The notes under the pieces were generated by a model, which was not told the DNA's origin, made no database searches, and saw only the letters and a list, made by a program, of their open reading frames with translations. From Shinella zoogloeoides (GTDB taxonomy: Bacteria; Pseudomonadota; Alphaproteobacteria; Rhizobiales; Rhizobiaceae), in assembly GCF_020883495.1 (NCBI RefSeq), contig NZ_CP086610.1, positions 2,771,501 to 2,835,500 of the forward strand: 64,000 bases of DNA, read 5' to 3'. Position 1 is the stretch's first letter. Every line of letters begins with the position of its first letter. A program made the translations under genes and the position numbers. Shown here one piece after another: positions 1 to 64,000 of this stretch.

Positions 1-1659
1 CGCGAAGTTCTGCTTGAAATAGGTGTAGAGCAGCTTGGTCTTGTCGGACATGGCCGAGATCGGCGTGTCCGTGCCCATGGAGCCGATCGCCTCCTGCCCC
101 GTCGTCGCCATCGGCGACATCAGCAGGCGGGTATCCTCCTGCGTATAGCCGAAGGCCTGCTGGCGGTCGCGCAGCGACACGTCACGGCGCAGCGCGCGCG
201 GCTCGACCGGGCCGAGGTCTTCCAGAATGATCTGGGTGTTGTCCAGCCAGTCGCGATAGGGGTGCTTTTCGGCAAGCGCGGACTTCACCTCCTCATCGGA
301 GATGATGCGGCCCTCTTCCATGTCGATGAGCAGCATCTTGCCCGGCTGAAGACGCCACTTCTTGACGATGCTCTCTTCCTTGACCGGCAGCGTGCCGGCT
401 TCGGAGGCAAGGATCACGCGGTCGTCGTCGGTGACGAGGTAGCGGGCGGGACGCAGGCCGTTTCGGTCGAGCGTCGCGCCGATCTGGCGGCCATCGGTGA
501 AGGCGACGGCGGCCGGGCCGTCCCACGGCTCCATCAGGGCGGCGTGGTATTCGTAGAACGCCTTGCGCTCGGGGCTCATGAGCTGGTTGCCGGCCCAAGC
601 CTCGGGGATCAGCATCATGACCGCATGGGCCATGGAGTAACCGCCGCGCACGAGGAACTCGAGCGCGTTGTCGAAACAGGCGGTATCCGACTGGCCCTCG
701 TAGGAGATCGGCCAGAGCTTGGTGATGTCGTCGCCGAAGAGTGGCGAGGAGACGGACGCCTGACGGGCCGCCATCCAGTTGACGTTGCCGCGCAGCGTGT
801 TGATTTCGCCGTTATGGGCGACCATGCGATAGGGATGCGCCAGCTTCCACGACGGGAAGGTGTTGGTGGAAAAGCGCTGATGCACGAGGGCGACAGCCGA
901 TTCGAAGCGCGGATCGGCGAGGTCCTTGTAATAGGCGCCCACCTGATAGGCGAGGAACATGCCCTTGTAGACGATGGTCGTCGAGGAGAGCGAGACGGGG
1001 TAGAAGTTGCTCTCCTCGCCTTCATACTCATCATAGATGCGGTTGGAGATCACCTTGCGCAGCGTGAAAAGCCGGCGCTCGAACTCGCCGTTCGTGGCGG
1101 CCTCGCGGCCCGCGCCAACGAAGACCTGCACATGGCGCGGCTCGGTGGCGGCAATCTCGGGGGCCTTGGAGAGCGAGGAATTGTCGACCGGCACGTCGCG
1201 GAAGCCGATGAGGACCTGTCCCTCTTCGGCAACGACATCCCCGATCACCTTCTTGAAGTAATCGACCAGCTTCTCGTCCTGCGGCATGAAGATGTGGCCC
1301 ACGGCATATTCGCCCGCCTTCGGCAGCGTGATGCCCTGCTTTGCCATCTCCTCGCGGAAGAAGCGGTCCGGAATCTGGACCAGAATGCCTGCACCGTCAC
1401 CCATCAGCGGATCTGCGCCGACGGCGCCGCGATGCGTCAGGTTCTCGAGCATGAAGAGCCCGTCCTGAACGATCTGGTGCGACTTCTTGCCTTTCAGATG
1501 CGCCACAAAGCCGACGCCGCAGGCATCGTGTTCGTTACGCGGATCGTAGAGTCCTTGTTTTTTCGGCAGGCCCGGTGTGGAAGCGCGCGTTTTGGCGCCC
1601 GTCGCAGTCGTCTGCGCCCGGGTCTGCCGCAAATCATGTGCTTGAGTCTTCACCACCAT
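1..1659 (-). CDS. gltB: Glutamate synthase (NADPH) large subunit, N-terminal part
   Basis: The visible 553 residues are the glutaminase end of the large subunit of glutamate synthase, which with GltD makes two glutamates from glutamine and 2-oxoglutarate in the cytosol. After a leader of about 46 residues comes the Ntn-hydrolase start DACGVGF with the catalytic Cys at position 47. The class II amidotransferase domain follows, with LENLTHRGAVGADP, HQRFSTNTFPSW and AHNGEINTLRGN. The ATG at 1659 follows an AGGAGG ribosome site. The gene runs off the window edge, so the FMN and Fe-S regions are not seen. It is transcribed away from the threonine aldolase gene, leaving a 481-base divergent region with a perfect inverted repeat. 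Identity is firm. Confidence 0.97.
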   Translation of the reverse strand, partial: MVVKTQAHDLRQTRAQTTATGAKTRASTPGLPKKQGLYDPRNEHDACGVGFVAHLKGKKSHQIVQDGLFMLENLTHRGAVGADPLMGDGAGILVQIPDRFFREEMAKQGITLPKAGEYAVGHIFMPQDEKLVDYFKKVIGDVVAEEGQVLIGFRDVPVDNSSLSKAPEIAATEPRHVQVFVGAGREAATNGEFERRLFTLRKVISNRIYDEYEGEESNFYPVSLSSTTIVYKGMFLAYQVGAYYKDLADPRFESAVALVHQRFSTNTFPSWKLAHPYRMVAHNGEINTLRGNVNWMAARQASVSSPLFGDDITKLWPISYEGQSDTACFDNALEFLVRGGYSMAHAVMMLIPEAWAGNQLMSPERKAFYEYHAALMEPWDGPAAVAFTDGRQIGATLDRNGLRPARYLVTDDDRVILASEAGTLPVKEESIVKKWRLQPGKMLLIDMEEGRIISDEEVKSALAEKHPYRDWLDNTQIILEDLGPVEPRALRRDVSLRDRQQAFGYTQEDTRLLMSPMATTGQEAIGSMGTDTPISAMSDKTKLLYTYFKQNFA

Positions 1660-2140
1660 CTTTTCCTCCTGTTGGCCCGGCATCGTGCGGGCATTCCGTC
1701 CGCTTCCAGGGAAGCGTCGCCTGTTGCATGAACCTGATGCGACCGCAAAACGACGGCCGATCCGGTGGATCATCGGAACCGTCGGGGCGGCGGGTCTTGG
1801 AAGTGGCTTCCACCCGGCGCCGTTTTCGGCGCTTTCCAAGGGTGGGAACAGCGCCTCTTCGGTCTTCTGACCGAAATAGGACAGTAACGCTGTCCTATTT
1901 CAGGTGCTCTATGCCAGAAACACCCCTACCCCGCAAGGCCATCATGCCAAATAATCACCACCTCATGAAGAAAAATTGCCTGCGCTTCCGGGTGCTTGAA
2001 ATTAAATTACGGCGCTTCGACGCATTGTTTCCGTTCCTTTCAATTTCAGGAAAATCGGACATTTCAGCCAAATCCGGCGATTGATCGCCGATTTTTCTCC
2101 ATTATGGTCCCTTCCGGCCCTCATTCGCACTGGAAACCGC
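1660..2140. other. Divergent intergenic region gltB / threonine aldolase
   Basis: This 481-base stretch separates the two divergent start codons. It holds a perfect 12-bp inverted repeat (1873-1901) and a smaller hairpin at 2075-2090 followed by a T-rich run. The reading frames across it give no recognisable protein. It presumably carries the promoters for both neighbouring genes; I could not place a convincing -35/-10 pair. Confidence 0.6.
1873..1901. promoter_or_regulatory. Perfect inverted repeat, candidate operator
   Basis: The arms GAAATAGGACAG and CTGTCCTATTTC are exact reverse complements of 12 bases around the spacer TAACG. It lies 214 bases upstream of the gltB start. No T-run follows on either strand, so a terminator is unlikely. 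The size and symmetry suit a dimeric repressor site, possibly TetR type, but no cognate regulator is in the window. Confidence 0.55.
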
Positions 2141-3187
2141 ATGATTTTCGCTTCCGACAACTGGGCAGGCGCTCATCCCGACATTGCAAGAAGCCTCGTG
2201 GACGCCGCCGGCGGCTTCGCTCCCGCCTATGGGACGAGCGACCTCGACAAGCGTGTGGAAAAGACGTTTTCCGAGATTTTCGAGCGCGACGTCGCCGTCT
2301 TCTTCGTCGGCACCGGCACGGCAGCCAATTCGCTGGCGCTCGCCAGTTTCAACCGGCCGGGCGGGCAGGTCTTCTGCCACCGCGAGGCGCATGTGAATGT
2401 CGACGAGTGCAACGCGCCGGAATTCTTCGCCACCGGCTCCAAGCTGGCCCCTATCGACGGCCCCGCGGGAAAATTCTCGCCGGAGGCCCTCGCCGCCGCC
2501 ATCGGCCGCTTCCCACCGGATTTCGTGCATGGCGGCCAGCCGATGGCCGTCACCATCACCCAGGCGACGGAAGCCGGCACCGCCTATACGCTGGATGAAA
2601 TTGCCGCCCTCTCAGCGGTGGCGAAAGAGGCCGGCCTGCCGCTGCACATGGACGGCGCACGCTTCGCAAACGCCCTCGTCCATCTCGGCGCGACACCGGC
2701 GGACATGACCTGGAAGCGCGGCGTCGACATCCTCTCCTTCGGCGGCACGAAAAACGGCTGCTGGTGCGCCGAGGCCCTCGTGCTCTTCGATCCGTCGAAG
2801 GCGCGGCAGATGCACTACCTGCGCAAGCGCTCCGCCCAGCTCTTCTCCAAGTCCCGCTTCATCGCCGCCCAGTTCGATGCCTATTTCCGGGACGGTCTCT
2901 GGCTCGACCTCGCCCGCCATTCCAACGCCATGGCGAGCCGCCTCGCCGAAGGCTTCGCCGCTTCCGGCAAGGCCCGCCTCGCCTGGCCGACCGGCTCGAA
3001 CGAACTCTTCGCCATACTGCCCGACGCGGCCTTGAAGGCCCTCCGGGAAAAGGGCGCCACCTTCTACGACTGGCACCCCGGCCCCGACCTTCAGGCAACG
3101 ATGCAAGATGATGAAACGCTGATCCGCCTCGTCACCAGCTTCGCCACGACGCAAGCGGATGTGGACGCCTTCCTTTCGGCGCTTTGA
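2141..3187 (+). CDS. Low-specificity L-threonine aldolase
   Basis: 348-residue PLP enzyme of fold type I that cleaves L-threonine (and allo-threonine) to glycine and acetaldehyde. The N-terminus reads FASDNWAGAHP, typical of the rhizobial family. HMDGARFANA supplies the Asp that contacts the PLP ring, and SFGGTKNGCW carries the Schiff-base Lys204. I chose the ATG at 2141 because the family begins with this MIFASDNW-like sequence; the frame is open upstream to 2081 without similarity. It is monocistronic and converges on the heat-shock gene, with a terminator hairpin between them. It could feed glycine into C1 metabolism together with the sarcosine oxidase genes elsewhere in the window, which is inference. 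Confidence 0.93.
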   Translation: MIFASDNWAGAHPDIARSLVDAAGGFAPAYGTSDLDKRVEKTFSEIFERDVAVFFVGTGTAANSLALASFNRPGGQVFCHREAHVNVDECNAPEFFATGSKLAPIDGPAGKFSPEALAAAIGRFPPDFVHGGQPMAVTITQATEAGTAYTLDEIAALSAVAKEAGLPLHMDGARFANALVHLGATPADMTWKRGVDILSFGGTKNGCWCAEALVLFDPSKARQMHYLRKRSAQLFSKSRFIAAQFDAYFRDGLWLDLARHSNAMASRLAEGFAASGKARLAWPTGSNELFAILPDAALKALREKGATFYDWHPGPDLQATMQDDETLIRLVTSFATTQADVDAFLSAL

Positions 3188-3193
3188 CACAAC

Positions 3194-3221
3194 AAAAAAG
3201 GCGGCGCCTTGCGGCACCGCC
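3194..3221 (-). terminator. Intrinsic terminator of the hsp20 gene
   Basis: Reading the minus strand, a GGCGG/CCGCC stem (with a further 3-bp inner helix and small loop) is followed by six T residues. It sits between two convergent genes and ends the hsp20 transcript. Confidence 0.8.
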
Positions 3222-3244
3222 CCCTTCATTCCCGAACGAAACGC

Positions 3245-3706
3245 TTAGTTGGTCTGCGCTTCGATCTGCTTGGCTTCGCGCCCGATGGCGGCGATCTCGA
3301 TACGGCGGGGCTTCGCGGCTTCCGGAATCTCGCGAAGAAGATCGATGTGAAGCAGACCGTTCTTCAGCGAAGCGGCGCGCACTTCCACATGATCGGCGAG
3401 CTGGAAGCGGCGCTCGAAGGCGCGCTTGGCAATGCCGCGGTAGAGATACTGGCTTTCCTCGGACGCTTCGTCCTTCTTCTCGCCCTTGACCGTCAGCGCA
3501 TGTTCGCGCGCTTCGATGGACAGTTCGCTTTCGTCGAAACCGGCAACCGCCATGGTGATGCGATAGGTATTTTCGCCGGTGCGCTCGATATTGTAGGGCG
3601 GATAGCTCTGGGCCTGGTCAGGCTGGCCGAGGCTGTCGAGCATGGTGAAGAGACGGTCGAAGCCGACGGTGGAACGATAAAGGGGGGAGAAATCGACGTG
3701 ACGCAT
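3245..3706 (-). CDS. Small heat-shock protein, Hsp20/alpha-crystallin family (IbpA-like)
   Basis: 153-residue ATP-independent holdase that keeps unfolding cytosolic proteins soluble. The alpha-crystallin domain spans about residues 35-130, with [23 protein letters not shown] and [10 protein letters not shown]. It is preceded by the class-A N-terminus [20 protein letters not shown]. The C-terminal tail has PRRIEI, the I-x-I anchor used for oligomerisation. The start ATG at 3706 has an AAGGAGGA ribosome site. The 5' leader looks like a ROSE RNA thermometer, the usual control of this family in rhizobia, so translation should rise with temperature. It stands alone. Confidence 0.95.
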
Positions 3707-3780
3707 GGTGTCCTCCTTCAGAGCAACGGTTGCGATCTTTCAAAGAGCGGCCCCTGATTTCAAAAGGAGCGGCCCGGTTC
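3707..3780 (-). promoter_or_regulatory. ROSE-type RNA thermometer in the hsp20 5' leader
   Basis: On the minus strand the bases before the start codon read TTGCTCTGAAGGAGGACACC, so the TTGCT box sits directly before the Shine-Dalgarno. ROSE elements use a conserved U(U/C)GCU segment to mask an AGGA site until heating opens it. Further upstream are stem-forming segments and a near-duplicate run (GGGCCGCTC followed by TTTGAAA, twice). Family and placement are established knowledge; the full fold was not computed. Confidence 0.7.
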
Positions 3781-4134
3781 ATCCGGCCTCCGCCCCTTTC
3801 TGGCGACGGCAGCCTCGACGGACCCTTGCGGCGCCCGTGACGATGAGATGGGAACGCCATTTGGGCGGTTCAAGCCCGCGCGGCCGAGAAAAATTCCGAC
3901 ATGAACGACAAATGAACGGCCGCTTCGGACAGCGTTCAGCTTGGCCTTGCTAGAACCGCGACATCGGAAGCAACAACTTTCGACGACCGGGGTGCAACGT
4001 CCCTTCCGCCACGGTCAAACTGCGCCGGACTGCATGTGAGCCACCCCCGTGCCGCATGCATCCGGCTTTTTTCTTTGACGGCTCCAATGGGAGCGCCTAT
4101 CCATCGAACATCACCTGTGAGACCGCGCTGTCCG
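3781..4134. other. Intergenic region upstream of the alpha/beta hydrolase
   Basis: Together with the ROSE leader this forms a 428-base gap between divergent genes. It must contain the heat-shock promoter on the minus strand and the hydrolase promoter on the plus strand. I saw no confident promoter boxes, repeats or small gene here. An in-frame extension of the hydrolase back to 4036 exists but is not supported. Confidence 0.5.
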
Positions 4135-5097
4135 ATGGATTCCATCCTCTACGCCACCCCCGACAATCCCGTTCCGGAAAACCATTTCGCCGGCTTCCTG
4201 GAAGGCAGCGGCGGCGTGAAGATCCGCTACGCCGTGTTCCGCTCCAGCGAGCGCGAGGCCAAGGGCACGGTGGTGCTGCTGCAGGGCCGCAGCGAGTGCA
4301 TCGAGAAATATTACGAGACGATCAACGACCTGACGGCACGGGGCCTGTGGGTGGCGACCTTCGACTGGCGCGGGCAGGCCGGCTCCGGCCGCCTGCTGAC
4401 GGCAAGCCATGCCGGCCATGTCTCCCGCTTTGCCGATTACGAGGCCGACCTTTCTCTCTTTCTCGAAAAGATCGTGCTGCCCGACGCACGCCTGCCCTTC
4501 TTCATCGTCGCCCACTCGACGGGCGCGCTCGTCGCCCTCTCGCAGGCGCCGTTCCTGGAGAACCGCATCGAACGCATGGTGCTGGCGGCGCCCTTCGTCG
4601 CCCTCGGCGGCCAGTCGATGAGCCAGCGCCGCATCGCCATCATCGCGCGCCTCGCCTCGATGACCGGCCTTGGCAACCGCACCTTCCGCAGGAGCGAGCC
4701 GTCCTTCGACTTCGCCAGCAATGTCGTCAGTTCCGACGCGCGCCGCTTCGCCCGCAACGCCGCCATCTATGCGGCGCATCCCGAGCTTTCCATCGGCTGG
4801 CCGAGCGCGCGCTGGCTGAACGAGACGCTTCGCGCCATGGCCCGCGTGACGCATCAGGATCACCTGACGCGCATCCGCATTCCCACGCTGCTGCTCTGCC
4901 CGACAGCGGATGTGCTGGTGCCGCGCAAGGCCATCGGCGATCTTGCCCGCATCTTCCGCGCTGCCCGCCTCATCGAGATCGACGGCGCGCGCCATGAGCT
5001 TTTCCAGGAAGCCGACCGCTACCGCGCGCAGGCGATGGCGGCCATCGACGCCTTCATTCCGGGCAGCGACGCCGAGGACACCGGCCTCGGCGCATAA
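4135..5097 (+). CDS. Alpha/beta hydrolase, PldB / monoacylglycerol-lipase-like
   Basis: 320-residue cytosolic alpha/beta-hydrolase of the lysophospholipase L2 type. GTVVLLQGRSECIEKYYETI is the oxyanion-strand region and TFDWRGQAGSGR matches the DWRGxGxS motif of this family. The nucleophile elbow is AHSTGA, with the first small residue Ala rather than Gly. CPTADVLVP and GARHELFQE supply the acid and His. The ATG at 4135 (MDSILYATPDNPVPENHFAG) is chosen over an upstream in-frame ATG because similarity begins there. It ends 23 bases before the convergent phosphatase gene. The physiological ester is not readable from sequence. Confidence 0.85.
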   Translation: MDSILYATPDNPVPENHFAGFLEGSGGVKIRYAVFRSSEREAKGTVVLLQGRSECIEKYYETINDLTARGLWVATFDWRGQAGSGRLLTASHAGHVSRFADYEADLSLFLEKIVLPDARLPFFIVAHSTGALVALSQAPFLENRIERMVLAAPFVALGGQSMSQRRIAIIARLASMTGLGNRTFRRSEPSFDFASNVVSSDARRFARNAAIYAAHPELSIGWPSARWLNETLRAMARVTHQDHLTRIRIPTLLLCPTADVLVPRKAIGDLARIFRAARLIEIDGARHELFQEADRYRAQAMAAIDAFIPGSDAEDTGLGA

Positions 5098-5120
5098 GCA
5101 TTCCCGAAGAGCCGCGCGGC

Positions 5121-5894
5121 TCAGGCCCGGAGCAGCGCCATCGCCTCGTCATAGACCTTGCGGCTGCCGGCCGCGATGATCTCGCCGCCCATTTCCGCCG
5201 GCCCGCCGTCCCAGGCGGTGATGATGCCGCCCGCCTGCTCGATGACCGGGATGAGGCCGCCGACATCGTAGGGCTTCAGCCCGCATTCGACGACGAGGTC
5301 GACATGGCCGGCCGCCAGCAGCGCATAGGCGTAGCAATCGACGCCGTAGCGGAAGAGCCGCACCTTGTCCTGCACCGCCTCGAAGCGGGTCTTGCGGCTC
5401 TCGGTGAAGAGATGCGGCGACGTCGTGAACATGATGGCGTCCGACAGGCCGTTGCACGGCCGCGTCGACAGCACCTTGCCGCCATCCGGCCCGGCATAGC
5501 GGGACACATTGCCGTCGGCGAAATAGCGCTCACCCGTGAAGGGCTGGTCGACGAGGCCCATGACGGCCTCGCCGTTGCGGTAAAGGCCGATCAGCGTGCC
5601 CCAGACCGGAACGCCGGAGATGAAGGCGCGCGTGCCGTCGATCGGGTCGATCACCCAGACATATTCTCGGTCGAGGCCGACCGAGCCGTGCTCTTCGCCA
5701 AGAATGCCGTGTTCGGGGAAATGCCGCTCGATCAGCACGCGGATCGCCGCTTCCGCCGCCCGGTCGCCTTCCGTTACCGGATCGAAGCCGCCGGCCTCCT
5801 TGTTGACGACGTCGGCGCCGACGCGGAAGCGCGGCAAGGTTTCCTTCCTCGCCGCATCGGCAAGGAGGTCGAAGAAGGCGCGGTCAGGCAGCAT
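5121..5894 (-). CDS. hisN: Histidinol-phosphatase, inositol-monophosphatase family
   Basis: 257-residue Mg-dependent phosphatase. It carries the IMPase metal motifs: GEEHG (Glu67/Glu68), WVIDPIDGT (Asp83, Asp86) and the late Asp in KPYDVGGLIPVIEQAGG. In Rhizobiaceae and other alphaproteobacteria this subgroup supplies the histidinol-phosphate phosphatase step of histidine synthesis, replacing HisB-N. Its position beside N-formylglutamate amidohydrolase and cpdR matches the usual rhizobial order. A broader inositol-phosphatase role cannot be excluded from motifs alone. Its promoter lies in the 5895-6150 interval, shared with the small-RNA locus on the opposite strand. Confidence 0.85.
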   Translation of the reverse strand: MLPDRAFFDLLADAARKETLPRFRVGADVVNKEAGGFDPVTEGDRAAEAAIRVLIERHFPEHGILGEEHGSVGLDREYVWVIDPIDGTRAFISGVPVWGTLIGLYRNGEAVMGLVDQPFTGERYFADGNVSRYAGPDGGKVLSTRPCNGLSDAIMFTTSPHLFTESRKTRFEAVQDKVRLFRYGVDCYAYALLAAGHVDLVVECGLKPYDVGGLIPVIEQAGGIITAWDGGPAEMGGEIIAAGSRKVYDEAMALLRA

Positions 5895-6021
5895 GGCAAT
5901 CTCTCGGAGGGGTTTTCATCGAAGCCCCTCATACTGCATCGCCGGCCAAAACGGAACCGGATTGAGGGGACTGCCGCGCCGGGAAGCCCCGGACGGACCG
6001 CAAATTCATCTCGCACATGCG

Positions 6022-6048
6022 CTTGACAATTGTGCGATGCAATATTAC
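6022..6048 (+). promoter_or_regulatory. Promoter of the small RNA
   Basis: A CTTGACA -35 element (6022-6028) is followed by TATTAC at 6043-6048, a slightly short spacing. The alphaproteobacterial vegetative consensus is CTTGAC with about 17 bases to CTATAT. The implied start is about 6054, just ahead of the first hairpin. Confidence 0.6.
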
Positions 6049-6053
6049 CTTTT

Positions 6054-6136
6054 CCTCACAGTCACCTGTGACTGTAAATACCCTCCGTGGGTGTTTCCTC
6101 CCTAGACTTGACCGCGCCGCAAGCGCGGTTTTTTTT
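6054..6136 (+). ncRNA. Candidate trans-acting small RNA with three hairpins
   Basis: About 83 nucleotides with its own promoter and terminator and no coding potential. Hairpin 1 (6058-6075): ACAGTCA/TGACTGT with loop CCTG. Hairpin 2 (6076-6096): AAATACCC pairs GGGTGTTT (one G-U) with loop TCCGT. A single-stranded linker contains CCTCCC. Hairpin 3 (6111-6129) is ACCGCGC/GCGCGGT followed by eight T. Pyrimidine-rich CCTCC segments of this kind act as anti-Shine-Dalgarno seeds in alphaproteobacterial RNAs such as the alpha-r14 and Cuckoo families. Membership of a named family is not established. It lies antisense to nothing, between hisN and the amidohydrolase gene. Confidence 0.72.
6111..6136 (+). 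terminator. Intrinsic terminator of the small RNA
   Basis: A perfect 7-bp stem ACCGCGC/GCGCGGT with loop CGCAA runs directly into eight T residues. No protein gene on the plus strand precedes it, which is the main reason to infer an RNA gene. Confidence 0.9.
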
Positions 6137-6150
6137 GACGGGGAGACGGC

Positions 6151-7035
6151 CTATTCGGCGGCGAGCGCCCGGTCGGCGGCGTATTCTTCCACATAGTCGG
6201 AAAAATCCTGCAGGAAGGCGGAAATCGCCGTCTGCATCACCGCGAAATCGGGCCGCTTCACCAGCGTCGCCTCATCGATGTAAAGGCCGCGATTCACCTC
6301 GATCTGCAGGGCATGCAGCCCCTTGGCCGGCCGGCCGTAATGCTCGGTGATGAAGCCGCCCGCATAAGGCTTGTTGCGCACGACGGAAAAGCCCATGTCC
6401 TCCAGCAGCCGCATGGCGACGCGCGAAAGCTCGCCGGAGGCGCTGGTGCCGTAGCGGTCGCCAATGATGAAATCCGGCCGGATGCCACTCCCCGAAACCC
6501 GGATATTGCCCGGCATGGAATGGCAATCGACGAGCACCGCCAGGCCGAAGGCGACATGGGTGCGCACGACAAGCTGGCGCAGGCGCGCATGATAGGGCTT
6601 GTAGACCGTCTCGATCCGCTCCAGCGCCGCCTCGACGGGAAGGCGGTGGCGGTAGATTTCCATGTTTTCCGCAACGACGCGCGGAATGGTGCCAAGTCCG
6701 CCGGCGACACGAATCGAGCCGATATTGGCGAAGGACGGCAACGGACCGTCGAACATGCGCGGGTCGAGTTCGTAAGGCTCGCGGTTCACATCGAGCCAGG
6801 CGCGCGGGAAATGCGCAACCAGCATGGGCGCGCCGAGCGCCGGGGCGACGGAGAAGAGTTCGTCCACATAATGGTCTTCCGACCGGCGGATGCCGAGCGC
6901 GTCGAGACGGGAGCCGTCGAGGAAGCCCTGTGGATAACGGCGCCCGCTATGGGGCGAATTGAAGACGAGGGGCACGCTCTGCGAAACCGGCTCCAGCACT
7001 TCGAAGTCGCTGTTTTCGCTTGAAGCCTCCGCCAT
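6151..7035 (-). CDS. N-formylglutamate amidohydrolase family protein
   Basis: 294-residue zinc-type hydrolase expected to release formate and glutamate from N-formylglutamate, the last step of one histidine-degradation route. Visible family features are VFNSPHSGRRYP near the N-terminus, RAWLDVNREPYELDPRMF, LVDCHSMPG (metal-binding region), the basic segment PDFIIGDRYGTS and LQIEVNRGLYIDE. The start at 7035 gives MAEASSENSDF. In rhizobia a copy regularly neighbours hisN and cpdR without the hut genes, as here, so the physiological substrate may be wider than the name implies. The cpdR gene is divergent, 192 bases away. Confidence 0.88.
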   Translation of the reverse strand: MAEASSENSDFEVLEPVSQSVPLVFNSPHSGRRYPQGFLDGSRLDALGIRRSEDHYVDELFSVAPALGAPMLVAHFPRAWLDVNREPYELDPRMFDGPLPSFANIGSIRVAGGLGTIPRVVAENMEIYRHRLPVEAALERIETVYKPYHARLRQLVVRTHVAFGLAVLVDCHSMPGNIRVSGSGIRPDFIIGDRYGTSASGELSRVAMRLLEDMGFSVVRNKPYAGGFITEHYGRPAKGLHALQIEVNRGLYIDEATLVKRPDFAVMQTAISAFLQDFSDYVEEYAADRALAAE

Positions 7036-7227
7036 CGCCGTCCTTTACCATGCCTGAAAGTCATTGCGCCTTTCATGTTGCCAGCGGGTTTGGCGCGTGT
7101 CCATACTCAGATAAGGAGGGATCGGGGCTTGCCCTCTCCCATTCACCGGATATTTACCGGGATACGCTCTTGTAACAGAACCGCCCGTCCGCGGGCAGAC
7201 ACCCTTCAGCAACGGTTTGCGAATTCC

Positions 7228-7590
7228 ATGACACCCAAGATTCTCCTCGCCGAAGACGACAACGACATGCGCCGCTTCCTGGTGAAGGCGCTCGAAAAGG
7301 CGGGCTACCAGGTGCTGTCCTACGACAATGGCGCCAGTGCCTACGACCGGCTTCGCGAAGAACCCTTCTCGCTTCTCCTCACCGACATCGTCATGCCGGA
7401 AATGGACGGCATCGAGCTGGCGCGCCGCGCCACCGAGCTCGACCCGGACCTGAAGGTGATGTTCATCACCGGCTTCGCCGCCGTGGCGCTCAACCCGGAT
7501 TCCAAGGCCCCGAAGGACGCAAAGGTCCTCTCCAAGCCGTTCCACCTGCGCGATCTCGTGGAAGAGGTCAACAAGATGCTGGCCGCCTAA
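7228..7590 (+). CDS. cpdR: Single-domain response regulator CpdR
   Basis: 120-residue stand-alone receiver domain. The acidic pocket is Asp10/Asp11, the phosphoacceptor Asp53 (LLLTDIVMPEMDG), with Thr81 and Lys103 completing the site. In Caulobacter and Sinorhizobium, unphosphorylated CpdR recruits ClpXP substrates to the cell pole, and phosphorylation by the CckA-ChpT relay stops this. Sequence and gene neighbourhood fit CpdR rather than CheY. The ATG at 7228 starts MTPKILLAEDDNDM; upstream in-frame sequence from 7075 is not homologous. It is followed by the tRNA-Val gene. A CtrA-type box occurs elsewhere in the window at 49057-49071. Confidence 0.92.
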   Translation: MTPKILLAEDDNDMRRFLVKALEKAGYQVLSYDNGASAYDRLREEPFSLLLTDIVMPEMDGIELARRATELDPDLKVMFITGFAAVALNPDSKAPKDAKVLSKPFHLRDLVEEVNKMLAA

Positions 7591-7641
7591 GGCCCGGAAA
7601 AGACCGCGAAATCGGCGCGCAAAAAAAGCTGAAAAAGCCTA

Positions 7642-7670
7642 TTGACGCCGCCGGATGTTTTGTGGTCTAT
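7642..7670 (+). promoter_or_regulatory. Promoter of tRNA-Val
   Basis: TTGACG at 7642-7647 and GTCTAT at 7665-7670 are 17 bases apart. The position, 15 bases before the tRNA 5' end, fits a sigma-70-type stable RNA promoter. Confidence 0.65.
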
Positions 7671-7684
7671 GCCCCTCATCGAAC

Positions 7685-7759
<75 letters not shown>

Positions 7760-7769
7760 TTCGATCCTC

Positions 7770-7800
7770 AAAGGCCTTTCGGGAAACCGCAAGGCCTTTT
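7770..7800 (+). terminator. Terminator of tRNA-Val
   Basis: AAAGGCCTT pairs with AAGGCCTTT across a 12-base loop, ending in a short T-run and TTTGCATTT. It also separates the tRNA from the convergent gene at 7824. Confidence 0.75.
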
Positions 7801-7823
7801 GCATTTCCGGGCCGGTCGCCCGC

Positions 7824-8222
7824 TTACTCCTCCTCCCATATTTCAAGTTTCGGCTCGCCGGTGAGCGCACGCGCCCTGGCAAGGTAGGCCGCCGCGGCGG
7901 CGTGATCGCCGAGACGGCGCGCACTTCGGGCAATGGTGATGGCCGGCAGCGGGAAGCCTCGGGCGGAGCACCAGTCGAGCGCCAGCCTAGACACCGCGAT
8001 GCCACGCTCATAGGCGCCGGCGTCATACAGGGCCGCGCCGAGACCGCTGTTGATCCAATGGTCGATATCGGCGCCGGAAAGATGGGCGTCCGCATGGTCG
8101 GATGCGGCCTGCCAGTATGCGACCGCCTCGCCATGCCGTCCGTCCGCCCCGGCCTCTATCCCTTGCCGTGCAAAAGCCAGCGCTTCGGCCTCGCGCGGAT
8201 TTTCCGTTTGTTTTTCGGACAT
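7824..8222 (-). CDS. Small TPR-like hypothetical protein
   Basis: 132-residue soluble alpha-helical protein. Helix pairs such as ALAFARQGIEAGADGRHGEAVAYWQAA, WINSGLGAALYDAGAYERGIAV and IARSARRLGDHAAAAAYLARARAL look like three degenerate tetratricopeptide repeats, which normally mediate protein contacts. There is no signal peptide or catalytic motif. The ATG at 8222 is preferred over an in-frame start at 8279 because GGGGAGGGGCC precedes it. It converges with the tRNA gene. Function unknown. Confidence 0.7.
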   Translation of the reverse strand: MSEKQTENPREAEALAFARQGIEAGADGRHGEAVAYWQAASDHADAHLSGADIDHWINSGLGAALYDAGAYERGIAVSRLALDWCSARGFPLPAITIARSARRLGDHAAAAAYLARARALTGEPKLEIWEEE

Positions 8223-8563
8223 TGGCCCCTCCCCGGAGCGATTTTCCGGCCTCGCGGACGGTCTTGCGGAAATACACATATGCCGGCGAGGAAACAGTTG
8301 ACGGCAGCGGGTGTTTTGCGCTCATATGATGTCAGGTACAAGCCGCTCTTTTGGGCTGAGGCCGCTGCCAAGACCGTGAAAAGGCAGAGGAATCCGGCAA
8401 GGAGACGGCTGGCGGCGATGTCTCCCCCTCGCACGATTACCCCAAGAATACGTAAAGTGTTTATCGCCTGGCTATGCTTGCAGCGCTCTACCGCAGTGCG
8501 AAGGATGGCGCACCCCGTTGGAGGACGGGAACAGGTAAGGTCGACGTGATGGGAGGAGTATCC
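8223..8563. other. Divergent intergenic region upstream of the NCS2 permease
   Basis: 341 bases between divergent starts. No convincing promoter boxes, hairpins or repeats were found. A minus-strand reading frame here encodes a hydrophobic, signal-peptide-like stretch, but it overlaps the TPR gene start and is not called as a gene. Confidence 0.5.
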
Positions 8564-10048
8564 ATGAGCGACATATCCAGTACACATCCGGTGGACGAGA
8601 AGCTGCCGGTCGGCAGGCTCGCGACGCTGGGCATTCAGCACGTGCTCGTCATGTATGGCGGCGCCGTGGCGGTGCCGCTGATCGTCGGCCGCGCCCTGCA
8701 GCTCAGCCCGCAGGATGTCGCATTCCTGATTTCCGCCGACCTCTTCGTCTGCGGCCTCGTCACCATCATCCAGTCGCTCGGCGTCACCCGCCATGTCGGC
8801 ATCCGCCTGCCCGTCATGATGGGCGTGACCTTCGCTTCCGTCGGCCCGATGGTCTCCATGGCCACCATGGCGCCCGGACCGGAAGGCGCGCGCATGATCT
8901 TCGGCGCCATCATAGGCGCCGGCTTCGTCGCCTTCCTGCTCGCGCCGATCATGGGGCGGCTCCTGCGCTTCTTCCCGCCCGTCGTGACCGGCACCATCAT
9001 CCTCGTCATCGGCGTGTCGCTGATGCGCGTCGGCATCAACTGGACCTTCGGCAACCCCTTCGGCCCGACGGCGCCCAAGGTAATCGACCCGGCCCATACC
9101 GCATGGCTGACGCAGATGAAGGAGCTTGCCGCAAGCGGCGGCCCGGCCGTCCCGCAGGGCCTTGCCCTCGCGCCGACCGTCTCCAACCCGATCTATGCCG
9201 AGCCGATCCACATCGCCCTTTCGGCGCTGGTCCTCGTCTCCATCCTGCTCATCGCGCGCTACGGCCGCGGCCTGATCAGCAACATCGCCGTCCTGAGCGG
9301 CGTCATCATCGGCTGCCTTGCCGCCTCGATCCTCGGCCTGATGCATTTCGACCGCGTGGCCGATGCCGGCTGGTTCGCCGTCGTCACGCCGCTGCGCTTC
9401 GGCATGCCCATCTTCAACCCGATCCTCATCGCCACCATGACGCTTGTCATGATCGTCGTGATGATCGAATCGACCGGCATGTTCCTCGCCCTCGGTGAAA
9501 TCACCGAAAAGCCGATCGGCCAGCAGCAGCTCACCTCGGGCCTGCGCGTCGATGGCATCGGCACGATGATCGGCGGCCTGTTCAACACCTTCCCCTATAC
9601 CAGCTTCTCGCAGAATGTCGGTCTCGTCGGCGTCACCGGCGTCAAGAGCCGCTATGTCTGCGTCGCGGCCGGCGTCATCATGATCGTCCTCGGCCTCATC
9701 CCGAAGATGGGCGCGCTGGTGGAAGCCGTACCGACCTTCGTTCTCGGCGGCGCGGGCCTCGTGATGTTCGGCATGGTCGCCGCGACGGGTGTGCGCATCC
9801 TCGCCACGGTCGACTTCAAGGCCTCGCGCAACAACCTCTTCGTGGTTGCCGTGTCGATCGGCTTCGGCCTCATCCCACTGCTGGCGCCGAACTACCTGAT
9901 GTGGATGCCGCATGCGATCCACCCGATCATCGAATCGGGCATCGTGCTCGCCTCCATCGCGGCCGTGATCCTCAACGCCTTCTTCAACGGCGTCAGCTAC
10001 GATCACGCCTCCGCCGTGGACGCCACCCGCATGGCCGACAGCCACTAA
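8564..10048 (+). CDS. NCS2/NAT-family nucleobase permease (xanthine/uracil type)
   Basis: 494-residue inner-membrane proton symporter for purines or pyrimidines, in the 14-segment UraA/XanQ fold. Hydrophobic segments begin at about residue 18 (LATLGIQHVLVMYGGAVAVP) and continue through the C-terminus. The NAT signature QNVGLVGVTG follows NTFPYTSFS, and the substrate-contact segment VMIESTGMFLALGEIT precedes it. A soluble-looking loop of about 45 residues (NPFGPTAPKVIDP and following) sits mid-protein. The ATG at 8564 has a GGGAGGAG ribosome site. No purine-degradation genes adjoin, so xanthine, urate or uracil cannot be decided. A strong terminator follows. Confidence 0.9.
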   Translation: MSDISSTHPVDEKLPVGRLATLGIQHVLVMYGGAVAVPLIVGRALQLSPQDVAFLISADLFVCGLVTIIQSLGVTRHVGIRLPVMMGVTFASVGPMVSMATMAPGPEGARMIFGAIIGAGFVAFLLAPIMGRLLRFFPPVVTGTIILVIGVSLMRVGINWTFGNPFGPTAPKVIDPAHTAWLTQMKELAASGGPAVPQGLALAPTVSNPIYAEPIHIALSALVLVSILLIARYGRGLISNIAVLSGVIIGCLAASILGLMHFDRVADAGWFAVVTPLRFGMPIFNPILIATMTLVMIVVMIESTGMFLALGEITEKPIGQQQLTSGLRVDGIGTMIGGLFNTFPYTSFSQNVGLVGVTGVKSRYVCVAAGVIMIVLGLIPKMGALVEAVPTFVLGGAGLVMFGMVAATGVRILATVDFKASRNNLFVVAVSIGFGLIPLLAPNYLMWMPHAIHPIIESGIVLASIAAVILNAFFNGVSYDHASAVDATRMADSH

Positions 10049-10076
10049 CCGCAGGCTTCAGCCTTCCGAAAACAAG

Positions 10077-10109
10077 AAAGCCGGCCCGTTCACCACGGGC
10101 CGGCTTTTT
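10077..10109 (+). terminator. Terminator of the permease gene
   Basis: AAAGCCGGCCCGT pairs perfectly with ACGGGCCGGCTTT (13 bp, 5-base loop), ending in a T-run. It follows the permease stop by 28 bases. Confidence 0.92.
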
Positions 10110-10150
10110 ACGTGAGCGCCTGCCGGCCACGCCGCCCGGCGGAACGCGAA

Positions 10151-10179
10151 ATGAAAAGCCCGGCGCGAAGCCGGGCTTT
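10151..10179 (-). terminator. Terminator of the dgoD gene
   Basis: AAAGCCCGGC pairs with GCCGGGCTTT around a 5-base loop, and on the minus strand it ends in a T-run. It ends the gntR-dgoD transcript and lies back to back with the permease terminator. Confidence 0.85.
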
Positions 10180-10202
10180 CCAGGGACGATCGATGCGGCG
10201 CA

Positions 10203-11351
10203 TCACCACTCGGCGACGCTGCCGTCCTCGTGACGCCAGACGGGGTTGCGCCAGCGGTGGCCTTCCTTGGCCCGTTCGATGACATATTGCTCGTCCACTT
10301 CCACGCCGAGGCCCGGTCCCTGCGGGATCGAGACGAAGCCGTCCGCGTAGTGGAACACCTCCTTGTTGGAAATGTAGTCGAGGATGTCGTTGGACTTGTT
10401 GTAGTGGATGCCGAGGCTCTGCTCCTGGATGAAGGCATTGTAGGAGACGGCGTCGACCTGAAGGCAGGCGGCGAGCGCGATCGGACCCAGCGGGCAATGC
10501 GGCGCGAGCGCCACGTCGTAGGCCTCGGCCATCGCCGCGATCTTGCGGCATTCCGTGATGCCGCCGGCATGCGAAAGGTCGGGCTGCAGGATATCGACAT
10601 AACCATCCGCCAGCACCGACTTGAAATCCCAGCGCGAATAGAGCCGCTCGCCAAGCGCGATCGGCGTGGAGCAATGGTTGGCGATCTCCTTCAGCGCCTC
10701 GCGGTTCTCCGACAGCACCGGCTCCTCGATGAACAGGAGATTGTAGGGCTGAAGCTCCCTGGCCAGCACCTTGGCCATCGGCCGATGCACGCGGCCGTGG
10801 AAATCGACACCGATGCCGATATGCGGGCCGATGGCCTCGCGGATCGTCGCGATGGTCTCGACCGCCTTTTCCACCTTCTCCCAGGTGTCGACGATCTGCA
10901 TCTCCTCGCAGCCGTTGAGCTTGATCGCCTTGAAACCGCGGGCGACGACCTCGCGGGCATTGTTGGCGACGTCGGAGGGGCGGTCGCCGCCGATCCAGCT
11001 ATAGACCTTGATCCTGTCGCGCACCTGCCCGCCGAGCAGGGCATGGACCGGCTGGCCATAGGCCTTGCCCTTGATGTCCCAGAGCGCCTGATCGATGCCG
11101 GCGAGCGCCGACATGTGGATGCCGCCGCCGCGATAGAAGCCGGCGCGGTACATGACCTGCCAATGGTCCTCGATCAGCAGCGGGTCCTTGCCGACGAGAT
11201 AGTCGGAAAGCTCGTGTACCGCCGCCTCCACGGTCAGCGCGCGGCCCTCCACAACCGGCTCGCCCCAGCCGACGATGCCCTCGTCCGTCTCCACCTTCAG
11301 GAAAAGCCACCGGGGCGGCACGATATAGGTCGTCAGCTTCGTGATCTTCAT
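10203..11351 (-). CDS. dgoD: D-galactonate dehydratase (enolase superfamily)
   Basis: 382 residues, the same length as E. coli DgoD. It dehydrates D-galactonate to 2-keto-3-deoxygalactonate in the De Ley-Doudoroff pathway. It begins [25 protein letters not shown]. The metal ligands appear as VDFHGR (Asp183 with His185), FIEEPV and GERLYSRW, and the general acid His lies in [13 protein letters not shown]. His185 falls exactly where the enzyme's catalytic His does. The ATG at 11351 overrides a longer frame to 11423. It is downstream of a FadR-type GntR gene by 55 bases, likely one operon. No DgoK or DgoA partner is in the window. Confidence 0.93.
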
Positions 11352-11406
11352 GGATTCCATCCCTCGTCGGTTCGTATGGATAGCGGGCAGAGGCCCGCGA
11401 AAGTCG

Positions 11407-12153
11407 TCAGTCCCCGCGCGCACCGTCCATCAGGGCGGAAAGGTCGCGGGCGGCAAGATCGAGAATATTGCGCGAGCAGGCCTCCGCCCGCGCGCCGTCG
11501 CGCAGGCGCAGCGCGTCGACCAGCTCGCGGTGAACATCCAGCGCCTCGCCCCGCCGCGCGGCCGCGCGGTTGGAAGCGTGCAGCGCATAGGACAGCGCCG
11601 CATGGATGATGGAGGAGAACTGGTGGAAGACCTTGTTGTGGCTCGCCCTCAGCAACGTCTCATGGAAGCGGGCATCGGCGGCGGTGAAGGCTTCGAGGTC
11701 CCCTTCCGTCTCGCGCATCTCGTCGCAGGCCCGCTCCAGATCGGCGATCTCCTGCGCCGTCGCGCGCGAGGCCGCGAGGAAGGCGGCGGCCGGCTCCACG
11801 GTGCGGCGCGCTTCGAGGATCGAGCCGAGCAGCTCGCTCGACAGCACCTCCGGCCCCATCCATTCGAGGATCTGCGCGTCGAGCACGTTCCATTCCGACC
11901 TGTCGCAGACCAGCGTGCCGACACGCGGCCGGCCGCGCACCAGACCATTGGTCTCCAGCACCTTCAGGGATTCGCGGATGACGGTGCGACTGACACCGTA
12001 GGTCTCGCAGAGATCGCTTTCGCGCGGCAGCACCGCGCCGGGAGGAAAACGCCCGCCGCAGATATCCGCCCCGATGGCGGCCGTCACGTTATGGCGCACG
12101 CGCGGACGGCGCGACGACGGGCGCTGCACCGGCCTCCTTGCCTTGTCCGTCAC
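11407..12153 (-). CDS. GntR-family regulator, FadR/FCD subfamily (DgoR-like)
   Basis: 248-residue regulator. An N-terminal winged helix-turn-helix spans about residues 20-85 ([40 protein letters not shown]). A helical FCD effector domain follows with the typical Asp/His positions in [13 protein letters not shown]. It is co-oriented with dgoD and divergent from the UxaA/GarD-like dehydratase gene, so it probably senses a sugar acid or its keto-deoxy product and represses both sides. The AT-rich 12180-12260 stretch is the likely operator zone, but I could not define a clean palindrome. Naming it DgoR would be inference from context. Confidence 0.88.
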
Positions 12154-12266
12154 TCCGCTTCTCCCGCAGTCGCCTCAAATCATCGTACAATTGATAAGTA
12201 ATAATATGACAAATCAGCAGCGAAGACCATGCCGTTCTCCTGTCCTCGCGCAGATAATTCCAAATA

Positions 12267-12295
12267 TTGACTTTTGCCGGCAAAGTGCATAATGC
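12267..12295 (+). promoter_or_regulatory. Promoter of the UxaA/GarD-like gene
   Basis: TTGACT (12267-12272) and TAATGC (12290-12295) are separated by exactly 17 bases. Transcription would start near 12302, leaving a leader of under 20 bases with the GAGGAG ribosome site. This is a good match to the vegetative consensus. Confidence 0.65.
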
Positions 12296-12318
12296 GCCGA
12301 CCCATTCGAGGAGCCGCC

Positions 12319-13848
12319 ATGCTTGCCGATCTGCCCGCCGTGCTTGTCCTCAACCCGAAAGACAATGTCGGGGTCGTGCCCGCCAATGTCGATGCCGGCC
12401 GCGCGCTGGTGCATGGCGTCACCGCCGGCGAGCGCATTCCGCGCGGGCACAAGGTCGCGCTCGCGCCTATCGCGGAAGGCGCGCCCGTTCTGAAATACGG
12501 CCAGATCATCGGCTATGCGACGCGGGCGATCCGCCCCGGCGAGCACGTGCATCTGCAGAACCTCGCCATTCTCGACGTCGCGCTGAAACACGAATTCTGC
12601 ATCGACAACGCCCCGCCCGTCATGGTGCCGCAGGCCATGCGCCGCACCTTCGAGGGCTACGACCGCGGCAACGGCCGCATCGGCACCCGCAACTATATCG
12701 GCATCCTCTCCACCGTGAACTGTTCCGCCACCGTCTCGCGCTACGTGGCCGAGCACTATGCGCGAAAATTCCGCGAGACCGGCCACGACAATATCGACGG
12801 CGTGGTAGCGCTGACCTATGGCGGCGGCTGCGCGCTGAACCTCAAGTCCGAGGGTGGGCGCATCCTCACCCGCACCTTCAAGGGCTATGCCCGCAATCCC
12901 AATTTCGGCGGCATCCTGATGATCGGCCTCGGCTGCGAGACCTTCCAATACGGCCCGCTCGTCGAGGAAGCCGGGCTGGAGGAAGGAAAAACCTTCCGCA
13001 CCATGATGATCCAGAACCACGGCGGCACGCGCAAGACCATCGAGGCGGCCTGCGAGATGATCGACGACATGCTGCCCGATGTCGGCCGCATCCGCCGCAC
13101 CGTGCTGCCGCTCTCCGGCATCAAGCTGGCGCTCGAATGCGGCGGCTCGGACGGCTATTCCGGCATTTCCGCCAACCCCGCCCTCGGCATCGCCTCCGAC
13201 CTTTTGGTCAAGGAGGGTGCGACGACGGTGCTGTCCGAAACGCCGGAAATCTACGGTGCGGAACACCTCCTCACCCGCCGCGCCGCCCGGCCGGAGGTGG
13301 CGGAAAAGCTGCTGTCGCGCATCGACTGGTGGCGGGACTATACGGCGCGGAACGACGCCGAACTCAACAACAACCCCTCGTACGGCAACAAGGCCGGCGG
13401 GCTGACGACCATTCTCGAAAAGTCGCTCGGCGCGGTCGCCAAGGGCGGCTCCATGCCGCTCAACGCCGTCTATGAATATGCCGAGGAGGTGACGGAGCCA
13501 GGCTTCGTCTTCATGGATACGCCCGGCTACGACCCCGCCGCCGTGACCGGCCAGATCGCCGGCGGCTGCAATCTCGTCGCCTTCACCACCGGCCGCGGCT
13601 CGGTCTCCGGCTACAAGCCGGCCCCCTGCATCAAGATCGCCACCAACACCCCCATGTACGAGCACATCCGAGAGGACATGGATATCAATTGCGGCACCAT
13701 CGTCGACGGCACGGAAACCATCGAAGAGGCCGGCCGCCGTATCTTCGAATTCGTCATCGAGACCGCTTCCGGCCGCAGGACGGCGAGCGAAGCCTTCGAC
13801 TACGGCGACAACGAATTCGTGCCCTGGCAGGTCGGCGCGATCACCTGA
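12319..13848 (+). CDS. UxaA/GarD-family sugar-acid dehydratase (altronate or galactarate type)
   Basis: 509-residue iron-dependent dehydratase that forms keto-deoxy sugar acids from altronate or galactarate. An N-terminal SAF domain (about residues 10-90, ending LAILDVALKHEFC) is joined to the large catalytic domain. That domain begins FEGYDRGNGRIGTRNYIG and has conserved cysteines in VNCSATV, TYGGGCALN and GLGCET, plus ECGGSDGYSGISANPA. The length lies between E. coli UxaA (495) and GarD (523), so the substrate stays open. The ATG at 12319 follows GAGGAG. It diverges from the gntR-dgoD operon, which suggests joint control of hexonate/hexarate use. It overlaps nothing and converges on the VOC gene. 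Confidence 0.88.
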   Translation: MLADLPAVLVLNPKDNVGVVPANVDAGRALVHGVTAGERIPRGHKVALAPIAEGAPVLKYGQIIGYATRAIRPGEHVHLQNLAILDVALKHEFCIDNAPPVMVPQAMRRTFEGYDRGNGRIGTRNYIGILSTVNCSATVSRYVAEHYARKFRETGHDNIDGVVALTYGGGCALNLKSEGGRILTRTFKGYARNPNFGGILMIGLGCETFQYGPLVEEAGLEEGKTFRTMMIQNHGGTRKTIEAACEMIDDMLPDVGRIRRTVLPLSGIKLALECGGSDGYSGISANPALGIASDLLVKEGATTVLSETPEIYGAEHLLTRRAARPEVAEKLLSRIDWWRDYTARNDAELNNNPSYGNKAGGLTTILEKSLGAVAKGGSMPLNAVYEYAEEVTEPGFVFMDTPGYDPAAVTGQIAGGCNLVAFTTGRGSVSGYKPAPCIKIATNTPMYEHIREDMDINCGTIVDGTETIEEAGRRIFEFVIETASGRRTASEAFDYGDNEFVPWQVGAIT

Positions 13849-14202
13849 TCAGCGCGTGTGCATGACGATATTGACGAGCGTGCCGGCCGGATCGCGCACG
13901 AAAAAGCGGCGCACACCCCATGGCTCGTCCACCGGCCCGTATTCGACGGGATAGCCACCTCGCACGACGGCCGCATGAGCCGCCTCCACATCGTCCACCT
14001 CGACGGAAAGGCCGGGGACCGGCGTGCCGGACCCGCCTTCCGACGCAAAGCTCACCTGCAGCGGCATGGTGCCGTCGCCGCCATAGGTCGCGATCCAGCC
14101 GTGATCCATCAGCAGATCGAGCCCCAGCACGTCCTTGTAGAAACGGCCGACGGCCGCCGGATCGGCCGTCTCGATATTGGCGACGATGCGCTTGACCTTC
14201 AT
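13849..14202 (-). CDS. VOC-superfamily (glyoxalase/bleomycin-resistance fold) protein
   Basis: 117-residue single-domain VOC protein. It has the paired beta-alpha-beta-beta-beta modules: MKVKRIVANIETADPAAVGRFYKDVLGLDLLMD, then GLSVEVDDVEAAHAAVVRGGYPVEYGPVDEPWGVRRFFVRDPAGTLVNIVMH. Such proteins are metal-dependent isomerases, dioxygenases or binding proteins; the substrate is not evident. The start follows GGAGGCTCC nine bases after the stop of the GntR gene, so the two are cotranscribed. Its stop abuts the convergent UxaA/GarD-like stop. Confidence 0.85.
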   Translation of the reverse strand: MKVKRIVANIETADPAAVGRFYKDVLGLDLLMDHGWIATYGGDGTMPLQVSFASEGGSGTPVPGLSVEVDDVEAAHAAVVRGGYPVEYGPVDEPWGVRRFFVRDPAGTLVNIVMHTR

Positions 14203-14211
14203 GGAGCCTCC

Positions 14212-15231
14212 TCACCGCGCAACGGGGGTCGCATAGGCCGGCATATCCGGCCGGTGCGCGTCCCGCAGTTCCGCGACGCGCCCGATAACCTTGGGCAGGG
14301 ATACGGCGATATGGTGGCGCAGCGTCTCCGCCGCCCGCGCGGCATCGTCCACGTCGAGCGCGCGGAAGACGGCCAGATGCTCGGCGATGAACGGCTCGTC
14401 GGCGGGCATGCGGTGCGAAACGCCGATAATGTGCTTGCTGACATTGAGCATGAAGCGCGCGCGCCGCAGCGCGATCAACAGTTCCCGGTTCGGGCAGTAG
14501 CCGAGGCAGGTGATGTGCAGGTCCGTTTCGAGACCGTCCATCGCCTCTACGGAAAGGACGGGATAGACGGCCAGCGCCTCCTCCAGCCGCTCCGTCATCG
14601 CCCGGCGCTCGACGGGCGGAATGAAGGGCGCGGCCTGCGTCAGCGCGATCGGCTCCAGCGCGACGCGGATATCGTGCAGATCGCGCATGCGCTCGGCATC
14701 GAGCGGCACCAGCGTCCAGCGCATGCGCTCGTCCTTCTCGACGATGCCGAGCGCTTCGAGCCGGGTCAGCGCATCGCGCGCCACCTGCCGGCCGACGCCG
14801 CGGGCGCGCGCCAGTTCCACCTCGTTGATCCGGTAGCGGCCGAAGACGGACAGATGCACCATCTCCCGTTCAAGGCTCTCATAGATCGCTTCCCAGGCCG
14901 GCGCCTTGCGCAGGCCCGGCGCTTCCTCACCGAAGCCCAGCATCTCCGCCGTCAGCGCCACGCGCTTCGGCCCGCCGCGCCCCTGCCCCACGAGAAAACC
15001 CCGTCCGTCGAACCGGCGGATCGTCCCCGCCGCTTCGAGAAGGGCGAAAGCCTGGCGGACGGGTGTGCGGGTGGAGGCGAAGAGGCCCGCCACCGGCCCT
15101 TCGAGCAGCAAGGCGCCCTTCGGCAGCCGGCCCGCGGCGATCGCGTCCGCCAGCACGTCGCGGATGCGCAGGTAGAGCGGTCCGTTGTCGGGCGCGCCCT
15201 CCTCCGCCAAAATCTGTCCCCGGTCGATCAT
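14212..15231 (-). CDS. GntR-family regulator with two winged-helix domains and FCD-like C-terminus
   Basis: 339 residues, about 100 longer than a normal FadR-type regulator. The first GntR wHTH is at about 18-83 (LYLRIRDVLADAIAAGRLPKG, STRTPVRQAFALLEAAGTI). A second, more diverged wHTH-like unit is at about 110-170 (REMVHLSVFGRYRINEVELARARG, GRQVARDALTRLEALGIV). A helical FCD-type ligand domain completes it. Two DNA-binding heads in one chain are uncommon. The ATG at 15231 is chosen; an in-frame TTG at 15267 is possible and neither has a clear ribosome site. It drives the VOC gene and diverges from ilvD. Effector unknown. Confidence 0.82.
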   Translation of the reverse strand: MIDRGQILAEEGAPDNGPLYLRIRDVLADAIAAGRLPKGALLLEGPVAGLFASTRTPVRQAFALLEAAGTIRRFDGRGFLVGQGRGGPKRVALTAEMLGFGEEAPGLRKAPAWEAIYESLEREMVHLSVFGRYRINEVELARARGVGRQVARDALTRLEALGIVEKDERMRWTLVPLDAERMRDLHDIRVALEPIALTQAAPFIPPVERRAMTERLEEALAVYPVLSVEAMDGLETDLHITCLGYCPNRELLIALRRARFMLNVSKHIIGVSHRMPADEPFIAEHLAVFRALDVDDAARAAETLRHHIAVSLPKVIGRVAELRDAHRPDMPAYATPVAR

Positions 15232-15436
15232 GGCGCGGACAATCGCATGAATGCACCCTGCCGACAACGGTCACGACCGCTCCGCACGGGCGGCAAGGAA
15301 ATTGCGTCGCACCGCCAAAAAATCTCCATTCCTTTCGTGACGCGCGGGGCGTTTTGCGTTAGGGAACCTTGCTGAGGCTCGCAATCCGGCTCTTCGAGGC
15401 CCATATGCGAGCCGCGTCCATCTCGAGGAATTGACC

Positions 15437-17272
15437 ATGCCCGCATATCGCTCCCGAACCACCACCCACGGCCGCAACATGGCCGGTGCCCGCGGCCTCT
15501 GGCGCGCGACCGGCATGAAGGACTCGGACTTCGGAAAGCCGATTATTGCCGTGGTGAACTCCTTCACCCAGTTCGTGCCCGGCCACGTGCACCTGAAGGA
15601 CCTCGGCCAGCTCGTCGCGCGCGAGATCGAGGCTGCCGGCGGCGTCGCCAAGGAATTCAACACGATCGCCGTCGACGACGGCATCGCCATGGGCCATGAC
15701 GGCATGCTCTATTCGCTGCCGAGCCGCGAAATCATCGCCGACAGCGTCGAATACATGGTCAACGCGCACTGCGCCGACGCCATGGTCTGCATCTCGAACT
15801 GCGACAAGATCACCCCCGGCATGCTGAATGCCGCCATGCGCCTCAATATCCCCGCCGTCTTCGTTTCCGGCGGCCCGATGGAGGCCGGCAAGGTCGTGCT
15901 GCACGGCAAGACCCACGCGCTCGACCTCATCGACGCCATGGTCGCGGCCGCCGACGACAAGATTTCCGACGAGGACGTCAAGGTCATCGAGCGCTCCGCC
16001 TGCCCGACCTGCGGCTCCTGCTCCGGCATGTTCACGGCCAATTCGATGAACTGTCTGACCGAGGCCCTCGGCCTGTCGCTGCCGGGCAACGGCTCGACGC
16101 TGGCCACCCACGCCGACCGCAAGCGCCTCTTCGTGGAGGCCGGCCACCTGATCGTCGATCTCGCCCGCCGCTACTACGAGCAGGAAGACGAAAGCGTGCT
16201 GCCGCGCTCGGTCGCTAACAAGCGCGCCTTCGAAAACGCCATGTCGCTCGACATCGCCATGGGCGGCTCGACCAACACGGTTCTCCATATCCTCGCGGCG
16301 GCCTATGAAGGCGGCATCGATTTCGGCATGGACGATATCGACCGCCTGTCGCGCCGCGTGCCCTGCCTTTCCAAGGTCGCGCCGGCCAAGGCCGACGTTC
16401 ACATGGAAGACGTCCACCGCGCCGGCGGCATCATGCGCATCCTCGGCGAACTCGAGCGCGGCGGCCTCATCCACCGCGACACACCGACCGTGCATGCCGA
16501 AACGCTCGGCCACGCCATCGACCGCTGGGACATCACCCGCACCAGCAGCGAGACCGTGCGCACCTTCTTCCGCGCCGCACCGGGCGGCATCCCGACCCAG
16601 GTCGCCTTCAGCCAGGAAGCCCGCTGGGACGAACTGGACACGGACGGCGAAAAGGGCGTCATCCGCTCGGTCGAGCATCCCTTCTCAAAGGATGGCGGCC
16701 TTGCCGTGCTCTCCGGCAACATCGCGCTCGACGGCTGCATCGTGAAGACCGCCGGCGTCGATGAATCGATCCTGAAGTTCTCCGGCCCGGCCGTCGTCTA
16801 TGAAAGCCAAGATGCGGCGGTGAAGGGCATTCTCGGCAACGAGGTGAAGGCCGGCGACGTCGTCGTCATCCTCTACGAAGGCCCGAAGGGTGGCCCCGGC
16901 ATGCAGGAAATGCTCTATCCGACGAGCTACCTGAAGTCGAAGGGCCTCGGCAAGGCTTGCGCGCTCATCACCGACGGCCGCTTCTCCGGCGGCACATCGG
17001 GCCTGTCCATCGGCCACGTCTCGCCGGAAGCGGCGCAGGGCGGCGCCATCGGCCTCGTGCGCCAGGGCGACCGGATCGAGATCGACATCCCGAACCGCAC
17101 CATCAACCTTGCGATTTCGCAAGAGGAATTCGCCGCCCGCCGCGCCGAGCAGGACAAGCTCGGCTGGAAGCCGGGCGCGCCGCGCAAGCGCAACGTCACG
17201 ACGGCGCTGAAGGCCTATGCCGCCTTCGCCGCCAGCGCCGACAAGGGCGCCGTGCGCATCCTGCCGGAATAA
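15437..17272 (+). CDS. ilvD: Dihydroxy-acid dehydratase
   Basis: 611-residue Fe-S enzyme of valine, leucine and isoleucine synthesis, converting 2,3-dihydroxy-isovalerate or -methylvalerate to the 2-keto acids. The cluster cysteines are in [11 protein letters not shown] and [19 protein letters not shown]. The catalytic Ser segment is [32 protein letters not shown] and [19 protein letters not shown] are also typical of true IlvD rather than of sugar-acid dehydratases in the same superfamily. The ATG at 15437 has a CGAGGAA site; an in-frame TTG lies two codons upstream. It is a single gene, divergent from the two-headed GntR regulator and convergent with the GFA gene. Confidence 0.96.
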
Positions 17273-17279
17273 GCAATTA

Positions 17280-17308
17280 CCGGGCGCGAGAGGTTTTCCC
17301 GCGCCCGG
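17280..17308. terminator. Hairpin between convergent ilvD and GFA genes
   Basis: CCGGGCGCG pairs with CGCGCCCGG around an 11-base loop. There is no long T-run on either strand, so it is a weak or bidirectional terminator. Confidence 0.5.
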
Positions 17309-17314
17309 CCCTTC

Positions 17315-17719
17315 CTAGAGGTGGCGCGTCACTTCCGGCGTGTTCCACCAGGCATTGTTCCGCCCGTCGAAATACTGGATGGGCAGTTCCGCCAGTTCGC
17401 TCTGCTCGATATTGTCGAGGCAAGCGACGTTGATCGAAACATATTCCCCGCCGATCTCCTCCACATAGCCGGTCCCGAAGGCCGAGATGCCGCACGTCTT
17501 GCAGAAGCGGTGGTGCCCGCTCATCGTGTTGAACTGGTAATCGCCAAGGTCCGCCTCGTCGCATTGCAGGCGGAAGGCGGCCGGCTTGATCTGCGCACCC
17601 CAGTAGCGCTTCTTCGAGCAGATCGAGCAATTGCACCGGCCCGTGCCGGCGGAAAGGTCGATATCGGCCTCGTAGCGGATTTTCCCGCAATGGCAGCTTC
17701 CCTTGTAGGTCTTCAGCAT
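17315..17719 (-). CDS. GFA-family (glutathione-dependent formaldehyde-activating-like) protein
   Basis: 134-residue zinc-binding beta protein. Its cysteine sets are [26 protein letters not shown] and [11 protein letters not shown], the three motifs that bind structural and catalytic zinc in the Gfa fold. The founding member speeds formation of S-hydroxymethylglutathione, but most relatives bind other small adducts. The ATG at 17719 has a GAGGAGA site, which excludes the longer frame to 18055. It is divergent from a MarR gene with two palindromic operators between them, which suggests it belongs to that regulon. Confidence 0.88.
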
Positions 17720-17753
17720 CTCATTCTCCTCGCTTGCGCCCGACGGCCAAAAA

Positions 17754-17802
17754 TGACAATGTGTTGTCAAATTCACCCTTGCAGAATGACAGCATGTTGT
17801 CA
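17754..17802. promoter_or_regulatory. Twin MarR-type operators
   Basis: Site 1 (17754-17769) is TGACAATGTGTTGTCA, a perfect 6-bp palindrome around TGTG. Site 2 (17787-17802) is TGACAGCATGTTGTCA, with one mismatch. Their starts are 33 bases apart, about three helix turns. Site 2 ends two bases before the marR start codon. Binding would block both divergent promoters. Confidence 0.8.
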
Positions 17803-17804
17803 AT

Positions 17805-18266
17805 ATGAGCTCCAACCGTACCCCCGCCGGCGATGCCTTCGCCACCTTCGCCATTTCCGTCCTGCGCCTTGCCGGCCATCTCCAGAATGCCGGGGACGCC
17901 CTTGCCAGACCCGCCGGCCAGACCAGCGCCCGCTGGCAGGTGCTCGCCGCCGCCGACCATGCGCCGATGTCCGTCGCCGATGCCGGCCGGGCGCTCGGCA
18001 TGACCCGGCAGGGCGTGCAGCGCGTGGCCGATCTCCTCGAAAAGGACGGCCTCATTGCCTATGCCGACAACCCCGCCCATCAGCGCGCCAAGCTCATGGT
18101 GCTGACAGAGGACGGAAAGGCGGCGCTCGAAACGATCAAGGGCCGGCAGGCCGTCTGGGCCGATGCGCTTGGCGCGGCGCTGGGAGAAAAAGAGATCGCG
18201 AAGGCAACCCAGACCGTCATTGCCGCGTTACAGGCCGTCGTGAAACAATCCGTGCCGGAGGCGTAA
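17805..18266 (+). CDS. MarR-family transcriptional regulator
   Basis: 153-residue winged-helix repressor. The DNA-recognition region reads [30 protein letters not shown], with a beta-wing [22 protein letters not shown], flanked by helical dimerisation segments. It likely represses itself and the divergent GFA gene through the paired operators immediately upstream. There is almost no room for a Shine-Dalgarno before the ATG (TTGTCAATATG), so the message may be leaderless, or the operator and ribosome site overlap. The DUF899 and VOC genes follow 80 bases downstream in the same direction with a possible promoter of their own. Confidence 0.88.
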
Positions 18267-18297
18267 ACCGCGCCACGCTTTGACACGGGCAATAAAT

Positions 18298-18309
18298 GTT
18301 GATACCAAC
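18298..18309. promoter_or_regulatory. Short palindrome before the DUF899 gene
   Basis: GTTGATACCAAC is a near-perfect palindrome (GTTG/CAAC arms), flanked by AAAT and ATTT. A TTGACA -35-like box lies at 18280-18285, so the palindrome would cover the -10 area. Candidate operator only. Confidence 0.4.
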
Positions 18310-18346
18310 TTATTTGTCGAAAGCCCGTGAAGGAGGAGTTCCGAGC

Positions 18347-19081
18347 ATGAGACCGAACCACGAAATCGTATCCCGGCAGGAATGGCTGAACGCCCGCAAA
18401 GCGCTGCTGTCGCTGGAAAAAGAAGAAACGAAACTGCGCGACAAGGTTCGCGCCGAGCGCCTCGCCCTACCCTGGGTCAGGGTCGAGAAGGCCTATGCAT
18501 TCGACACACCGCAGGGCCGCAAGACGCTGGCGGACCTGTTCGACGGCCGAAGCCAGCTCATCGTCTACCATTTCATGTACGGGCCAGACTGGGAGGCCGG
18601 CTGCCCCGGCTGCTCCTTCATGGCGGACCATATCGACGGCATGCTGCCGCATCTCAACAACCACGACGTCACGATGATCGCCGTTTCCCGCGCGCCGCTG
18701 GAAAAGCTGGCGGCCTACGGCAAGCGCATGGGCTGGGCGTTCCCCTGGGTCTCGTCCTTCGGCAGCGATTTCAATTTCGACTATCACGTCTCCTTCACGA
18801 AGGAGGAACTGGCCAACGGCAAGGTCATGTACAATTACCGTGAGACCGATGCCGCCGACGCGCATGACGAACTGCCCGGCCTCAGCGCCTTCTTCAAGGA
18901 CGAGGACGGCGCCGTCTACCATACCTATTCCGACTATGCCCGCGGCGGCGAGGAGGCGCTTGGAACGCTGATGATCCTCGACCGCGCGCCGAAGGGCCGC
19001 AACGAGACCGGCACGCTCAGCTTCGTCAGGCGCAAGGACGAATATGCCGACGCGCCGAAGACGCAATCCTGCTGCGATTGA
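18347..19081 (+). CDS. DUF899 family thioredoxin-fold protein
   Basis: 244 residues. The family has a thioredoxin-like core; here FMYGPDWEAGCPGCSFMADH holds a CPGC motif where thioredoxins have their active CxxC. FPWVSSFGSDFNFDYHVSF and the YRETDA segment with LPGLSAFFKDEDGAVYHTYSDYARG are the other hallmarks. The tail ends SCCD. The biochemical role of the family is not established; a redox function is inferred from the CxxC. The ATG at 18347 follows AAGGAGGAG. It is cotranscribed with the two-domain VOC protein 28 bases downstream. Confidence 0.85.
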   Translation: MRPNHEIVSRQEWLNARKALLSLEKEETKLRDKVRAERLALPWVRVEKAYAFDTPQGRKTLADLFDGRSQLIVYHFMYGPDWEAGCPGCSFMADHIDGMLPHLNNHDVTMIAVSRAPLEKLAAYGKRMGWAFPWVSSFGSDFNFDYHVSFTKEELANGKVMYNYRETDAADAHDELPGLSAFFKDEDGAVYHTYSDYARGGEEALGTLMILDRAPKGRNETGTLSFVRRKDEYADAPKTQSCCD

Positions 19082-19109
19082 GCCACCCGCACAACAAGAG
19101 GAAAGACCA

Positions 19110-19886
19110 ATGCACAAAGACTATGGCAAGTTCTGCTGGTACGAGCTGATCACCCCGGACGTGCCCGCCGCGGCGCGTTTCTATGGATCGGTGGTCGGCT
19201 GGTCCACGCGCGATTCCGGCATGCCGGGCATGAATTACACCCTCGCCTATGCCGGCGAACGCCAGGTCGCCGGCCTCATGGAGACCCCGGCCGAGGCGAA
19301 AGGCATGCCGCCGCTGTGGATGGGCTACATCTTCACCGACAAGATCGAGGAAACGCTGAAGGACATCACCGCAAACGGCGGCAAGATCCACCGCCAGCCG
19401 CAGGATATTCCCGGCGTCGGCCGCTTCGCCATCGCCGCCGATCCGCATGGCGCTGTCTTCTCGCTCTTCACCACCGAGGACGAAAGCCCCGGGCAGCCGG
19501 GCATGATGACGCCCGGCCATATCGGCTGGCACGAGCTGATGGCCGGAAAGCTCGACGAGGCCTGGACCTTCTATGAGAAGACCTTCGGCTGGACGAAGGG
19601 CATGGCCGTCGACATGTCGGAGAATGACATGGGCGTCTACCAGACCTTCGGCGTGCGCGGCGGCGACATGATCGGCGGCATGATGACCAATCCGCCGGCC
19701 TCCCCCGCCCCGCCCTTCTGGGGCTACTATTTCGTGGTCGAAGGCCTCGACGCAGCCGCAAAACGCGTGACGGACGGCGGCGGGCAGGTCGTGATGGGGC
19801 CGATGGAGGTTCCCGGCGGCGCCTGGATCGTCAACTGCACCGATCCACAGGGCGCCTTCTTCTCGCTGGTCGCCATGAGCCGCTGA
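19110..19886 (+). CDS. Two-domain VOC/glyoxalase-superfamily protein
   Basis: 258 residues made of two tandem VOC units. Unit 1 begins FCWYELITPDVPAAARFYGSVVGW and ends AIAADPHGAVFSLF. Unit 2 begins GWHELMAGKLDEAWTFYEKTFGW and ends VNCTDPQGAFFSLVAMS. The repeat of WxEL-FY-GW marks internal duplication. Such proteins resemble antibiotic-binding or dioxygenase-like members, but no substrate can be assigned. The ATG at 19110 follows AAGAGGAAAG. It is the second gene after DUF899, and with GFA and MarR it makes a plausible electrophile- or redox-stress group. Confidence 0.87.
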   Translation: MHKDYGKFCWYELITPDVPAAARFYGSVVGWSTRDSGMPGMNYTLAYAGERQVAGLMETPAEAKGMPPLWMGYIFTDKIEETLKDITANGGKIHRQPQDIPGVGRFAIAADPHGAVFSLFTTEDESPGQPGMMTPGHIGWHELMAGKLDEAWTFYEKTFGWTKGMAVDMSENDMGVYQTFGVRGGDMIGGMMTNPPASPAPPFWGYYFVVEGLDAAAKRVTDGGGQVVMGPMEVPGGAWIVNCTDPQGAFFSLVAMSR

Positions 19887-20004
19887 TCGGCACGGGCAAG
19901 CAAGGCAGGCGGGGCGCGTCATTCCCGCTTGCAATCTCCCTTCGCCTTGCACACACTCCCCTCGATGACGGCGCGAGACCGTCACCGAGGGGAACAGAGA
20001 GCGC

Positions 20005-23000
20005 ATGTCGATCAAGGCCGGTATCTACCACCTTACGCACTACAAATACGACAACCCGGTCCGTCTCGGACCCCAGATCATCCGGCTGAAACCGGCGGCG
20101 CATTCCAAGACCAAGGTGATCAGCCATTCGCTGAAGGTCTCGCCCGAAAACCATTTCGTGAACCTCCAGCAGGACCCCTACGGCAACTACCTCGCCCGCT
20201 ACGTCTTCCCCGATCCGGTGACGGAACTGAAGATCGAGGTCGATCTCGTCGCCGACATGACGGTCTACAATCCCTTCGATTTCTTCGTGGAGGAAGAGGC
20301 CGAGCACTGGCCCTTCGATTATCCGGCCGATCTCGTCGAGGACCTGAAAATCTACCGCACGCCCGAGCCGCTGACGCCGGCGCTCGAAGCATTCATGAAG
20401 ACCGTCGATCGCTCGCGCCAGCGCACGGTGGACATGGTGGTTGGCCTTAACGCGCGGCTCCAGCAGGAAATCGGCTACGTCATCCGCATGGAACCCGGCG
20501 TGCAATCGCCGGAAGAGACGCTGAGCATCGCCCGCGGTTCCTGCCGCGATTCAAGCTGGCTGCTCGTGCAGATCCTGCGTAATCTCGGCCTCGCCGCCCG
20601 CTTCGTCTCCGGCTATCTCATCCAGTTGACGCCCGACCTCAAGGCGCTCGACGGCCCCTCCGGCACGGAGGTGGATTTCACCGACCTCCATGCCTGGTGC
20701 GAGGTCTACATCCCCGGTGCCGGCTGGATCGGTCTCGACCCGACCTCGGGCCTTTTGACCGGCGAAAGCCACATCCCGCTCGCCGCAACGCCGCATTACC
20801 GCAACGCCGCCCCGATCAGCGGCGGCTATTTCGGCGAGGCGAATACCGAATTCGACTTCGCCATGACGGTGACACGCGTCGCCGAGCATCCGCGCATCAC
20901 GAAACCCTTCTCCGACGAAAGCTGGGAGGCGCTGAACGCGCTCGGCCGCGAGGTGGACGGCGTGCTCGCCGCCAATGACGTGCGCCTCACCATGGGCGGC
21001 GAGCCGACCTTCGTCTCCATCGACGATTTCGAATCCGCCGAATGGAACACCGCCGCCGTCGGCCCCACCAAGCGCGAGAAGGCCGACACGCTCATCCGCC
21101 GCCTGCGGGAAAAATTCGCGCCCGGCGGCTTCCTGCACTACGGGCAGGGCAAGTGGTATCCCGGCGAAAGCCTGCCGCGCTGGACCTTCTCGCTCTACTG
21201 GCGGCGCGACGGCAAGCCAATCTGGCAGAACCCGGACCTCATTGCCGAGGAAAGCGCGCCGCGCCCCGTCACCGATGACGATGCCGGCCGCCTGCTCACC
21301 GCCATTGCCGGCGAACTCGACATTCCGCCCGAAAACGTGGTGCCCGCCTTCGAGGACCCAGCCGAATGGCTGGTCAAGGAAGCGAACCTTCCCAACAACG
21401 TGGACCCCTCCAACTCGAAGCTGGAGGACGCCGAGGAGCGCAGCCGCATCGCCCGCGTCTTCGAGCGCGGCCTCACCCGCCCGACCGGCTACGTGCTGCC
21501 CGTTCAGGCGTGGAATTCCCGCGCCAGCGGCCGCCGCTGGTCGAGCGAGAAGTGGCAGACCCGCCGCGGCCGCCTCTTCCTCGTGCCCGGCGACAGCCCC
21601 GTCGGCTACCGCCTGCCGCTGAATTCGCTGCCCTGGCTCTCGCCCGCCGTCTATCCCTACATAAACCCGATGGACCCCACCATCGAACGCGACGAACTGC
21701 CTGATTACGCGGAGGATGCAGGCCGCCCGCTGCAGGCCGCGCATTTCCAGCCCTTCGAGGGCCAGCAGCCGCAGATGCCGCAATCCACCGACGAAATCGG
21801 CGGCTATGTGCGCACCGCCATCTCGGTCGAGCCGCGCGACGGCCGGCTCTGCGTCTTCATGCCGCCCACCGTCAGCGTCGAGGAGTATCTCGACCTCATC
21901 GCCTCGGCCGAGCGCGCCGCCGCCGCCCTCGGCCTGCCGGTCCATATCGAGGGCTACGCCCCGCCGCATGACGAACGCCTCAACGTGATCCGCGTCGCGC
22001 CCGATCCCGGCGTCATCGAAGTCAACATCCACCCGGCCTCCACCTGGGACGACTGCGTCGACATCACCACGGCGATCTACGAGGAAGCCCGCCAGTCCCG
22101 TCTCGGCGCGGACAAGTTCATGATCGACGGCCGCCACACCGGCACCGGCGGCGGCAACCATGTGGTCGTCGGCGGCGCGAATCCGAACGACAGCCCGTTC
22201 CTGCGCCGTCCCGACCTCCTGAAGAGCCTCGTGCTGCACTGGCAGCGCCACCCCTCGCTCTCCTACCTTTTTTCGGGCCTCTTCATCGGCCCGACCAGTC
22301 AGGCCCCGCGCATCGACGAGGCGCGCCACGATTCACTCTACGAGCTGGAAATCGCGCTCTCGCAGGTGCCGCCGCCGGGCGAGGGCCAGCCGCCGCTGCC
22401 CTGGCTCGTCGACCGCCTGTTCCGCAACCTCCTGACGGACGTCACCGGCAACACGCACCGCTCGGAAATCTGCATCGACAAGCTCTTCTCGCCGGATGGC
22501 CCGACCGGCCGCCTCGGCCTCGTCGAATTCCGCGGCTTCGAGATGCCGCCGAATGCCCGCATGAGCCTTGCCCAGCAGCTCCTCATCCGCGCCCTCATCG
22601 CCCGCTTCTGGCAGAACCCGGCGCAGGGCGGCTTCGTGCGCTGGGGCACCACACTGCACGACCGCTTCATGCTGCCGCATTATGTCTGGCAGGATTTTCT
22701 CGATGTCCTCGCCGACCTCAAGGCGAACGGCTTCGAACTGCGCCCGGAATGGTTTTCCGCCCAGCTCGAATTCCGCTTCCCCTTCTGCGGCGAGGTAGAA
22801 TACGAGGGCGCGAACCTCGAACTGCGGCAGGCGCTGGAGCCCTGGCATGTCATGGGCGAACAGGGCGCGATCGGCGGCACGGTGCGTTATGTCGACTCAT
22901 CCGTCGAGCGCCTGCAGGTGAAGCTGGAAACGGCCAATCCCGAGCGCTACGCCGTCGCCTGCAACGGCAGGCCCATGCCGCTGCGCTCCACGGGCGCCAA

Positions 23001-23325
23001 GGGCGTCTCGGTCGCCGGCGTGCGCTTCAAGGCATGGCAGCCCGCCTCGGGCCTCCATCCGGTGCTGCCCGTCAACACACCGCTTACTTTCGACATTTAT
23101 GATACATGGTCGAGAAGAGCCATCGGAGGCTGCATTTACCACGTTGCCCATCCCGGCGGACGCAACTATGACACCTTCCCGGTAAACGGCAACGAGGCCG
23201 AGGCGCGCCGGCTGGCGCGGTTCGAGCCCTGGGGGCACAGGGCGGGCGGCTATACGCTGTGGCCGGAAACACCGCCGGCGGAATTCCCGCTGACGCTGGA
23301 CCTGCGCCGGCCGCCCGGTATCTGA
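20005..23325 (+). CDS. Transglutaminase-like protease domain fused to DUF2126 (GCS-like COOH-NH2 ligase)
   Basis: 1106-residue cytosolic two-part protein. Residues 1-85 are the bacterial transglutaminase N-terminal beta domain ([23 protein letters not shown]). The papain-like core has Cys180 ([17 protein letters not shown]), His229 ([23 protein letters not shown]) and Asp245. From about residue 310 the DUF2126 part includes [35 protein letters not shown] and [18 protein letters not shown]. Comparative work (Iyer and colleagues, 2009) placed such proteins among predicted amidoligases related to glutamate-cysteine ligase. The substrate is unknown. It heads an operon with the ATP-grasp/alpha-E and second transglutaminase genes. 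No signal peptide. Confidence 0.92.
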
Positions 23326-23326
23326 A

Positions 23327-23404
23327 GCAATTCCGGCAAAAGTGCGCAGCGGTTTTGCATCCGCAATTGCGCGAAACAAAGAGCTGGAGCATTTTCGCGA
23401 TTCG
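23327..23404. repeat. Rhizobial palindromic repeat, full-length copy
   Basis: It starts GCAATTCCGG-CAAAA and returns as TTTTGCATCC-GCAATTGC, forming a long imperfect hairpin. A conserved tail runs CGAAACAAAGAGCTGGAGCA then TTTTCGCG. It lies directly after the DUF2126 stop and before the ATP-grasp start. Diverged copies are at 32980, 46596 and 56654. Confidence 0.75.
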
Positions 23405-23443
23405 AAGAGACGCGGACATGCCGCAGCTCCCAGGAGACATGGA

Positions 23444-25852
23444 TTGAAGACCACGACTGCGGAAGCGGAGCGCATCGAGGCCGAGGCGGCGGACGCCTCC
23501 GCACGCGCCTATGCGCCCCTTCCCGGCATTGCCGACGAGATGGTCGATACGCAAGGCGCGGTGCGCCCCGTCTGGCGTCCCCTCCTCTCGGCGCTCGAGC
23601 GCATGGACGAAACAGACCTTGCCGGACGCTTCGCCCGCGCCGACCGCTACCTGCGCGATGCCGGCGTCTTCTACCGCGCCTATGGCAAGGAGGCGGGAAC
23701 GGACCGCGCCTGGCCGCTCTCGCACATCCCCGTCCTCATCGACGAGGCGGAATGGGAGCACCTGTCGCGCGGCCTCGTCCAGCGCGCCGAGCTGCTGGAA
23801 GCCGTCGTCGCGGATATCTACGGCCGGAACGAGCTGGTCGCGAACGGTCTCCTGCCCCCTGCCCTCGTCGCCTCCAATGACGAATTCCTGCGCCCGCTCG
23901 TCGGTGTGCAGCCGGACGGCAAGCATTTCCTGCATTTCGTCTCCTTCGAGATCGGCCGCGGGCCGGACGGCAAGTGGTGGGTGCTTTCCGACCGTACGCA
24001 GGCTCCCTCCGGCGCGGGCTTCGCGCTGGAGAACCGCGTGGCGACGACCCGCGCCTTTTCCGACGTCTTCGCCGAAACCCATGTGCATCGCCTCGCCGGC
24101 TTCTTCGGCGCTTTCCGCAACACACTGCAGGCCGGCAAAGTGGCCGAGGAGCGCATCGCCGTCCTGACGCCCGGCCTTGCCAACGAAACCTATTTCGAAC
24201 ACGCCTATATCGCCCGCTATCTTGGCTTCATGCTGCTGGAGGGCGAGGACCTGACCGTCGTTGACGGCAAGGTCATGGTGCGCACGGTCGCGGGCCTCAA
24301 GCCCATCGGCGTGCTCTGGCGCCGCCTCGACGCCGCCTTTGCCGATCCGCTCGAGCTGAACCAGAACTCCCATATCGGCACGCCCGGGATGGTCGAGGCG
24401 CTGCGCTCCGGCTCCGTCACCTTCGTCAACGCGCTCGGCGCGGGCATCGTCGAGACACGCGCCTTCCTCGCCTTCCTGCCGAATATCTGCCGGCACCTGC
24501 TCGGCGAGGAGCAGCGCCTTCCCTCCATCGCGACCTGGTGGTGCGGGCAGAAGGACGAGCGCGAGCACGTCACGGCCAATATCGAGCGCATGGTCATCGG
24601 CCCGGCCTATTCCACGCGGCCCTTCTTCGACGACAATGCCCAGTCCGTGCTCGGCTCCAGCCTGCGCGACACCGCAAAACAGTCCATCGCCGAATGGCTG
24701 GCGAGCGACGGCGCCAAGCTCGTCGGGCAGGAAGCCGTCACGCTCTCCACCACGCCCGCTTTCGTCGGCGGCAAGCTGGTGCCGCGGCCGATGTCGCTGC
24801 GCGTCTTCGCCGCCCGCACGCGCGACGGCTGGCAGATCATGCCGGGCGGCTTCGCCCGCATCGGCGCCGGCGACAATGTCGCGGCCATCGCCATGCAGGA
24901 AGGCGGCTCGGCGGCCGACGTGTGGATCGTCAGCCGCAAGCCCGTCGAGCGCACCTCGCTGCTGCCGCCGGAGGAAGATTTTACCCGCAACATGCCCGGC
25001 AGCCTGCCGAGCCGCGCGGCCGACAACCTCTTCTGGCTCGGCCGCTATATCGAGCGGGCGGAAGGGGCGCTGCGCATCCTGCGCGCCTGGCACAGCCGCT
25101 ACGCCGAATATGCCGATCCCGAACAGCCGCTGCTGAAGGACGTCAGCACCTATCTCGACGCACTCGACATCGACACCTCCGAGGCCGTGCCGACAAGCCT
25201 CATCCGCAACATCGACAGCGCCGTCTTCTCCGCCAGCAATATCCGCGACCGCTTCTCGCCGGACGGCTGGCTGGCGCTCAACGACCTGTCGAAGACCGCC
25301 CGCCGCTTCCATGTCAGCATCGAGCCGGGCGACGACGCGACCCGCGCCATGACGGTGCTGCTGCGCAAGCTCGCGGGCTTCGCCGGCCTTGTGCACGAAA
25401 ACATGTACCGCTTCACCGGCTGGCGGTTCCTCTCCATCGGCCGTTACCTCGAACGCGGCCTGCACATGACGCGCCTGCTCGGCCACATGTCCGGCGAGGA
25501 TGCGCCCGACGGCGCGCTCGACATGCTGCTGGAAATCGGCGACAGCGTGATGACCCATCGCCGCCGCTACAATGTGGCGACCGCGCGCCTGACCGTCACC
25601 GACCTTCTGGCGCTCGACGCGCTCAATCCCCGCTCGATCCTCTACCAGCTCAACGAGATCAAGAACGAGATCGAGCAATTGCCGAATGCCTATTCGAACG
25701 GCCAGATGTCGCCCTTCTACCGCGAGGCCATGCGCCTTCACGCGGGGCTGGCGGTGATGACGCCGGAGACGATGACGGACGCCGTCTACAAGCGCCTCGA
25801 GACGGAGATGGAAAAGCTCTCCGACATTCTCGCGCAAACCTATCTGAGCTGA
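23444..25852 (+). CDS. Circularly permuted ATP-grasp (DUF404/DUF407) fused to alpha-E domain (DUF403)
   Basis: 802 residues. The N-terminal half is the circularly permuted ATP-grasp ligase: FYRAYGKEAGTDR, LLEAVVADIYGRNELV, TPGLANETYFEHAYIARYLGF, VLWRRLDAAFADPLELN and LVGQEAVTLSTTPAF. After about residue 490 comes the helical alpha-E domain (LPSRAADNLFWLGRYIERAEGALRILR and RFLSIGRYLERGLHMTRLLG). ATP-grasp enzymes of this kind are predicted to join a carboxylate to an amine using ATP. I place the start at TTG 23444, seven bases after AGGAGA; the nearby ATG hits a stop two codons on. Many genomes split the two halves; here they are fused. It is the middle gene of the operon. Confidence 0.9.
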   Translation: MKTTTAEAERIEAEAADASARAYAPLPGIADEMVDTQGAVRPVWRPLLSALERMDETDLAGRFARADRYLRDAGVFYRAYGKEAGTDRAWPLSHIPVLIDEAEWEHLSRGLVQRAELLEAVVADIYGRNELVANGLLPPALVASNDEFLRPLVGVQPDGKHFLHFVSFEIGRGPDGKWWVLSDRTQAPSGAGFALENRVATTRAFSDVFAETHVHRLAGFFGAFRNTLQAGKVAEERIAVLTPGLANETYFEHAYIARYLGFMLLEGEDLTVVDGKVMVRTVAGLKPIGVLWRRLDAAFADPLELNQNSHIGTPGMVEALRSGSVTFVNALGAGIVETRAFLAFLPNICRHLLGEEQRLPSIATWWCGQKDEREHVTANIERMVIGPAYSTRPFFDDNAQSVLGSSLRDTAKQSIAEWLASDGAKLVGQEAVTLSTTPAFVGGKLVPRPMSLRVFAARTRDGWQIMPGGFARIGAGDNVAAIAMQEGGSAADVWIVSRKPVERTSLLPPEEDFTRNMPGSLPSRAADNLFWLGRYIERAEGALRILRAWHSRYAEYADPEQPLLKDVSTYLDALDIDTSEAVPTSLIRNIDSAVFSASNIRDRFSPDGWLALNDLSKTARRFHVSIEPGDDATRAMTVLLRKLAGFAGLVHENMYRFTGWRFLSIGRYLERGLHMTRLLGHMSGEDAPDGALDMLLEIGDSVMTHRRRYNVATARLTVTDLLALDALNPRSILYQLNEIKNEIEQLPNAYSNGQMSPFYREAMRLHAGLAVMTPETMTDAVYKRLETEMEKLSDILAQTYLS

Positions 25853-25873
25853 GCGAGGGGGAGGCGCCGAACC

Positions 25874-26761
25874 ATGCTCTACGACGTCAACCTCCATATC
25901 AGCTATCTCTATGACACGCCGGTTTCCGGCGGCCGGCATATCGTGCGCGTGCTACCGCTCTCCATCGAGGGCCGCCAGCGCCTCGTCGCCGGCACGGTCG
26001 GCGTCGCCCCCGATCCCGGCGAGCGGGTCGACCATCACGATTTCTTCGAAAATCCGATGAGCGCGATCCTCTTCCGCAGCCAGCACGAGCGGCTCGATAT
26101 CCGCATGCAGGCCCGCGTGCAGGTCGATGCGCCCGAGACGACCGCCGACCTCTCGCCCTGCGTTGCCGAACTGCCGGAGGATATCGCCGGCTACTGGTCG
26201 CTCGACGCCGGTTCGCCGCACCATTACACCGGCCCGAGCCCGCGGCTGAAGGAATGCCCGGAAATCGCCGAATATGCCCGCGCCATCGCCAAGCCCGGCA
26301 TGACGGTCCGCGCCATCGCGACGGCGCTCTGCGCCCGCATCCACAAGGATTTCACCTACGATCCCAAGGCGACCAGCGTGGACACGACCCCGCGCGAGGC
26401 CTTCAAGCTGAAGAAGGGCGTCTGCCAGGACTTTTCCCATGTGATGATCGTGGCGCTACGCAGCCTCGGCATTCCGGCCGGCTATGTCAGCGGGTTCCTG
26501 CGCACCATTCCCCCGCCGGGCAAGGAGCGGCTGGAAGGCGCGGACGCCATGCATGCCTGGGTGCGCTACTGGGGCGGGCGGGTGAACGGCTGGATGGAAC
26601 TCGACCCGACCAACGACATCCCCGCCGGCACCGACCATATCGTCGTCGCCTATGGCCGCGACTATGCCGATGTCGCCCCCGTCATCGGCGTGCTGAAGGG
26701 CTACGGCCAGCACCAGACGAGCCAGGCTGTCGATGTCATTCCGGTGCGGCCGGCACCGTGA
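25874..26761 (+). CDS. Transglutaminase-like cysteine-protease-fold protein
   Basis: 295 residues: a bacterial transglutaminase N-terminal domain (HISYLYDTPVSGGRHIVRVLPL) followed by the core with Cys184 (LKKGVCQDFSHVMIVALRSLGIPAGYVSGF), His227 (DAMHAWVRYWGG) and Asp244 (WMELDPTND). Family members are generally regarded as peptidases or amide-bond transferases. It follows the ATP-grasp/alpha-E gene by 21 bases with GGGGGAGG as ribosome site, so it is the third gene of the operon. One gene set thus carries two predicted ligases and two predicted amide-cleaving enzymes, which suggests making and removing a peptide-like tag or metabolite. There is no secretion signal. Confidence 0.92.
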   Translation: MLYDVNLHISYLYDTPVSGGRHIVRVLPLSIEGRQRLVAGTVGVAPDPGERVDHHDFFENPMSAILFRSQHERLDIRMQARVQVDAPETTADLSPCVAELPEDIAGYWSLDAGSPHHYTGPSPRLKECPEIAEYARAIAKPGMTVRAIATALCARIHKDFTYDPKATSVDTTPREAFKLKKGVCQDFSHVMIVALRSLGIPAGYVSGFLRTIPPPGKERLEGADAMHAWVRYWGGRVNGWMELDPTNDIPAGTDHIVVAYGRDYADVAPVIGVLKGYGQHQTSQAVDVIPVRPAP

Positions 26762-26902
26762 ATTCCCGTTTGGAAACAGCGGGAAAGCGCGTGTTTTCGG
26801 GATGCATGCAATTTTACGAAAACTATACCACGCCGCCGAACCGTTGAATAACACTTCGCTGGTAGCCTTCAGCCACATTATGACGATGGTGGGTGAAGCC
26901 TC

Positions 26903-28081
26903 ATGACGAAGATGGCAGAAAAATCGACGCTCGTATCGCGCTTGCTGCGCGACCGCTCGGGCAATTTCGCGATGGTGACCGCCGTCGTCATCCCGGTCAT
27001 CCTCATGGCCGCCGGCGTCGCGATAGACCTCACCAAGACGGTCCTTGCGAAAGCCGAGCTGCAGGATGCGTCCGACGCCGCCGTTCTCGCCGCCGCGGCG
27101 GCGCTGGCGAACGACGGCAAATCCATCGACGAAGCCAGGATCATCGCCCAGGAGCTTTTCACGCTGCAGATGAGCGGGGCGTCCTCCATCGTCAAGGAAG
27201 GCGACGCGACGCTGGTCGACACCGCCCCCGTGATCAACATTACGGAAACGGCGATCGGGAGCACCGGCAAGTCGTACAAGGTGGAAATAGACGCCAGTTA
27301 TTCCGTAAAATACAACGTCCTCACGCGGCAGCTCCTCGGCCACCAGAACGGCACGCTGGAGACGACGAGCATCGCGGAAAGCGGCACGGCCGACTCGAAG
27401 AGCGCCTTCTCCATGTATTTCGTGCTCGACAAATCCGGGTCCATGGGCGAAGAAACGAAAAGCACCACGTCCTATCCCTGCCCTACCAAGAAGAAGCCGG
27501 ACAAGGTCTGCTCGAAGAACCTGACGCGTATCGAGTCGCTGAAGCTTGCGACCGCCAGCCTTCTCACCCAGATCGATATCGCCGACCCCACGGCGACCTA
27601 TGTGCGTACCGGCGCGGTTTCCTATAACAGCGCGGCCCAGAAAGCGAAGCCTCTCGACTGGGGCACAACAGGCGTTCTCGACTACGTCAACGCCCTGACG
27701 GCCGACGGCAACACGAACTCGGCCCCGGCCTTCAAGATCGCCTATGACAGCCTGATGCTCGATACGGAGGCGCAGGCTCACAAGGATAAGCAGGGCAACG
27801 GGCAGGTTCCCGCGAAATACATCGTCTTCATGACCGACGGTGACAACAACCAGAGCAACGCGGACAAGGTGACGCTGGAATATTGCGACCTTGCGCGTAC
27901 CAAGAAGATCGAAGTCTATACGATCGCCTTCATGGCGCCGAGCCGCGGCCAGGCCCTGCTCAGCGCCTGCGCCACCACGCAGAGCCACTACTTCCTCGCA
28001 GAGAGCACGGCGGACCTCCTCGCCGCCTTCAAGAGCATCGGCCAGCAGACCTCGAAGACAATCGCCCGCGTCACGAAATAA
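26903..28081 (+). CDS. TadG-like pilus-assembly protein with C-terminal von Willebrand A domain
   Basis: 392 residues. The N-terminal Tad/TadG-like segment LLRDRSGNFAMVTAVVIPVI runs into LMAAGVAIDLTKTVLAKAEL, giving one membrane anchor at about residues 22-45. The rest is predicted to be periplasmic. The VWA domain starts near 165 with the metal-ion site DKSGSM, and FMTDGDNNQS gives a later ligand. Such proteins occur in tad/Flp pilus loci, but no other tad gene is nearby, so it is an orphan copy. The ATG at 26903 is used; ATG 26912 is an alternative. It is monocistronic with a strong terminator. Confidence 0.88.
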   Translation: MTKMAEKSTLVSRLLRDRSGNFAMVTAVVIPVILMAAGVAIDLTKTVLAKAELQDASDAAVLAAAAALANDGKSIDEARIIAQELFTLQMSGASSIVKEGDATLVDTAPVINITETAIGSTGKSYKVEIDASYSVKYNVLTRQLLGHQNGTLETTSIAESGTADSKSAFSMYFVLDKSGSMGEETKSTTSYPCPTKKKPDKVCSKNLTRIESLKLATASLLTQIDIADPTATYVRTGAVSYNSAAQKAKPLDWGTTGVLDYVNALTADGNTNSAPAFKIAYDSLMLDTEAQAHKDKQGNGQVPAKYIVFMTDGDNNQSNADKVTLEYCDLARTKKIEVYTIAFMAPSRGQALLSACATTQSHYFLAESTADLLAAFKSIGQQTSKTIARVTK

Positions 28082-28110
28082 TCCGGGCCGTCCCGATCAG
28101 CGAAAGCCAG

Positions 28111-28139
28111 CCCGCCGCGCTCCCGCGCGGCGGGTTTTT
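28111..28139 (+). terminator. Terminator after the TadG-like gene
   Basis: CCCGCCGCGC pairs perfectly with GCGCGGCGGG across loop TCCC and is followed by five T residues. Confidence 0.93.
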
Positions 28140-28202
28140 CTACGTCCCGCCACCCGTTTCAGATATGCCGAAAATGCATGCGCCCTTTCTTGAAAAGGCA
28201 TA

Positions 28203-28231
28203 TTGCAAGCGCTTCGGATAGATGCATAAAT
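28203..28231 (+). promoter_or_regulatory. Candidate promoter of the glycogen operon
   Basis: TTGCAA (28203-28208) and ATAAAT (28226-28231) are 17 bases apart, in an AT-rich patch between the upstream terminator and glgP. The start would fall near 28238, about 55 bases before the glgP ATG. Confidence 0.5.
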
Positions 28232-28292
28232 TGATTTAAACGTGCTTTTCGCCAAGGCGGAGGCAGGCAATGCGAAGGGAAAAAGCTCACCG

Positions 28293-30752
28293 ATGACGAA
28301 CCGGGCAACCACCAACGACCTCGCTCCAGCCCCCCGTTCATCGGATAGAGAACAGCTTGCGACAGAGCTTCTGGAACGTCTCAAATATCGTATCGGCAAG
28401 GACCCGAAGGTCGCCAAGCCTCATGACTGGCTGACGGCGGCGATCCTCGTCGCGCGCGACCGTGTCACCGACAAGTGGATGGACTCCACGCGCCGCACCT
28501 ATTCCACCGGCGCCAAGCGCGTCTACTATCTGTCGCTGGAATTCCTCATCGGCCGCCTGATGCGTGACGCGATGACGAATATCGGCATTCTCGACGAGAT
28601 GCGCCACGCGCTCACCTCGCTCGGCGTCGATCTGGACGTCATCGCGGAACTGGAGCCGGACGCCGCGCTCGGCAATGGCGGTCTCGGCCGCCTCGCCGCC
28701 TGTTTCATGGAAAGCATGGCGACGGTGGACGTGCCGGCCTATGGCTACGGCATCCGCTACGTACACGGCCTCTTCCGCCAGCAGATGGCGGACGGCTGGC
28801 AGGTCGAGCTGCCCGAAACCTGGCTCGCCCACGGCAATCCTTGGGAATTCGAGCGTCGCGAAAGCTCTTACGAGATCGGCTTCGGCGGCGCCGTCGAGAC
28901 GATCAATATCGGCGAGGACAAGCAGCGCTTCGTCTGGAAGCCGGCCGAGCGCGTCATCGCCACGGCCTATGACACGCCGGCCGTCGGCTGGCGCGCCAAG
29001 CGCGTCAACACGCTGCGCCTGTGGGCCGCCAACCCCATCGACCCGATCCTGCTCGACGCATTCAATGCCGGCGACCATATCGGCGCTCTTCGCGAGAGCA
29101 ACAAGGCGGAAAGCCTGACGCGCGTGCTCTACCCGGCCGATGCCACGCCCGCCGGTCAGGAACTGCGCCTGCGCCAGGAGTTCTTCTTCTGCTCCGCCTC
29201 GCTGCAGGACATCCTGCGCCGCCACCTCCAGCAGTATCCGGACTTCACGTCGCTGCCGGATGCCGTCGCCATCCAGCTCAACGATACCCACCCCGCCGTC
29301 TCCGTCGCCGAACTGGTGCGCCTCCTGACGGACGTGCATGGTCTCGACTTCGACATCGCCTGGGATATCGCCCGCCGCACCTTCTCCTACACCAACCACA
29401 CGCTGCTGCCGGAAGCGCTGGAAAGCTGGCCCGTCCCGCTGTTCGAACGCCTGCTGCCGCGCCACATGCAGATCGTCTACGCGGTCAACGCCAGGATCCT
29501 GCTGGAAGCGCGCAAGGACCACGGTCTCGACGACCAGCGCGTCCGCAACATCTCGCTGATCGAGGAGAGCGGCGAACGCCGCGTGCGCATGGGCAACCTC
29601 GCCTTCGTCGGCTCGCATTCGATCAACGGCGTGTCGGCCTTGCATACCGAGCTGATGAAGGAAACGGTCTTTGCCGACCTTCACAAGCTCTATCCCGACC
29701 GCATCAACAACAAGACCAACGGCATCACCCCGCGCCGCTGGCTGATGCAATGCAACCCCGGCCTGTTCGAGCTGATCCGCGAGTCCATCGGCGACGCCTT
29801 CGTCGACGACGCCGAGGCGCTGCCGGCGCTGGACGCCTTCGCCGACAACCGGGATTTCCAGGAACGCTTCGCCGCGATCAAGCGCGAGAACAAGAACCGG
29901 CTTTCCAATCTGGTCGGCAGCCGCATGGGCGTGCGCATCGATCCCGCCGCGATGTTCGACATCCAGATCAAGCGCATCCACGAATACAAGCGCCAGCTTC
30001 TCAACATCATCGAGGCCGTCGCCCTCTACGACCAGATCCGCTCGCATCCCGAGCTGGACTGGGTCCCGCGTGTAAAGCTCTTCGCGGGCAAGGCGGCGCC
30101 GAGCTACCACAATGCCAAGCTGATCATCAAACTCGCCAACGACGTGGCCAAGGTGATCAACAACGACCCGGCCGTGCGCGGCCTGCTGAAGGTCGTCTTT
30201 GTGCCGAACTACAATGTCTCGCTCGCCGAGATCATGGTGCCGGCCGCCGACCTGTCCGAGCAGATTTCCACCGCCGGCATGGAAGCCTCCGGCACCGGCA
30301 ACATGAAGTTCGCGTTGAACGGCGCGCTGACCATCGGCACGCTCGACGGCGCGAATGTCGAGATGCGCGATCATGTCGGCGAGGAGAACATCGTCATCTT
30401 CGGCATGACGGCCGAGGAAGTGGCGAAGGTTCGCGCCGAGGGACACAATCCCCGCGCCATCATCGAGCAGTCCCGCGAGTTGTCGCAAGCCCTTCAGGCA
30501 ATCGCCTCCGGCGTCTTCTCACCCGACGACCGCAACCGCTTCGCCGGCCTCGTCGACGGCATCTACAATCACGACTGGTTCATGGTCGCCGCCGATTTCG
30601 ACGCCTATGCGAAAGCCCAGCGCGAAGTCGACGCCATCTGGACCGACAAGACGTCCTGGTATTCCAAGACCATCAGGAACACCGCCCGCATGGGCTGGTT
30701 CTCCTCCGACCGAACCATTCGCCAATACGCCAAGGACATCTGGAGAGCCTGA
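28293..30752 (+). CDS. glgP: Glycogen phosphorylase
   Basis: 819-residue GT35 enzyme that releases glucose-1-phosphate from glycogen ends. Family signatures include YLSLEFLIGRLMRDA, LGNGGLGRLAACFMESMA, KTNGITPRRWL, HEYKRQLLNI and the PLP site EASGTGNMKFALNGALTIGT, whose Lys672 forms the Schiff base. The start ATG at 28293 follows AAGGGA; a longer in-frame start at 28242 lacks similarity. It is first of a six-gene glycogen operon. Its TGA shares one base with the glgB ATG (TGATG), so the two are translationally coupled. The order of degradative and synthetic genes matches that known from Agrobacterium. Confidence 0.97.
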   Translation: MTNRATTNDLAPAPRSSDREQLATELLERLKYRIGKDPKVAKPHDWLTAAILVARDRVTDKWMDSTRRTYSTGAKRVYYLSLEFLIGRLMRDAMTNIGILDEMRHALTSLGVDLDVIAELEPDAALGNGGLGRLAACFMESMATVDVPAYGYGIRYVHGLFRQQMADGWQVELPETWLAHGNPWEFERRESSYEIGFGGAVETINIGEDKQRFVWKPAERVIATAYDTPAVGWRAKRVNTLRLWAANPIDPILLDAFNAGDHIGALRESNKAESLTRVLYPADATPAGQELRLRQEFFFCSASLQDILRRHLQQYPDFTSLPDAVAIQLNDTHPAVSVAELVRLLTDVHGLDFDIAWDIARRTFSYTNHTLLPEALESWPVPLFERLLPRHMQIVYAVNARILLEARKDHGLDDQRVRNISLIEESGERRVRMGNLAFVGSHSINGVSALHTELMKETVFADLHKLYPDRINNKTNGITPRRWLMQCNPGLFELIRESIGDAFVDDAEALPALDAFADNRDFQERFAAIKRENKNRLSNLVGSRMGVRIDPAAMFDIQIKRIHEYKRQLLNIIEAVALYDQIRSHPELDWVPRVKLFAGKAAPSYHNAKLIIKLANDVAKVINNDPAVRGLLKVVFVPNYNVSLAEIMVPAADLSEQISTAGMEASGTGNMKFALNGALTIGTLDGANVEMRDHVGEENIVIFGMTAEEVAKVRAEGHNPRAIIEQSRELSQALQAIASGVFSPDDRNRFAGLVDGIYNHDWFMVAADFDAYAKAQREVDAIWTDKTSWYSKTIRNTARMGWFSSDRTIRQYAKDIWRA

Positions 30753-32977
30753 TGACCGCACCGCCAAACAAGAGCACGACGGAAACCCAGTCAAATCTCT
30801 TGGCAGAGCTTCTGGCGAAGGCGGACATCGACGCGATCCTGGAAAGCCGGCACTGGGATCCCTTTGCCGTGCTCGGCCTGCACGCAGCCGGCGACAAGTA
30901 TGTCGCCCGCTGCTTCCTGCCGGGCGCGGCCGAGGTGACGGCCGAAACGCTTGCCGGCAAGGAGATCGGCGCACTGAAACAACTCCACCCGGACGGCATT
31001 TTCGCCGGCGAGGTGGCCCTGAAAAAGCTTCAGCCGATCCGCTACCGCGCCCGTAACGAGGGCGGCGAATGGGTGGTGATCGATCCCTACAGCTTCGGCC
31101 CCGTGCTCGGGCCGATGGACGACTACTATATCCGCGAAGGTTCGCACCTGCGCCTCTTCGACAAGATGGGCGCTCACCCGATGACGCTCGACGGCATCGA
31201 CGGCTTCCACTTCGCCGTCTGGGCGCCGAATGCCAAGCGCGTCTCCGTCGTCGGCAATTTCAACGAATGGGACGGCCGGCGCAACGCCATGCGCCTTCGC
31301 CGCGACACCGGCATCTGGGAAATCTTCCTGCCCGGCATCACCCCGGGCCATGCCTATAAATACGAGATCGTCGGCATCAACGGCGAGGTGCTGCCGCTGA
31401 AGGCCGACCCCTTCGCCCGCCGCTCGGAACTGCGCCCCAACAACGCCTCGATGACGACCGGCCCGATCGCCCAGAAGTGGGAGGACGAGGCGCATCTGGC
31501 CCATTGGGCAGGCACCGACGCCCGCCGCCAGCCGATCTCCATCTACGAAGTACACGCCGCCTCCTGGCAGCGCCATTCCGATGGCGGCATGCTGACATGG
31601 GACGAACTGGCCGACCGCCTCATCCCCTACTGCGTCGACATGGGCTTCACCCATATCGAGTTCCTGCCGATCTCCGAATATCCCTTCGATCCGTCCTGGG
31701 GCTACCAGACGACCGGCCTCTATTCGCCCACCGCCCGCTTCGGCGAGCCGGAAGGTTTCGCCCGCTTCGTCAACGGCTGCCACAAGGTCGGCATCGGCGT
31801 CATCCTCGACTGGGTGCCGGCGCATTTCCCGACCGACGCCCACGGCCTCGGCAAGTTCGACGGCACCGCGCTCTACGAGCATGAGGACCCGCGTCAGGGC
31901 TTCCACCCGGACTGGAACACGGCGATCTACAATTTCGGCCGCGCGGAAGTCCTCTCCTACCTCATCAACAACGCGCTCTACTGGGCGGAAAAGTTCCATC
32001 TCGACGGTCTGCGCGTCGATGCCGTCGCCTCGATGCTCTACCTCGACTATTCGCGCAAACACGGCGAATGGGTGCCGAACGAATATGGCGGCAACGAGAA
32101 TCTGGAGGCGGTGCGCTTCCTGCAATCCATGAACAGCCACGTCTATGCCGGCCATCCCGGCATCCTGACGATCGCGGAGGAATCCACCTCCTGGCCGAAG
32201 GTCTCCCATCCCGTGCATGAGGGCGGGCTTGGCTTCGGCTTCAAGTGGAACATGGGCTTCATGCACGACACGCTGCAATATCTGTCGCGCGAGCCGGTGC
32301 ATCGCAAGTTCCACCACAACGACATGACCTTCGGCCTGCTCTATGCCTTCACGGAGAACTTCGTGCTGCCGCTCAGCCACGACGAGGTGGTGCATGGCAA
32401 GGGTTCGCTGATCGCCAAGATGACAGGCGACGACTGGCAGAAATTCGCCAACCTGCGTGCCTATTACGGCTTCATGTGGGGCTATCCCGGCAAGAAGCTG
32501 CTCTTCATGGGCCAGGAATTCGCCCAGTGGCAGGAGTGGAGCGAGGCGCGCTCGCTCGACTGGAACCTGCTCGAATATCCGCTGCACGAGGGCATGCGCC
32601 GCCTTGTGCGCGATCTCAACGGCACCTATCGCTACAAGGCGGCGCTGCATGCACGCGACTGCGAGGGCGACGGCTTCGAATGGCTGATCGCCGACGACCG
32701 GGAGAACTCGGTCTTCGCCTGGCTGCGCAAGGCCCCCGGCGAAAAGCCGATTGCCGTCATCACCAACTTCACCCCCGTCCTGCGCGAGGGCTACGGAGTG
32801 CCGCTGCCGGTGGAGGGCCGGTGGCGGGAAATCCTCAACACCGACGCCGAAATCTACGGCGGCTCGGGCAAGGGGAACGGCGGGGCCGTCGAGGCCCGCA
32901 AGCATGACAATGGAAGGATCGCAGCCGACATCACGCTGCCGCCGCTGGCGACGGTGATGCTCGAACTGGATGCATGA
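30752..32977 (+). CDS. glgB: 1,4-alpha-glucan branching enzyme
   Basis: 741-residue GH13 enzyme that adds alpha-1,6 branches to glycogen. An N-terminal extension and CBM48 domain ([20 protein letters not shown]) precede the barrel. The barrel has [25 protein letters not shown] (nucleophile Asp), ILTIAEEST (acid Glu) and [14 protein letters not shown]. The start is the ATG overlapping the glgP stop; an open frame continues upstream inside glgP but is not coding. Length and domains are complete. A short palindromic repeat separates it from glgC. Confidence 0.97.
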
Positions 32978-32979
32978 AG

Positions 32980-33011
32980 CGCAATTCCGGCAAGGCGTGC
33001 TGCGGAATTGC
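32980..33011. repeat. Rhizobial palindromic repeat, short copy
   Basis: GCAATTCCG and CGGAATTGC form perfect 9-bp arms around a 14-base loop, in the 64-base gap between glgB and glgC. The ACAAAGAACAGG sequence right after it resembles the tail seen at 23371. In the transcript it would be a hairpin that could set relative mRNA stability. Confidence 0.7.
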
Positions 33012-33041
33012 ACAAAGAACAGGGATAATCGGGAGGACACC

Positions 33042-34304
33042 ATGGAGCAGAAGCGCAATCAACCCCTCGCCCGCGATGCGATGGCCTATGTTCTGGCAGG
33101 GGGACGCGGCAGCCGCCTCAAGGAGCTGACCGACCGGCGCGCCAAGCCCGCCGTGCATTTCGGCGGCAAGGCGCGCATCATCGATTTCGCGCTCTCCAAT
33201 GCGCTGAACTCCGGTATCCGACGCATCGGCGTCGCCACCCAGTACAAGGCCCATTCGCTGATCCGCCACATGCAGCGCGGCTGGAACTTCTTCCGTCCCG
33301 AGCGTAACGAGAGCTTCGATATCCTGCCCGCCTCCCAGCGCGTCTCCGAGACCCAGTGGTACGAAGGCACGGCCGACGCCGTCTACCAGAATATCGACAT
33401 CATCGAGGATTACGGCGTCGAATACATGGTCATCCTGGCCGGCGACCATATCTATAAGATGGACTACGAGCTGATGCTTCAGCAGCACGTGGATTCCGGC
33501 GCGCAGGTCACCATCGGCTGCCTCGAAGTGCCGCGCATGGAAGCGACCGGGTTCGGCGTCATGCATGTCGACGAGAAGGACCAGATCATCGCCTTCGTGG
33601 AAAAGCCGGCCGATCCGCCGGGCATTCCCGGCAATCCGGAAATGGCGCTCGCCTCCATGGGCATCTACGTCTTCCACACGAAGTTCCTGATGGACCTGCT
33701 GCGCCGCGACGCCGCCGACCCGACCTCCAGCCGCGACTTCGGCAAGGACATCATCCCCTATATCGTGCAGCACGGCAAAGCCGTCGCCCACCGCTTCACC
33801 GCCTCCTGCGTGCGCTCGGACTTCGAGCGCGAGGCCTACTGGCGCGACGTCGGCACCATCGACGCCTATTGGCAGGCCAATATCGACCTGACCGACGTCA
33901 CCCCGGAACTCGACATCTACGACGGCTCCTGGCCGATCTGGACCTTCGCCGAGATCAAGCCGCCGGCGAAATTCGTGCATGACGACGAGAACCGCCGCGG
34001 CTCGGCGACCTCCTCGCTGATTTCCGGCGACTGCATCATCTCCGGCGCCTCGCTGAACCGCAGCCTGCTGTTCACCGGCGTGCGCGCCAATTCCTATTCC
34101 CGCCTCGAAGGGGCCGTCATCCTGCCGAACGTGATGATCGGCCGGCATGCGCAACTCAGGAATGTCGTCATCGACAGCCGGGTCGTCATCCCGGAGGGCC
34201 TCGTCGTCGGCGAGGACCCGGAACTCGATGCCAAGCGCTTCCGCCGCTCGGAGAACGGCATATGCCTCATCACGCAGCCGATGATCGACAAGCTGGAGCT
34301 ATAG
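33042..34304 (+). CDS. glgC: Glucose-1-phosphate adenylyltransferase (ADP-glucose pyrophosphorylase)
   Basis: 420-residue enzyme making ADP-glucose from glucose-1-phosphate and ATP, the committed step of glycogen synthesis. [20 protein letters not shown] is the nucleotide-binding loop. [32 protein letters not shown] and VEKPADPPG form the sugar-phosphate and catalytic region. The C-terminal left-handed beta-helix carries [20 protein letters not shown]. The N-terminal basic stretch [12 protein letters not shown] is where allosteric activators bind in family members. The ATG at 33042 has GGGAGGA. It ends 7 bases before glgA. Confidence 0.97.
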
Positions 34305-34311
34305 CCGCGAC

Positions 34312-35751
34312 ATGAAAATCCTTTCGGTGGCATCCGAAGTATTCCCGCTCATCAAGACGGGAGGCCTCGCCGACGTCGCCGGCGCATTGCCGCTCGCGCT
34401 CGCCGGACATGGCATGCACATGCGCACGCTCATGCCCGGCTATCCGGCGGTCATGCAGCGGCTGGCGAAGACCGAGGTGGTCGCGACCTTCGACGACCTG
34501 CTCGGCGAGCCGGCCCGCATCCTCGCGGCAAAGCACGAGGGCCTCGATATCCTCGTGCTCGACGCACCGGGTTTCTTCGACCGCCCGGGCGGTCCCTACA
34601 CGGATGCGACCGCCAAGGATTTTCCCGACAACTGGCGGCGCTTCGCCGCCCTTTCGCTGGCCGGCGCGGAAATCGCCCGCGGCCTGCTTTTCGGCTGGCG
34701 GCCGGATATCGTCCACGCCCATGACTGGCAGGCGGCAATGACGGCCGTCTACATGCGCTATACCGGCCTCCAGAACATTCCGACCGTGATCACCGTGCAC
34801 AACCTCGCCTTCCAGGGCCAGTTCGGCCCGGAGATATTCCCCGAGCTCGGCCTGCCGCCGGAGGCGTTCTCCGTCGACGGGCTGGAATATTACGGCGATG
34901 TCGGCTTCCTCAAGGGTGGCCTGCGCACGGCCTGGTCGATCACCACGGTCAGTCCCACCTACGCCCAGGAGATCACGACCCCGGAATACGGCATGGGTCT
35001 CGAAGGCCTCATCAATGCCCGCGTCGCCGACCTCGACGGCATCGTCAACGGCATCGACACCGCCGTCTGGAACCCCGAGACCGACCCGCATATCGCCCGC
35101 CCTTTCGCCGCCGGCTCGCTGAAGAAACGCGCCGTCAACCGACAGGCCCTCGTCGAGCGTTTCAACCTCGATGACGACGACGGCCCGATCTTCTGCATCG
35201 TCAGCCGCCTCACCTGGCAGAAGGGCATCGACATCATCGCCGAAGTCGCCGACTGGATCGTGCAGCAGGGCGGCAAGCTCGCCGTGCTCGGCTCCGGCGA
35301 TCAGGGCCTCGAAGGCGCGCTGCTCGCCGCAGCCTCCCGCCATCGCGGTCGCATCGGCATCGTCATCGGCTATAACGAGCCGCTGTCGCACCTCATGCAG
35401 GCCGGCAGCGACGCCATCCTCATTCCGTCGCGCTTCGAGCCCTGCGGCCTCACTCAGCTCTACGGCCTGCGCTACGGCTGCATTCCCGTCGTCGCGCGCA
35501 CCGGCGGCCTTGCCGATACCGTCATCGACGCCAACGAGGCCGCCCTTTCCGCCCGCGTCGCCACGGGCTTCCAGTTCACCCCCATCAATGCCGATGGCCT
35601 GCGCCAGGCGCTGCGCCGGGCCTTCAAGGCCTACGCCGAACCGAAAGTCTGGGCGCGCATCCAGAACCAGGGCATGAAATCGGACGTTTCCTGGGAAAAC
35701 AGCGCCGCGCGCTATGCCGACCTCTATTCCAGCCTTCTTGCGAAAGTCTAA
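34312..35751 (+). CDS. glgA: Glycogen synthase (ADP-glucose, GT5)
   Basis: 479-residue glycosyltransferase that extends alpha-1,4-glucan using ADP-glucose. The N-terminus [22 protein letters not shown] contains the KTGGL motif with Lys15, the ADP-glucose contact known from E. coli Glg[10 protein letters not shown] and [10 protein letters not shown] lie in the acceptor half. The C-terminal half has [10 protein letters not shown] and [17 protein letters not shown] with the conserved Glu. It follows glgC by 7 bases and precedes pgm by 3 bases, so all are one transcript. Confidence 0.97.
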
Positions 35752-37386
<1,635 letters not shown>

Positions 37387-37387
37387 C

Positions 37388-39361
37388 ATGACCGTCACCG
37401 CCCCCTCCTTCGCACCGGGCGCCACGCTCTCCGGGGACGGGGTGGAATTCGCGGTCTATTCGCGCGATGCCGCCCGCGTCCAGCTCTGCCTGTTCGACAG
37501 CGCGGGCGACAAGGAACTCGCCCGCCTCGCCATGGGGCGGGACGAGACCGGCTTCCACCGCGTCTTCGTCGAGGGCGCGGCCGCCGGCACGCGCTACGGC
37601 TTCCGCGCCGATGGCGTCTATTCGCCCGACCACGGCCTCTGGTTCGATCCGGCAAAGCTGCTGGTCGATCCCTATGCGAAGGAACTCGACCGCCGCTTCG
37701 TGCATGACGGCCGGCTGGCGCTCTTCGGGGCGGAGACGGCGGACATCGCGCCGAAGGCCATCGTCACCCGCGACAATCCGGTCGAGGTGAAGCCCCCGCT
37801 TTTCCGCCCCGGCGGCTTCGTCTACGAAGTGGCCGTGCGCGCCTTCACCATGCTGCATCCCGACGTGCCGGAGAAAATGCGCGGCACCGTCGGCGCGCTT
37901 GCCCATCCCGCCTTGCTTGCCCACCTCAAGCGCCTCGGCGTCGATGCGGTGGAGCTGATGCCGATCACCGCCTGGATCGACGAACGCCACCTGCCGCCGC
38001 TCGGCCTGTTCAATAGCTGGGGCTACAATCCCATCGCCCTGATGGCGCTCGACCCGCGCCTCGTGCCCGGCGGCTGGAGGGAATTGGCCGATACGGTCGC
38101 GGCGCTGCGCGCCGAAGGCATCGGCACCATCCTCGACCTCGTCTTCAACCATTCCGGCGAGAGCGACCGCCACGGCGCGACGCTCTCCATGCGCGGCCTC
38201 GACAACCTCACCTATTATCGCCATGTGCCGGGCCAGCCGGGCGAACTGATCAACGACACCGGCTGCGGCAACACGATAGCCGGTGAGCATCCCGTCGTGC
38301 GCCAGCTCGTGCTCGACAGCCTGCGCCATTTCGTGCGCCATGCCGGCGTCGACGGCTTCCGCTTCGACCTCGCCACCATTCTCGGCCGCGAGGCGGACGG
38401 CTTTTCCGCCCGCGCCGCCCTGCTTTCGGAAATCTGCGCGGACCCGCTCCTGAAGGACCGCGTGCTGATCGCCGAACCGTGGGACATCGGCCCCGGCGGC
38501 TACCAGCTCGGCAATTTCCCAAAACCCTTCCTCGAATGGAACGACCGCTTCCGCGACGACGCCCGCATGTTCTGGCGCGGCGACAGCCACAGGCTGGGCA
38601 GCTTCGTCACCGCCTTCGCCGGCTCGGCGGACATCTTTTCCCGGAACGGCGGCACCGAAACCCGCACCGTCAATTTCCTCGCCGCCCATGACGGCTTCAC
38701 GCTGGCCGACCTCGTCTCCCATACCGTCAAGCACAACGGCGCGAACGGCGAGGACAACCGCGACGGCCACAACGAGAACCATTCCTGGAACAACGGGGCG
38801 GAAGGCGCGACGACCGACGGCGCCGTGCTTGTCGCCCGCAGAGCGGATATCAAGGCGCTGCTCGCGAGCCTCTTCCTCTCCCGCGGCACGATCATGCTGA
38901 CGGCCGGCGACGAGGGCGGGCGCAGCCAGCAAGGCAACAACAACGCCTATTGCCAGGACAACGCCATTACCTGGATGCATTGGGACCGGCTGGACGACGG
39001 CCTGATCGAGCATACGGCCATGCTCTCGGCGATCCGCAAGCGCTTCCCGGCGCTCGGGGAAACGGCCTTCCTCAGCGGCGCGGGCGATGTCGAATGGCTG
39101 ACGCTCGCCGGCACGCCGATGACGGTCGCGGACTGGGAAGCGCCTTTTGCCGGCACGCTGTTGGCGCTGCTCGTCACGCCGGACCTCCAGCAGAAACGCA
39201 GCGTCCGCCTTGCTATTGCCCTTAATCGCACGCATGGCGAACAGGCGCTCGCCCTGCCCGCGCCGGAAACGCGGGAATGGGTGAGCCTCCTGACCGCCAA
39301 CCACCCGGCGACCGGACTGCTGCGGGCGCGCTCGGTCGAGATTTTTGTCGAAAGCCACTGA
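37388..39361 (+). CDS. glgX: Glycogen debranching enzyme
   Basis: 657-residue GH13 isoamylase-type enzyme that removes the short branches left after GlgP action. A CBM48 N-terminal domain (VEFAVYSRDAARVQLCLFD) precedes the barrel. The catalytic elements are DLVFNHSGES, VDGFRFDLATILG (nucleophile), LIAEPWDIGPGGYQLGNF (acid) and FLAAHDGFTLADLV. It is the last gene of the glycogen operon and shares a one-base junction with pgm. No clear intrinsic terminator follows. It is slightly shorter at the C-terminus than many homologues, but no motif is lost. Confidence 0.95.
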   Translation: MTVTAPSFAPGATLSGDGVEFAVYSRDAARVQLCLFDSAGDKELARLAMGRDETGFHRVFVEGAAAGTRYGFRADGVYSPDHGLWFDPAKLLVDPYAKELDRRFVHDGRLALFGAETADIAPKAIVTRDNPVEVKPPLFRPGGFVYEVAVRAFTMLHPDVPEKMRGTVGALAHPALLAHLKRLGVDAVELMPITAWIDERHLPPLGLFNSWGYNPIALMALDPRLVPGGWRELADTVAALRAEGIGTILDLVFNHSGESDRHGATLSMRGLDNLTYYRHVPGQPGELINDTGCGNTIAGEHPVVRQLVLDSLRHFVRHAGVDGFRFDLATILGREADGFSARAALLSEICADPLLKDRVLIAEPWDIGPGGYQLGNFPKPFLEWNDRFRDDARMFWRGDSHRLGSFVTAFAGSADIFSRNGGTETRTVNFLAAHDGFTLADLVSHTVKHNGANGEDNRDGHNENHSWNNGAEGATTDGAVLVARRADIKALLASLFLSRGTIMLTAGDEGGRSQQGNNNAYCQDNAITWMHWDRLDDGLIEHTAMLSAIRKRFPALGETAFLSGAGDVEWLTLAGTPMTVADWEAPFAGTLLALLVTPDLQQKRSVRLAIALNRTHGEQALALPAPETREWVSLLTANHPATGLLRARSVEIFVESH

Positions 39362-39411
39362 AGTTCACTGCCCGGACAGGCGGCCTTTCTAGAAGAGGCC
39401 TGACTCGTTCC

Positions 39412-39912
39412 ATGGAAAACCGGATGCCAGCCACTGTTCATTTGAAAGATATTGCTGCAAGCGTCGGATCGGAACTCGGCGTCTCGCGCTGGTTCACCGT
39501 CGACCAGACGATGATCGACCGCTTCGCCGACGCGACTGAAGACCACCAGTTCATCCACACCGACCCCGAGCGCGCGGCGGCCGAAACGCCCTTCGGCGGC
39601 ACCATCGCCCACGGCTTCCTCACGCTCTCGCTGCTCTCGGCAATGAATTACGATTGCATTCCGCGAATCGTCGAGCAGACGATGGGCATCAATTACGGGT
39701 TCGACAAGGTCCGCTTCATCACGCCGGTCAAGAGCGGCGCGCGCGTGCGCGGCCGCTTCGTGCTCGATGAAGCCCGCTTTCGTGGCGCGGGCATGCTGAC
39801 GGTCCGCTACAATGTCACGGTCGAGATCGAGGACGAGCGCAAGCCGGCGCTGACGGCCGAATGGACCACCATCATCCAGTTCGACCCGAAGGATCGGCCG
39901 GAGGACGTGTGA
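39412..39912 (+). CDS. MaoC-like (R)-specific enoyl-CoA hydratase family protein
   Basis: 166-residue hot-dog-fold protein. The hydratase-2 motif appears as FADATEDHQFIHTDPERA with the catalytic Asp/His pair, followed by FGGTIAHGFLTLSLLSAM. Family members hydrate trans-2-enoyl-CoA to (R)-3-hydroxyacyl-CoA, for example for polyhydroxyalkanoate precursors or fatty-acid turnover; the acyl substrate here is unknown. The ATG at 39412 is used, with AGAGG upstream; ATG 39424 is a possible alternative. Its last codons overlap the GTG start of an acetyltransferase gene by four bases. Confidence 0.88.
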   Translation: MENRMPATVHLKDIAASVGSELGVSRWFTVDQTMIDRFADATEDHQFIHTDPERAAAETPFGGTIAHGFLTLSLLSAMNYDCIPRIVEQTMGINYGFDKVRFITPVKSGARVRGRFVLDEARFRGAGMLTVRYNVTVEIEDERKPALTAEWTTIIQFDPKDRPEDV

Positions 39913-40433
39913 GGGTCCGCCTCGCCAGTCAGGAGGACATGACGGCGCTGGCCGCCTGCGACTTCTCCTTCCTCGTCACGAGGGAGGCCGTGCCGCCCTT
40001 CGAAGGCGAATGGCTGGCCCATGCCCGCCCCGTCGAACCCTACCCCAAAAGCTACGGCTTCGACGCGGCCGAATTCGCCTCCTGTCTGCAGGACGCAAAC
40101 AAGGCGCTGTTCGTCATCATCGGAGACGAAACGCCGGTCGGTTACATCGCGCTTTCAACGGGCTGGAACAATCTCGCCTTTGTCGACGACCTCGCCGTCG
40201 ATGCCGAATGGCGCGGCACGGGCGCTGCCCAGCGCCTGATGCAGCAGGCAATCCAGTGGGCGCGGGAAAAGGACCTGCCCGGCCTGCGGCTCGAAACCCA
40301 GACGAACAATGTCGCCGCCTGCCGCTTCTATCTGCGCCAGGGCTTCGTGCTGGGCGGCCACGACCGGCACCTGTACGAAGGGCTGTCCCCCGGCACGCGG
40401 GAGACAGCCCTGTTCTTCTACCGTCTGCTCTGA
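39909..40433 (+). CDS. GNAT acetyltransferase, streptothricin-acetyltransferase-like
   Basis: 174-residue single-domain acetyl-CoA transferase. The A motif reads VDDLAVDAEWRGTGAAQRLM and is followed by GLRLETQTNNVAACRFYLRQGFVLGG, which resembles the LETQ-N-ACxFY pattern of the Sat family that acetylates streptothricin. The start is a GTG whose last two bases form the TGA of the MaoC gene, so translation is coupled; ATG further in would lose the first strand. It could be a resistance gene or a house-cleaning amine acetyltransferase; sequence alone cannot decide. It ends 4 bases before the convergent soxG stop. Confidence 0.82.
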   Translation: MRVRLASQEDMTALAACDFSFLVTREAVPPFEGEWLAHARPVEPYPKSYGFDAAEFASCLQDANKALFVIIGDETPVGYIALSTGWNNLAFVDDLAVDAEWRGTGAAQRLMQQAIQWAREKDLPGLRLETQTNNVAACRFYLRQGFVLGGHDRHLYEGLSPGTRETALFFYRLL

Positions 40434-40437
40434 AGGA

Positions 40438-40986
40438 TCAGAGACCGGCGTCTTCCGCGCCTTCCACCAGAAGGCCGAAGGCATAGGGCGAGAACGAGCG
40501 CCAGCACTCGACCCGATAGTCCTCCTCACCCGAGCGGAACAGCACGATCTCGATCTTGCCGAGCACCGTGCGCGCCGCAGCGCCGACCGGGAAGACCGCA
40601 TTGCCGAGATCGAGCGGGCAGCCGCTGGCGATCGCCCCGGCCGCATCCGGGCCGGAGACGATGATCGCAGTGTTGCGGTGGGAAACGTCCGTCGCCGAAT
40701 GCAGCGCGGAAACGCCGGAGGCGATGCCCATCAGGTCCGCGCCGTTCTCGTCGATCAGCAGCCATTCGTCCGGGCCGAGCCAGAGCGCGTGGCGGCCGCT
40801 GACGGAGGCCGAGGTTTTCGGCCGGCGCGGCAATTCGAGGCCGAAGGCGAGCGACAGCGTGCCGATGGCATCCTCGCCGGCACGCAGCGAAAGGCGGGTT
40901 GCGGGCGCGGCGGGCGTGACGCGCGCGCCGGCGGAGCCGCCATGGTGACGGCCGAGCGGCGCCTTGCGAAGAGCTTGATCAGCCAT
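40438..40986 (-). CDS. soxG: Sarcosine oxidase gamma subunit
   Basis: 182-residue small subunit of heterotetrameric sarcosine oxidase, related in fold to GcvT/YgfZ pieces. Recognisable segments are WLGPDEWLLIDENG, ATDVSHRNTAIIVSGPDA and VECWRSFSPYAFGLL. The ATG at 40986 lies inside the end of soxA with an 8-base overlap, giving coupling. The longer frame to 41157 is soxA antiframe sequence and is excluded. It is the last gene of the sox operon; no terminator hairpin was found before the convergent acetyltransferase gene. Confidence 0.93.
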   Translation of the reverse strand: MADQALRKAPLGRHHGGSAGARVTPAAPATRLSLRAGEDAIGTLSLAFGLELPRRPKTSASVSGRHALWLGPDEWLLIDENGADLMGIASGVSALHSATDVSHRNTAIIVSGPDAAGAIASGCPLDLGNAVFPVGAAARTVLGKIEIVLFRSGEEDYRVECWRSFSPYAFGLLVEGAEDAGL

Positions 40987-43972
40987 TGAGGCGTCCTCCT
41001 TCCTTGTCGATAAACACCATGTCGCTGACCTCGACCGCGATGGTGCGGTCGGGCATCGGCACGTAGAGCGTCTGGCCCATGCGGGCCTGACCGCCGGCGA
41101 CGAGCGCCATGGCGATCGACCGGCCGCAATTTTCCGACCAGTAGGACGAGGTGACATGGCCGAGCATGGTCATCGGCTTCGGCTGGTTCGGATCGGCGAC
41201 GATCTGCGCGCCCTCCTCCAGCACCACCTTCGGATCCTTCGTCAGAAGGCCGACGAGCTGCTTGCGGCCCTCCTTCACGAGATCCGGGCGCTTGAGGCCG
41301 CGGATGCCCACGAAGTCCGCCTTCTTCTTGGAGACGGCCCAGCTGAGGCTCGCATCGTGCGGCGTGACCGTGCCGTCCGTGTCCTGCCCGACGATGATAT
41401 AGCCTTTCTCGGCGCGCAGCACGTGCATGGTTTCCGTGCCGTAGGCGCAGGCGCCGAGCGGTTCGGCCCGCGCCCAGATGGCTTCCCATACGGCCTGGCC
41501 GTAGTCGGCCGGCACGTTGACTTCGTAGCCCGCCTCACCCGTGAAGGACATGCGGAACAGCCGGGTCGGCACGCCGCAGATCTTGCCCTCGCGCACGCTC
41601 ATATGCGGGAAGGCCTCGTTGGAGATGTCGATGCCTTCGACCAGCGGCTCGAGGATTTCGCGCGCCTTCGGCCCCTGCACGGCGATGACCGCCCACTGTT
41701 CCGTGGTCGAGGTCAGCCAGACCTTGAGATGCGGGAATTCCGTCTGGAGATAGTCTTCCATGTGGTGCATGACGCGCGGCGCGCCGCCCGTCGTGGTGGT
41801 GACATGGAAGCGGTCCTCCGCCAGACGCCCGACGACGCCGTCGTCATAGACGAAGCCGTCCTCGCGCAGCATGATGCCGTAGCGGCAGCGACCGGGCTTC
41901 AGCGTATCCCAGGCGTTGGTATACATGAGGTTCATGAACTCGCCCGCATCCGGGCCGACGACCTCGATCTTGCCGAGCGTCGAGGCATCGAACAGGCCGG
42001 CGGCGTTACGCACCGTGCGGCACTCGCGGTTGACCGCGTCATGCATGGTCTCGCCGGAGCGCGGATAGTACCAGGCGCGCTTCCAGTTGCCGACATCCTC
42101 GAAGACCGCGCCATGCGCTTCTTCCCAGGCATGGATCGGCGTCTTGCGCGCCGGGTCGAACAGGTCACCGCGCGAATGGCTGATCAGTGCGCCGAAGGTG
42201 ACGGGCGTATAGGGCGCGCGGAAGGTCGTGAGACCGATCTTCGGGATCTCGCGGTTCAGCACTTCCGAGGCGATGGCAAGGCCATGGATGTTGGACAGCT
42301 TGCCCTGGTCCGTCGCCATGCCGTTGGTGGTGAAGCGCTTGATATGCTCGATGGAGTGCATGCCCTCGCGCACGGCAAGGCGGATATCCTTGGCGCAGAC
42401 ATCGTTCTGGAAGTCGACGAAGGCCTTGACGGTCGTATCGACGCCGGCCCCCTCGCCCGCACCGGCCATGCCGCCGGTCCATTCGAAGGCGTTCTCGCCG
42501 GAAAGCTCGACCTTGCCGCCGCCCTCGTTGCCGGTGGCGCGCGCCATCAGCTCGCCGGCCGCCAGCGATTCTTCAATGGTCGCCTGAAGGCCGTCCGTGC
42601 CGTTGCACGAGCCGACCGAAAGGCAATCCTGCGCATAGGCGCCCGGCAGGAAGCGGCCGGAGGCGGCGTCATAGGCCACCTTGCCGCGCGACTGCGAGAA
42701 GAGGTGGACGGACGGCGTCCAACCTGCCGACATCAGCAGCGCATCGACCGGGATCGACCGCGCCGAGCCGCCGCCGTTGCGGGCGACCGACATGGAGGAG
42801 ACGCGCAGCTTGCCCTTGGTGTCGACGACGGAATGGCCGGTGAGCACCTCGATGCCGAGCTTGCGGGCCTCGGCCAGAACCGCCTCGCCGGGCTTCTCGC
42901 GATTGTCCACGATGGCGGCGATGGTGACGCCGGCGCGCTTCAGGTCGAAGGCGGCCTCATAGGCGGAATCGCTCGCCGTGTAGACGCCGACCTTGCGGCC
43001 GACGGCGACGCCGAAATGGTTGAGATAGGTGCGCGCCGCCGAGGCCAGCATGATGCCGGGCCGGTCGTTGTTGGCGAACACCATATGCCGCTCGATGGAG
43101 CCGGTGGCGAGGATGACGCGCTTGGCGCGGACCTGCCACAGACGCTCGCGCGGCAGCTTCTTGTCGGGACGGGCAAGATGATCCGTCACACGCTCCACGA
43201 GGCCGACGAAATTGTGGTTGTAGTAGCCGAAGGCCGTCGTGCGGGTAAGAACGGTGACGTTCTCCATCGCCTTCAGCTTGGCGGTCGCAGCCTGCGCCCA
43301 TTCATAGCCGTTCTGGCCATCGATCTTCACCGAAATGTCGTAATGCAGCGCGCCGCCGACTTCCGGCTGCTCGTCGACGAGCATGACGCGCGCGCCCGCC
43401 TCAGCGGCGGCAAGCGCGGCCGAAAGGCCTGCAACGCCAGCACCCGCGACCAGCACGTCGCAATAGGCGTAGCGGTTGGCGTAGTGGTCCGGGTCCTCTT
43501 CCGTCGGCGCGACGCCAAGGCCGGCAGCCTTGCGGATGAAGGGCTCGTAGAGCTTTTCCCAGGCCGCCTTCGGCCACATGAAGGTCTTGTAGTAGAAGCC
43601 GGCCGCGAAGAACGGCGACAGCAGGTTGTTGACGCCGCCGATATCGAAGGCGAGCGAGGGCCAGCGGTTCTGCGACGACACCTTCATGCCGTCGAAGACC
43701 TCCTGCACCGGCGCGCGCACGTTCGGCTGGCGGCGGGCGGCATCGCGCGACACGTCGATCAGCGCGTTCGGCTCTTCGGGGCCAGCGGAAAGAATGCCGC
43801 GCGGACGATGATACTTGAACGAGCGGCCGACGAGATGCACGCCGTTGGCGAGCAGCGCGGAGGCGACGGTGTCGCCTTCCAGCGCATCGAACGTCTTTCC
43901 GTCGAAGGTGAAACGCGCCGTCTTGGCGGGCGTCAGGCGGCCCTGGCCGGCAATGCGATTGGCGCCGCTCAT
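40979..43972 (-). CDS. soxA: Sarcosine oxidase alpha subunit
   Basis: 997-residue large subunit. Sarcosine oxidase demethylates N-methylglycine to glycine, passing the methyl group to tetrahydrofolate as methylene-THF. An N-terminal 2Fe-2S-like fold (GDTVASALLANGVHLVGRSF) is followed by the NAD/FAD module DVLVAGAGVAGLSAALAAAE. RVILATGSIERHMVFANNDRPGIML and a C-terminal GcvT-like folate domain (DASTLGKIEVVGPDAGEFMNLMYTNAWD, FTGEAGYEVNVP) follow. The start overlaps soxD by 4 bases. All domains are complete. Confidence 0.97.
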   Translation of the reverse strand: MSGANRIAGQGRLTPAKTARFTFDGKTFDALEGDTVASALLANGVHLVGRSFKYHRPRGILSAGPEEPNALIDVSRDAARRQPNVRAPVQEVFDGMKVSSQNRWPSLAFDIGGVNNLLSPFFAAGFYYKTFMWPKAAWEKLYEPFIRKAAGLGVAPTEEDPDHYANRYAYCDVLVAGAGVAGLSAALAAAEAGARVMLVDEQPEVGGALHYDISVKIDGQNGYEWAQAATAKLKAMENVTVLTRTTAFGYYNHNFVGLVERVTDHLARPDKKLPRERLWQVRAKRVILATGSIERHMVFANNDRPGIMLASAARTYLNHFGVAVGRKVGVYTASDSAYEAAFDLKRAGVTIAAIVDNREKPGEAVLAEARKLGIEVLTGHSVVDTKGKLRVSSMSVARNGGGSARSIPVDALLMSAGWTPSVHLFSQSRGKVAYDAASGRFLPGAYAQDCLSVGSCNGTDGLQATIEESLAAGELMARATGNEGGGKVELSGENAFEWTGGMAGAGEGAGVDTTVKAFVDFQNDVCAKDIRLAVREGMHSIEHIKRFTTNGMATDQGKLSNIHGLAIASEVLNREIPKIGLTTFRAPYTPVTFGALISHSRGDLFDPARKTPIHAWEEAHGAVFEDVGNWKRAWYYPRSGETMHDAVNRECRTVRNAAGLFDASTLGKIEVVGPDAGEFMNLMYTNAWDTLKPGRCRYGIMLREDGFVYDDGVVGRLAEDRFHVTTTTGGAPRVMHHMEDYLQTEFPHLKVWLTSTTEQWAVIAVQGPKAREILEPLVEGIDISNEAFPHMSVREGKICGVPTRLFRMSFTGEAGYEVNVPADYGQAVWEAIWARAEPLGACAYGTETMHVLRAEKGYIIVGQDTDGTVTPHDASLSWAVSKKKADFVGIRGLKRPDLVKEGRKQLVGLLTKDPKVVLEEGAQIVADPNQPKPMTMLGHVTSSYWSENCGRSIAMALVAGGQARMGQTLYVPMPDRTIAVEVSDMVFIDKEGGRLNG

Positions 43973-44301
43973 TTCGCGGTTCCTTCCGTGGTCTCGTTGG
44001 TTGCGGCGGCAGGCGCGGCGCCCGGAATATCGGGCTTCGGCTCACCTGCCTTGTAGCTCATGAAGAACTTGTCGCTCACCGTGTCGCGCGCCGCATTGAA
44101 GAAGCGGCCGCAGCCATGGATATGGCGCCAGCGTTCGAAGATCAGGCCCTTCGGGTTATCGCGCAGGAAGAAGTAGTCCTGGAATTCCTCGTCGGTGATA
44201 TCGGCGATGTTGGTCGGCCGGGCGATGTGCGCATCGCCGCCGTGGCGGAATTCGAGCTCCGAGCGCTCTTCCTCGCAGTAGGGGCAGTAGATCAGCAGCA
44301 T
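43969..44301 (-). CDS. soxD: Sarcosine oxidase delta subunit
   Basis: 110-residue zinc-binding subunit of the heterotetramer. Cys6 and Cys9 (LIYCPYCEEER), with His60/His62 and Cys64 (WRHIHGCGRFF), make the structural zinc site. FRHGGDAHIARP is the usual conserved stretch. The C-terminal tail is Ala/Pro/Thr rich and looks disordered. It overlaps soxA by four bases. Uniquely for this operon type, a membrane-protein gene precedes it, ending 3 bases before the ATG. Confidence 0.96.
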   Translation of the reverse strand: MLLIYCPYCEEERSELEFRHGGDAHIARPTNIADITDEEFQDYFFLRDNPKGLIFERWRHIHGCGRFFNAARDTVSDKFFMSYKAGEPKPDIPGAAPAAATNETTEGTAK

Positions 44302-44304
44302 GGT

Positions 44305-44664
44305 TCAACTCTTCTCGTCAGGCTCGATATAGAGACCAAAGGCTTTTATATTTCGGTGCATCACGCGCTCGCGCCTTCGACGCCAGCCTTGTGACAAATA
44401 ACCACCAGTTTCCTTCTCCGGCTCGGCAGCATAATCATCGCGATATCCGGCCGTGTCGTGCATTGGGTGCTTCAGGATGAGCGTTCCAGCCCAAGGCAGG
44501 ACGCCTCCGAAAACCAGCGAAACGAATGCCACGAGCGGGAAAACTCCAACCAATATCCCCGCAATCTCAGAGCCCGTGTGCTTATGCAGTTGCTCGGCAG
44601 CCAGTGCGAGAAGGACCGCACCAGCGCCTCCAAGAAAAAAAAGCTTGTTCGCCCTTCTGGTCAT
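44305..44664 (-). CDS. Two-segment membrane protein of unknown function inside the sox operon
   Basis: 119 residues, not recognised. Two hydrophobic spans occur at about residues 8-24 (LFFLGGAGAVLLALAAE) and 33-63 (EIAGILVGVFPLVAFVSLVF and following). A polar C-terminal half rich in Arg, Lys and Glu (GWRRRRERVMHRN) follows and probably faces the cytosol. It starts 10 bases after soxB and stops 3 bases before soxD, so it must be on the same message. Its base use is lower in G+C than the neighbouring sox genes, hinting at a later insertion. A role in sarcosine uptake or in anchoring the oxidase is possible but unproven. Confidence 0.72.
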   Translation of the reverse strand: MTRRANKLFFLGGAGAVLLALAAEQLHKHTGSEIAGILVGVFPLVAFVSLVFGGVLPWAGTLILKHPMHDTAGYRDDYAAEPEKETGGYLSQGWRRRRERVMHRNIKAFGLYIEPDEKS

Positions 44665-44674
44665 CGGCTTCCAC

Positions 44675-45928
44675 TCAGTGCGCCACGGCCGCCGCCGCTG
44701 CCTCGTCGATGAGGCGGCCGGTGCGGAAGCGGTCGAGCGTCAGGCCGGCGGCCAGCTTGTGCGGCTCGCCCCGCGCGATGAGATGGGCGAAGAGATGCGC
44801 CGAACCCGGCGTCGCCTTGAAGCCGCCGGTGCCCCAGCCGCAATTGACGAAGAGGTTGGGAACCGGCGTCACGCCCTGGATCGCCGAGCGGTCCGGCGTG
44901 TTGTCGGTGATGCCGCCCCACTGGCGCATCATCTTGACGCGGCGGAACATCGGGAAGAGTTCGCAGATGGCGTCGAGCGTATGCGTGATGATCTGCAGGC
45001 CGCCGGTCTGGGAGTAGGAATTGTACTGGTCCGTACCCGCGCCGATGACCAGCTCGCCCTTGTCCGACTGCGAGATATAGGCATGAACCGAGTTGGACAT
45101 GACCACGCAGGGGAAGATCGGCTTCATCGGCTCGGAAACCAGCGCCTGCAGCGGCACGGAATGCAGCGGCAGCTTCACATCGGCCATGGACATGATGACC
45201 GAGTTGTGGCCGGAGGCCGAAACCGCGATCTTCTTGGCGCCGATGAAGCCCTTGGAGGTTTCCACGCCCGTCACCGCGCCGTCCGGCCCGCGGCGGATGC
45301 CCTTGACCTCGCAGTTCTGGATGACGTGTAGGCCGCGATCGGACGCAGCGCGCGCATAGCCCCAGGCGACGGCGTCGTGGCGGGCAGTGCCGCCGCGGCG
45401 CTGGAGGGCCGCGCCGTTGATCGGGTAGCGGGCGGAGGCCGAGATATCGAGAACCGGCACGAAGTCCTTGGCCTGCTGCGGCGTCAGCCATTCGTTGTCG
45501 ATGCCGTGCAGACGGTTGGCATGGACGTGACGCTGGAAGGACTGCTTGTCGTGGATGTTGTGCGACAGCATCATCACGCCGCGCGGCGAGTACATGACAT
45601 TGTAGTTGAGGTCCTGGCTGAGGCCCTCCCAGAGCTTCAGCGAGTGCTCGTAGATATCCATGCTCTCGTCATAGAGATAGTTCGAGCGGATGATGGTCGT
45701 GTTACGGCCGGTATTGCCGCCGCCGAGCCAGCCCTTCTCGATCACGGCGACATTGGTGATACCGTGTTCCTTGGCGAGATAATAGGCAGCGCCGAGGCCA
45801 TGGCCGCCGCCGCCGACGATGATCACGTCATATTCCTTGCGCGGCTCGGGCGAGGTCCACTGAGCCTCCCATCCCTTATGGCCACGCATCGCCTCGCGGG
45901 CGACGGCGAAAACCGAATATTTGCGCAT
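44675..45928 (-). CDS. soxB: Sarcosine oxidase beta subunit
   Basis: 417-residue FAD/FMN subunit of the DAO superfamily that oxidises sarcosine. [22 protein letters not shown] is the dinucleotide fold, and [26 protein letters not shown] is the strongly conserved flavin segment of Sox[36 protein letters not shown] and [16 protein letters not shown] complete the catalytic barrel. The ATG at 45928 gives [21 protein letters not shown], the normal start; the frame further upstream to 46195 is not homologous. It is the promoter-proximal gene of the operon, divergent from rpsU. Confidence 0.96.
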
Positions 45929-46256
45929 AACCCAGGTCCTCGATGTCTCGCCGGCCACGCCGGCTGTTTCCTGTTGCAATAGAAAGCAAATCCTGGCGGG
46001 GGACGCCGTATCCTTTGCGACGCATTCAGGCGCACCTTGTACCACATGCGACATGACGATATTGGAGCTGCAAGACGGTTTTCCCGGCCTTTCGCGGAAA
46101 ATCCGGCACATCACGGCGCGGAAGACTGGACTTCCCTCAAACGTTCTGGTATCCGACGCCTCAATCGTCAGCCTTCCGGGCTGCACGAACGTCACTTATT
46201 TGCCTGACGAACACAAAGAATCGCCGGGTAACAACGAACAAAGGAACGGGATTCTC
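45929..46256. other. Divergent intergenic region soxB / rpsU
   Basis: 328 bases that should hold the sox promoter on the minus strand and the rpsU promoter on the plus strand. I found no confident boxes or long palindromes; a short GCCGG/CCGGC element lies near 45953. No riboswitch fold was recognisable by eye. Confidence 0.45.
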
Positions 46257-46484
46257 GTGCAGGTACTTGTCCGCGACAACAACGTTGATCAGGCTCTCCG
46301 CGCTCTCAAGAAGAAGATGCAGCGCGAAGGTATTTTCCGTGAAATGAAGATGCGCGACTACTACGAAAAGCCGTCGCAGAAGCGTGCGCGTGAAAAGGCT
46401 GAAGCCGTCCGTCGCGTTCGCAAGCTGGCTCGCAAGCGCGCCCAGCGCGAAGGCCTCATCGGCGGCCGTCCTGGCGCCCGCTAA
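46257..46484 (+). CDS. rpsU: Ribosomal protein bS21
   Basis: 75-residue protein of the 30S subunit near the anti-Shine-Dalgarno end of 16S r[23 protein letters not shown] then [18 protein letters not shown] is the S21 core, followed by the very basic helix [15 protein letters not shown]. The family start corresponds to GTG 46257 (preceded by AAAGGAACGGG), not to upstream in-frame codons. It is a single gene with a strong terminator. The tail [10 protein letters not shown] is of the type seen in rhizobial copies. Confidence 0.96.
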
Positions 46485-46520
46485 TCGGCCGTCATTTCGA
46501 CGTTTTCGGATGCAAGACCG

Positions 46521-46553
46521 GGCGGGGGCGATGATTTCGCCGCCGCCTTTTTT
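46521..46553 (+). terminator. Terminator of rpsU
   Basis: GGCGG-G-GGCGA pairs with TCGCC-G-CCGCC with a single internal mismatch, and is followed by six T residues. Confidence 0.88.
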
Positions 46554-46595
46554 GATGTGACCGGACGATTTTTCACCCTTGTGAAAGGTTTCCGT

Positions 46596-46637
46596 GCAAT
46601 TCCGGGTTCGACCGCTACGCAACCTTGCCGGAATTGC
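46596..46637. repeat. Rhizobial palindromic repeat, copy between rpsU and TPR gene
   Basis: GCAATTCCGG at 46596-46605 and CCGGAATTGC at 46628-46637 are perfect 10-bp arms around a 22-base loop. The arms are identical to those of the 32980 copy apart from one extra base pair. Confidence 0.7.
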
Positions 46638-46708
46638 TGTGAAAGGCCGTAGCGTTTTCTTCGCGCATGAGGCGGGAAGAAGCCCATTTTGAGGATTCGC
46701 ACTTGGAC

Positions 46709-47602
46709 ATGGCTGCATCTACCGGGTTCCCGACCGATCGTCTCTCTTCCTCGTCCGCCCGCATGCGCCGCCCCCTGATGGCAGCCGTCGCCGCCACGTC
46801 GCTCGCCGTGCTCCTCGCCGGCTGCCAGTCGACCACCTCGACGGACGTGCTGAAGGTCGAGCGCGCGCAGGGCTCGCAGGAGAACATCGCCTCGCTCTCC
46901 GCCGTGATCGCCGCCAATCCGCAGGATCCGGAAGGCTATAACGTCCGTGGCTCCGCCTATGGCCGCGCGGGCGAATACCGCCGGGCGCTCGACGACTTCA
47001 ACCGCGCCATCGAGCTGAACCCGCGCTTCTACCAGGCCTATGCCAACCGCGCGCTCATCCAGCGCAGCCTCGGCGACCAGGCACAGGCGGCGGCCGACTA
47101 CAACACGGCCCTGCAGCTCAATTCGAACTATGACGTCGCCTATATCGGCCGCGGCAATCTCTATCGCCAGGCCGGCCGTCTCGACGAGGCGTTCAGCGAC
47201 TTCAACCGCGCCATCCAGCTCGATACGACCGATCCGCGCGCCTACCACAATCGCGGCCTGATCTATCAGGCGCGCCGCCAGCACGACAAGGCGATCGAGG
47301 ACTTCTCGAAGGCCATCTCGCTGTCGCCGAACTCGGCCGAACCCTATAACGGCCGCGGCATCTCCTACGCCGCGAAGGGCGACGACGACAACGCCTTCCA
47401 GGACTTCAACACGGCGATCAACCTCAATGGCAAGATCGCCGAATCCTGGGCCAATCAGGCGCTGATCTACGAGCGCCGCGGCGAGATGGCGAAAGCCTCG
47501 CGCTCCTATTCGCAGGCGCTCCGCCTCGATCCGAACTACGCCCCGGCCAAGTCCGGCCTCGCCCGCACGCGCGGCGCTGCCGCCGCCGCCAAGCCGGCCT
47601 GA
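46709..47602 (+). CDS. TPR-repeat lipoprotein
   Basis: 297 residues with a lipoprotein signal: RRPLMAAVAATSLAVLLAGC, lipobox Cys39, so the mature protein is anchored in a periplasm-facing membrane leaflet. Six or seven tetratricopeptide repeats follow in register every 34 residues (for example GYNVRGSAYGRAGEYRRALDD, AYANRALIQRSLGDQAQAAAD, AYHNRGLIYQARRQHDKAIED). TPR lipoproteins commonly support outer-membrane or envelope complexes; no partner is adjacent. The start could also be an inner ATG at 46763, which gives a more standard signal peptide. The tail is Ala-rich. Confidence 0.87.
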   Translation: MAASTGFPTDRLSSSSARMRRPLMAAVAATSLAVLLAGCQSTTSTDVLKVERAQGSQENIASLSAVIAANPQDPEGYNVRGSAYGRAGEYRRALDDFNRAIELNPRFYQAYANRALIQRSLGDQAQAAADYNTALQLNSNYDVAYIGRGNLYRQAGRLDEAFSDFNRAIQLDTTDPRAYHNRGLIYQARRQHDKAIEDFSKAISLSPNSAEPYNGRGISYAAKGDDDNAFQDFNTAINLNGKIAESWANQALIYERRGEMAKASRSYSQALRLDPNYAPAKSGLARTRGAAAAAKPA

Positions 47603-47631
47603 CCGACGCCGGAACCTGCCGGAAAAAACGG

Positions 47632-47663
47632 AAAAGCCCGCGAACTTACTCGCGGGCTTTTCT
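47632..47663 (+). terminator. Terminator of the TPR lipoprotein gene
   Basis: AAAAGCCCGCG pairs perfectly with CGCGGGCTTTT around an 8-base loop, 30 bases after the stop codon. Confidence 0.92.
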
Positions 47664-47717
47664 CGTTGATGGCTTTCGCGTCAGGCGGGCCCGACGCCAC
47701 GCACCGGGCTTTCCCAA

Positions 47718-47942
47718 TCAGCGCAGGACGATAACGCCCAGCACGTTGATGAGGATCAGCAGCAGGAGGCTGGAGAAGAAACCGGCGCTGGTGAAGAAGC
47801 CGGCTGCCATGGCGACCAGAAGGGCGACGCAGAACAGCGTGCCGTACTTGGTGGCATTGATGAAGAAATTGTAGGTCTTCTCGTGCTCGGGATAGTCCAT
47901 CGGCGCGCCGAGTTCGACCGGTCCGTTATGATGTTCAGCCAT
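47718..47942 (-). CDS. aa3-type cytochrome c oxidase subunit IV
   Basis: 74-residue single-span membrane protein of the bacterial COX-IV family. A short soluble head ends DYPEHEKTYNFFINATKYGT, where YPEHEKTY is the family hallmark. A hydrophobic C-terminus (LFCVALLVAMAAGFFTSAGF and on) follows and could form one long or two short helices. Subunit IV sits at the edge of the alphaproteobacterial aa3 oxidase and is not essential for catalysis in Paracoccus. The ATG at 47942 follows GGAGAAGG. It stands alone, away from ctaCDE, which is normal in rhizobia. Confidence 0.9.
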   Translation of the reverse strand: MAEHHNGPVELGAPMDYPEHEKTYNFFINATKYGTLFCVALLVAMAAGFFTSAGFFSSLLLLILINVLGVIVLR

Positions 47943-48134
47943 AGTCACCTTCTCCTAAGCAGCCGCACCCGCCAGTCAATCCCCCGGACGGGCGCCTGAA
48001 ACAGGCCGGCCCCGAACGGACCGGCGATTCCCTCAAGCGCGAAAACGCGCGTCTTTCTGGCCATACACAATGGATCGGCAAAGCGCAACGGCAAGGCGCG
48101 GCGCGCGCCTCGCCCCGCACGCTTTCCATAACGC

Positions 48135-48166
48135 GGAAGGCCGGTTTCGCCCGAAACCGGCCTTCC
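48135..48166 (-). terminator. Long perfect hairpin downstream of the FeeM-like gene
   Basis: Arms of 15 bp, GGAAGGCCGGTTTCG and CGAAACCGGCCTTCC, nearly touch. It lies 23 bases after the stop of the minus-strand gene. There is no T-run, so it may act as an mRNA-stabilising or Rho-assisted end rather than a classical terminator. Confidence 0.6.
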
Positions 48167-48188
48167 CTGCGACAACGGAACGCAAGCC

Positions 48189-48968
48189 CTATCGGGCATG
48201 GACATTGCCCGAGATCTGGATGCGCCGGTGGGATTCGGCAAGGCGCGCGGTGGGGCGCACCGTCAGCGGGCTGAACGGCATGTCCTCGCCGCGGGCAAAC
48301 AGCATGCGCCGCTCGAAAGGCTCGGACTGGAAGAAGGGGAAGCGTGCATAGAGCGAGGAGCGCACATCCTTGCAGCGCGTCGCCATCAGCATCAGGTCGA
48401 TGATGAACTTGCCCTGGTTGCTCTTGGGCGAGGCGACGAAGTCGCCGTCGAAAACCCGGCGATAGAAGGCCGCATGCGCCGGCTTGACCATCTGCAGCAC
48501 GCGGTCGGCATCGAAGTAATCCGCGGCCATCGTCGCAAGGCGCAGCGTCAGATAGGGGATCGCCGGCATCTCGCTCCAGATTTCGGGATCGGCGGCAAGA
48601 CGGACGGGATCGATCAACGACATGCCCGCATCGAGAAACGCCTTGATCTCGTCGGGGAAAACCTTGCCCGAGGAAGTGACGCGATGATCCGGCGTGACAT
48701 GATGCAGGCGCACGGTCGAGATCAGCCGCTCATCGTGATAGACGCCGAAGACATAGGCGTGGCTGTCGAAGTCCGCCTCGTCGATGAGAAGGTGGGAATC
48801 TTCCGCAAGATGCATCACGCTGCCGGCCTTGTAGGCCTTGTAGCGGATCCGCGCCACGTCCTCCATGTCCTCGCTGGTCTCGACCCGGCGGTACTCCACC
48901 CGGTCGAGCAGTCCGAGAAGCTTCTCAGAAAAGCGGCCGCTCGCTAGTTCCACGCCGGTGTCCCCCAT
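48189..48968 (-). CDS. Autoinducer-synthase / FeeM-like acyltransferase (GNAT fold)
   Basis: 259 residues. VEYRRVETSEDMEDVARIRYKAYKA, DERLISTVRLHHVT, FLDAGMSLIDPVRLAADP and FDADRVLQMVKPAHAAFYRRVF match the GNAT-like fold shared by N-acyl amino-acid synthases (FeeM) and LuxI-type homoserine-lactone synthases. Those enzymes move an acyl chain from acyl carrier protein to an amino acid or S-adenosylmethionine. No LuxR gene is adjacent, which argues for an N-acyl amino-acid or lipid role over quorum sensing. A full CtrA-type site lies about 90 bases upstream. The start at 48968 is the longest supported; the ribosome site is weak. Confidence 0.72.
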   Translation of the reverse strand: MGDTGVELASGRFSEKLLGLLDRVEYRRVETSEDMEDVARIRYKAYKAGSVMHLAEDSHLLIDEADFDSHAYVFGVYHDERLISTVRLHHVTPDHRVTSSGKVFPDEIKAFLDAGMSLIDPVRLAADPEIWSEMPAIPYLTLRLATMAADYFDADRVLQMVKPAHAAFYRRVFDGDFVASPKSNQGKFIIDLMLMATRCKDVRSSLYARFPFFQSEPFERRMLFARGEDMPFSPLTVRPTARLAESHRRIQISGNVHAR

Positions 48969-49048
48969 ATCTCGATCGAAAAGCTGGCCGTATCCCCACA
49001 GCCGGCGTCATAATCGCCGATATAGGACAATTTGTGTAAAATACAATT

Positions 49049-49073
49049 CATTAACCTTAACATATGGTTAATG
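49049..49073. promoter_or_regulatory. CtrA-type binding site upstream of the FeeM-like gene
   Basis: TTAACATATGGTTAA at 49057-49071 is an exact TTAA-N7-TTAA, the consensus of the cell-cycle regulator CtrA. It sits inside a larger perfect inverted repeat, CATTAACC (49049-49056) and GGTTAATG (49066-49073). It is 81-105 bases ahead of the 48968 start codon on the minus strand. Confidence 0.7.
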
Positions 49074-49137
49074 CTAAATTTGAAGAAGCTGATACATCCT
49101 GTCGGATCAAAGGCCTATGGGAATAACGGGGTGTGGA

Positions 49138-51447
49138 TCAGGCGACGCGGCGGCCGCGGCGGCGCGGCTCGTCCGGCTTGTGGCCGAAACCTTCGTAGCG
49201 GTCGCGCAGCGCTTCGGGCGACATGGGCGCGGCGAAGACATAGCCCTGCACGAGATCGGCGCACTGATACTTGTTGATCAGCGCGAGCTGCTCCTCCGTC
49301 TCGACGCCCTCCACGACGATACGCAGCCCCAGTTCGCGGGAAAGGTTCACCGTGCCGCGCAGCAGCTTGAGGCGGCGGGGGTCCTCGCCGATATTGCGGA
49401 CAAAGGATCGGTCGATCTTGATGACGTCGAGCGGAAGCTGATCGAGATAACTGAGGCTGGAATAGCCCGTGCCGAAATCGTCGATGGCGACGGTGATGCC
49501 GCGGGCGCGCAGTTCCTGCAGGATCGCCTGCACCTTGACCGGCTCCTCCATGAGGCAGCTTTCGGTGACCTCAAGATGCAGCCGGTGCGGCGCAAGCCCG
49601 GCCGCATCCAGCGCCGCGGACACGACCTCGATGATGCCGGTGCCGCGCAGGTCCTGGACGGACAGGTTGACCGAGACGCCCATATGCTCGGGCCAGGCGG
49701 CGCAGTCGGCGCAGGCCCGGTTGATCATGAACCGCGTGATCTCGGAAACGATGCCCATCTCCTCGGCGATCTGGATGAAGACGGTCGGGGCGACAGGGCC
49801 GCGCTCGGGATGCGTCCAGCGCGACAGCGCCTCGCAGCATTCGATGCGCGAGCCATCCGGCACGAACATCGGCTGGTAGGCGACGGAGAGCGCGTTGTTG
49901 GCAAGCGCCTCGCGCAGGTCGTCCTTCAGCTTCTGGCGGTCCATGTAGCGCGCGTCCATCTCCTGCTCGAAGAGGGTGAAGCTGCCCTTGGCGCGCGACT
50001 TGGTCTCGAACAGCGCCAGATCGGCGCGGATCTGCATTTCCTCCAGGCGGAAGTCGTCGCTCGCCACCGTCACGCTGCCCGCGCTGAAGGACACAAAGAG
50101 CGTCATGCCGTCGAATTCGTAATTGCCGCGCAACTGCTCATGGAAGCGCCGCATGCGCGCCTCCAGGTCCCGCCGGTTCGCCTCGTTGGGGAAGAACAGG
50201 ATGAACTCGTCGCCCATCAGGTGCCCGGCGATCGCCCGGTCGCCGGCAAGGCGGCGCAGCCGCTCGGCGATGGCGCAGAGCAGCCGGTCGCCGGTCACGT
50301 GGCCCTTCATGTCGTTGACATGCTTGAAGTCGTCGACGTCGAGCACCATGAAGCCGACCGTGCCGGGCTTCTTGCGCTCGGCCAGCGCGTCCTGCACCAG
50401 TTCGGCGAAATAGGTGCGGTTCGGCAGCCCCGTGAGGCTGTCGTAACGGACCATGTGCAGGATCTTCTTCTCCGCCCGCACGCGCGCCGTCACGTCTTCG
50501 AAGATCAGCACCGCCCCGCCGTTCTCGCGTGGCGCGGCGGTGAATTCGAGATAAAGGCCGGCCGTCACCTGAACGAGCGCGCGCGAGCGCTCGCCCTTCA
50601 GCAGTTCGTCGAGCTGGCGCAGGATCGTCCGGCTCTGCCCGGCATTGAAGAAGGAATTGCGCACACCGAAACGCAGCACCACGTCGAGATGGCAATCCTT
50701 CAGCCGCTCCTGGTTGCCGAGATGCAGAAGCTCGCAGGCCCTCCGGTTGGCGACGAGGATGCGGTGCTCCGAATCCAGCATGAACAGGCCGTGCGGCATG
50801 TTGTTGAGCGCGGTGTCGAAACGATCTGCGATGGTGGCGAGTTCGCGCGCGGCCAGCACGTTCTCATAGAGGAAGGTGCGCACGCCATTCGCCATCGAGC
50901 GCGTCGTCATCGCGAAGGGCAGGACGAGGGAGGCGAGCACCGCATGGTAGAAGTCCCCAAGCCCGAGAAAACCGACCACGATGGGGAAGCAGGCCGAGAA
51001 GACCATGTAGTTGACGGCGCGCGGCGAGCCGTAGTTTCGCCCGACCACCGAGACCATGGTGGCGAGCGTCACCGAAATGGTGGCGATTTCCGCAAAGGAA
51101 TCGCGGCTGACGAGCAGGCTGTAGCCGCAGGCCGTGCCGAGCGCGAGCGTCGTGCCGACGGCGCCGAGATTGTACCAGTTCTCCCAGTAGCGGATGCCGT
51201 CCATGTCGAGCGCGGTCTTGTCCGCCCGGTCGAAGCGGCGCATGCCGTGGGCGCGCAGCGCCCAGATGAGCACGACGAGCGCGCTCCAGACGAGGAAGAA
51301 GGGGTCGTTGGTCTTGGCGTAGACGAAGGAGAACGTGATGACGTGCGAAATCACGCCCACAAAAAGGGTCTGGCGATTACCGTACAGCGAGCTGACGAAC
51401 GACAAGTATACATCAGCCGGCAGTGTGTTTTGACCCTTATCCTTCAT
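49138..51447 (-). CDS. Membrane PAS-GGDEF-EAL cyclic-di-GMP protein
   Basis: 769 residues. Residues about 25-200 hold several hydrophobic spans. A PAS-like sensor (LNNMPHGLFMLDSEHRILVANRRACELL) comes next, then a GGDEF domain (YDSLTGLPNRTYFAEL) and an EAL domain. The GGDEF active loop reads GHLMGDEFILFF: the first Gly is Met, so cyclase activity is doubtful. The EAL side is intact: EALSRW, VNLSVQDL, TESCLMEE, AIDDFGTGYSSLSYL, KIDRSFV and VVEGVET. It is therefore most likely a membrane-bound phosphodiesterase with the GGDEF domain as a GTP sensor. It is monocistronic. Confidence 0.92.
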   Translation of the reverse strand: MKDKGQNTLPADVYLSFVSSLYGNRQTLFVGVISHVITFSFVYAKTNDPFFLVWSALVVLIWALRAHGMRRFDRADKTALDMDGIRYWENWYNLGAVGTTLALGTACGYSLLVSRDSFAEIATISVTLATMVSVVGRNYGSPRAVNYMVFSACFPIVVGFLGLGDFYHAVLASLVLPFAMTTRSMANGVRTFLYENVLAARELATIADRFDTALNNMPHGLFMLDSEHRILVANRRACELLHLGNQERLKDCHLDVVLRFGVRNSFFNAGQSRTILRQLDELLKGERSRALVQVTAGLYLEFTAAPRENGGAVLIFEDVTARVRAEKKILHMVRYDSLTGLPNRTYFAELVQDALAERKKPGTVGFMVLDVDDFKHVNDMKGHVTGDRLLCAIAERLRRLAGDRAIAGHLMGDEFILFFPNEANRRDLEARMRRFHEQLRGNYEFDGMTLFVSFSAGSVTVASDDFRLEEMQIRADLALFETKSRAKGSFTLFEQEMDARYMDRQKLKDDLREALANNALSVAYQPMFVPDGSRIECCEALSRWTHPERGPVAPTVFIQIAEEMGIVSEITRFMINRACADCAAWPEHMGVSVNLSVQDLRGTGIIEVVSAALDAAGLAPHRLHLEVTESCLMEEPVKVQAILQELRARGITVAIDDFGTGYSSLSYLDQLPLDVIKIDRSFVRNIGEDPRRLKLLRGTVNLSRELGLRIVVEGVETEEQLALINKYQCADLVQGYVFAAPMSPEALRDRYEGFGHKPDEPRRRGRRVA

Positions 51448-51892
51448 GGACTCGGCACTCCCTATGACGTTTGAGGGTTACCGGCCAAAATTTAATGAAT
51501 GATTTCGGGAAATTACCGAATAACGAGGGTATCGTCGAGCATATTTGCACCCCTGCGCAACCAAAGGAAGCCGTACTCAACCGAATATTGCACAAATAGC
51601 TATTTCAGTAAAGGCTACACAACCCTTCATAGGCCCACTGCGCAACTTCCTGACTCTTTCGCGACAGAGTATTGCGCCACCGAAGCCCATGGAAAACTTG
51701 AGCCGCCCCGGCCGTTTGCAGTTCGTTGGTTAACGACGTACATCCCCCCGCCCCCTCAAAATTGACAGGCGTCAGGCATTCTGTCCGCCGGGCGCCCCGG
51801 GGCGCGTCGTCATTTCGCCAGAAAGAAGGAATTGACTGGCGGCGGATTTGATAGCAAATCCTTATTTGGTATTTCTTTTTCCGGAGCCGATC
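51448..51892. other. Long AT-richer intergenic region between the GGDEF/EAL and PuuD-like genes
   Basis: 445 bases of lower G+C than the rest. It carries two related units 85 bases apart: each begins TGCGCAAC (51554 and 51639) and ends in an ATATTGCAC- or GTATTGCGCC-like partner that could pair back to form a hairpin. A 14-base self-complementary GC box lies near 51800. An 88-codon frame at 51499-51765 shows no similarity I recognise and is not called. Promoters of both divergent genes must lie here. Confidence 0.5.
51844..51861. promoter_or_regulatory. Perfect palindrome before the PuuD-like gene
   Basis: GGATTTGATAGCAAATCC has exact 7-bp arms around ATAG and ends 31 bases before the start codon. 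A TTGACT box lies just upstream at about 51833. This is the geometry of a repressor site covering a promoter. Confidence 0.55.
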
Positions 51893-52672
51893 ATGTCGAA
51901 ACCCGTCGTCGCCATTCCCGCCGATATTCGGGAAATCGAAGGCAACGTCTGGCAGGCCACGCCGAACCAGTATGTCCGCGCCGCCGTCAAGGGCGCGGAT
52001 GTCACGGTCTTCCTTGTGCCGGCGCTGGAGGCGGACAACGATTTCGACGGCATCCTCGACCGCGTCGACGGGCTTCTGGTCAGCGGCTCGCGCACCAATG
52101 TCCATCCCTCGCTCTACGGCAAGGAAGGCACCGACGCCGAAGGCCCCTATGACCGGGCGCGCGATGCGACCAGCCTGCCGCTCATCGCGCGGGCGCTGGA
52201 ACGCGGCATCCCGCTTCTCGCCATCTGCCGCGGCATCCAGGAGCTGAACGTCGTTCTCGGCGGCACGCTCGCCAACGAAATCCAGGAGCAGCCCGGCATC
52301 TGGGACCACCGCAAGCCCGACACGCCGGTGCTCGACGTCGCCTATGGCATCCGCCAGAAAGTGCTGGTCAAGGAAGGAAGCTGCCTTGCATCGGTGATCG
52401 GCGCGGGCGAGGTGCAGGTGAACTCGCTGCACCGCCAGGCGATCTCCGACAAGGCCCCGCGCCTTGCCGTGGAAGCGGTCGCGGAGGACGGCACCATCGA
52501 GGCCGTCTCCGTCATCGGCGCCAAGGCCTTCGCGGTCGGCGTGCAATGGCACCCGGAATATTGGGTCGGCTCGGACCAGCCCTCGAACCGGCTCTTCGCC
52601 GCCTTCGGCGAGGCCGTGCGCGAATATGCGGCCGCCAAACAGGGCACCGCCCACCGCACGGCGGCCGAATAG
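51893..52672 (+). CDS. Gamma-glutamyl-gamma-aminobutyrate hydrolase family (PuuD-like, class I amidotransferase fold)
   Basis: 259 residues. The nucleophile elbow AICRGIQELNVVLGG has Cys112, and VQWHPEYW has His220 and Glu222, completing the Cys-His-Glu triad. VDGLLVSGSRTNVHPSLYG and EVQVNSLHRQAI are family segments. PuuD frees GABA from gamma-glutamyl-GABA in the putrescine pathway. No other puu gene adjoins, so another gamma-glutamyl amide may be the real substrate. The ATG at 51893 follows CCGGAG. The ornithine/lysine decarboxylase gene about 8 kb away gives a loose polyamine link. Confidence 0.88.
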   Translation: MSKPVVAIPADIREIEGNVWQATPNQYVRAAVKGADVTVFLVPALEADNDFDGILDRVDGLLVSGSRTNVHPSLYGKEGTDAEGPYDRARDATSLPLIARALERGIPLLAICRGIQELNVVLGGTLANEIQEQPGIWDHRKPDTPVLDVAYGIRQKVLVKEGSCLASVIGAGEVQVNSLHRQAISDKAPRLAVEAVAEDGTIEAVSVIGAKAFAVGVQWHPEYWVGSDQPSNRLFAAFGEAVREYAAAKQGTAHRTAAE

Positions 52673-52676
52673 GCCG

Positions 52677-53084
52677 TCAGTCGGCGGAAACCATCGTGAT
52701 CATGGCGTCAGCCGGCTCCACGGCCTCGTAGTCGAAGCCGTCACCGTCGACGATCGTCAGGATCGCCTCGCCCTGCGCATCCGCCACGATCACCGTACCA
52801 TCGCCGTTATTGGTCCAGGTCCGCGCCTTGGAAAGGCCCGGCCAGACAGCCTCGCAATCCGCATCCGCCGTGAAGCGCGCGCTGCGGCTCGAAATCGGGC
52901 TGCCCCGCTCGCCAAGGCAGGCCGTGCTCGCCGCGCCGTTGGAGATCGTATAGCTGCGCCCGGCCGCCTGTGTGGGAATGGAGCCGGAGACGATGGGGTC
53001 GACCCCCGGCCTTTCCTGCCCCCAATAGCTCCAGAGGCCGAAGGATATGGCACCGATCACAACAGCGAATGTCAGTGTCTTCAT
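52677..53084 (-). CDS. Periplasmic AprI/Inh-type protease-inhibitor-like protein
   Basis: 135 residues with an N-terminal hydrophobic signal (MKTLTFAVVIGAISFGLWSYW). The mature part has two cysteines, Cys56 and Cys77, spaced as in the AprI/Inh lipocalin-like inhibitors, and the closing pattern ARTWTNNGDGTVIVADAQGE then AILTIVDGDGFDYE fits that fold. Such proteins bind serralysin metalloproteases; no such protease is in this window, so an envelope-related role in rhizobia is open. The ATG at 53084 follows AGGAGAG. It converges with the PuuD-like gene, 4 bases apart. Confidence 0.7.
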   Translation of the reverse strand: MKTLTFAVVIGAISFGLWSYWGQERPGVDPIVSGSIPTQAAGRSYTISNGAASTACLGERGSPISSRSARFTADADCEAVWPGLSKARTWTNNGDGTVIVADAQGEAILTIVDGDGFDYEAVEPADAMITMVSAD

Positions 53085-53165
53085 GGCGCTCTCCTGCATC
53101 GCGATTCGATACGGGAATCATGCGCCGGCAAGCTTGCGGAAAGGTTAACGAAGGCTTTCCAGCCC

Positions 53166-54134
53166 CTACCCCGTTTTTCGCGTAAAGGGCGTTTCCGGCA
53201 CCGGCGTCAGGGGGACGCCGCGCCCGAACCAGGCGAGGAGATTGTCCGCCACCAGATCGGCCATCGCATCGCGCGTCGCCACCGAAGCGGAGGCGACATG
53301 AGGCAGCAGCGTGGCGTTCGGCAGGTCGAGCAGCGCCTGGGGCACGTTCGGCTCGTCATAGAACACATCGAGGCCCGCAGCCGCGATCGTGCCATCCTTC
53401 AACGCGGCGGCCAACGCCTCCTCATCGACGGTCCAGCCGCGCCCGACATTGATCAGCACGCCGTTCGCCCCGAGCGCCTGCAGGATGGAGGCATCGATCG
53501 TCCGGTGCGTTTGCGGCGTCTTCGGCACGATGGCGATGAGGATATCGACCGCCCCGGCCAGTTCCGCCAGCGACGGATAATAGGCATAGGGCACGCCCTC
53601 GCGCGGCCGGCGCGTGTGATAGGCGATCTCGATGCCGAATCCCTTCAGCCGCTCGGCAATGGCAAGACCGATGCGCCCGAGGCCGTAGATACCGGCCCGG
53701 CGGCCGCGCAGGCTGAGCGGCGTCAGCGGAAAAGCGCCCTCGCGCTTCCAGCGCCCCTCGCGCAGCCACGCCTCCGCCTGCGGAAAGCGGCGGATGGTGT
53801 TGAGCAGCAGGCCGATGGTCGTATCGGCCACCTCATCGTTCAGCACGTCCGGCGTATTGGTGACGGCGACGCCGCGGGCGGCGGCGGCCAGCGCATCGAC
53901 GCCGTCATACCCCACGCCGAAGCTTGAAATGATCTCCAACGCCGGCAGATGCTCGATCATCGCCGCACCGAAGCTGCCGGAGACCGCGACGCCCGCGATG
54001 CTCGCCGCCTCGGAGCGGGCGAGAAGGGCGGGATCCGCCCTTTCGATGCGCACGATGTCGAAGGTCTCTTTCAGGCGGTCGAGCACCCGCTCGCGGATCG
54101 TTCCGGGTACGAGAATGCGTGTCCTGGCCGCCAT
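53166..54134 (-). CDS. D-isomer-specific 2-hydroxyacid dehydrogenase (GhrB/hydroxypyruvate-reductase-like)
   Basis: 322-residue NAD(P)-dependent reductase of 2-keto acids such as glyoxylate, hydroxypyruvate or 2-ketogluconate. The cofactor fold is GIYGLGRIGLAIAERL (Gly151-Gly156). The catalytic set is Arg232 (INVGRGWTVDE), Glu261 (DVFYDEPNVP) and His279 (LLPHVASAS). The basic residues HTRRPRE after the second strand suggest NADP preference. It lies 12 bases after the LacI regulator in the same direction, so the pair is an operon and the regulator's ligand is probably a related sugar acid. Confidence 0.9.
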   Translation of the reverse strand: MAARTRILVPGTIRERVLDRLKETFDIVRIERADPALLARSEAASIAGVAVSGSFGAAMIEHLPALEIISSFGVGYDGVDALAAAARGVAVTNTPDVLNDEVADTTIGLLLNTIRRFPQAEAWLREGRWKREGAFPLTPLSLRGRRAGIYGLGRIGLAIAERLKGFGIEIAYHTRRPREGVPYAYYPSLAELAGAVDILIAIVPKTPQTHRTIDASILQALGANGVLINVGRGWTVDEEALAAALKDGTIAAAGLDVFYDEPNVPQALLDLPNATLLPHVASASVATRDAMADLVADNLLAWFGRGVPLTPVPETPFTRKTG

Positions 54135-54146
54135 GCCAACTCCTGT

Positions 54147-55175
54147 TCAGCTCTCCGAATGCGCCTTCAGCGGTCCGGTCGATTGCCGGATACGCATTTC
54201 CGGCTTGATGAGGTGGATGCCGTCCGGCTCGTGGCTGCCGGAGAGCTTGTCCAGGAGCGCGCGGGCGGCGTTGCGCCCGACTTCCGACTGGCCGTTCCAG
54301 ACGGTGGTGAGCGCCGGCGTGGCGATGGCCGCCTCTTCCAGATCGTCGTAGCCGGTAACGGAGACATCGCGGCCGGGCACGAGGCCGGCGCGGGCGATGC
54401 CGTTCATCAGGCCGATGGCGACGAGGTCGTTCCAGCAGACGGCGGCGGTCGGTTTCTGCGGCAGCGAGAGGAAATGCACCGCCGCCTCGAAACCGCCCTG
54501 CTTGGTGCGGGGGCCGGGAATGCGAAGGCCGGGATCGACCTCGATATTGGCCTTGCGCAGCGCGTTGACATAGCCCTGATAGCGGTCGCGGCCGGTCGAT
54601 GTCTGGTCCGTGCCGCCCACCATGGCGATGGTGCGGTGGCCGAGGCCGATCAGGTGGTTGGTGGCCAGCGAGATGCCGTAGCTGTCGTCGCCGCGGAAGA
54701 TCGGCACGTCGAGACCGTCGATGGAACGCGCGATGAGAATTGCCGGCATGCCGTTGTCCTCGGCAAGCTGGATATCCTCCGGCGGCGTGCCGATGGCCGG
54801 CGACATGATCACCCCGTCGCCGCCGAGCTGTAGCAGCGTCTCGACGAAGTTGCGCTGCTTCTCGACCGAGTCGTAGTGGTTGGAGAGGATGAAGGTCTGC
54901 CGGTCGCGGTCCAGCTCGCTCTCGATGGCTTTCAGGATTTCCGCATAGAACGGGTTCATGATGTCGTGTACGACGACGCCGATGATGCCCGAGCGGGAGG
55001 TGCGAAGGCTCGCCGCGCGCCGGTTGTAGATATAGCCGAGCGCCCGCGCCTGTTCCTTGATCCGCTCGCGCGTGGACGCCGCCACGAGCGGGCTATCCCT
55101 GAGCGCAAGCGATACCGTCGCCGTGGAAACGCCGAGCGTTTCCGCGATGGTGGAAAGCTTGATTTTCTGAGCCAC
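54147..55175 (-). CDS. LacI-family transcriptional regulator
   Basis: 342 residues. The N-terminal DNA-binding headpiece is IKLSTIAETLGVSTATVSLALR, followed by the hinge helix RRAASLRTSRSG. A periplasmic-binding-protein-like effector domain follows with IGVVVHDIMNPFYAEIL, ILSNHYDSVEKQ and VSVTGYDDLEEA. The GTG at 55175 has GGAGGGG in front; the longer frame to 55202 starts from TTG without similarity. It controls at least the downstream dehydrogenase and probably itself through the palindrome 47-63 bases upstream. Confidence 0.9.
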   Translation of the reverse strand: MAQKIKLSTIAETLGVSTATVSLALRDSPLVAASTRERIKEQARALGYIYNRRAASLRTSRSGIIGVVVHDIMNPFYAEILKAIESELDRDRQTFILSNHYDSVEKQRNFVETLLQLGGDGVIMSPAIGTPPEDIQLAEDNGMPAILIARSIDGLDVPIFRGDDSYGISLATNHLIGLGHRTIAMVGGTDQTSTGRDRYQGYVNALRKANIEVDPGLRIPGPRTKQGGFEAAVHFLSLPQKPTAAVCWNDLVAIGLMNGIARAGLVPGRDVSVTGYDDLEEAAIATPALTTVWNGQSEVGRNAARALLDKLSGSHEPDGIHLIKPEMRIRQSTGPLKAHSES

Positions 55176-55221
55176 GACCCCTCCCCGAAGAACACGCAGC
55201 AACGCGGCTTTAAAACCGTTT

Positions 55222-55238
55222 ATTTAAACAGTTTAAAT
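55222..55238. promoter_or_regulatory. LacI-type operator
   Basis: ATTTAAACAGTTTAAAT is a perfect 8-bp inverted repeat around one central A. The adjacent AAAACCGTTTA resembles a second, weaker LacI-family site. The element overlaps the last codons of the upstream marR gene and precedes lacI. Confidence 0.7.
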
Positions 55239-55769
55239 GTCGTCGGCAACAGGCTTTTCGTGCTGGCGCGACGTATCGGGCAGGCCGGCATGCAGGTTCT
55301 CGTCCATGGCGCGCAGAAGCTTCAGCAGATTGCGCATGTCCTTCTCGCTGAAGCCTTCGGCGGCCTGCTGCTCGCTGAGGCGGGCAGCCTCGGTGATGTG
55401 GTTGACGGAGGCGCGGCCCGCCTCGGTGAGATGCACGACGGTCAGCCGCCCGTCCGCCTCGTCGGACCTGCGTGCGACGAAACCCTGCGCCTCCAGCCGG
55501 CCGATGGTGCGCGTCATGGTCGGGGCCTTCACCCCGAGCCGAGCGGCAAGCGCCCCGGCCGTCAGTCCACCGGCTTCCGACAGCGCGAGGATCACGCCGT
55601 CCTGCCCGGCATAGAGACCCGTCGCCAGGAGATTGCGCGAAAGCACCGTGCGCATGGAGCGCGCGGCACTGACGACCGCGGCGGCAAGGCCCGCGCCCGA
55701 GACTGCCTCGTGCGACTTCTTCTTCTTGGCCTTCTTGCCGTCCTTGCCGTCCTTGTGCTTCTTGCCCAT
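55233..55769 (-). CDS. MarR-family regulator with Lys-rich N-terminal tail
   Basis: 178 residues. The winged helix is GLTAGALAARLGVKAPTMTRTIGRLEAQGFV with a wing RSDEADGRLTVVHLTEAG; helices on both sides form the dimer. An extra N-terminal tail of about 20 residues, KKHKDGKDGKKAKKKKSHEA, is almost all Lys, Gly, Asp and His. It could strengthen DNA contact or bind metal, which is speculation. The ATG at 55769 follows GGAGG. It is divergent from the creatininase-family gene, which is its likely target. Its 3' end overlaps the lacI operator. Confidence 0.87.
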   Translation of the reverse strand: MGKKHKDGKDGKKAKKKKSHEAVSGAGLAAAVVSAARSMRTVLSRNLLATGLYAGQDGVILALSEAGGLTAGALAARLGVKAPTMTRTIGRLEAQGFVARRSDEADGRLTVVHLTEAGRASVNHITEAARLSEQQAAEGFSEKDMRNLLKLLRAMDENLHAGLPDTSRQHEKPVADDI

Positions 55770-55863
55770 GCATCGCCTCCTGCACCGCCGCCCTTGCATC
55801 GCGGGCGCGGCCTTGTATGACAGAGGAGTAAGGCTGGCGGCAAGTAAGGATCGGAGTGACGCC

Positions 55864-56655
55864 ATGGCGCATCCCAAGATGCGATGGAGCGAGAACGACC
55901 CCATGCTGGCGCCGGAAGACCGGGCGGGCTGGATCGCCGTCCTGCCGCTCGGCGCCCATGAGGGCCACGGGCCCCACCTGCCGCTGGAAACCGACACGCT
56001 GATCGCCGAGGGCATCGCCGCCCGGCTGACAGCCGTGCTGCCGCCGCACCTACCCGTCACCATCCTGCCGGCCGAGCCGGTCGGCTATTCGCCGGAACAT
56101 CTCGACGTGCCAGGCACCCGCTCGCTCGGCTATGGCGAGGCGATCGAGCGCTGGCTGCGCATCGCCGAAGACCTTCACCGCCTCGGCGTCCGCAAGCTCG
56201 TGCTGCTCAATGCCCATGGCGGCAATTCGCCTTTGATGACCATCGTGGCGACCGAGGCGCGCATCCGGCTGAACATGCTCGTCGTCGCCACCGCCTGGAC
56301 GCGCTTCGGCCAGCCGGAGGGCTGGATCGCGCCGGAGGACAAGGCCATCGACATCCACGGCGGCGATATCGAGACCTCCGTCATGCTCGCCCTTCACCCC
56401 GAGCGGGTGCGCATGGACAAAGCCGAGCGCTTCGGCTCCCGGCAGGCGGCCTTCGCCGCCCGCTTCGCGCATCTGCGCGCCTACGGCCCGCACGCCTTCG
56501 GCTGGAAGATGTCCGACCTCAACCCGAAGGGCGTCGCGGGCGACGCGAGCGCGGCGACGGCGGAAAAGGGCGAGGCGCTGATCGCCCATGCCCTCCGCGG
56601 CCTCGTCGCGCTGCTGGAGGACGTCGCGGCCTTCGACGCGGATACGCTCCGCTAG
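55864..56655 (+). CDS. Creatininase-family amidohydrolase
   Basis: 263-residue metal-dependent hydrolase. The binuclear metal site is visible: GAHEGHGPHLPLETDT (Glu, His and Asp ligands), NAHGGNSPL, and IHGGDIETS (Glu). Family members open creatinine or cyclic amides, hydrolyse formamides in riboflavin/F420 pathways, or process peptides (MftE), so the substrate is not assignable. The ATG at 55864 follows CGGAGTGA; the in-frame region upstream overlaps marR and is not coding. It is probably controlled by the divergent MarR protein. Confidence 0.87.
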   Translation: MAHPKMRWSENDPMLAPEDRAGWIAVLPLGAHEGHGPHLPLETDTLIAEGIAARLTAVLPPHLPVTILPAEPVGYSPEHLDVPGTRSLGYGEAIERWLRIAEDLHRLGVRKLVLLNAHGGNSPLMTIVATEARIRLNMLVVATAWTRFGQPEGWIAPEDKAIDIHGGDIETSVMLALHPERVRMDKAERFGSRQAAFAARFAHLRAYGPHAFGWKMSDLNPKGVAGDASAATAEKGEALIAHALRGLVALLEDVAAFDADTLR

Positions 56656-56730
56656 AGCATTCCCCGCCGAACCGGAATCGCCTCGGCCTCGGACAATGCG
56701 GCAAAACAGGCAGCCGGAGCATTTGCGCTG
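56654..56730. repeat. Rhizobial palindromic repeat, diverged copy
   Basis: It begins AGAGCATTCC and has CCGGAATCGC as partner. Its right part, CAAAACAGGCAGCCGGAGCA then TTTGCGC, matches the conserved tail of the 23327 copy. It sits between the creatininase-family and CobW genes. Confidence 0.55.
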
Positions 56731-56799
56731 GCCCCTTCGATCTCCTATATCAGTCGCCAACCGGACATCCTTGTGTCCCCGCACCCGCCCGAGGTTCCC

Positions 56800-57939
56800 A
56801 TGACCGAAACAGCCCTCCCCAAGCCCATTCCCGTCACCGTGCTCACCGGCTATCTCGGCGCCGGCAAGACGACGCTGCTCAACCGCATCCTCACCGAGAA
56901 CCACGGCCGGAAATACGCCGTCATCGTCAACGAGTTCGGCGAGATCGGCATCGACAACGACCTGATCGTCGAGTCGGACGAGGAAATCTACGAGATGAAC
57001 AACGGCTGCATCTGCTGCACCGTGCGCGGCGACCTGATCCGCGTGGTGGAAGGCCTGATGCGCCGCCCCGGCCGCTTCGACGCCATCATCGTCGAGACCA
57101 CCGGCCTTGCCGATCCGGTGCCGGTCGCCCAGACCTTCTTCATGGACGACGACGTGCGCCAGAAGACCGAGCTGGATGCCGTGGTCGCGCTGGTCGACGC
57201 CAAGCACCTGCCGCTGCGCCTGAAGGATAGCCGCGAGGCCGAGGACCAGATCGCCTTCGCCGACGTCGTGCTCATCAACAAGACCGACCTCGTCAGCCCG
57301 GAAGAACTCGCCCGCATCGAGGCGACGGTGCGCGTGATCAACCCGTCCGCCCGCATCCATCGCACGACCCGCTCGCAGATCGATCTTTCCAAGGTTCTCG
57401 ACCAGGGCGCGTTCGATCTGGAGCGCGCGCTGGAAAACGATCCGCATTTCCTCGATCACGACCACCCGGACCATGTCTGCGGCCCCGATTGCGGCCACGA
57501 CCATCATCACGATCATGACCATCATCACGATCACGACCACCACCATGACCATGACCACCATCACGACCATGATCATCACCACGATCACGGCCATGGCCAC
57601 CACCATCATCACGACCACGGCGCTTCGCCGATCCATGACGTGACGGTGCAGTCCATCTCGCTGCGCGGCGGCGAGATGAACCCGGACCGCTTCTTCCCCT
57701 GGATTCAGAAGATTACCCAGACGGACGGCCCGAACATCCTGCGCCTCAAGGGCATCATCGCCTTTGCCGGCGACGAGGAGCGCTACGTGGTGCAGGGCGT
57801 GCACATGATCGTCGAGGGCGATCATCAGCGCGCCTGGAAGGACGGCGAGAAACGCGAAAGCCGCCTCGTCTTCATCGGCCGCGACCTCGACCGCGAGAAG
57901 ATCGAGCGCACGTTCAAGGCTTGTGAGGCACAGGCATGA
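56800..57939 (+). CDS. CobW/COG0523-family metallochaperone GTPase with His-rich loop
   Basis: 379 residues. Walker A is [13 protein letters not shown] (Gly17-Thr25). The GTPase metal motif [12 protein letters not shown] has Cys70, Cys72 and Cys73. NKTDLV is the base-specificity motif. Between the GTPase and C-terminal CobW_C domain lies a metal-binding stretch (residues 219-273) with about thirty His in DHDHHH repeats and two Cys (VCGPDCG). This form is typical of zinc-handling ZNG1/ZagA-type proteins rather than cobalamin CobW. A DNA site for Zur was not recognised. The next gene encodes a WD40-like protein, a pairing usual in rhizobia. Confidence 0.93.
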
Positions 57940-57978
57940 TGCCGAAAAGTGTGAAGCGGGTTTCGGCCAACATCATGC
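57934..57978. repeat. Second type of rhizobial palindromic repeat at the cobW 3' end
   Basis: GCATGATGCCGAAA and TTTCGGCCAACATCATGC pair as a bulged hairpin. The left arm supplies the last codon and stop of the GTPase gene. The AAAGTGTGAAGCGG loop is shared in style with the GCAATTCCGG family, as if both derive from one element type. Confidence 0.65.
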
Positions 57979-57997
57979 GCATGGAAAAGACCAGCTA

Positions 57998-58987
57998 ATG
58001 CCCACGGTTGCCCCTCTCGATCTCGACGGCCACGTCATCGCGGCCGCCTTCCTCGGCGACGTGCCGTTCTTCGCCACCGCCTCCGGCGCCATCCATCGCC
58101 TCGATCATGGCCAGAAGGTCACCGAGGCGCATGACGGCCTGCTGGCCTGCGTGCGCGACGAGGCGAACGACACGCTGATTACCGGCGGCGAGGACGGCAA
58201 GGTGCAGCGCATCGCCGCCGACGGCACTGTCACGCTTCTGGCCGAAGTGCCGCGCAAGTGGATTTCCGTCGTCGCCGCCGGCCCGCAGGGCGCGGTCGGC
58301 TTCGCGGAGGGCCGCACGGCCCGCGTGCGGCTTGCCGACGGCACGATCAAGGAATTCGCCGAGACCCGTTCGGTCGAGGGCATCGCATTTGCGCCGAAGG
58401 GCCTGCGCCTCGGCGTCGCGCGCTATAACGGCGTGTCGCTGCACTGGGTCGCCATGGCCGCCCAGCCGGTCGACCTCGAATGGAAGGGCGCGCATAACGG
58501 CGTCACCTTCTCGCCCGACGGCCGCTTTGTCGTCACCAGCATGCAGGAAAACGCCCTGCACGGCTGGAAGCTCGACACCAAGCCCGGCGCGGAAACGCGC
58601 CACATGCGCATGACCGGCTATCCGGCCAAGGTGAAGTCGCTCTCCTGGTCCGTCAAGGGCAAGTGGCTCGCCTCCTCCGGCGCGCCGGCCGCCATCGTCT
58701 GGCCCTTCTCGGCCAAGGATGGCCCGATGGGCAAGCCGCCGCTCGAACTCGGCACGCGCGCCGACGTCATGGTCACCGCCGTCGCCTGCCATCCCGCCGA
58801 GGAGGTCGTCGCCATCGGCTATTCGGATGGCATGGTGCTTGCCGCCCGCTTCGCCGACAGCCGCGAGGTGCTGCTGCGCCGTCCCGGCAAGGGCGCCGTC
58901 ACCTCCATGGCCTGGAGCCGCAACGGCAAGCTCCTCGCCTTTTCCAGCGAGGCCGGCGACTGCGGCGTCATCGACCTCGCCGGCTAA
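57998..58987 (+). CDS. WD40-repeat-like beta-propeller protein, CobW partner
   Basis: 329 residues made of repeating four-strand blades: ACVRDEANDTLITGGEDGKVQRI, GIAFAPKGLRLGVARYNGVSLHW, VTFSPDGRFVVTSMQENALHGW, SLSWSVKGKWLASSGAPAAIVW, AVACHPAEEVVAIGYSDGMV and SMAWSRNGKLLAFSSEAGDCG. It is a cytosolic scaffold with no catalytic motif. It starts 58 bases after cobW, within the same transcript, and is probably a partner or client of the GTPase in zinc homeostasis. The ATG at 57998 is chosen because blade similarity begins at MPTVAPLDLDGHV. Confidence 0.88.
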   Translation: MPTVAPLDLDGHVIAAAFLGDVPFFATASGAIHRLDHGQKVTEAHDGLLACVRDEANDTLITGGEDGKVQRIAADGTVTLLAEVPRKWISVVAAGPQGAVGFAEGRTARVRLADGTIKEFAETRSVEGIAFAPKGLRLGVARYNGVSLHWVAMAAQPVDLEWKGAHNGVTFSPDGRFVVTSMQENALHGWKLDTKPGAETRHMRMTGYPAKVKSLSWSVKGKWLASSGAPAAIVWPFSAKDGPMGKPPLELGTRADVMVTAVACHPAEEVVAIGYSDGMVLAARFADSREVLLRRPGKGAVTSMAWSRNGKLLAFSSEAGDCGVIDLAG

Positions 58988-59000
58988 AGCGATTCCGGGA

Positions 59001-59029
59001 AAAGACCGCCGATGCCAAGGATCGGCGGT
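59001..59029 (-). terminator. Terminator of the glyoxalase-superfamily gene
   Basis: ACCGCCGAT pairs with ATCGGCGGT around a 7-base loop; on the minus strand it ends in TCTTTTCC. It lies between two convergent genes. Confidence 0.75.
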
Positions 59030-59038
59030 CCCGGTCAC

Positions 59039-59485
59039 TTACCATTCGAGTTCGAGATGCGGACGCCCGTTCGAGGTCTTCTCGACGGTCCGCCCCGTCT
59101 CGTCGATGGTGCAGCTCACGCGCTGGCGGAAGGCCGAGAAGCTTTCGAAAGTGACCACATCCACCGGCTCGTCGAAATGCAGCGTCATGCGGTAACGGCC
59201 GGGCTGGCTGGTGATCGCCTGTATGCCCAGAACCTCCGCATCGAACGGCTGGCCGAGATAGTGGCCGCGCACCCGCGAGCCGAGCATCCACGGATCGAAC
59301 GGCGGCCGGTTGCCGACGGCGGCGTGCAGCGTGTTCCAGTCGCGGAAACCGTATTGCGCGGCGATGAGTTCAAGCGCGCGGGAATGGGAAATGTCCTGCC
59401 CCTCGGAGGAAAAGCGCGCGCGCAGCCGCTTCGCCTGGTCCTTCAGGGCGTCGAGGGATGGTAGTGGCGTCGATGATGGACGCAT
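59039..59485 (-). CDS. Glyoxalase-superfamily (Glyoxalase_8-like) protein
   Basis: 148 residues. The N-terminal half LDALKDQAKRLRARFSSEGQ then DISHSRALELIAAQYGFRDW and NTLHA is the conserved helical segment of proteins annotated as glyoxalase superfamily; it often appears alone in rhizobia. The C-terminal half is beta-rich (GHYLGQPFDAEVLGIQAI, VDVVTFESFSAFRQRVSCTIDETGRT). No metal-binding or catalytic residues are obvious. The ATG at 59485 follows GGAGTTCC. Function unknown. Confidence 0.75.
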   Translation of the reverse strand: MRPSSTPLPSLDALKDQAKRLRARFSSEGQDISHSRALELIAAQYGFRDWNTLHAAVGNRPPFDPWMLGSRVRGHYLGQPFDAEVLGIQAITSQPGRYRMTLHFDEPVDVVTFESFSAFRQRVSCTIDETGRTVEKTSNGRPHLELEW

Positions 59486-59675
59486 GTCGGAACTCCAGTC
59501 ATGGCATGCGTCATTTCGGAGGGAGCCCGCATTGCCACCGGTTCGCATGCGTGATGCTGGGAGACCGATCGTTTCAGGAGAGACTTCACCAAAGCTTGCG
59601 CTCGCGGACGGCAGGGGTCTCTCGCCCTGCCGTCCCGATACCGCAATAGGCTGGCGAAGTCAAACCGGCGACGGG

Positions 59676-60263
59676 TCAGGCCGCCTTGCGCCGCTCCGCC
59701 GAAAGGCGGCGGCCGCTGGCGACGAGCACGCCCGCAGCGCCGTCCAGCCAGCCCTCCTTCAGCTCCAGCGCCAGGAAGCGGCGACGCTCGAAGGGGCCGG
59801 GCATGACGAGGTGCTGCACCTCGTCGGCGAAGAAGCCGAAGCGCTCGTAATATTCCGGATCGCCGACGAGCAGCACCGCGCCATGGCCCCGGTCGCGCGC
59901 CTCGGTGATCGCCGCGCGCATCAGCGCGCCGCCGATGCCCTTGCCCTCATGCGCGCAATCGACGGCGAGCGGACCGAGCAGCAAGGCCGGCACGGCGTTG
60001 CCATCGGCATCCACACCCGCCTCGACATTCCACAGGAGCACGGTGCCGATGACATGACCGTCCGCATCGCGCGCGACAAGCGCAAGACCTTCGGCCGGCA
60101 GGCGGTTGCGGCGCAGCTTTTCCGAAGACTTGCGGAAGCGGGCCTCGCCCATCACGTGGTCGAGCAGACGCTCGCGCGCAACGATATCGCCGGCGTTTTC
60201 CTGGTCGATGGTGAAGGCGGCATGCGCGAAGAACGCGCGCACAGAATCAAGAACAGTGGCCAT
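59676..60263 (-). CDS. GNAT-family N-acetyltransferase (YhbS-like)
   Basis: 195 residues. Acetyl-CoA binding is shown by LLGPLAVDCAHEGKGIGGALMRAAITEARDRGHGAVLLVGDPEYYERFGF, the YhbS-type pattern. The N-terminal half has ARERLLDHVMGEARFRKSSEKLRRNRLP, usual for rhizobial copies. The acceptor substrate is unknown. The ATG at 60263 has GGGAGG. It is downstream of the ornithine/lysine decarboxylase gene in the same direction, with an 89-base gap containing a hairpin, so possibly polyamine-linked. Confidence 0.87.
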   Translation of the reverse strand: MATVLDSVRAFFAHAAFTIDQENAGDIVARERLLDHVMGEARFRKSSEKLRRNRLPAEGLALVARDADGHVIGTVLLWNVEAGVDADGNAVPALLLGPLAVDCAHEGKGIGGALMRAAITEARDRGHGAVLLVGDPEYYERFGFFADEVQHLVMPGPFERRRFLALELKEGWLDGAAGVLVASGRRLSAERRKAA

Positions 60264-60320
60264 CTTGGCCTCCCGCACTCAAAACCGATTCAAACGGTAT
60301 CGAAAACTGATTGTGAAGCT

Positions 60321-60346
60321 GGCGCTCCCGCAGGGACGGGAGCGCC
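60321..60346 (-). terminator. Hairpin between the decarboxylase and GNAT genes
   Basis: GGCGCTCCCG and CGGGAGCGCC form a perfect 10-bp stem with a 6-base loop. No T-run follows on the minus strand, so readthrough into the acetyltransferase gene is possible. Confidence 0.6.
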
Positions 60347-60352
60347 CGGTCG

Positions 60353-61486
60353 TCAGATGACGTAGGCCCTGAGCGGCTCGAAGCCGTTGAAGGCGACGGC
60401 CGAGTAGGTCGTCGTATAGGCACCGGTGCCTTCGATCAGAACCTCGTCGCCGATCGAAAGGGTGACCGGCAGCGGGTACATGTTCTTCTCGTACATCACG
60501 TCGGCCGAATCGCAGGTCGGGCCGGCAAGCACGCAGGGCTCCATCGCGTCCGCATCGCGCACGGTGCGGATCGGGTAGCGGATCGCCTCGTCCATGGTTT
60601 CGGCAAGGCCGCCGAACTTGCCGATGTCGAGGAAGACCCAGCGGTGGTTGTCGTTGTCCGACTTCTTCGAGACGAGGACGACTTCCGCCTTGATCACGCC
60701 CGCATTGCCGACCATGCCGCGGCCCGGCTCGATGATGGTTTCCGGGATCTGGTTGCCGAAATGCTTCTTCAGCGCACCGAAGATCGCCTTGCCATAGGCT
60801 TCGGCCGAGGGCACGTCGCGCAGGTACTTCGTCGGGAAGCCGCCGCCCATATTGACCATCTTCAGCTCGATGCCCTGCTTGGCAAGCTGCACGAAGACGC
60901 GCTTGGCATCGGCAAGGGCCGAATCCCAGGCGTCGAGCTTCGTCATCTGCGAGCCGACATGGAACGAGACGCCGTAGGAGGTAAGGCCGAGCTGGTGCGC
61001 ATAGACGAGCACGTCGACGGCCATCTGCGGTACGCACCCGAACTTGCGCGACAGCGGCCATTCGGCGCCTTCGCCATCCGTCAGGACGCGGCAGAACACG
61101 CGGGCGCCGGGAGCGGCGCGCGCGATCTTCTCGACTTCCTCATGGCTGTCGACGGCGAAGAGCGAGACGCCGAGCGCGTGCGCCTTGGCGACGTCGCGTT
61201 CCTTCTTGATCGTGTTACCGAAAGAGACGCGCGAAGCGGTCGCGCCGGCGTCGAGCGCCATTTCGATTTCGGCGACGGACGCGCAATCGAAGTTGGAGCC
61301 CATGCTGGCGAGCAGGCGCAGGATTTCCGGCGCCGGATTGGCCTTCACGGCATAGTAGATCGCGCTGTCGGGCAGCGCGTGGCGGAAGGCCTTGAAGTTG
61401 TCGCGCACGACATCGAGATCGACCACGAGGCACGGGCCGTCGGGACGTCGGGTGTTCAGAAAGTCGATAATACGTGCAGAAGCCAT
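60353..61486 (-). CDS. Ornithine/lysine decarboxylase, alanine-racemase fold (type III)
   Basis: 377-residue PLP enzyme making putrescine (and possibly cadaverine), the entry to spermidine and homospermidine synthesis. SAIYYAVKANPAPEILRLLA holds the Schiff-base Lys48. SFHVGSQMTKLDAWDSAL, GGGFPTKYL, IIEPGRGMVGNAGV and the active Cys in LAGPTCDSADVMYEKNMY match the eukaryote-like ODC family. The start ATG at 61486 (MASARIIDFLNTRRPDGPCLV) follows GGGGAATACC. The frame is open further upstream into the leader but that part is RNA-structured, not homologous. It is preceded by a speF-type leader of about 400 bases and divergent from a LysR gene. Confidence 0.95.
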   Translation of the reverse strand: MASARIIDFLNTRRPDGPCLVVDLDVVRDNFKAFRHALPDSAIYYAVKANPAPEILRLLASMGSNFDCASVAEIEMALDAGATASRVSFGNTIKKERDVAKAHALGVSLFAVDSHEEVEKIARAAPGARVFCRVLTDGEGAEWPLSRKFGCVPQMAVDVLVYAHQLGLTSYGVSFHVGSQMTKLDAWDSALADAKRVFVQLAKQGIELKMVNMGGGFPTKYLRDVPSAEAYGKAIFGALKKHFGNQIPETIIEPGRGMVGNAGVIKAEVVLVSKKSDNDNHRWVFLDIGKFGGLAETMDEAIRYPIRTVRDADAMEPCVLAGPTCDSADVMYEKNMYPLPVTLSIGDEVLIEGTGAYTTTYSAVAFNGFEPLRAYVI

Positions 61487-61889
61487 CTCGGTATTCCCCA
61501 TATCCAGGTTGCTCCAGGGAAACCCCAGAGGACAAAGGGCAGATGCGGCAACGCTCTGGAACCAGCCGGTGGAGACCCCGGAACCAAGCATGCGCAAATG
61601 CGCGAACGGTGAACCGAAGCCCGCCTAGGCTTCAATTCGCTTTGTCTGCCATGGATTGGTGGGAAACCCGACCGCACTTCCGGCAATGAAGGTGTGCCTC
61701 TTCAGTAACCCCGGCTGATGGAAAGCCGGCAGACACCAGAAAGGCCCGCACCGTCGTTGCTTCAAGATGTCCTCGCATTTCCCGGTTGGCCGGAATAGCG
61801 ACTGGAGCGGTTAGTTCCAGGTACCTTACCGATGATCCTCACCAAATCGAGGGTCGGCGGACACCCACAGGCACGTGCGACTTTGGGCA
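61487..61889 (-). promoter_or_regulatory. speF-type structured leader RNA of the decarboxylase gene
   Basis: Between a good promoter and the decarboxylase ATG lie about 400 transcribed bases full of local hairpins. Read on the minus strand these are CTGGA/TCCAG with loop ACTAACCGC, CCGG-CCAA-CCGG, CCGGCT/AGCCGG, AAGCC/GGCTT and GCGCA-TT-TGCGC. The speF motif (Rfam RF00518) is defined upstream of ornithine decarboxylase genes in alphaproteobacteria, so position and gene match. A six-codon frame ATG GCA GAC AAA GCG AAT TGA occurs inside. Family assignment by eye; alignment not run. Confidence 0.72.
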
Positions 61890-61895
61890 AGCGCG

Positions 61896-61924
61896 GAGAT
61901 AAGAAGAATCGCTGTCGTAATCAA
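61896..61924 (-). promoter_or_regulatory. Promoter of the decarboxylase transcript
   Basis: On the minus strand TTGATT (61924-61919) and TATCTC (61901-61896) are exactly 17 bases apart. Transcription would begin near 61889, at the head of the structured leader. Confidence 0.6.
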
Positions 61925-62062
61925 GAGGTTTTTTGAATTTGACTATTGAAAATATTCCGTGAGCCACGACATTCGCGGAACTGGTTTCGACACATCTCTT
62001 TGCACGGCGACCCAAGCGCCGAACGCGCGCCGCCCCTGACGGCGCCACTCAAGTGGGGACAT

Positions 62063-62968
62063 ATGGATACACTGACCCGAATCCGGGCCTTCATCGACGT
62101 GGTCGATGCCGAAGGCTTTTCCGCAGCTTCGCGCAAGACCGGGCGGTCCAAGGCGCTGCTGTCCAAATATGTGCGCGAGCTGGAGGACGAGCTGGGCACG
62201 CTGCTGCTCAACCGCACCACCCGCCAGTTCTCCATGACCGAGCCGGGCCACACCTATTACCGCACCGCCTCCGATATCCTGAAGGAGATCGACAATCTCG
62301 CCGATCTCGTGCGCGAGAAGAACACGGACCTGCGCGGCAAGCTGAAGGTCTCCGCCCCGCGCACCTTCGTCGATGCCGATATCGGCCAGTCGCTCATCGA
62401 CTTCGGCAAGGAGCATCCCGAGCTTTCGCTGGAGATCGTCTCGGACGACCGCTTCGTCGATCTGGTCGAGGAAGGTTTCGATGTGGCGATCCGCATCACG
62501 CGGCTGGAGGATTCCGCCCTCATCGCCCGCAAGCTCGGCGATTTCTATCTCAAGATCTGTGTGACGCAGGACTTCCTCGAGCGCGTCGGCCCGATCGACC
62601 ATCCGAGCGACCTCGCCCGCCTTCCCTGCATCATAGACACCAACGGCAAGTCGCACAGCAACTGGCGCTTCGTCGACGAGAAGGGCGCGGGCTTTTCGGT
62701 GCCGGTCGGCGGCCATATCGAGGTCAACAGCCCGACGGCCGCCGTGCGCGCCGCGGCAAGCGGCCTCGGCGTCGCGCAGGTTCCGGCCTTCATCGCCCGG
62801 TCCTGCCTGGAATCGGGCAGGATCGTCTCGATCCTCGAAGATTACCTGCCGACCGACCGCGGCATCTACGCGATCTACCCGCATCGCCGCTACCTGCCCG
62901 CGAAAGTGCGCACCTTCGTCGATTTCCTGCATGCATGGTTCCGCCGCCATCCCGGCATCGAAGCCTGA
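62063..62968 (+). CDS. LysR-family transcriptional regulator
   Basis: 301 residues. The N-terminal winged helix-turn-helix reads MDTLTRIRAFIDVVDAEGFS then AASRKTGRSKALLSKYVREL. The periplasmic-binding-like effector domain starts about residue 90 (LRGKLKVSAPRTFVDADIGQSL) and has the mid-domain VDLVEEGFDVAIRI typical of the CrgA/DsdC-like branch. The ATG at 62063 follows GGGGACAT. It is divergent from the decarboxylase gene across about 576 bases that include the structured leader. Whether it controls polyamine synthesis is not shown by the sequence. Confidence 0.9.
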   Translation: MDTLTRIRAFIDVVDAEGFSAASRKTGRSKALLSKYVRELEDELGTLLLNRTTRQFSMTEPGHTYYRTASDILKEIDNLADLVREKNTDLRGKLKVSAPRTFVDADIGQSLIDFGKEHPELSLEIVSDDRFVDLVEEGFDVAIRITRLEDSALIARKLGDFYLKICVTQDFLERVGPIDHPSDLARLPCIIDTNGKSHSNWRFVDEKGAGFSVPVGGHIEVNSPTAAVRAAASGLGVAQVPAFIARSCLESGRIVSILEDYLPTDRGIYAIYPHRRYLPAKVRTFVDFLHAWFRRHPGIEA

Positions 62969-63041
62969 CACGGTCCCAATTCCGGCCTATTTGCCGTACA
63001 TTCAGACCGCTGATTCACGCCGCCCGAGAGGATCGAAATCC

Positions 63042-63683
63042 ATGCGCTTCCTGCCCTGCCTGATTGCCGGAGCGGCCCTCCTCGCCCCGGCCGCGGCCTT
63101 CGCCCATCCGCATATCTTCGCGCAGGCCCGGCTGGAAGTGGTGGCGGGCGAGGACGGCACGATCAGCGAATTGCGCAATGTCTGGCGCTTCGACGAGATG
63201 TTCTCGGCCAGCGTCGTCATGGATTTCGACAAGAACAGCAACGCCCAGCTCGACCCGGACGAGCTTGCCGAAGTGGGCAAGACCGTACTCGAATCGCTGG
63301 AGGAGTTCAGCTACTACACGACGATCACCGAGGACGGGAAAACCGTGAAGGTCGGCAAGCCCGACGCGATCAATGTCGACTTCAAGGACGGCCAGCTCCT
63401 GATGTTCTTCACGGTCAAGCCCGGCGAGACCATGCCGCTCAAGGGCAAGCTCACCTTCGGCGTCTATGATCCCACCATGTATGCGGCGATGGATTTCGCC
63501 TCCGACGACGACCTCGTCGCCATCGGCGACAAGCTCGCCGCCTGCAAGCGCGCGGTGGTCCGGCCCGATCCGGACGAGGTGCTGGCGCAGAACCAGGACA
63601 GCCTGACGGAAGCCTTCTTCAACGACCCGGCGGGCACCGACATGTCGAAGCTCTTCGCGACGCGGCTGGAGCTGACATGCTGA
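63042..63683 (+). CDS. DUF1007 family periplasmic protein
   Basis: 213 residues with a clear signal peptide, MRFLPCLIAGAALLAPAAAFA, then the mature start HPHIFAQARLEVVAGEDG. The HPH motif and Asp/Glu-rich middle (FDKNSNAQLDPDELAEVG, which looks like an EF-hand-type loop) suggest metal binding. DUF1007 proteins are regularly paired with NicO-type nickel/cobalt permeases, and here the next gene overlaps by 7 bases. It is probably the extracytoplasmic component of a Ni/Co transport or tolerance system, by association. Confidence 0.88.
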   Translation: MRFLPCLIAGAALLAPAAAFAHPHIFAQARLEVVAGEDGTISELRNVWRFDEMFSASVVMDFDKNSNAQLDPDELAEVGKTVLESLEEFSYYTTITEDGKTVKVGKPDAINVDFKDGQLLMFFTVKPGETMPLKGKLTFGVYDPTMYAAMDFASDDDLVAIGDKLAACKRAVVRPDPDEVLAQNQDSLTEAFFNDPAGTDMSKLFATRLELTC

Positions 63684-64000
63684 CCCGCGAGCGCGCCTTC
63701 ACCCTGATCGCTCTGACGCTTGCCGCCGCCTCCATTGCAACATTCGCCCATGCCCAGTCCCCTCTCGGCATCGGCTCGGCCGAACCCGGCTTCAACACGA
63801 CCGGCACCTTCGGCGGCCTCTTTGCCTGGATCAACGCGCAGCAGCAGGGCTTCTACCGCCTGATGACCGGCGCGCTGAAGGACATGCGCGAGACCCCGTG
63901 GGCGGCCTCGACGCTCGTCGGCCTCTCCTTCGCCTATGGCGTCTTCCACGCCGCCGGCCCCGGCCATGGCAAGGCCGTCATCTCCTCCTACATGCTGGCG
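63677..64000 (+). CDS. NicO-type nickel/cobalt transporter, N-terminal part
   Basis: The first 108 codons of a membrane protein cut by the window end. It starts at an ATG inside the DUF1007 stop region (ATGCTGA), so the two are translationally coupled. MLTRERAFTLIALTLAAASIATFAHAQ is a signal or first membrane span. Then FAWINAQQQGFYRLMTGALKDM and LVGLSFAYGVFHAAGPGHGKAVISSYML follow. The HAAGPGHGK motif is the His-rich metal-path signature of the NicO/RcnA family. Direction of transport, import or efflux, cannot be read here. Confidence 0.88.
   Translation, partial: MLTRERAFTLIALTLAAASIATFAHAQSPLGIGSAEPGFNTTGTFGGLFAWINAQQQGFYRLMTGALKDMRETPWAASTLVGLSFAYGVFHAAGPGHGKAVISSYMLA

What the first reader, a model, noticed from the sequence alone, without database searches (positions are those of the whole stretch)
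20005..26761. Three-gene amidoligase/transglutaminase operon, a candidate undescribed peptide-tag or metabolite system
One transcript encodes a transglutaminase-DUF2126 fusion, a fused ATP-grasp/alpha-E ligase and a second transglutaminase. All catalytic residues are intact (Cys180/His229/Asp245 and Cys184/His227/Asp244), so two predicted ATP-driven ligases sit with two predicted amide-cleaving enzymes. Such sets were predicted computationally to make and trim peptide-like modifications; I know of no established product. The fusion of the normally separable ATP-grasp and alpha-E parts fixes their stoichiometry.
Basis: partly seen in the sequence, partly recalled or inferred. Interest (0 to 1): 0.8.

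Follow-up and report, generated by a model that had tools for sequence, protein, structure and literature searches.

The report
Amide-ligase operon with dead ATP-grasp
This is a common but still unexplained bacterial gene set that should join and cut amide bonds; one of its two supposed ligases looks catalytically dead, and its relatives in other bacteria seem to be switched on by nitrogen shortage.

Summary
The three genes are real and collinear in relatives (gene 2 follows in 76 of 80 loci, gene 3 in 72 of 80). Both transglutaminase triads are intact. The kind is known: the ligase-transglutaminase fusion was described in 2008 (PMC2588565, passage), and 120 of 398 sampled genomes of the phylum carry DUF2126.

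"Two ATP-driven ligases" is not supported. The fused ATP-grasp has lost the metal-binding Asn (41 of 41 sequences) and the glycine loop (41 of 41), which unfused paralogues keep (60 of 60 and 59 of 60). This genome's intact ATP-grasp lies in a separate set. DUF2126 never occurred without alpha-E (120 of 120); 111 of 120 DUF2126 genomes have two or more alpha-E copies, against 12 of 278 others.

Outside the window's class, sigma-54 sites are enriched upstream of both modules, fitting published nitrogen-starvation data for Burkholderia and Pseudomonas. The window's own operon has no such site.

Best reading: DUF2126 is the working ligase, the fused protein a non-catalytic partner, and the transglutaminases cut or transfer the amide. 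Product unknown.

The parts
19928..19953 (+). Conserved box CTTGCnnTCTnnnnnYGCnnTGCACA, 77 bp upstream of gene 1; probably the promoter or operator of the operon in Rhizobium, Sinorhizobium, Shinella and kin
   Evidence: Exact in 15 of 92 same-class upstream regions (window included), at most 3 mismatches in 25 of 92; in 554 control upstream regions best is 3 mismatches (2 of 554). Pattern was read off some of these sequences. Only exact match in this genome.
20005..23325 (+). Gene 1 (TGD): transglutaminase domain fused to DUF2126, 1106 aa
20005..20790 (+). Transglutaminase (papain-like) domain of gene 1, residues 1-262, C180/H229/D245
20836..23307 (+). DUF2126 domain (residues 278-1101), predicted glutamine-synthetase-like amidoligase
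21001..22533 (+). Span of candidate metal/ATP residues of DUF2126: E333 (GGEPTF), E672 (IEVN), H719 (GGGNH), E841 and R843 (VEFR)
   Evidence: Invariant in 26 of 26 and 54 of 54 rows. Equivalence to glutamine synthetase ligands is inferred from motif order and spacing, not from a residue alignment.
23444..25852 (+). Gene 2 (GE): circularly permuted ATP-grasp fused to alpha-E, TTG start, 802 aa
23987..23995 (+). S182-D183-R184 of gene 2, where unfused paralogues have E-D-N and E. coli Gss has E330-Y-N332
   Evidence: N in 60 of 60 unfused; R 33, H 7, P 1 in 41 fused
24599..24643 (+). Region of gene 2 aligned with the ATP-binding Lys and glycine loop (VVKExxGSGGYG) of the unfused paralogues; motif absent
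   Evidence: GGYG in 59 of 60 unfused, 0 of 41 fused, 0 of 74 close relatives; Lys kept in 60 of 60 unfused and 10 of 41 fused, Gly in the window
25004..25846 (+). alpha-E domain of gene 2
   Evidence: PF04168 204.6 bits
25874..26761 (+). Gene 3 (TG3): stand-alone transglutaminase, 295 aa, C184/H227/D244

Best explanation
A cytoplasmic amide-bond making and cutting module. DUF2126 (GS-like fold) is the working ATP-dependent ligase of the operon and joins a carboxylate, probably glutamate or a glutamyl compound, to an amine. The attached transglutaminase domain and the third gene are papain-like amidases or acyl-transferases acting on the same bond. The fused ATP-grasp/alpha-E protein is a pseudo-ligase: it keeps the fold and the alpha-E domain but not the ATP-grasp chemistry, and serves as a scaffold or regulator, most likely for DUF2126 and for the intact ATP-grasp + alpha-E + transglutaminase set encoded elsewhere in the genome. 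The ancestral trigger is nitrogen limitation. Shown by computation: gene order, triads, loss of ATP-grasp residues, purifying selection, co-occurrence, sigma-54/NtrC sites outside this class. Inferred: ligase activity, substrates, the partner role, and nitrogen control in this organism.
For: Fused ATP-grasp lost residues: N in 60/60 unfused vs 0/41 fused; GGYG 59/60 vs 0/41; ATP-binding Lys 60/60 vs 10/41; in 74 close relatives neither motif occurs. Fused and unfused forms split cleanly (support 1.0, branch 0.91, 101 sequences). Gene 2 is under purifying selection (dN/dS 0.09-0.43 against six relatives). Candidate DUF2126 ligands invariant 26/26 and 54/54, GS-like predicted fold. DUF2126 genomes all have alpha-E (120/120 vs 92/278), 111/120 have two or more copies (vs 12/278). 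Sigma-54 sites at score 0.9 or more outside the class: gene 1 8/19, unfused ATP-grasp 8/13 and 10/20, controls 4/120; joint sigma-54 + NtrC site for the unfused set 14/33 vs 1/120. Published: the Burkholderia cenocepacia set incl. the large transglutaminase protein falls 6.0- to 9.4-fold without NtrC (PMC5491218, passages).
Confidence: 0.55

Rival explanations
1. One reading: DUF2126 and the fused ATP-grasp are both active ATP-driven ligases, with two transglutaminases trimming.
Against: Loss of the metal-binding Asn and the glycine loop in 41 of 41 and of both motifs in 74 of 74 close relatives. Alanine substitutions of the matching E163/N165 pair abolish or weaken the fungal ATP-grasp Cp1B (PMC12568646, passage).
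Confidence: 0.15
2. The fused ATP-grasp is active but has evolved other chemistry, using its own new invariant residues (W90, G127, D/Q183-R184-T-Q motif, G192, E304).
For: Residues such as W90, G127 and E304 are invariant in at least 95% of fused proteins but not in unfused ones; gene 2 is conserved and under purifying selection.
Against: No glycine loop in any of 41; the Lys varies. No known relative with such a site was found.
Confidence: 0.18
3. A nitrogen-scavenging system in which the amidases do the main work and the ligase domains prepare or regulate substrates.
For: NtrC-dependent or N-limitation-induced relatives in Burkholderia and Pseudomonas putida; DUF403/404/407 abundance tracks urea genes in marine metagenomes (PMC3597751, passages).
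Against: DUF2126 candidate ligands are more strictly conserved than gene 2 or gene 3 (identities), which points to the ligase as the core.
Confidence: 0.12
4. Protein tagging for degradation by the proteasome-like Anbu particle.
For: Anbu follows alpha-E across genomes (141/212 vs 3/186) and lies near in 6 of 40 loci.
Against: No Anbu in this genome at E 1e-15; among alpha-E genomes Anbu does not follow DUF2126 (75/120 vs 66/92, p 0.19). No conserved gene for a small tag protein appeared among neighbours of 60 aa or more.
Confidence: 0.05

Closest known systems
Transglutaminase-carboxylate/amine ligase family (Mycobacterium tuberculosis Rv2566 type; PMC2588565, passage)
   Different: That passage names only this protein family; the dead fused ATP-grasp and nitrogen control are not in the passage.
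Anbu operon: ATP-grasp, alpha-E, transglutaminase-like protein, Anbu (PMC6376114 and PMC5666114, passages)
   Same: Same domain families; a paralogous set exists in this genome at C1:2412990-2415398.
   Different: Window operon has DUF2126, a fused and residue-depleted ATP-grasp, and no Anbu in the genome. The Yersinia bercovieri ATP-grasp released phosphate from ATP, so that line is active.
Burkholderia cenocepacia I35_5080-5083 (PMC5491218, passages)
   Same: DUF404/407, DUF403, transglutaminase-like and large transglutaminase-like proteins in one NtrC-dependent cluster.
   Different: ATP-grasp and alpha-E are listed as separate genes there; the window operon has the fused paralogue and no sigma-54 site.
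Glutathionylspermidine synthetase/amidase (E. coli Gss) and eukaryotic-type glutathione synthetases
   Different: Gene 2 lacks Gss E330/N332 and the K533 loop equivalents; its amidases are transglutaminase-like, not the Gss amidase domain.
Glutamine synthetase / gamma-glutamylmethylamide synthetase fold
   Different: About 10-13% identity over 200-280 residues; large insertions; no detectable profile similarity with the shallow alignments used.

Membership tests
TG-DUF2126 / ATP-grasp-alpha-E / TG module (kind described by Iyer and colleagues) | Gene 1 with transglutaminase and DUF2126 domains | tested here: met
TG-DUF2126 / ATP-grasp-alpha-E / TG module (kind described by Iyer and colleagues) | Followed by fused ATP-grasp-alpha-E and a stand-alone transglutaminase | tested here: met
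   (76 and 72 of 80 relatives)
Anbu operon | Anbu gene in the operon or genome | tested here: not met
   G000 has no match to an Anbu query at E 1e-15; the one PF00227 hit, at C1:3583778, was not identified further
Anbu operon | Unfused ATP-grasp, alpha-E, transglutaminase in series | tested here: met
   Met by the separate set at C1:2412990-2415398, not by the window operon
Active circularly permuted ATP-grasp ligase (gene 2) | Fold of 3n6x / glutathionylspermidine synthetase | tested here: met
Active circularly permuted ATP-grasp ligase (gene 2) | E-x-N metal pair and Lys + glycine loop | tested here: not met
Glutamine-synthetase-like amidoligase (DUF2126) | GS-like fold | tested here: inconclusive
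Glutamine-synthetase-like amidoligase (DUF2126) | Metal/ATP ligands present and conserved | tested here: inconclusive
   Candidate residues invariant; equivalence rests on recalled GS motifs, spacing and order
Glutamine-synthetase-like amidoligase (DUF2126) | Profile similarity to GS or GCS2 | tested here: inconclusive
   No match, but the GS-GCS2 positive control also failed
Transglutaminase-like papain fold (genes 1 and 3) | Cys-His-Asp triad | tested here: met
NtrC/sigma-54 regulon | -24/-12 site upstream of the window operon | tested here: not met
   Best score 0.80, 181 bp upstream
NtrC/sigma-54 regulon | -24/-12 site upstream of relatives outside the class | tested here: met
   8/19, 8/13 and 10/20 vs 4/120 controls
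Protein-tagging system | Product attached to proteins | not testable with these tools
   Needs proteomics

The most novel reading that the evidence does not exclude
A two-part, nitrogen-starvation amide-synthesis system in which an active ATP-grasp/alpha-E ligase and a GS-like ligase work together through a conserved pseudo-ATP-grasp adaptor, so that DUF2126 depends on two paralogous alpha-E proteins. Its product would be an unknown amide-linked nitrogen compound or protein modification.
Probability: 0.4. Interest if true: 0.75.

Novelty: new member of a known kind. Interest (0 to 1): 0.5.

Why it matters
The gene set is very common (120 of 398 sampled genomes of the phylum) yet no product was reported in any paper seen here. 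Three results make it testable: the condition to grow cells in (nitrogen limitation, at least outside this class), the protein most likely to carry the chemistry (DUF2126, not the fused ATP-grasp), and the trans partner to include (the unfused ATP-grasp/alpha-E set). If the fused protein is a conserved pseudo-ligase, assays built on it alone would fail for a reason now stated.

Tried and rejected
Profile-profile comparison of DUF2126 with glutamine synthetase and GCS2: one search was flawed (my script took antisense frames for several proteins); redone with correct frames; no match, but the GS-GCS2 positive control also failed, so nothing follows.

First dN/dS run gave an absurd value for gene 2 against L031; redone for all three genes and six relatives, which is what I cite.

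Rlo operon of Pseudomonas aeruginosa (PMC12239564, passages): RloB has an inactive transglutaminase domain with seven membrane helices and RloC is RimK-like; a different system.

PF00227 as a test for Anbu: unreliable (one Anbu-like neighbour, L130, had no Pfam hit), so a protein query was used.

The conserved box as a regulon marker: in this genome the only exact match is the operon; 24 matches at up to 3 mismatches against 13 for the reversed control pattern, so no regulon follows.

GCAC-N7-GTGC sites upstream of gene 1 in the same class (9 of 92 exact vs 1 of 554): eight of the nine are a nearly identical 15-mer in related loci, so probably one inherited site.

DUF2126 as a search word: 0 papers; one search returned unrelated papers.

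The sigma-54 score matrix and the NtrC pattern are my own, from recalled consensus sequences; thresholds 0.85 and 0.9 were both reported; the 40 loci L161-L200 were fetched after the first positive run as a second set.

Full report
Observation. The closest protein to gene 1 is 98% identical and named Shinella zoogloeoides, so the organism is Shinella-like. Gene 2 most likely starts at TTG 23444, where an AGGAG precedes it by 7 bases and most listed close homologues are 800-805 aa. The transglutaminase triads of genes 1 and 3 are conserved. All three genes are under purifying selection (dN/dS 0.09-0.45, six relatives, 18 ratios).

Spread and gene order. Gene 2 follows gene 1 in 76 of 80 (not in L050, L074, L081, L086) and gene 3 follows in 72 of 80; four of the eight misses for gene 3 run into a contig end. 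No other neighbour is shared widely: the glycogen genes next door occur in about 25 loci of closely related genera. In an even sample of 398 genomes of the phylum, 120 have DUF2126. I fetched 40 diverse loci from these. All three genes are together in 35 of 40; the unfused ATP-grasp is within the fetched stretch in 21, its alpha-E in 20, a Peptidase_Mx metallopeptidase in 8 and Anbu in 6.

Obligate partners. In the 398 genomes every DUF2126 genome has alpha-E (120/120 against 92/278), and 111/120 have two or more copies against 12/278. Peptidase_Mx is in 58/120 against 14/278. Anbu follows alpha-E (141/212 against 3/186) but not DUF2126 within alpha-E genomes (75/120 against 66/92, p 0.19). 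None of this is corrected for phylogeny. The window's genome has one DUF2126, a second, unfused ATP-grasp/alpha-E/transglutaminase set at C1:2412990-2415398 with intact motifs, an unlinked Peptidase_Mx and no Anbu at E 1e-15.

Nitrogen link. Burkholderia cenocepacia lists DUF404/407, DUF403, transglutaminase-like and large transglutaminase-like genes at -8.2, -9.4, -9.4 and -6.0 in its ntrC mutant (PMC5491218, passages). In Pseudomonas putida PP_2686 (transglutaminase), PP_2687 and PP_2688 rise about 11- to 37-fold under nitrogen limitation with NtrB/NtrC as putative regulator (PMC7801951, passages; that the latter two are alpha-E and ATP-grasp was not tested). I therefore scanned 350 bp upstream regions for sigma-54 sites. 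At score 0.9 outside the window's class: gene 1 8/19, unfused ATP-grasp 8/13, a second set of it 10/20, fused gene first in its cluster 0/10, control genes 4/120. With an NtrC-like site farther upstream: unfused set 14/33, gene 1 3/19, controls 1/120. Inside the class: gene 1 0/11 and 1/81, unfused set 0/1 and 5/21, controls 15/554. The window scores 0.80. The unfused set of this genome has TGGTTCTTGCATTGCC 43 bp upstream, nearly unchanged in L163 and L164, which may be a weak sigma-54 site. A Caulobacter NtrC study mentions only another transglutaminase, hvyA (PMC10274813, passage), which gives no support.

A lineage-specific promoter box. Rhizobium, Sinorhizobium, Shinella and kin share CTTGCnnTCTnnnnnYGCnnTGCACA 65-120 bp upstream of gene 1 (exact in 15 of 92, at most 3 mismatches in 25 of 92, controls 2 of 554 at 3 mismatches). 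It is the only exact match in this genome. It may replace the sigma-54 promoter in this lineage; its regulator is unknown.

Mechanism. Shown by computation: order, triads, residue loss, selection, co-occurrence, promoter enrichment. Inferred: DUF2126 makes the amide bond; the transglutaminase domains cut or transfer it; the fused protein assists without ATP-grasp chemistry; the unfused set supplies the second ligase. Substrates are unknown; glutamate is a guess from the fold.

Known or new. The gene-1 family was described in 2008 (PMC2588565, passage). I recall from the abstract of Iyer et al. 2009 a predicted peptide-tagging system with ATP-grasp and GS-like ligases, an NTN peptidase and a helical domain; that paper is not held, so I cannot say whether it notes the lost ATP-grasp residues. 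My searches, of open-licence papers only, showed no reported product. I file this as a new member of a known kind; the residue loss and promoter results are the additions.

Noticed in passing
window 19928-19953: Conserved 26-bp box upstream of gene 1 shared by Rhizobium, Sinorhizobium, Shinella and kin; unique exact match in the genome. Regulator unknown.
   Followed up: partly
L010 (G000 C1:2404001-2424000), about 8771-12000: Paralogous unfused ATP-grasp/alpha-E/transglutaminase set without Anbu; a 16-bp stretch 43 bp upstream is nearly unchanged in L163 and L164.
   Followed up: partly
window 26903-28081: Protein that begins like a Tad-pilus/VWA-type secreted protein (by eye), between the operon and the glycogen genes; conserved in 23 of 81 loci including the window.
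   Followed up: no
G000:C1:778118-778867: Unlinked Peptidase_Mx metallopeptidase; its family co-occurs with DUF2126 (58/120 vs 14/278).
   Followed up: partly
L142 (G267) and G389:C1:389621-392279: DUF2126 genes in two reading frames: pieces of 300 and 687 aa in L142 and two overlapping matches in G389.
   Followed up: no
L129 and L139: Six-gene clusters with the unfused ATP-grasp, alpha-E and transglutaminase directly before TG-DUF2126, fused ATP-grasp-alpha-E and transglutaminase.
   Followed up: no
and 62 hit lists: Several DUF2126 proteins carry the name IMP dehydrogenase in public sources, apparently a propagated misannotation.
   Followed up: no
L032, L036, L037, L039, L040, L044, L045, L046: Palindrome GCACGCATGAYGTGC upstream of gene 1 in Mesorhizobium and kin, not seen in the window.
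   Followed up: no
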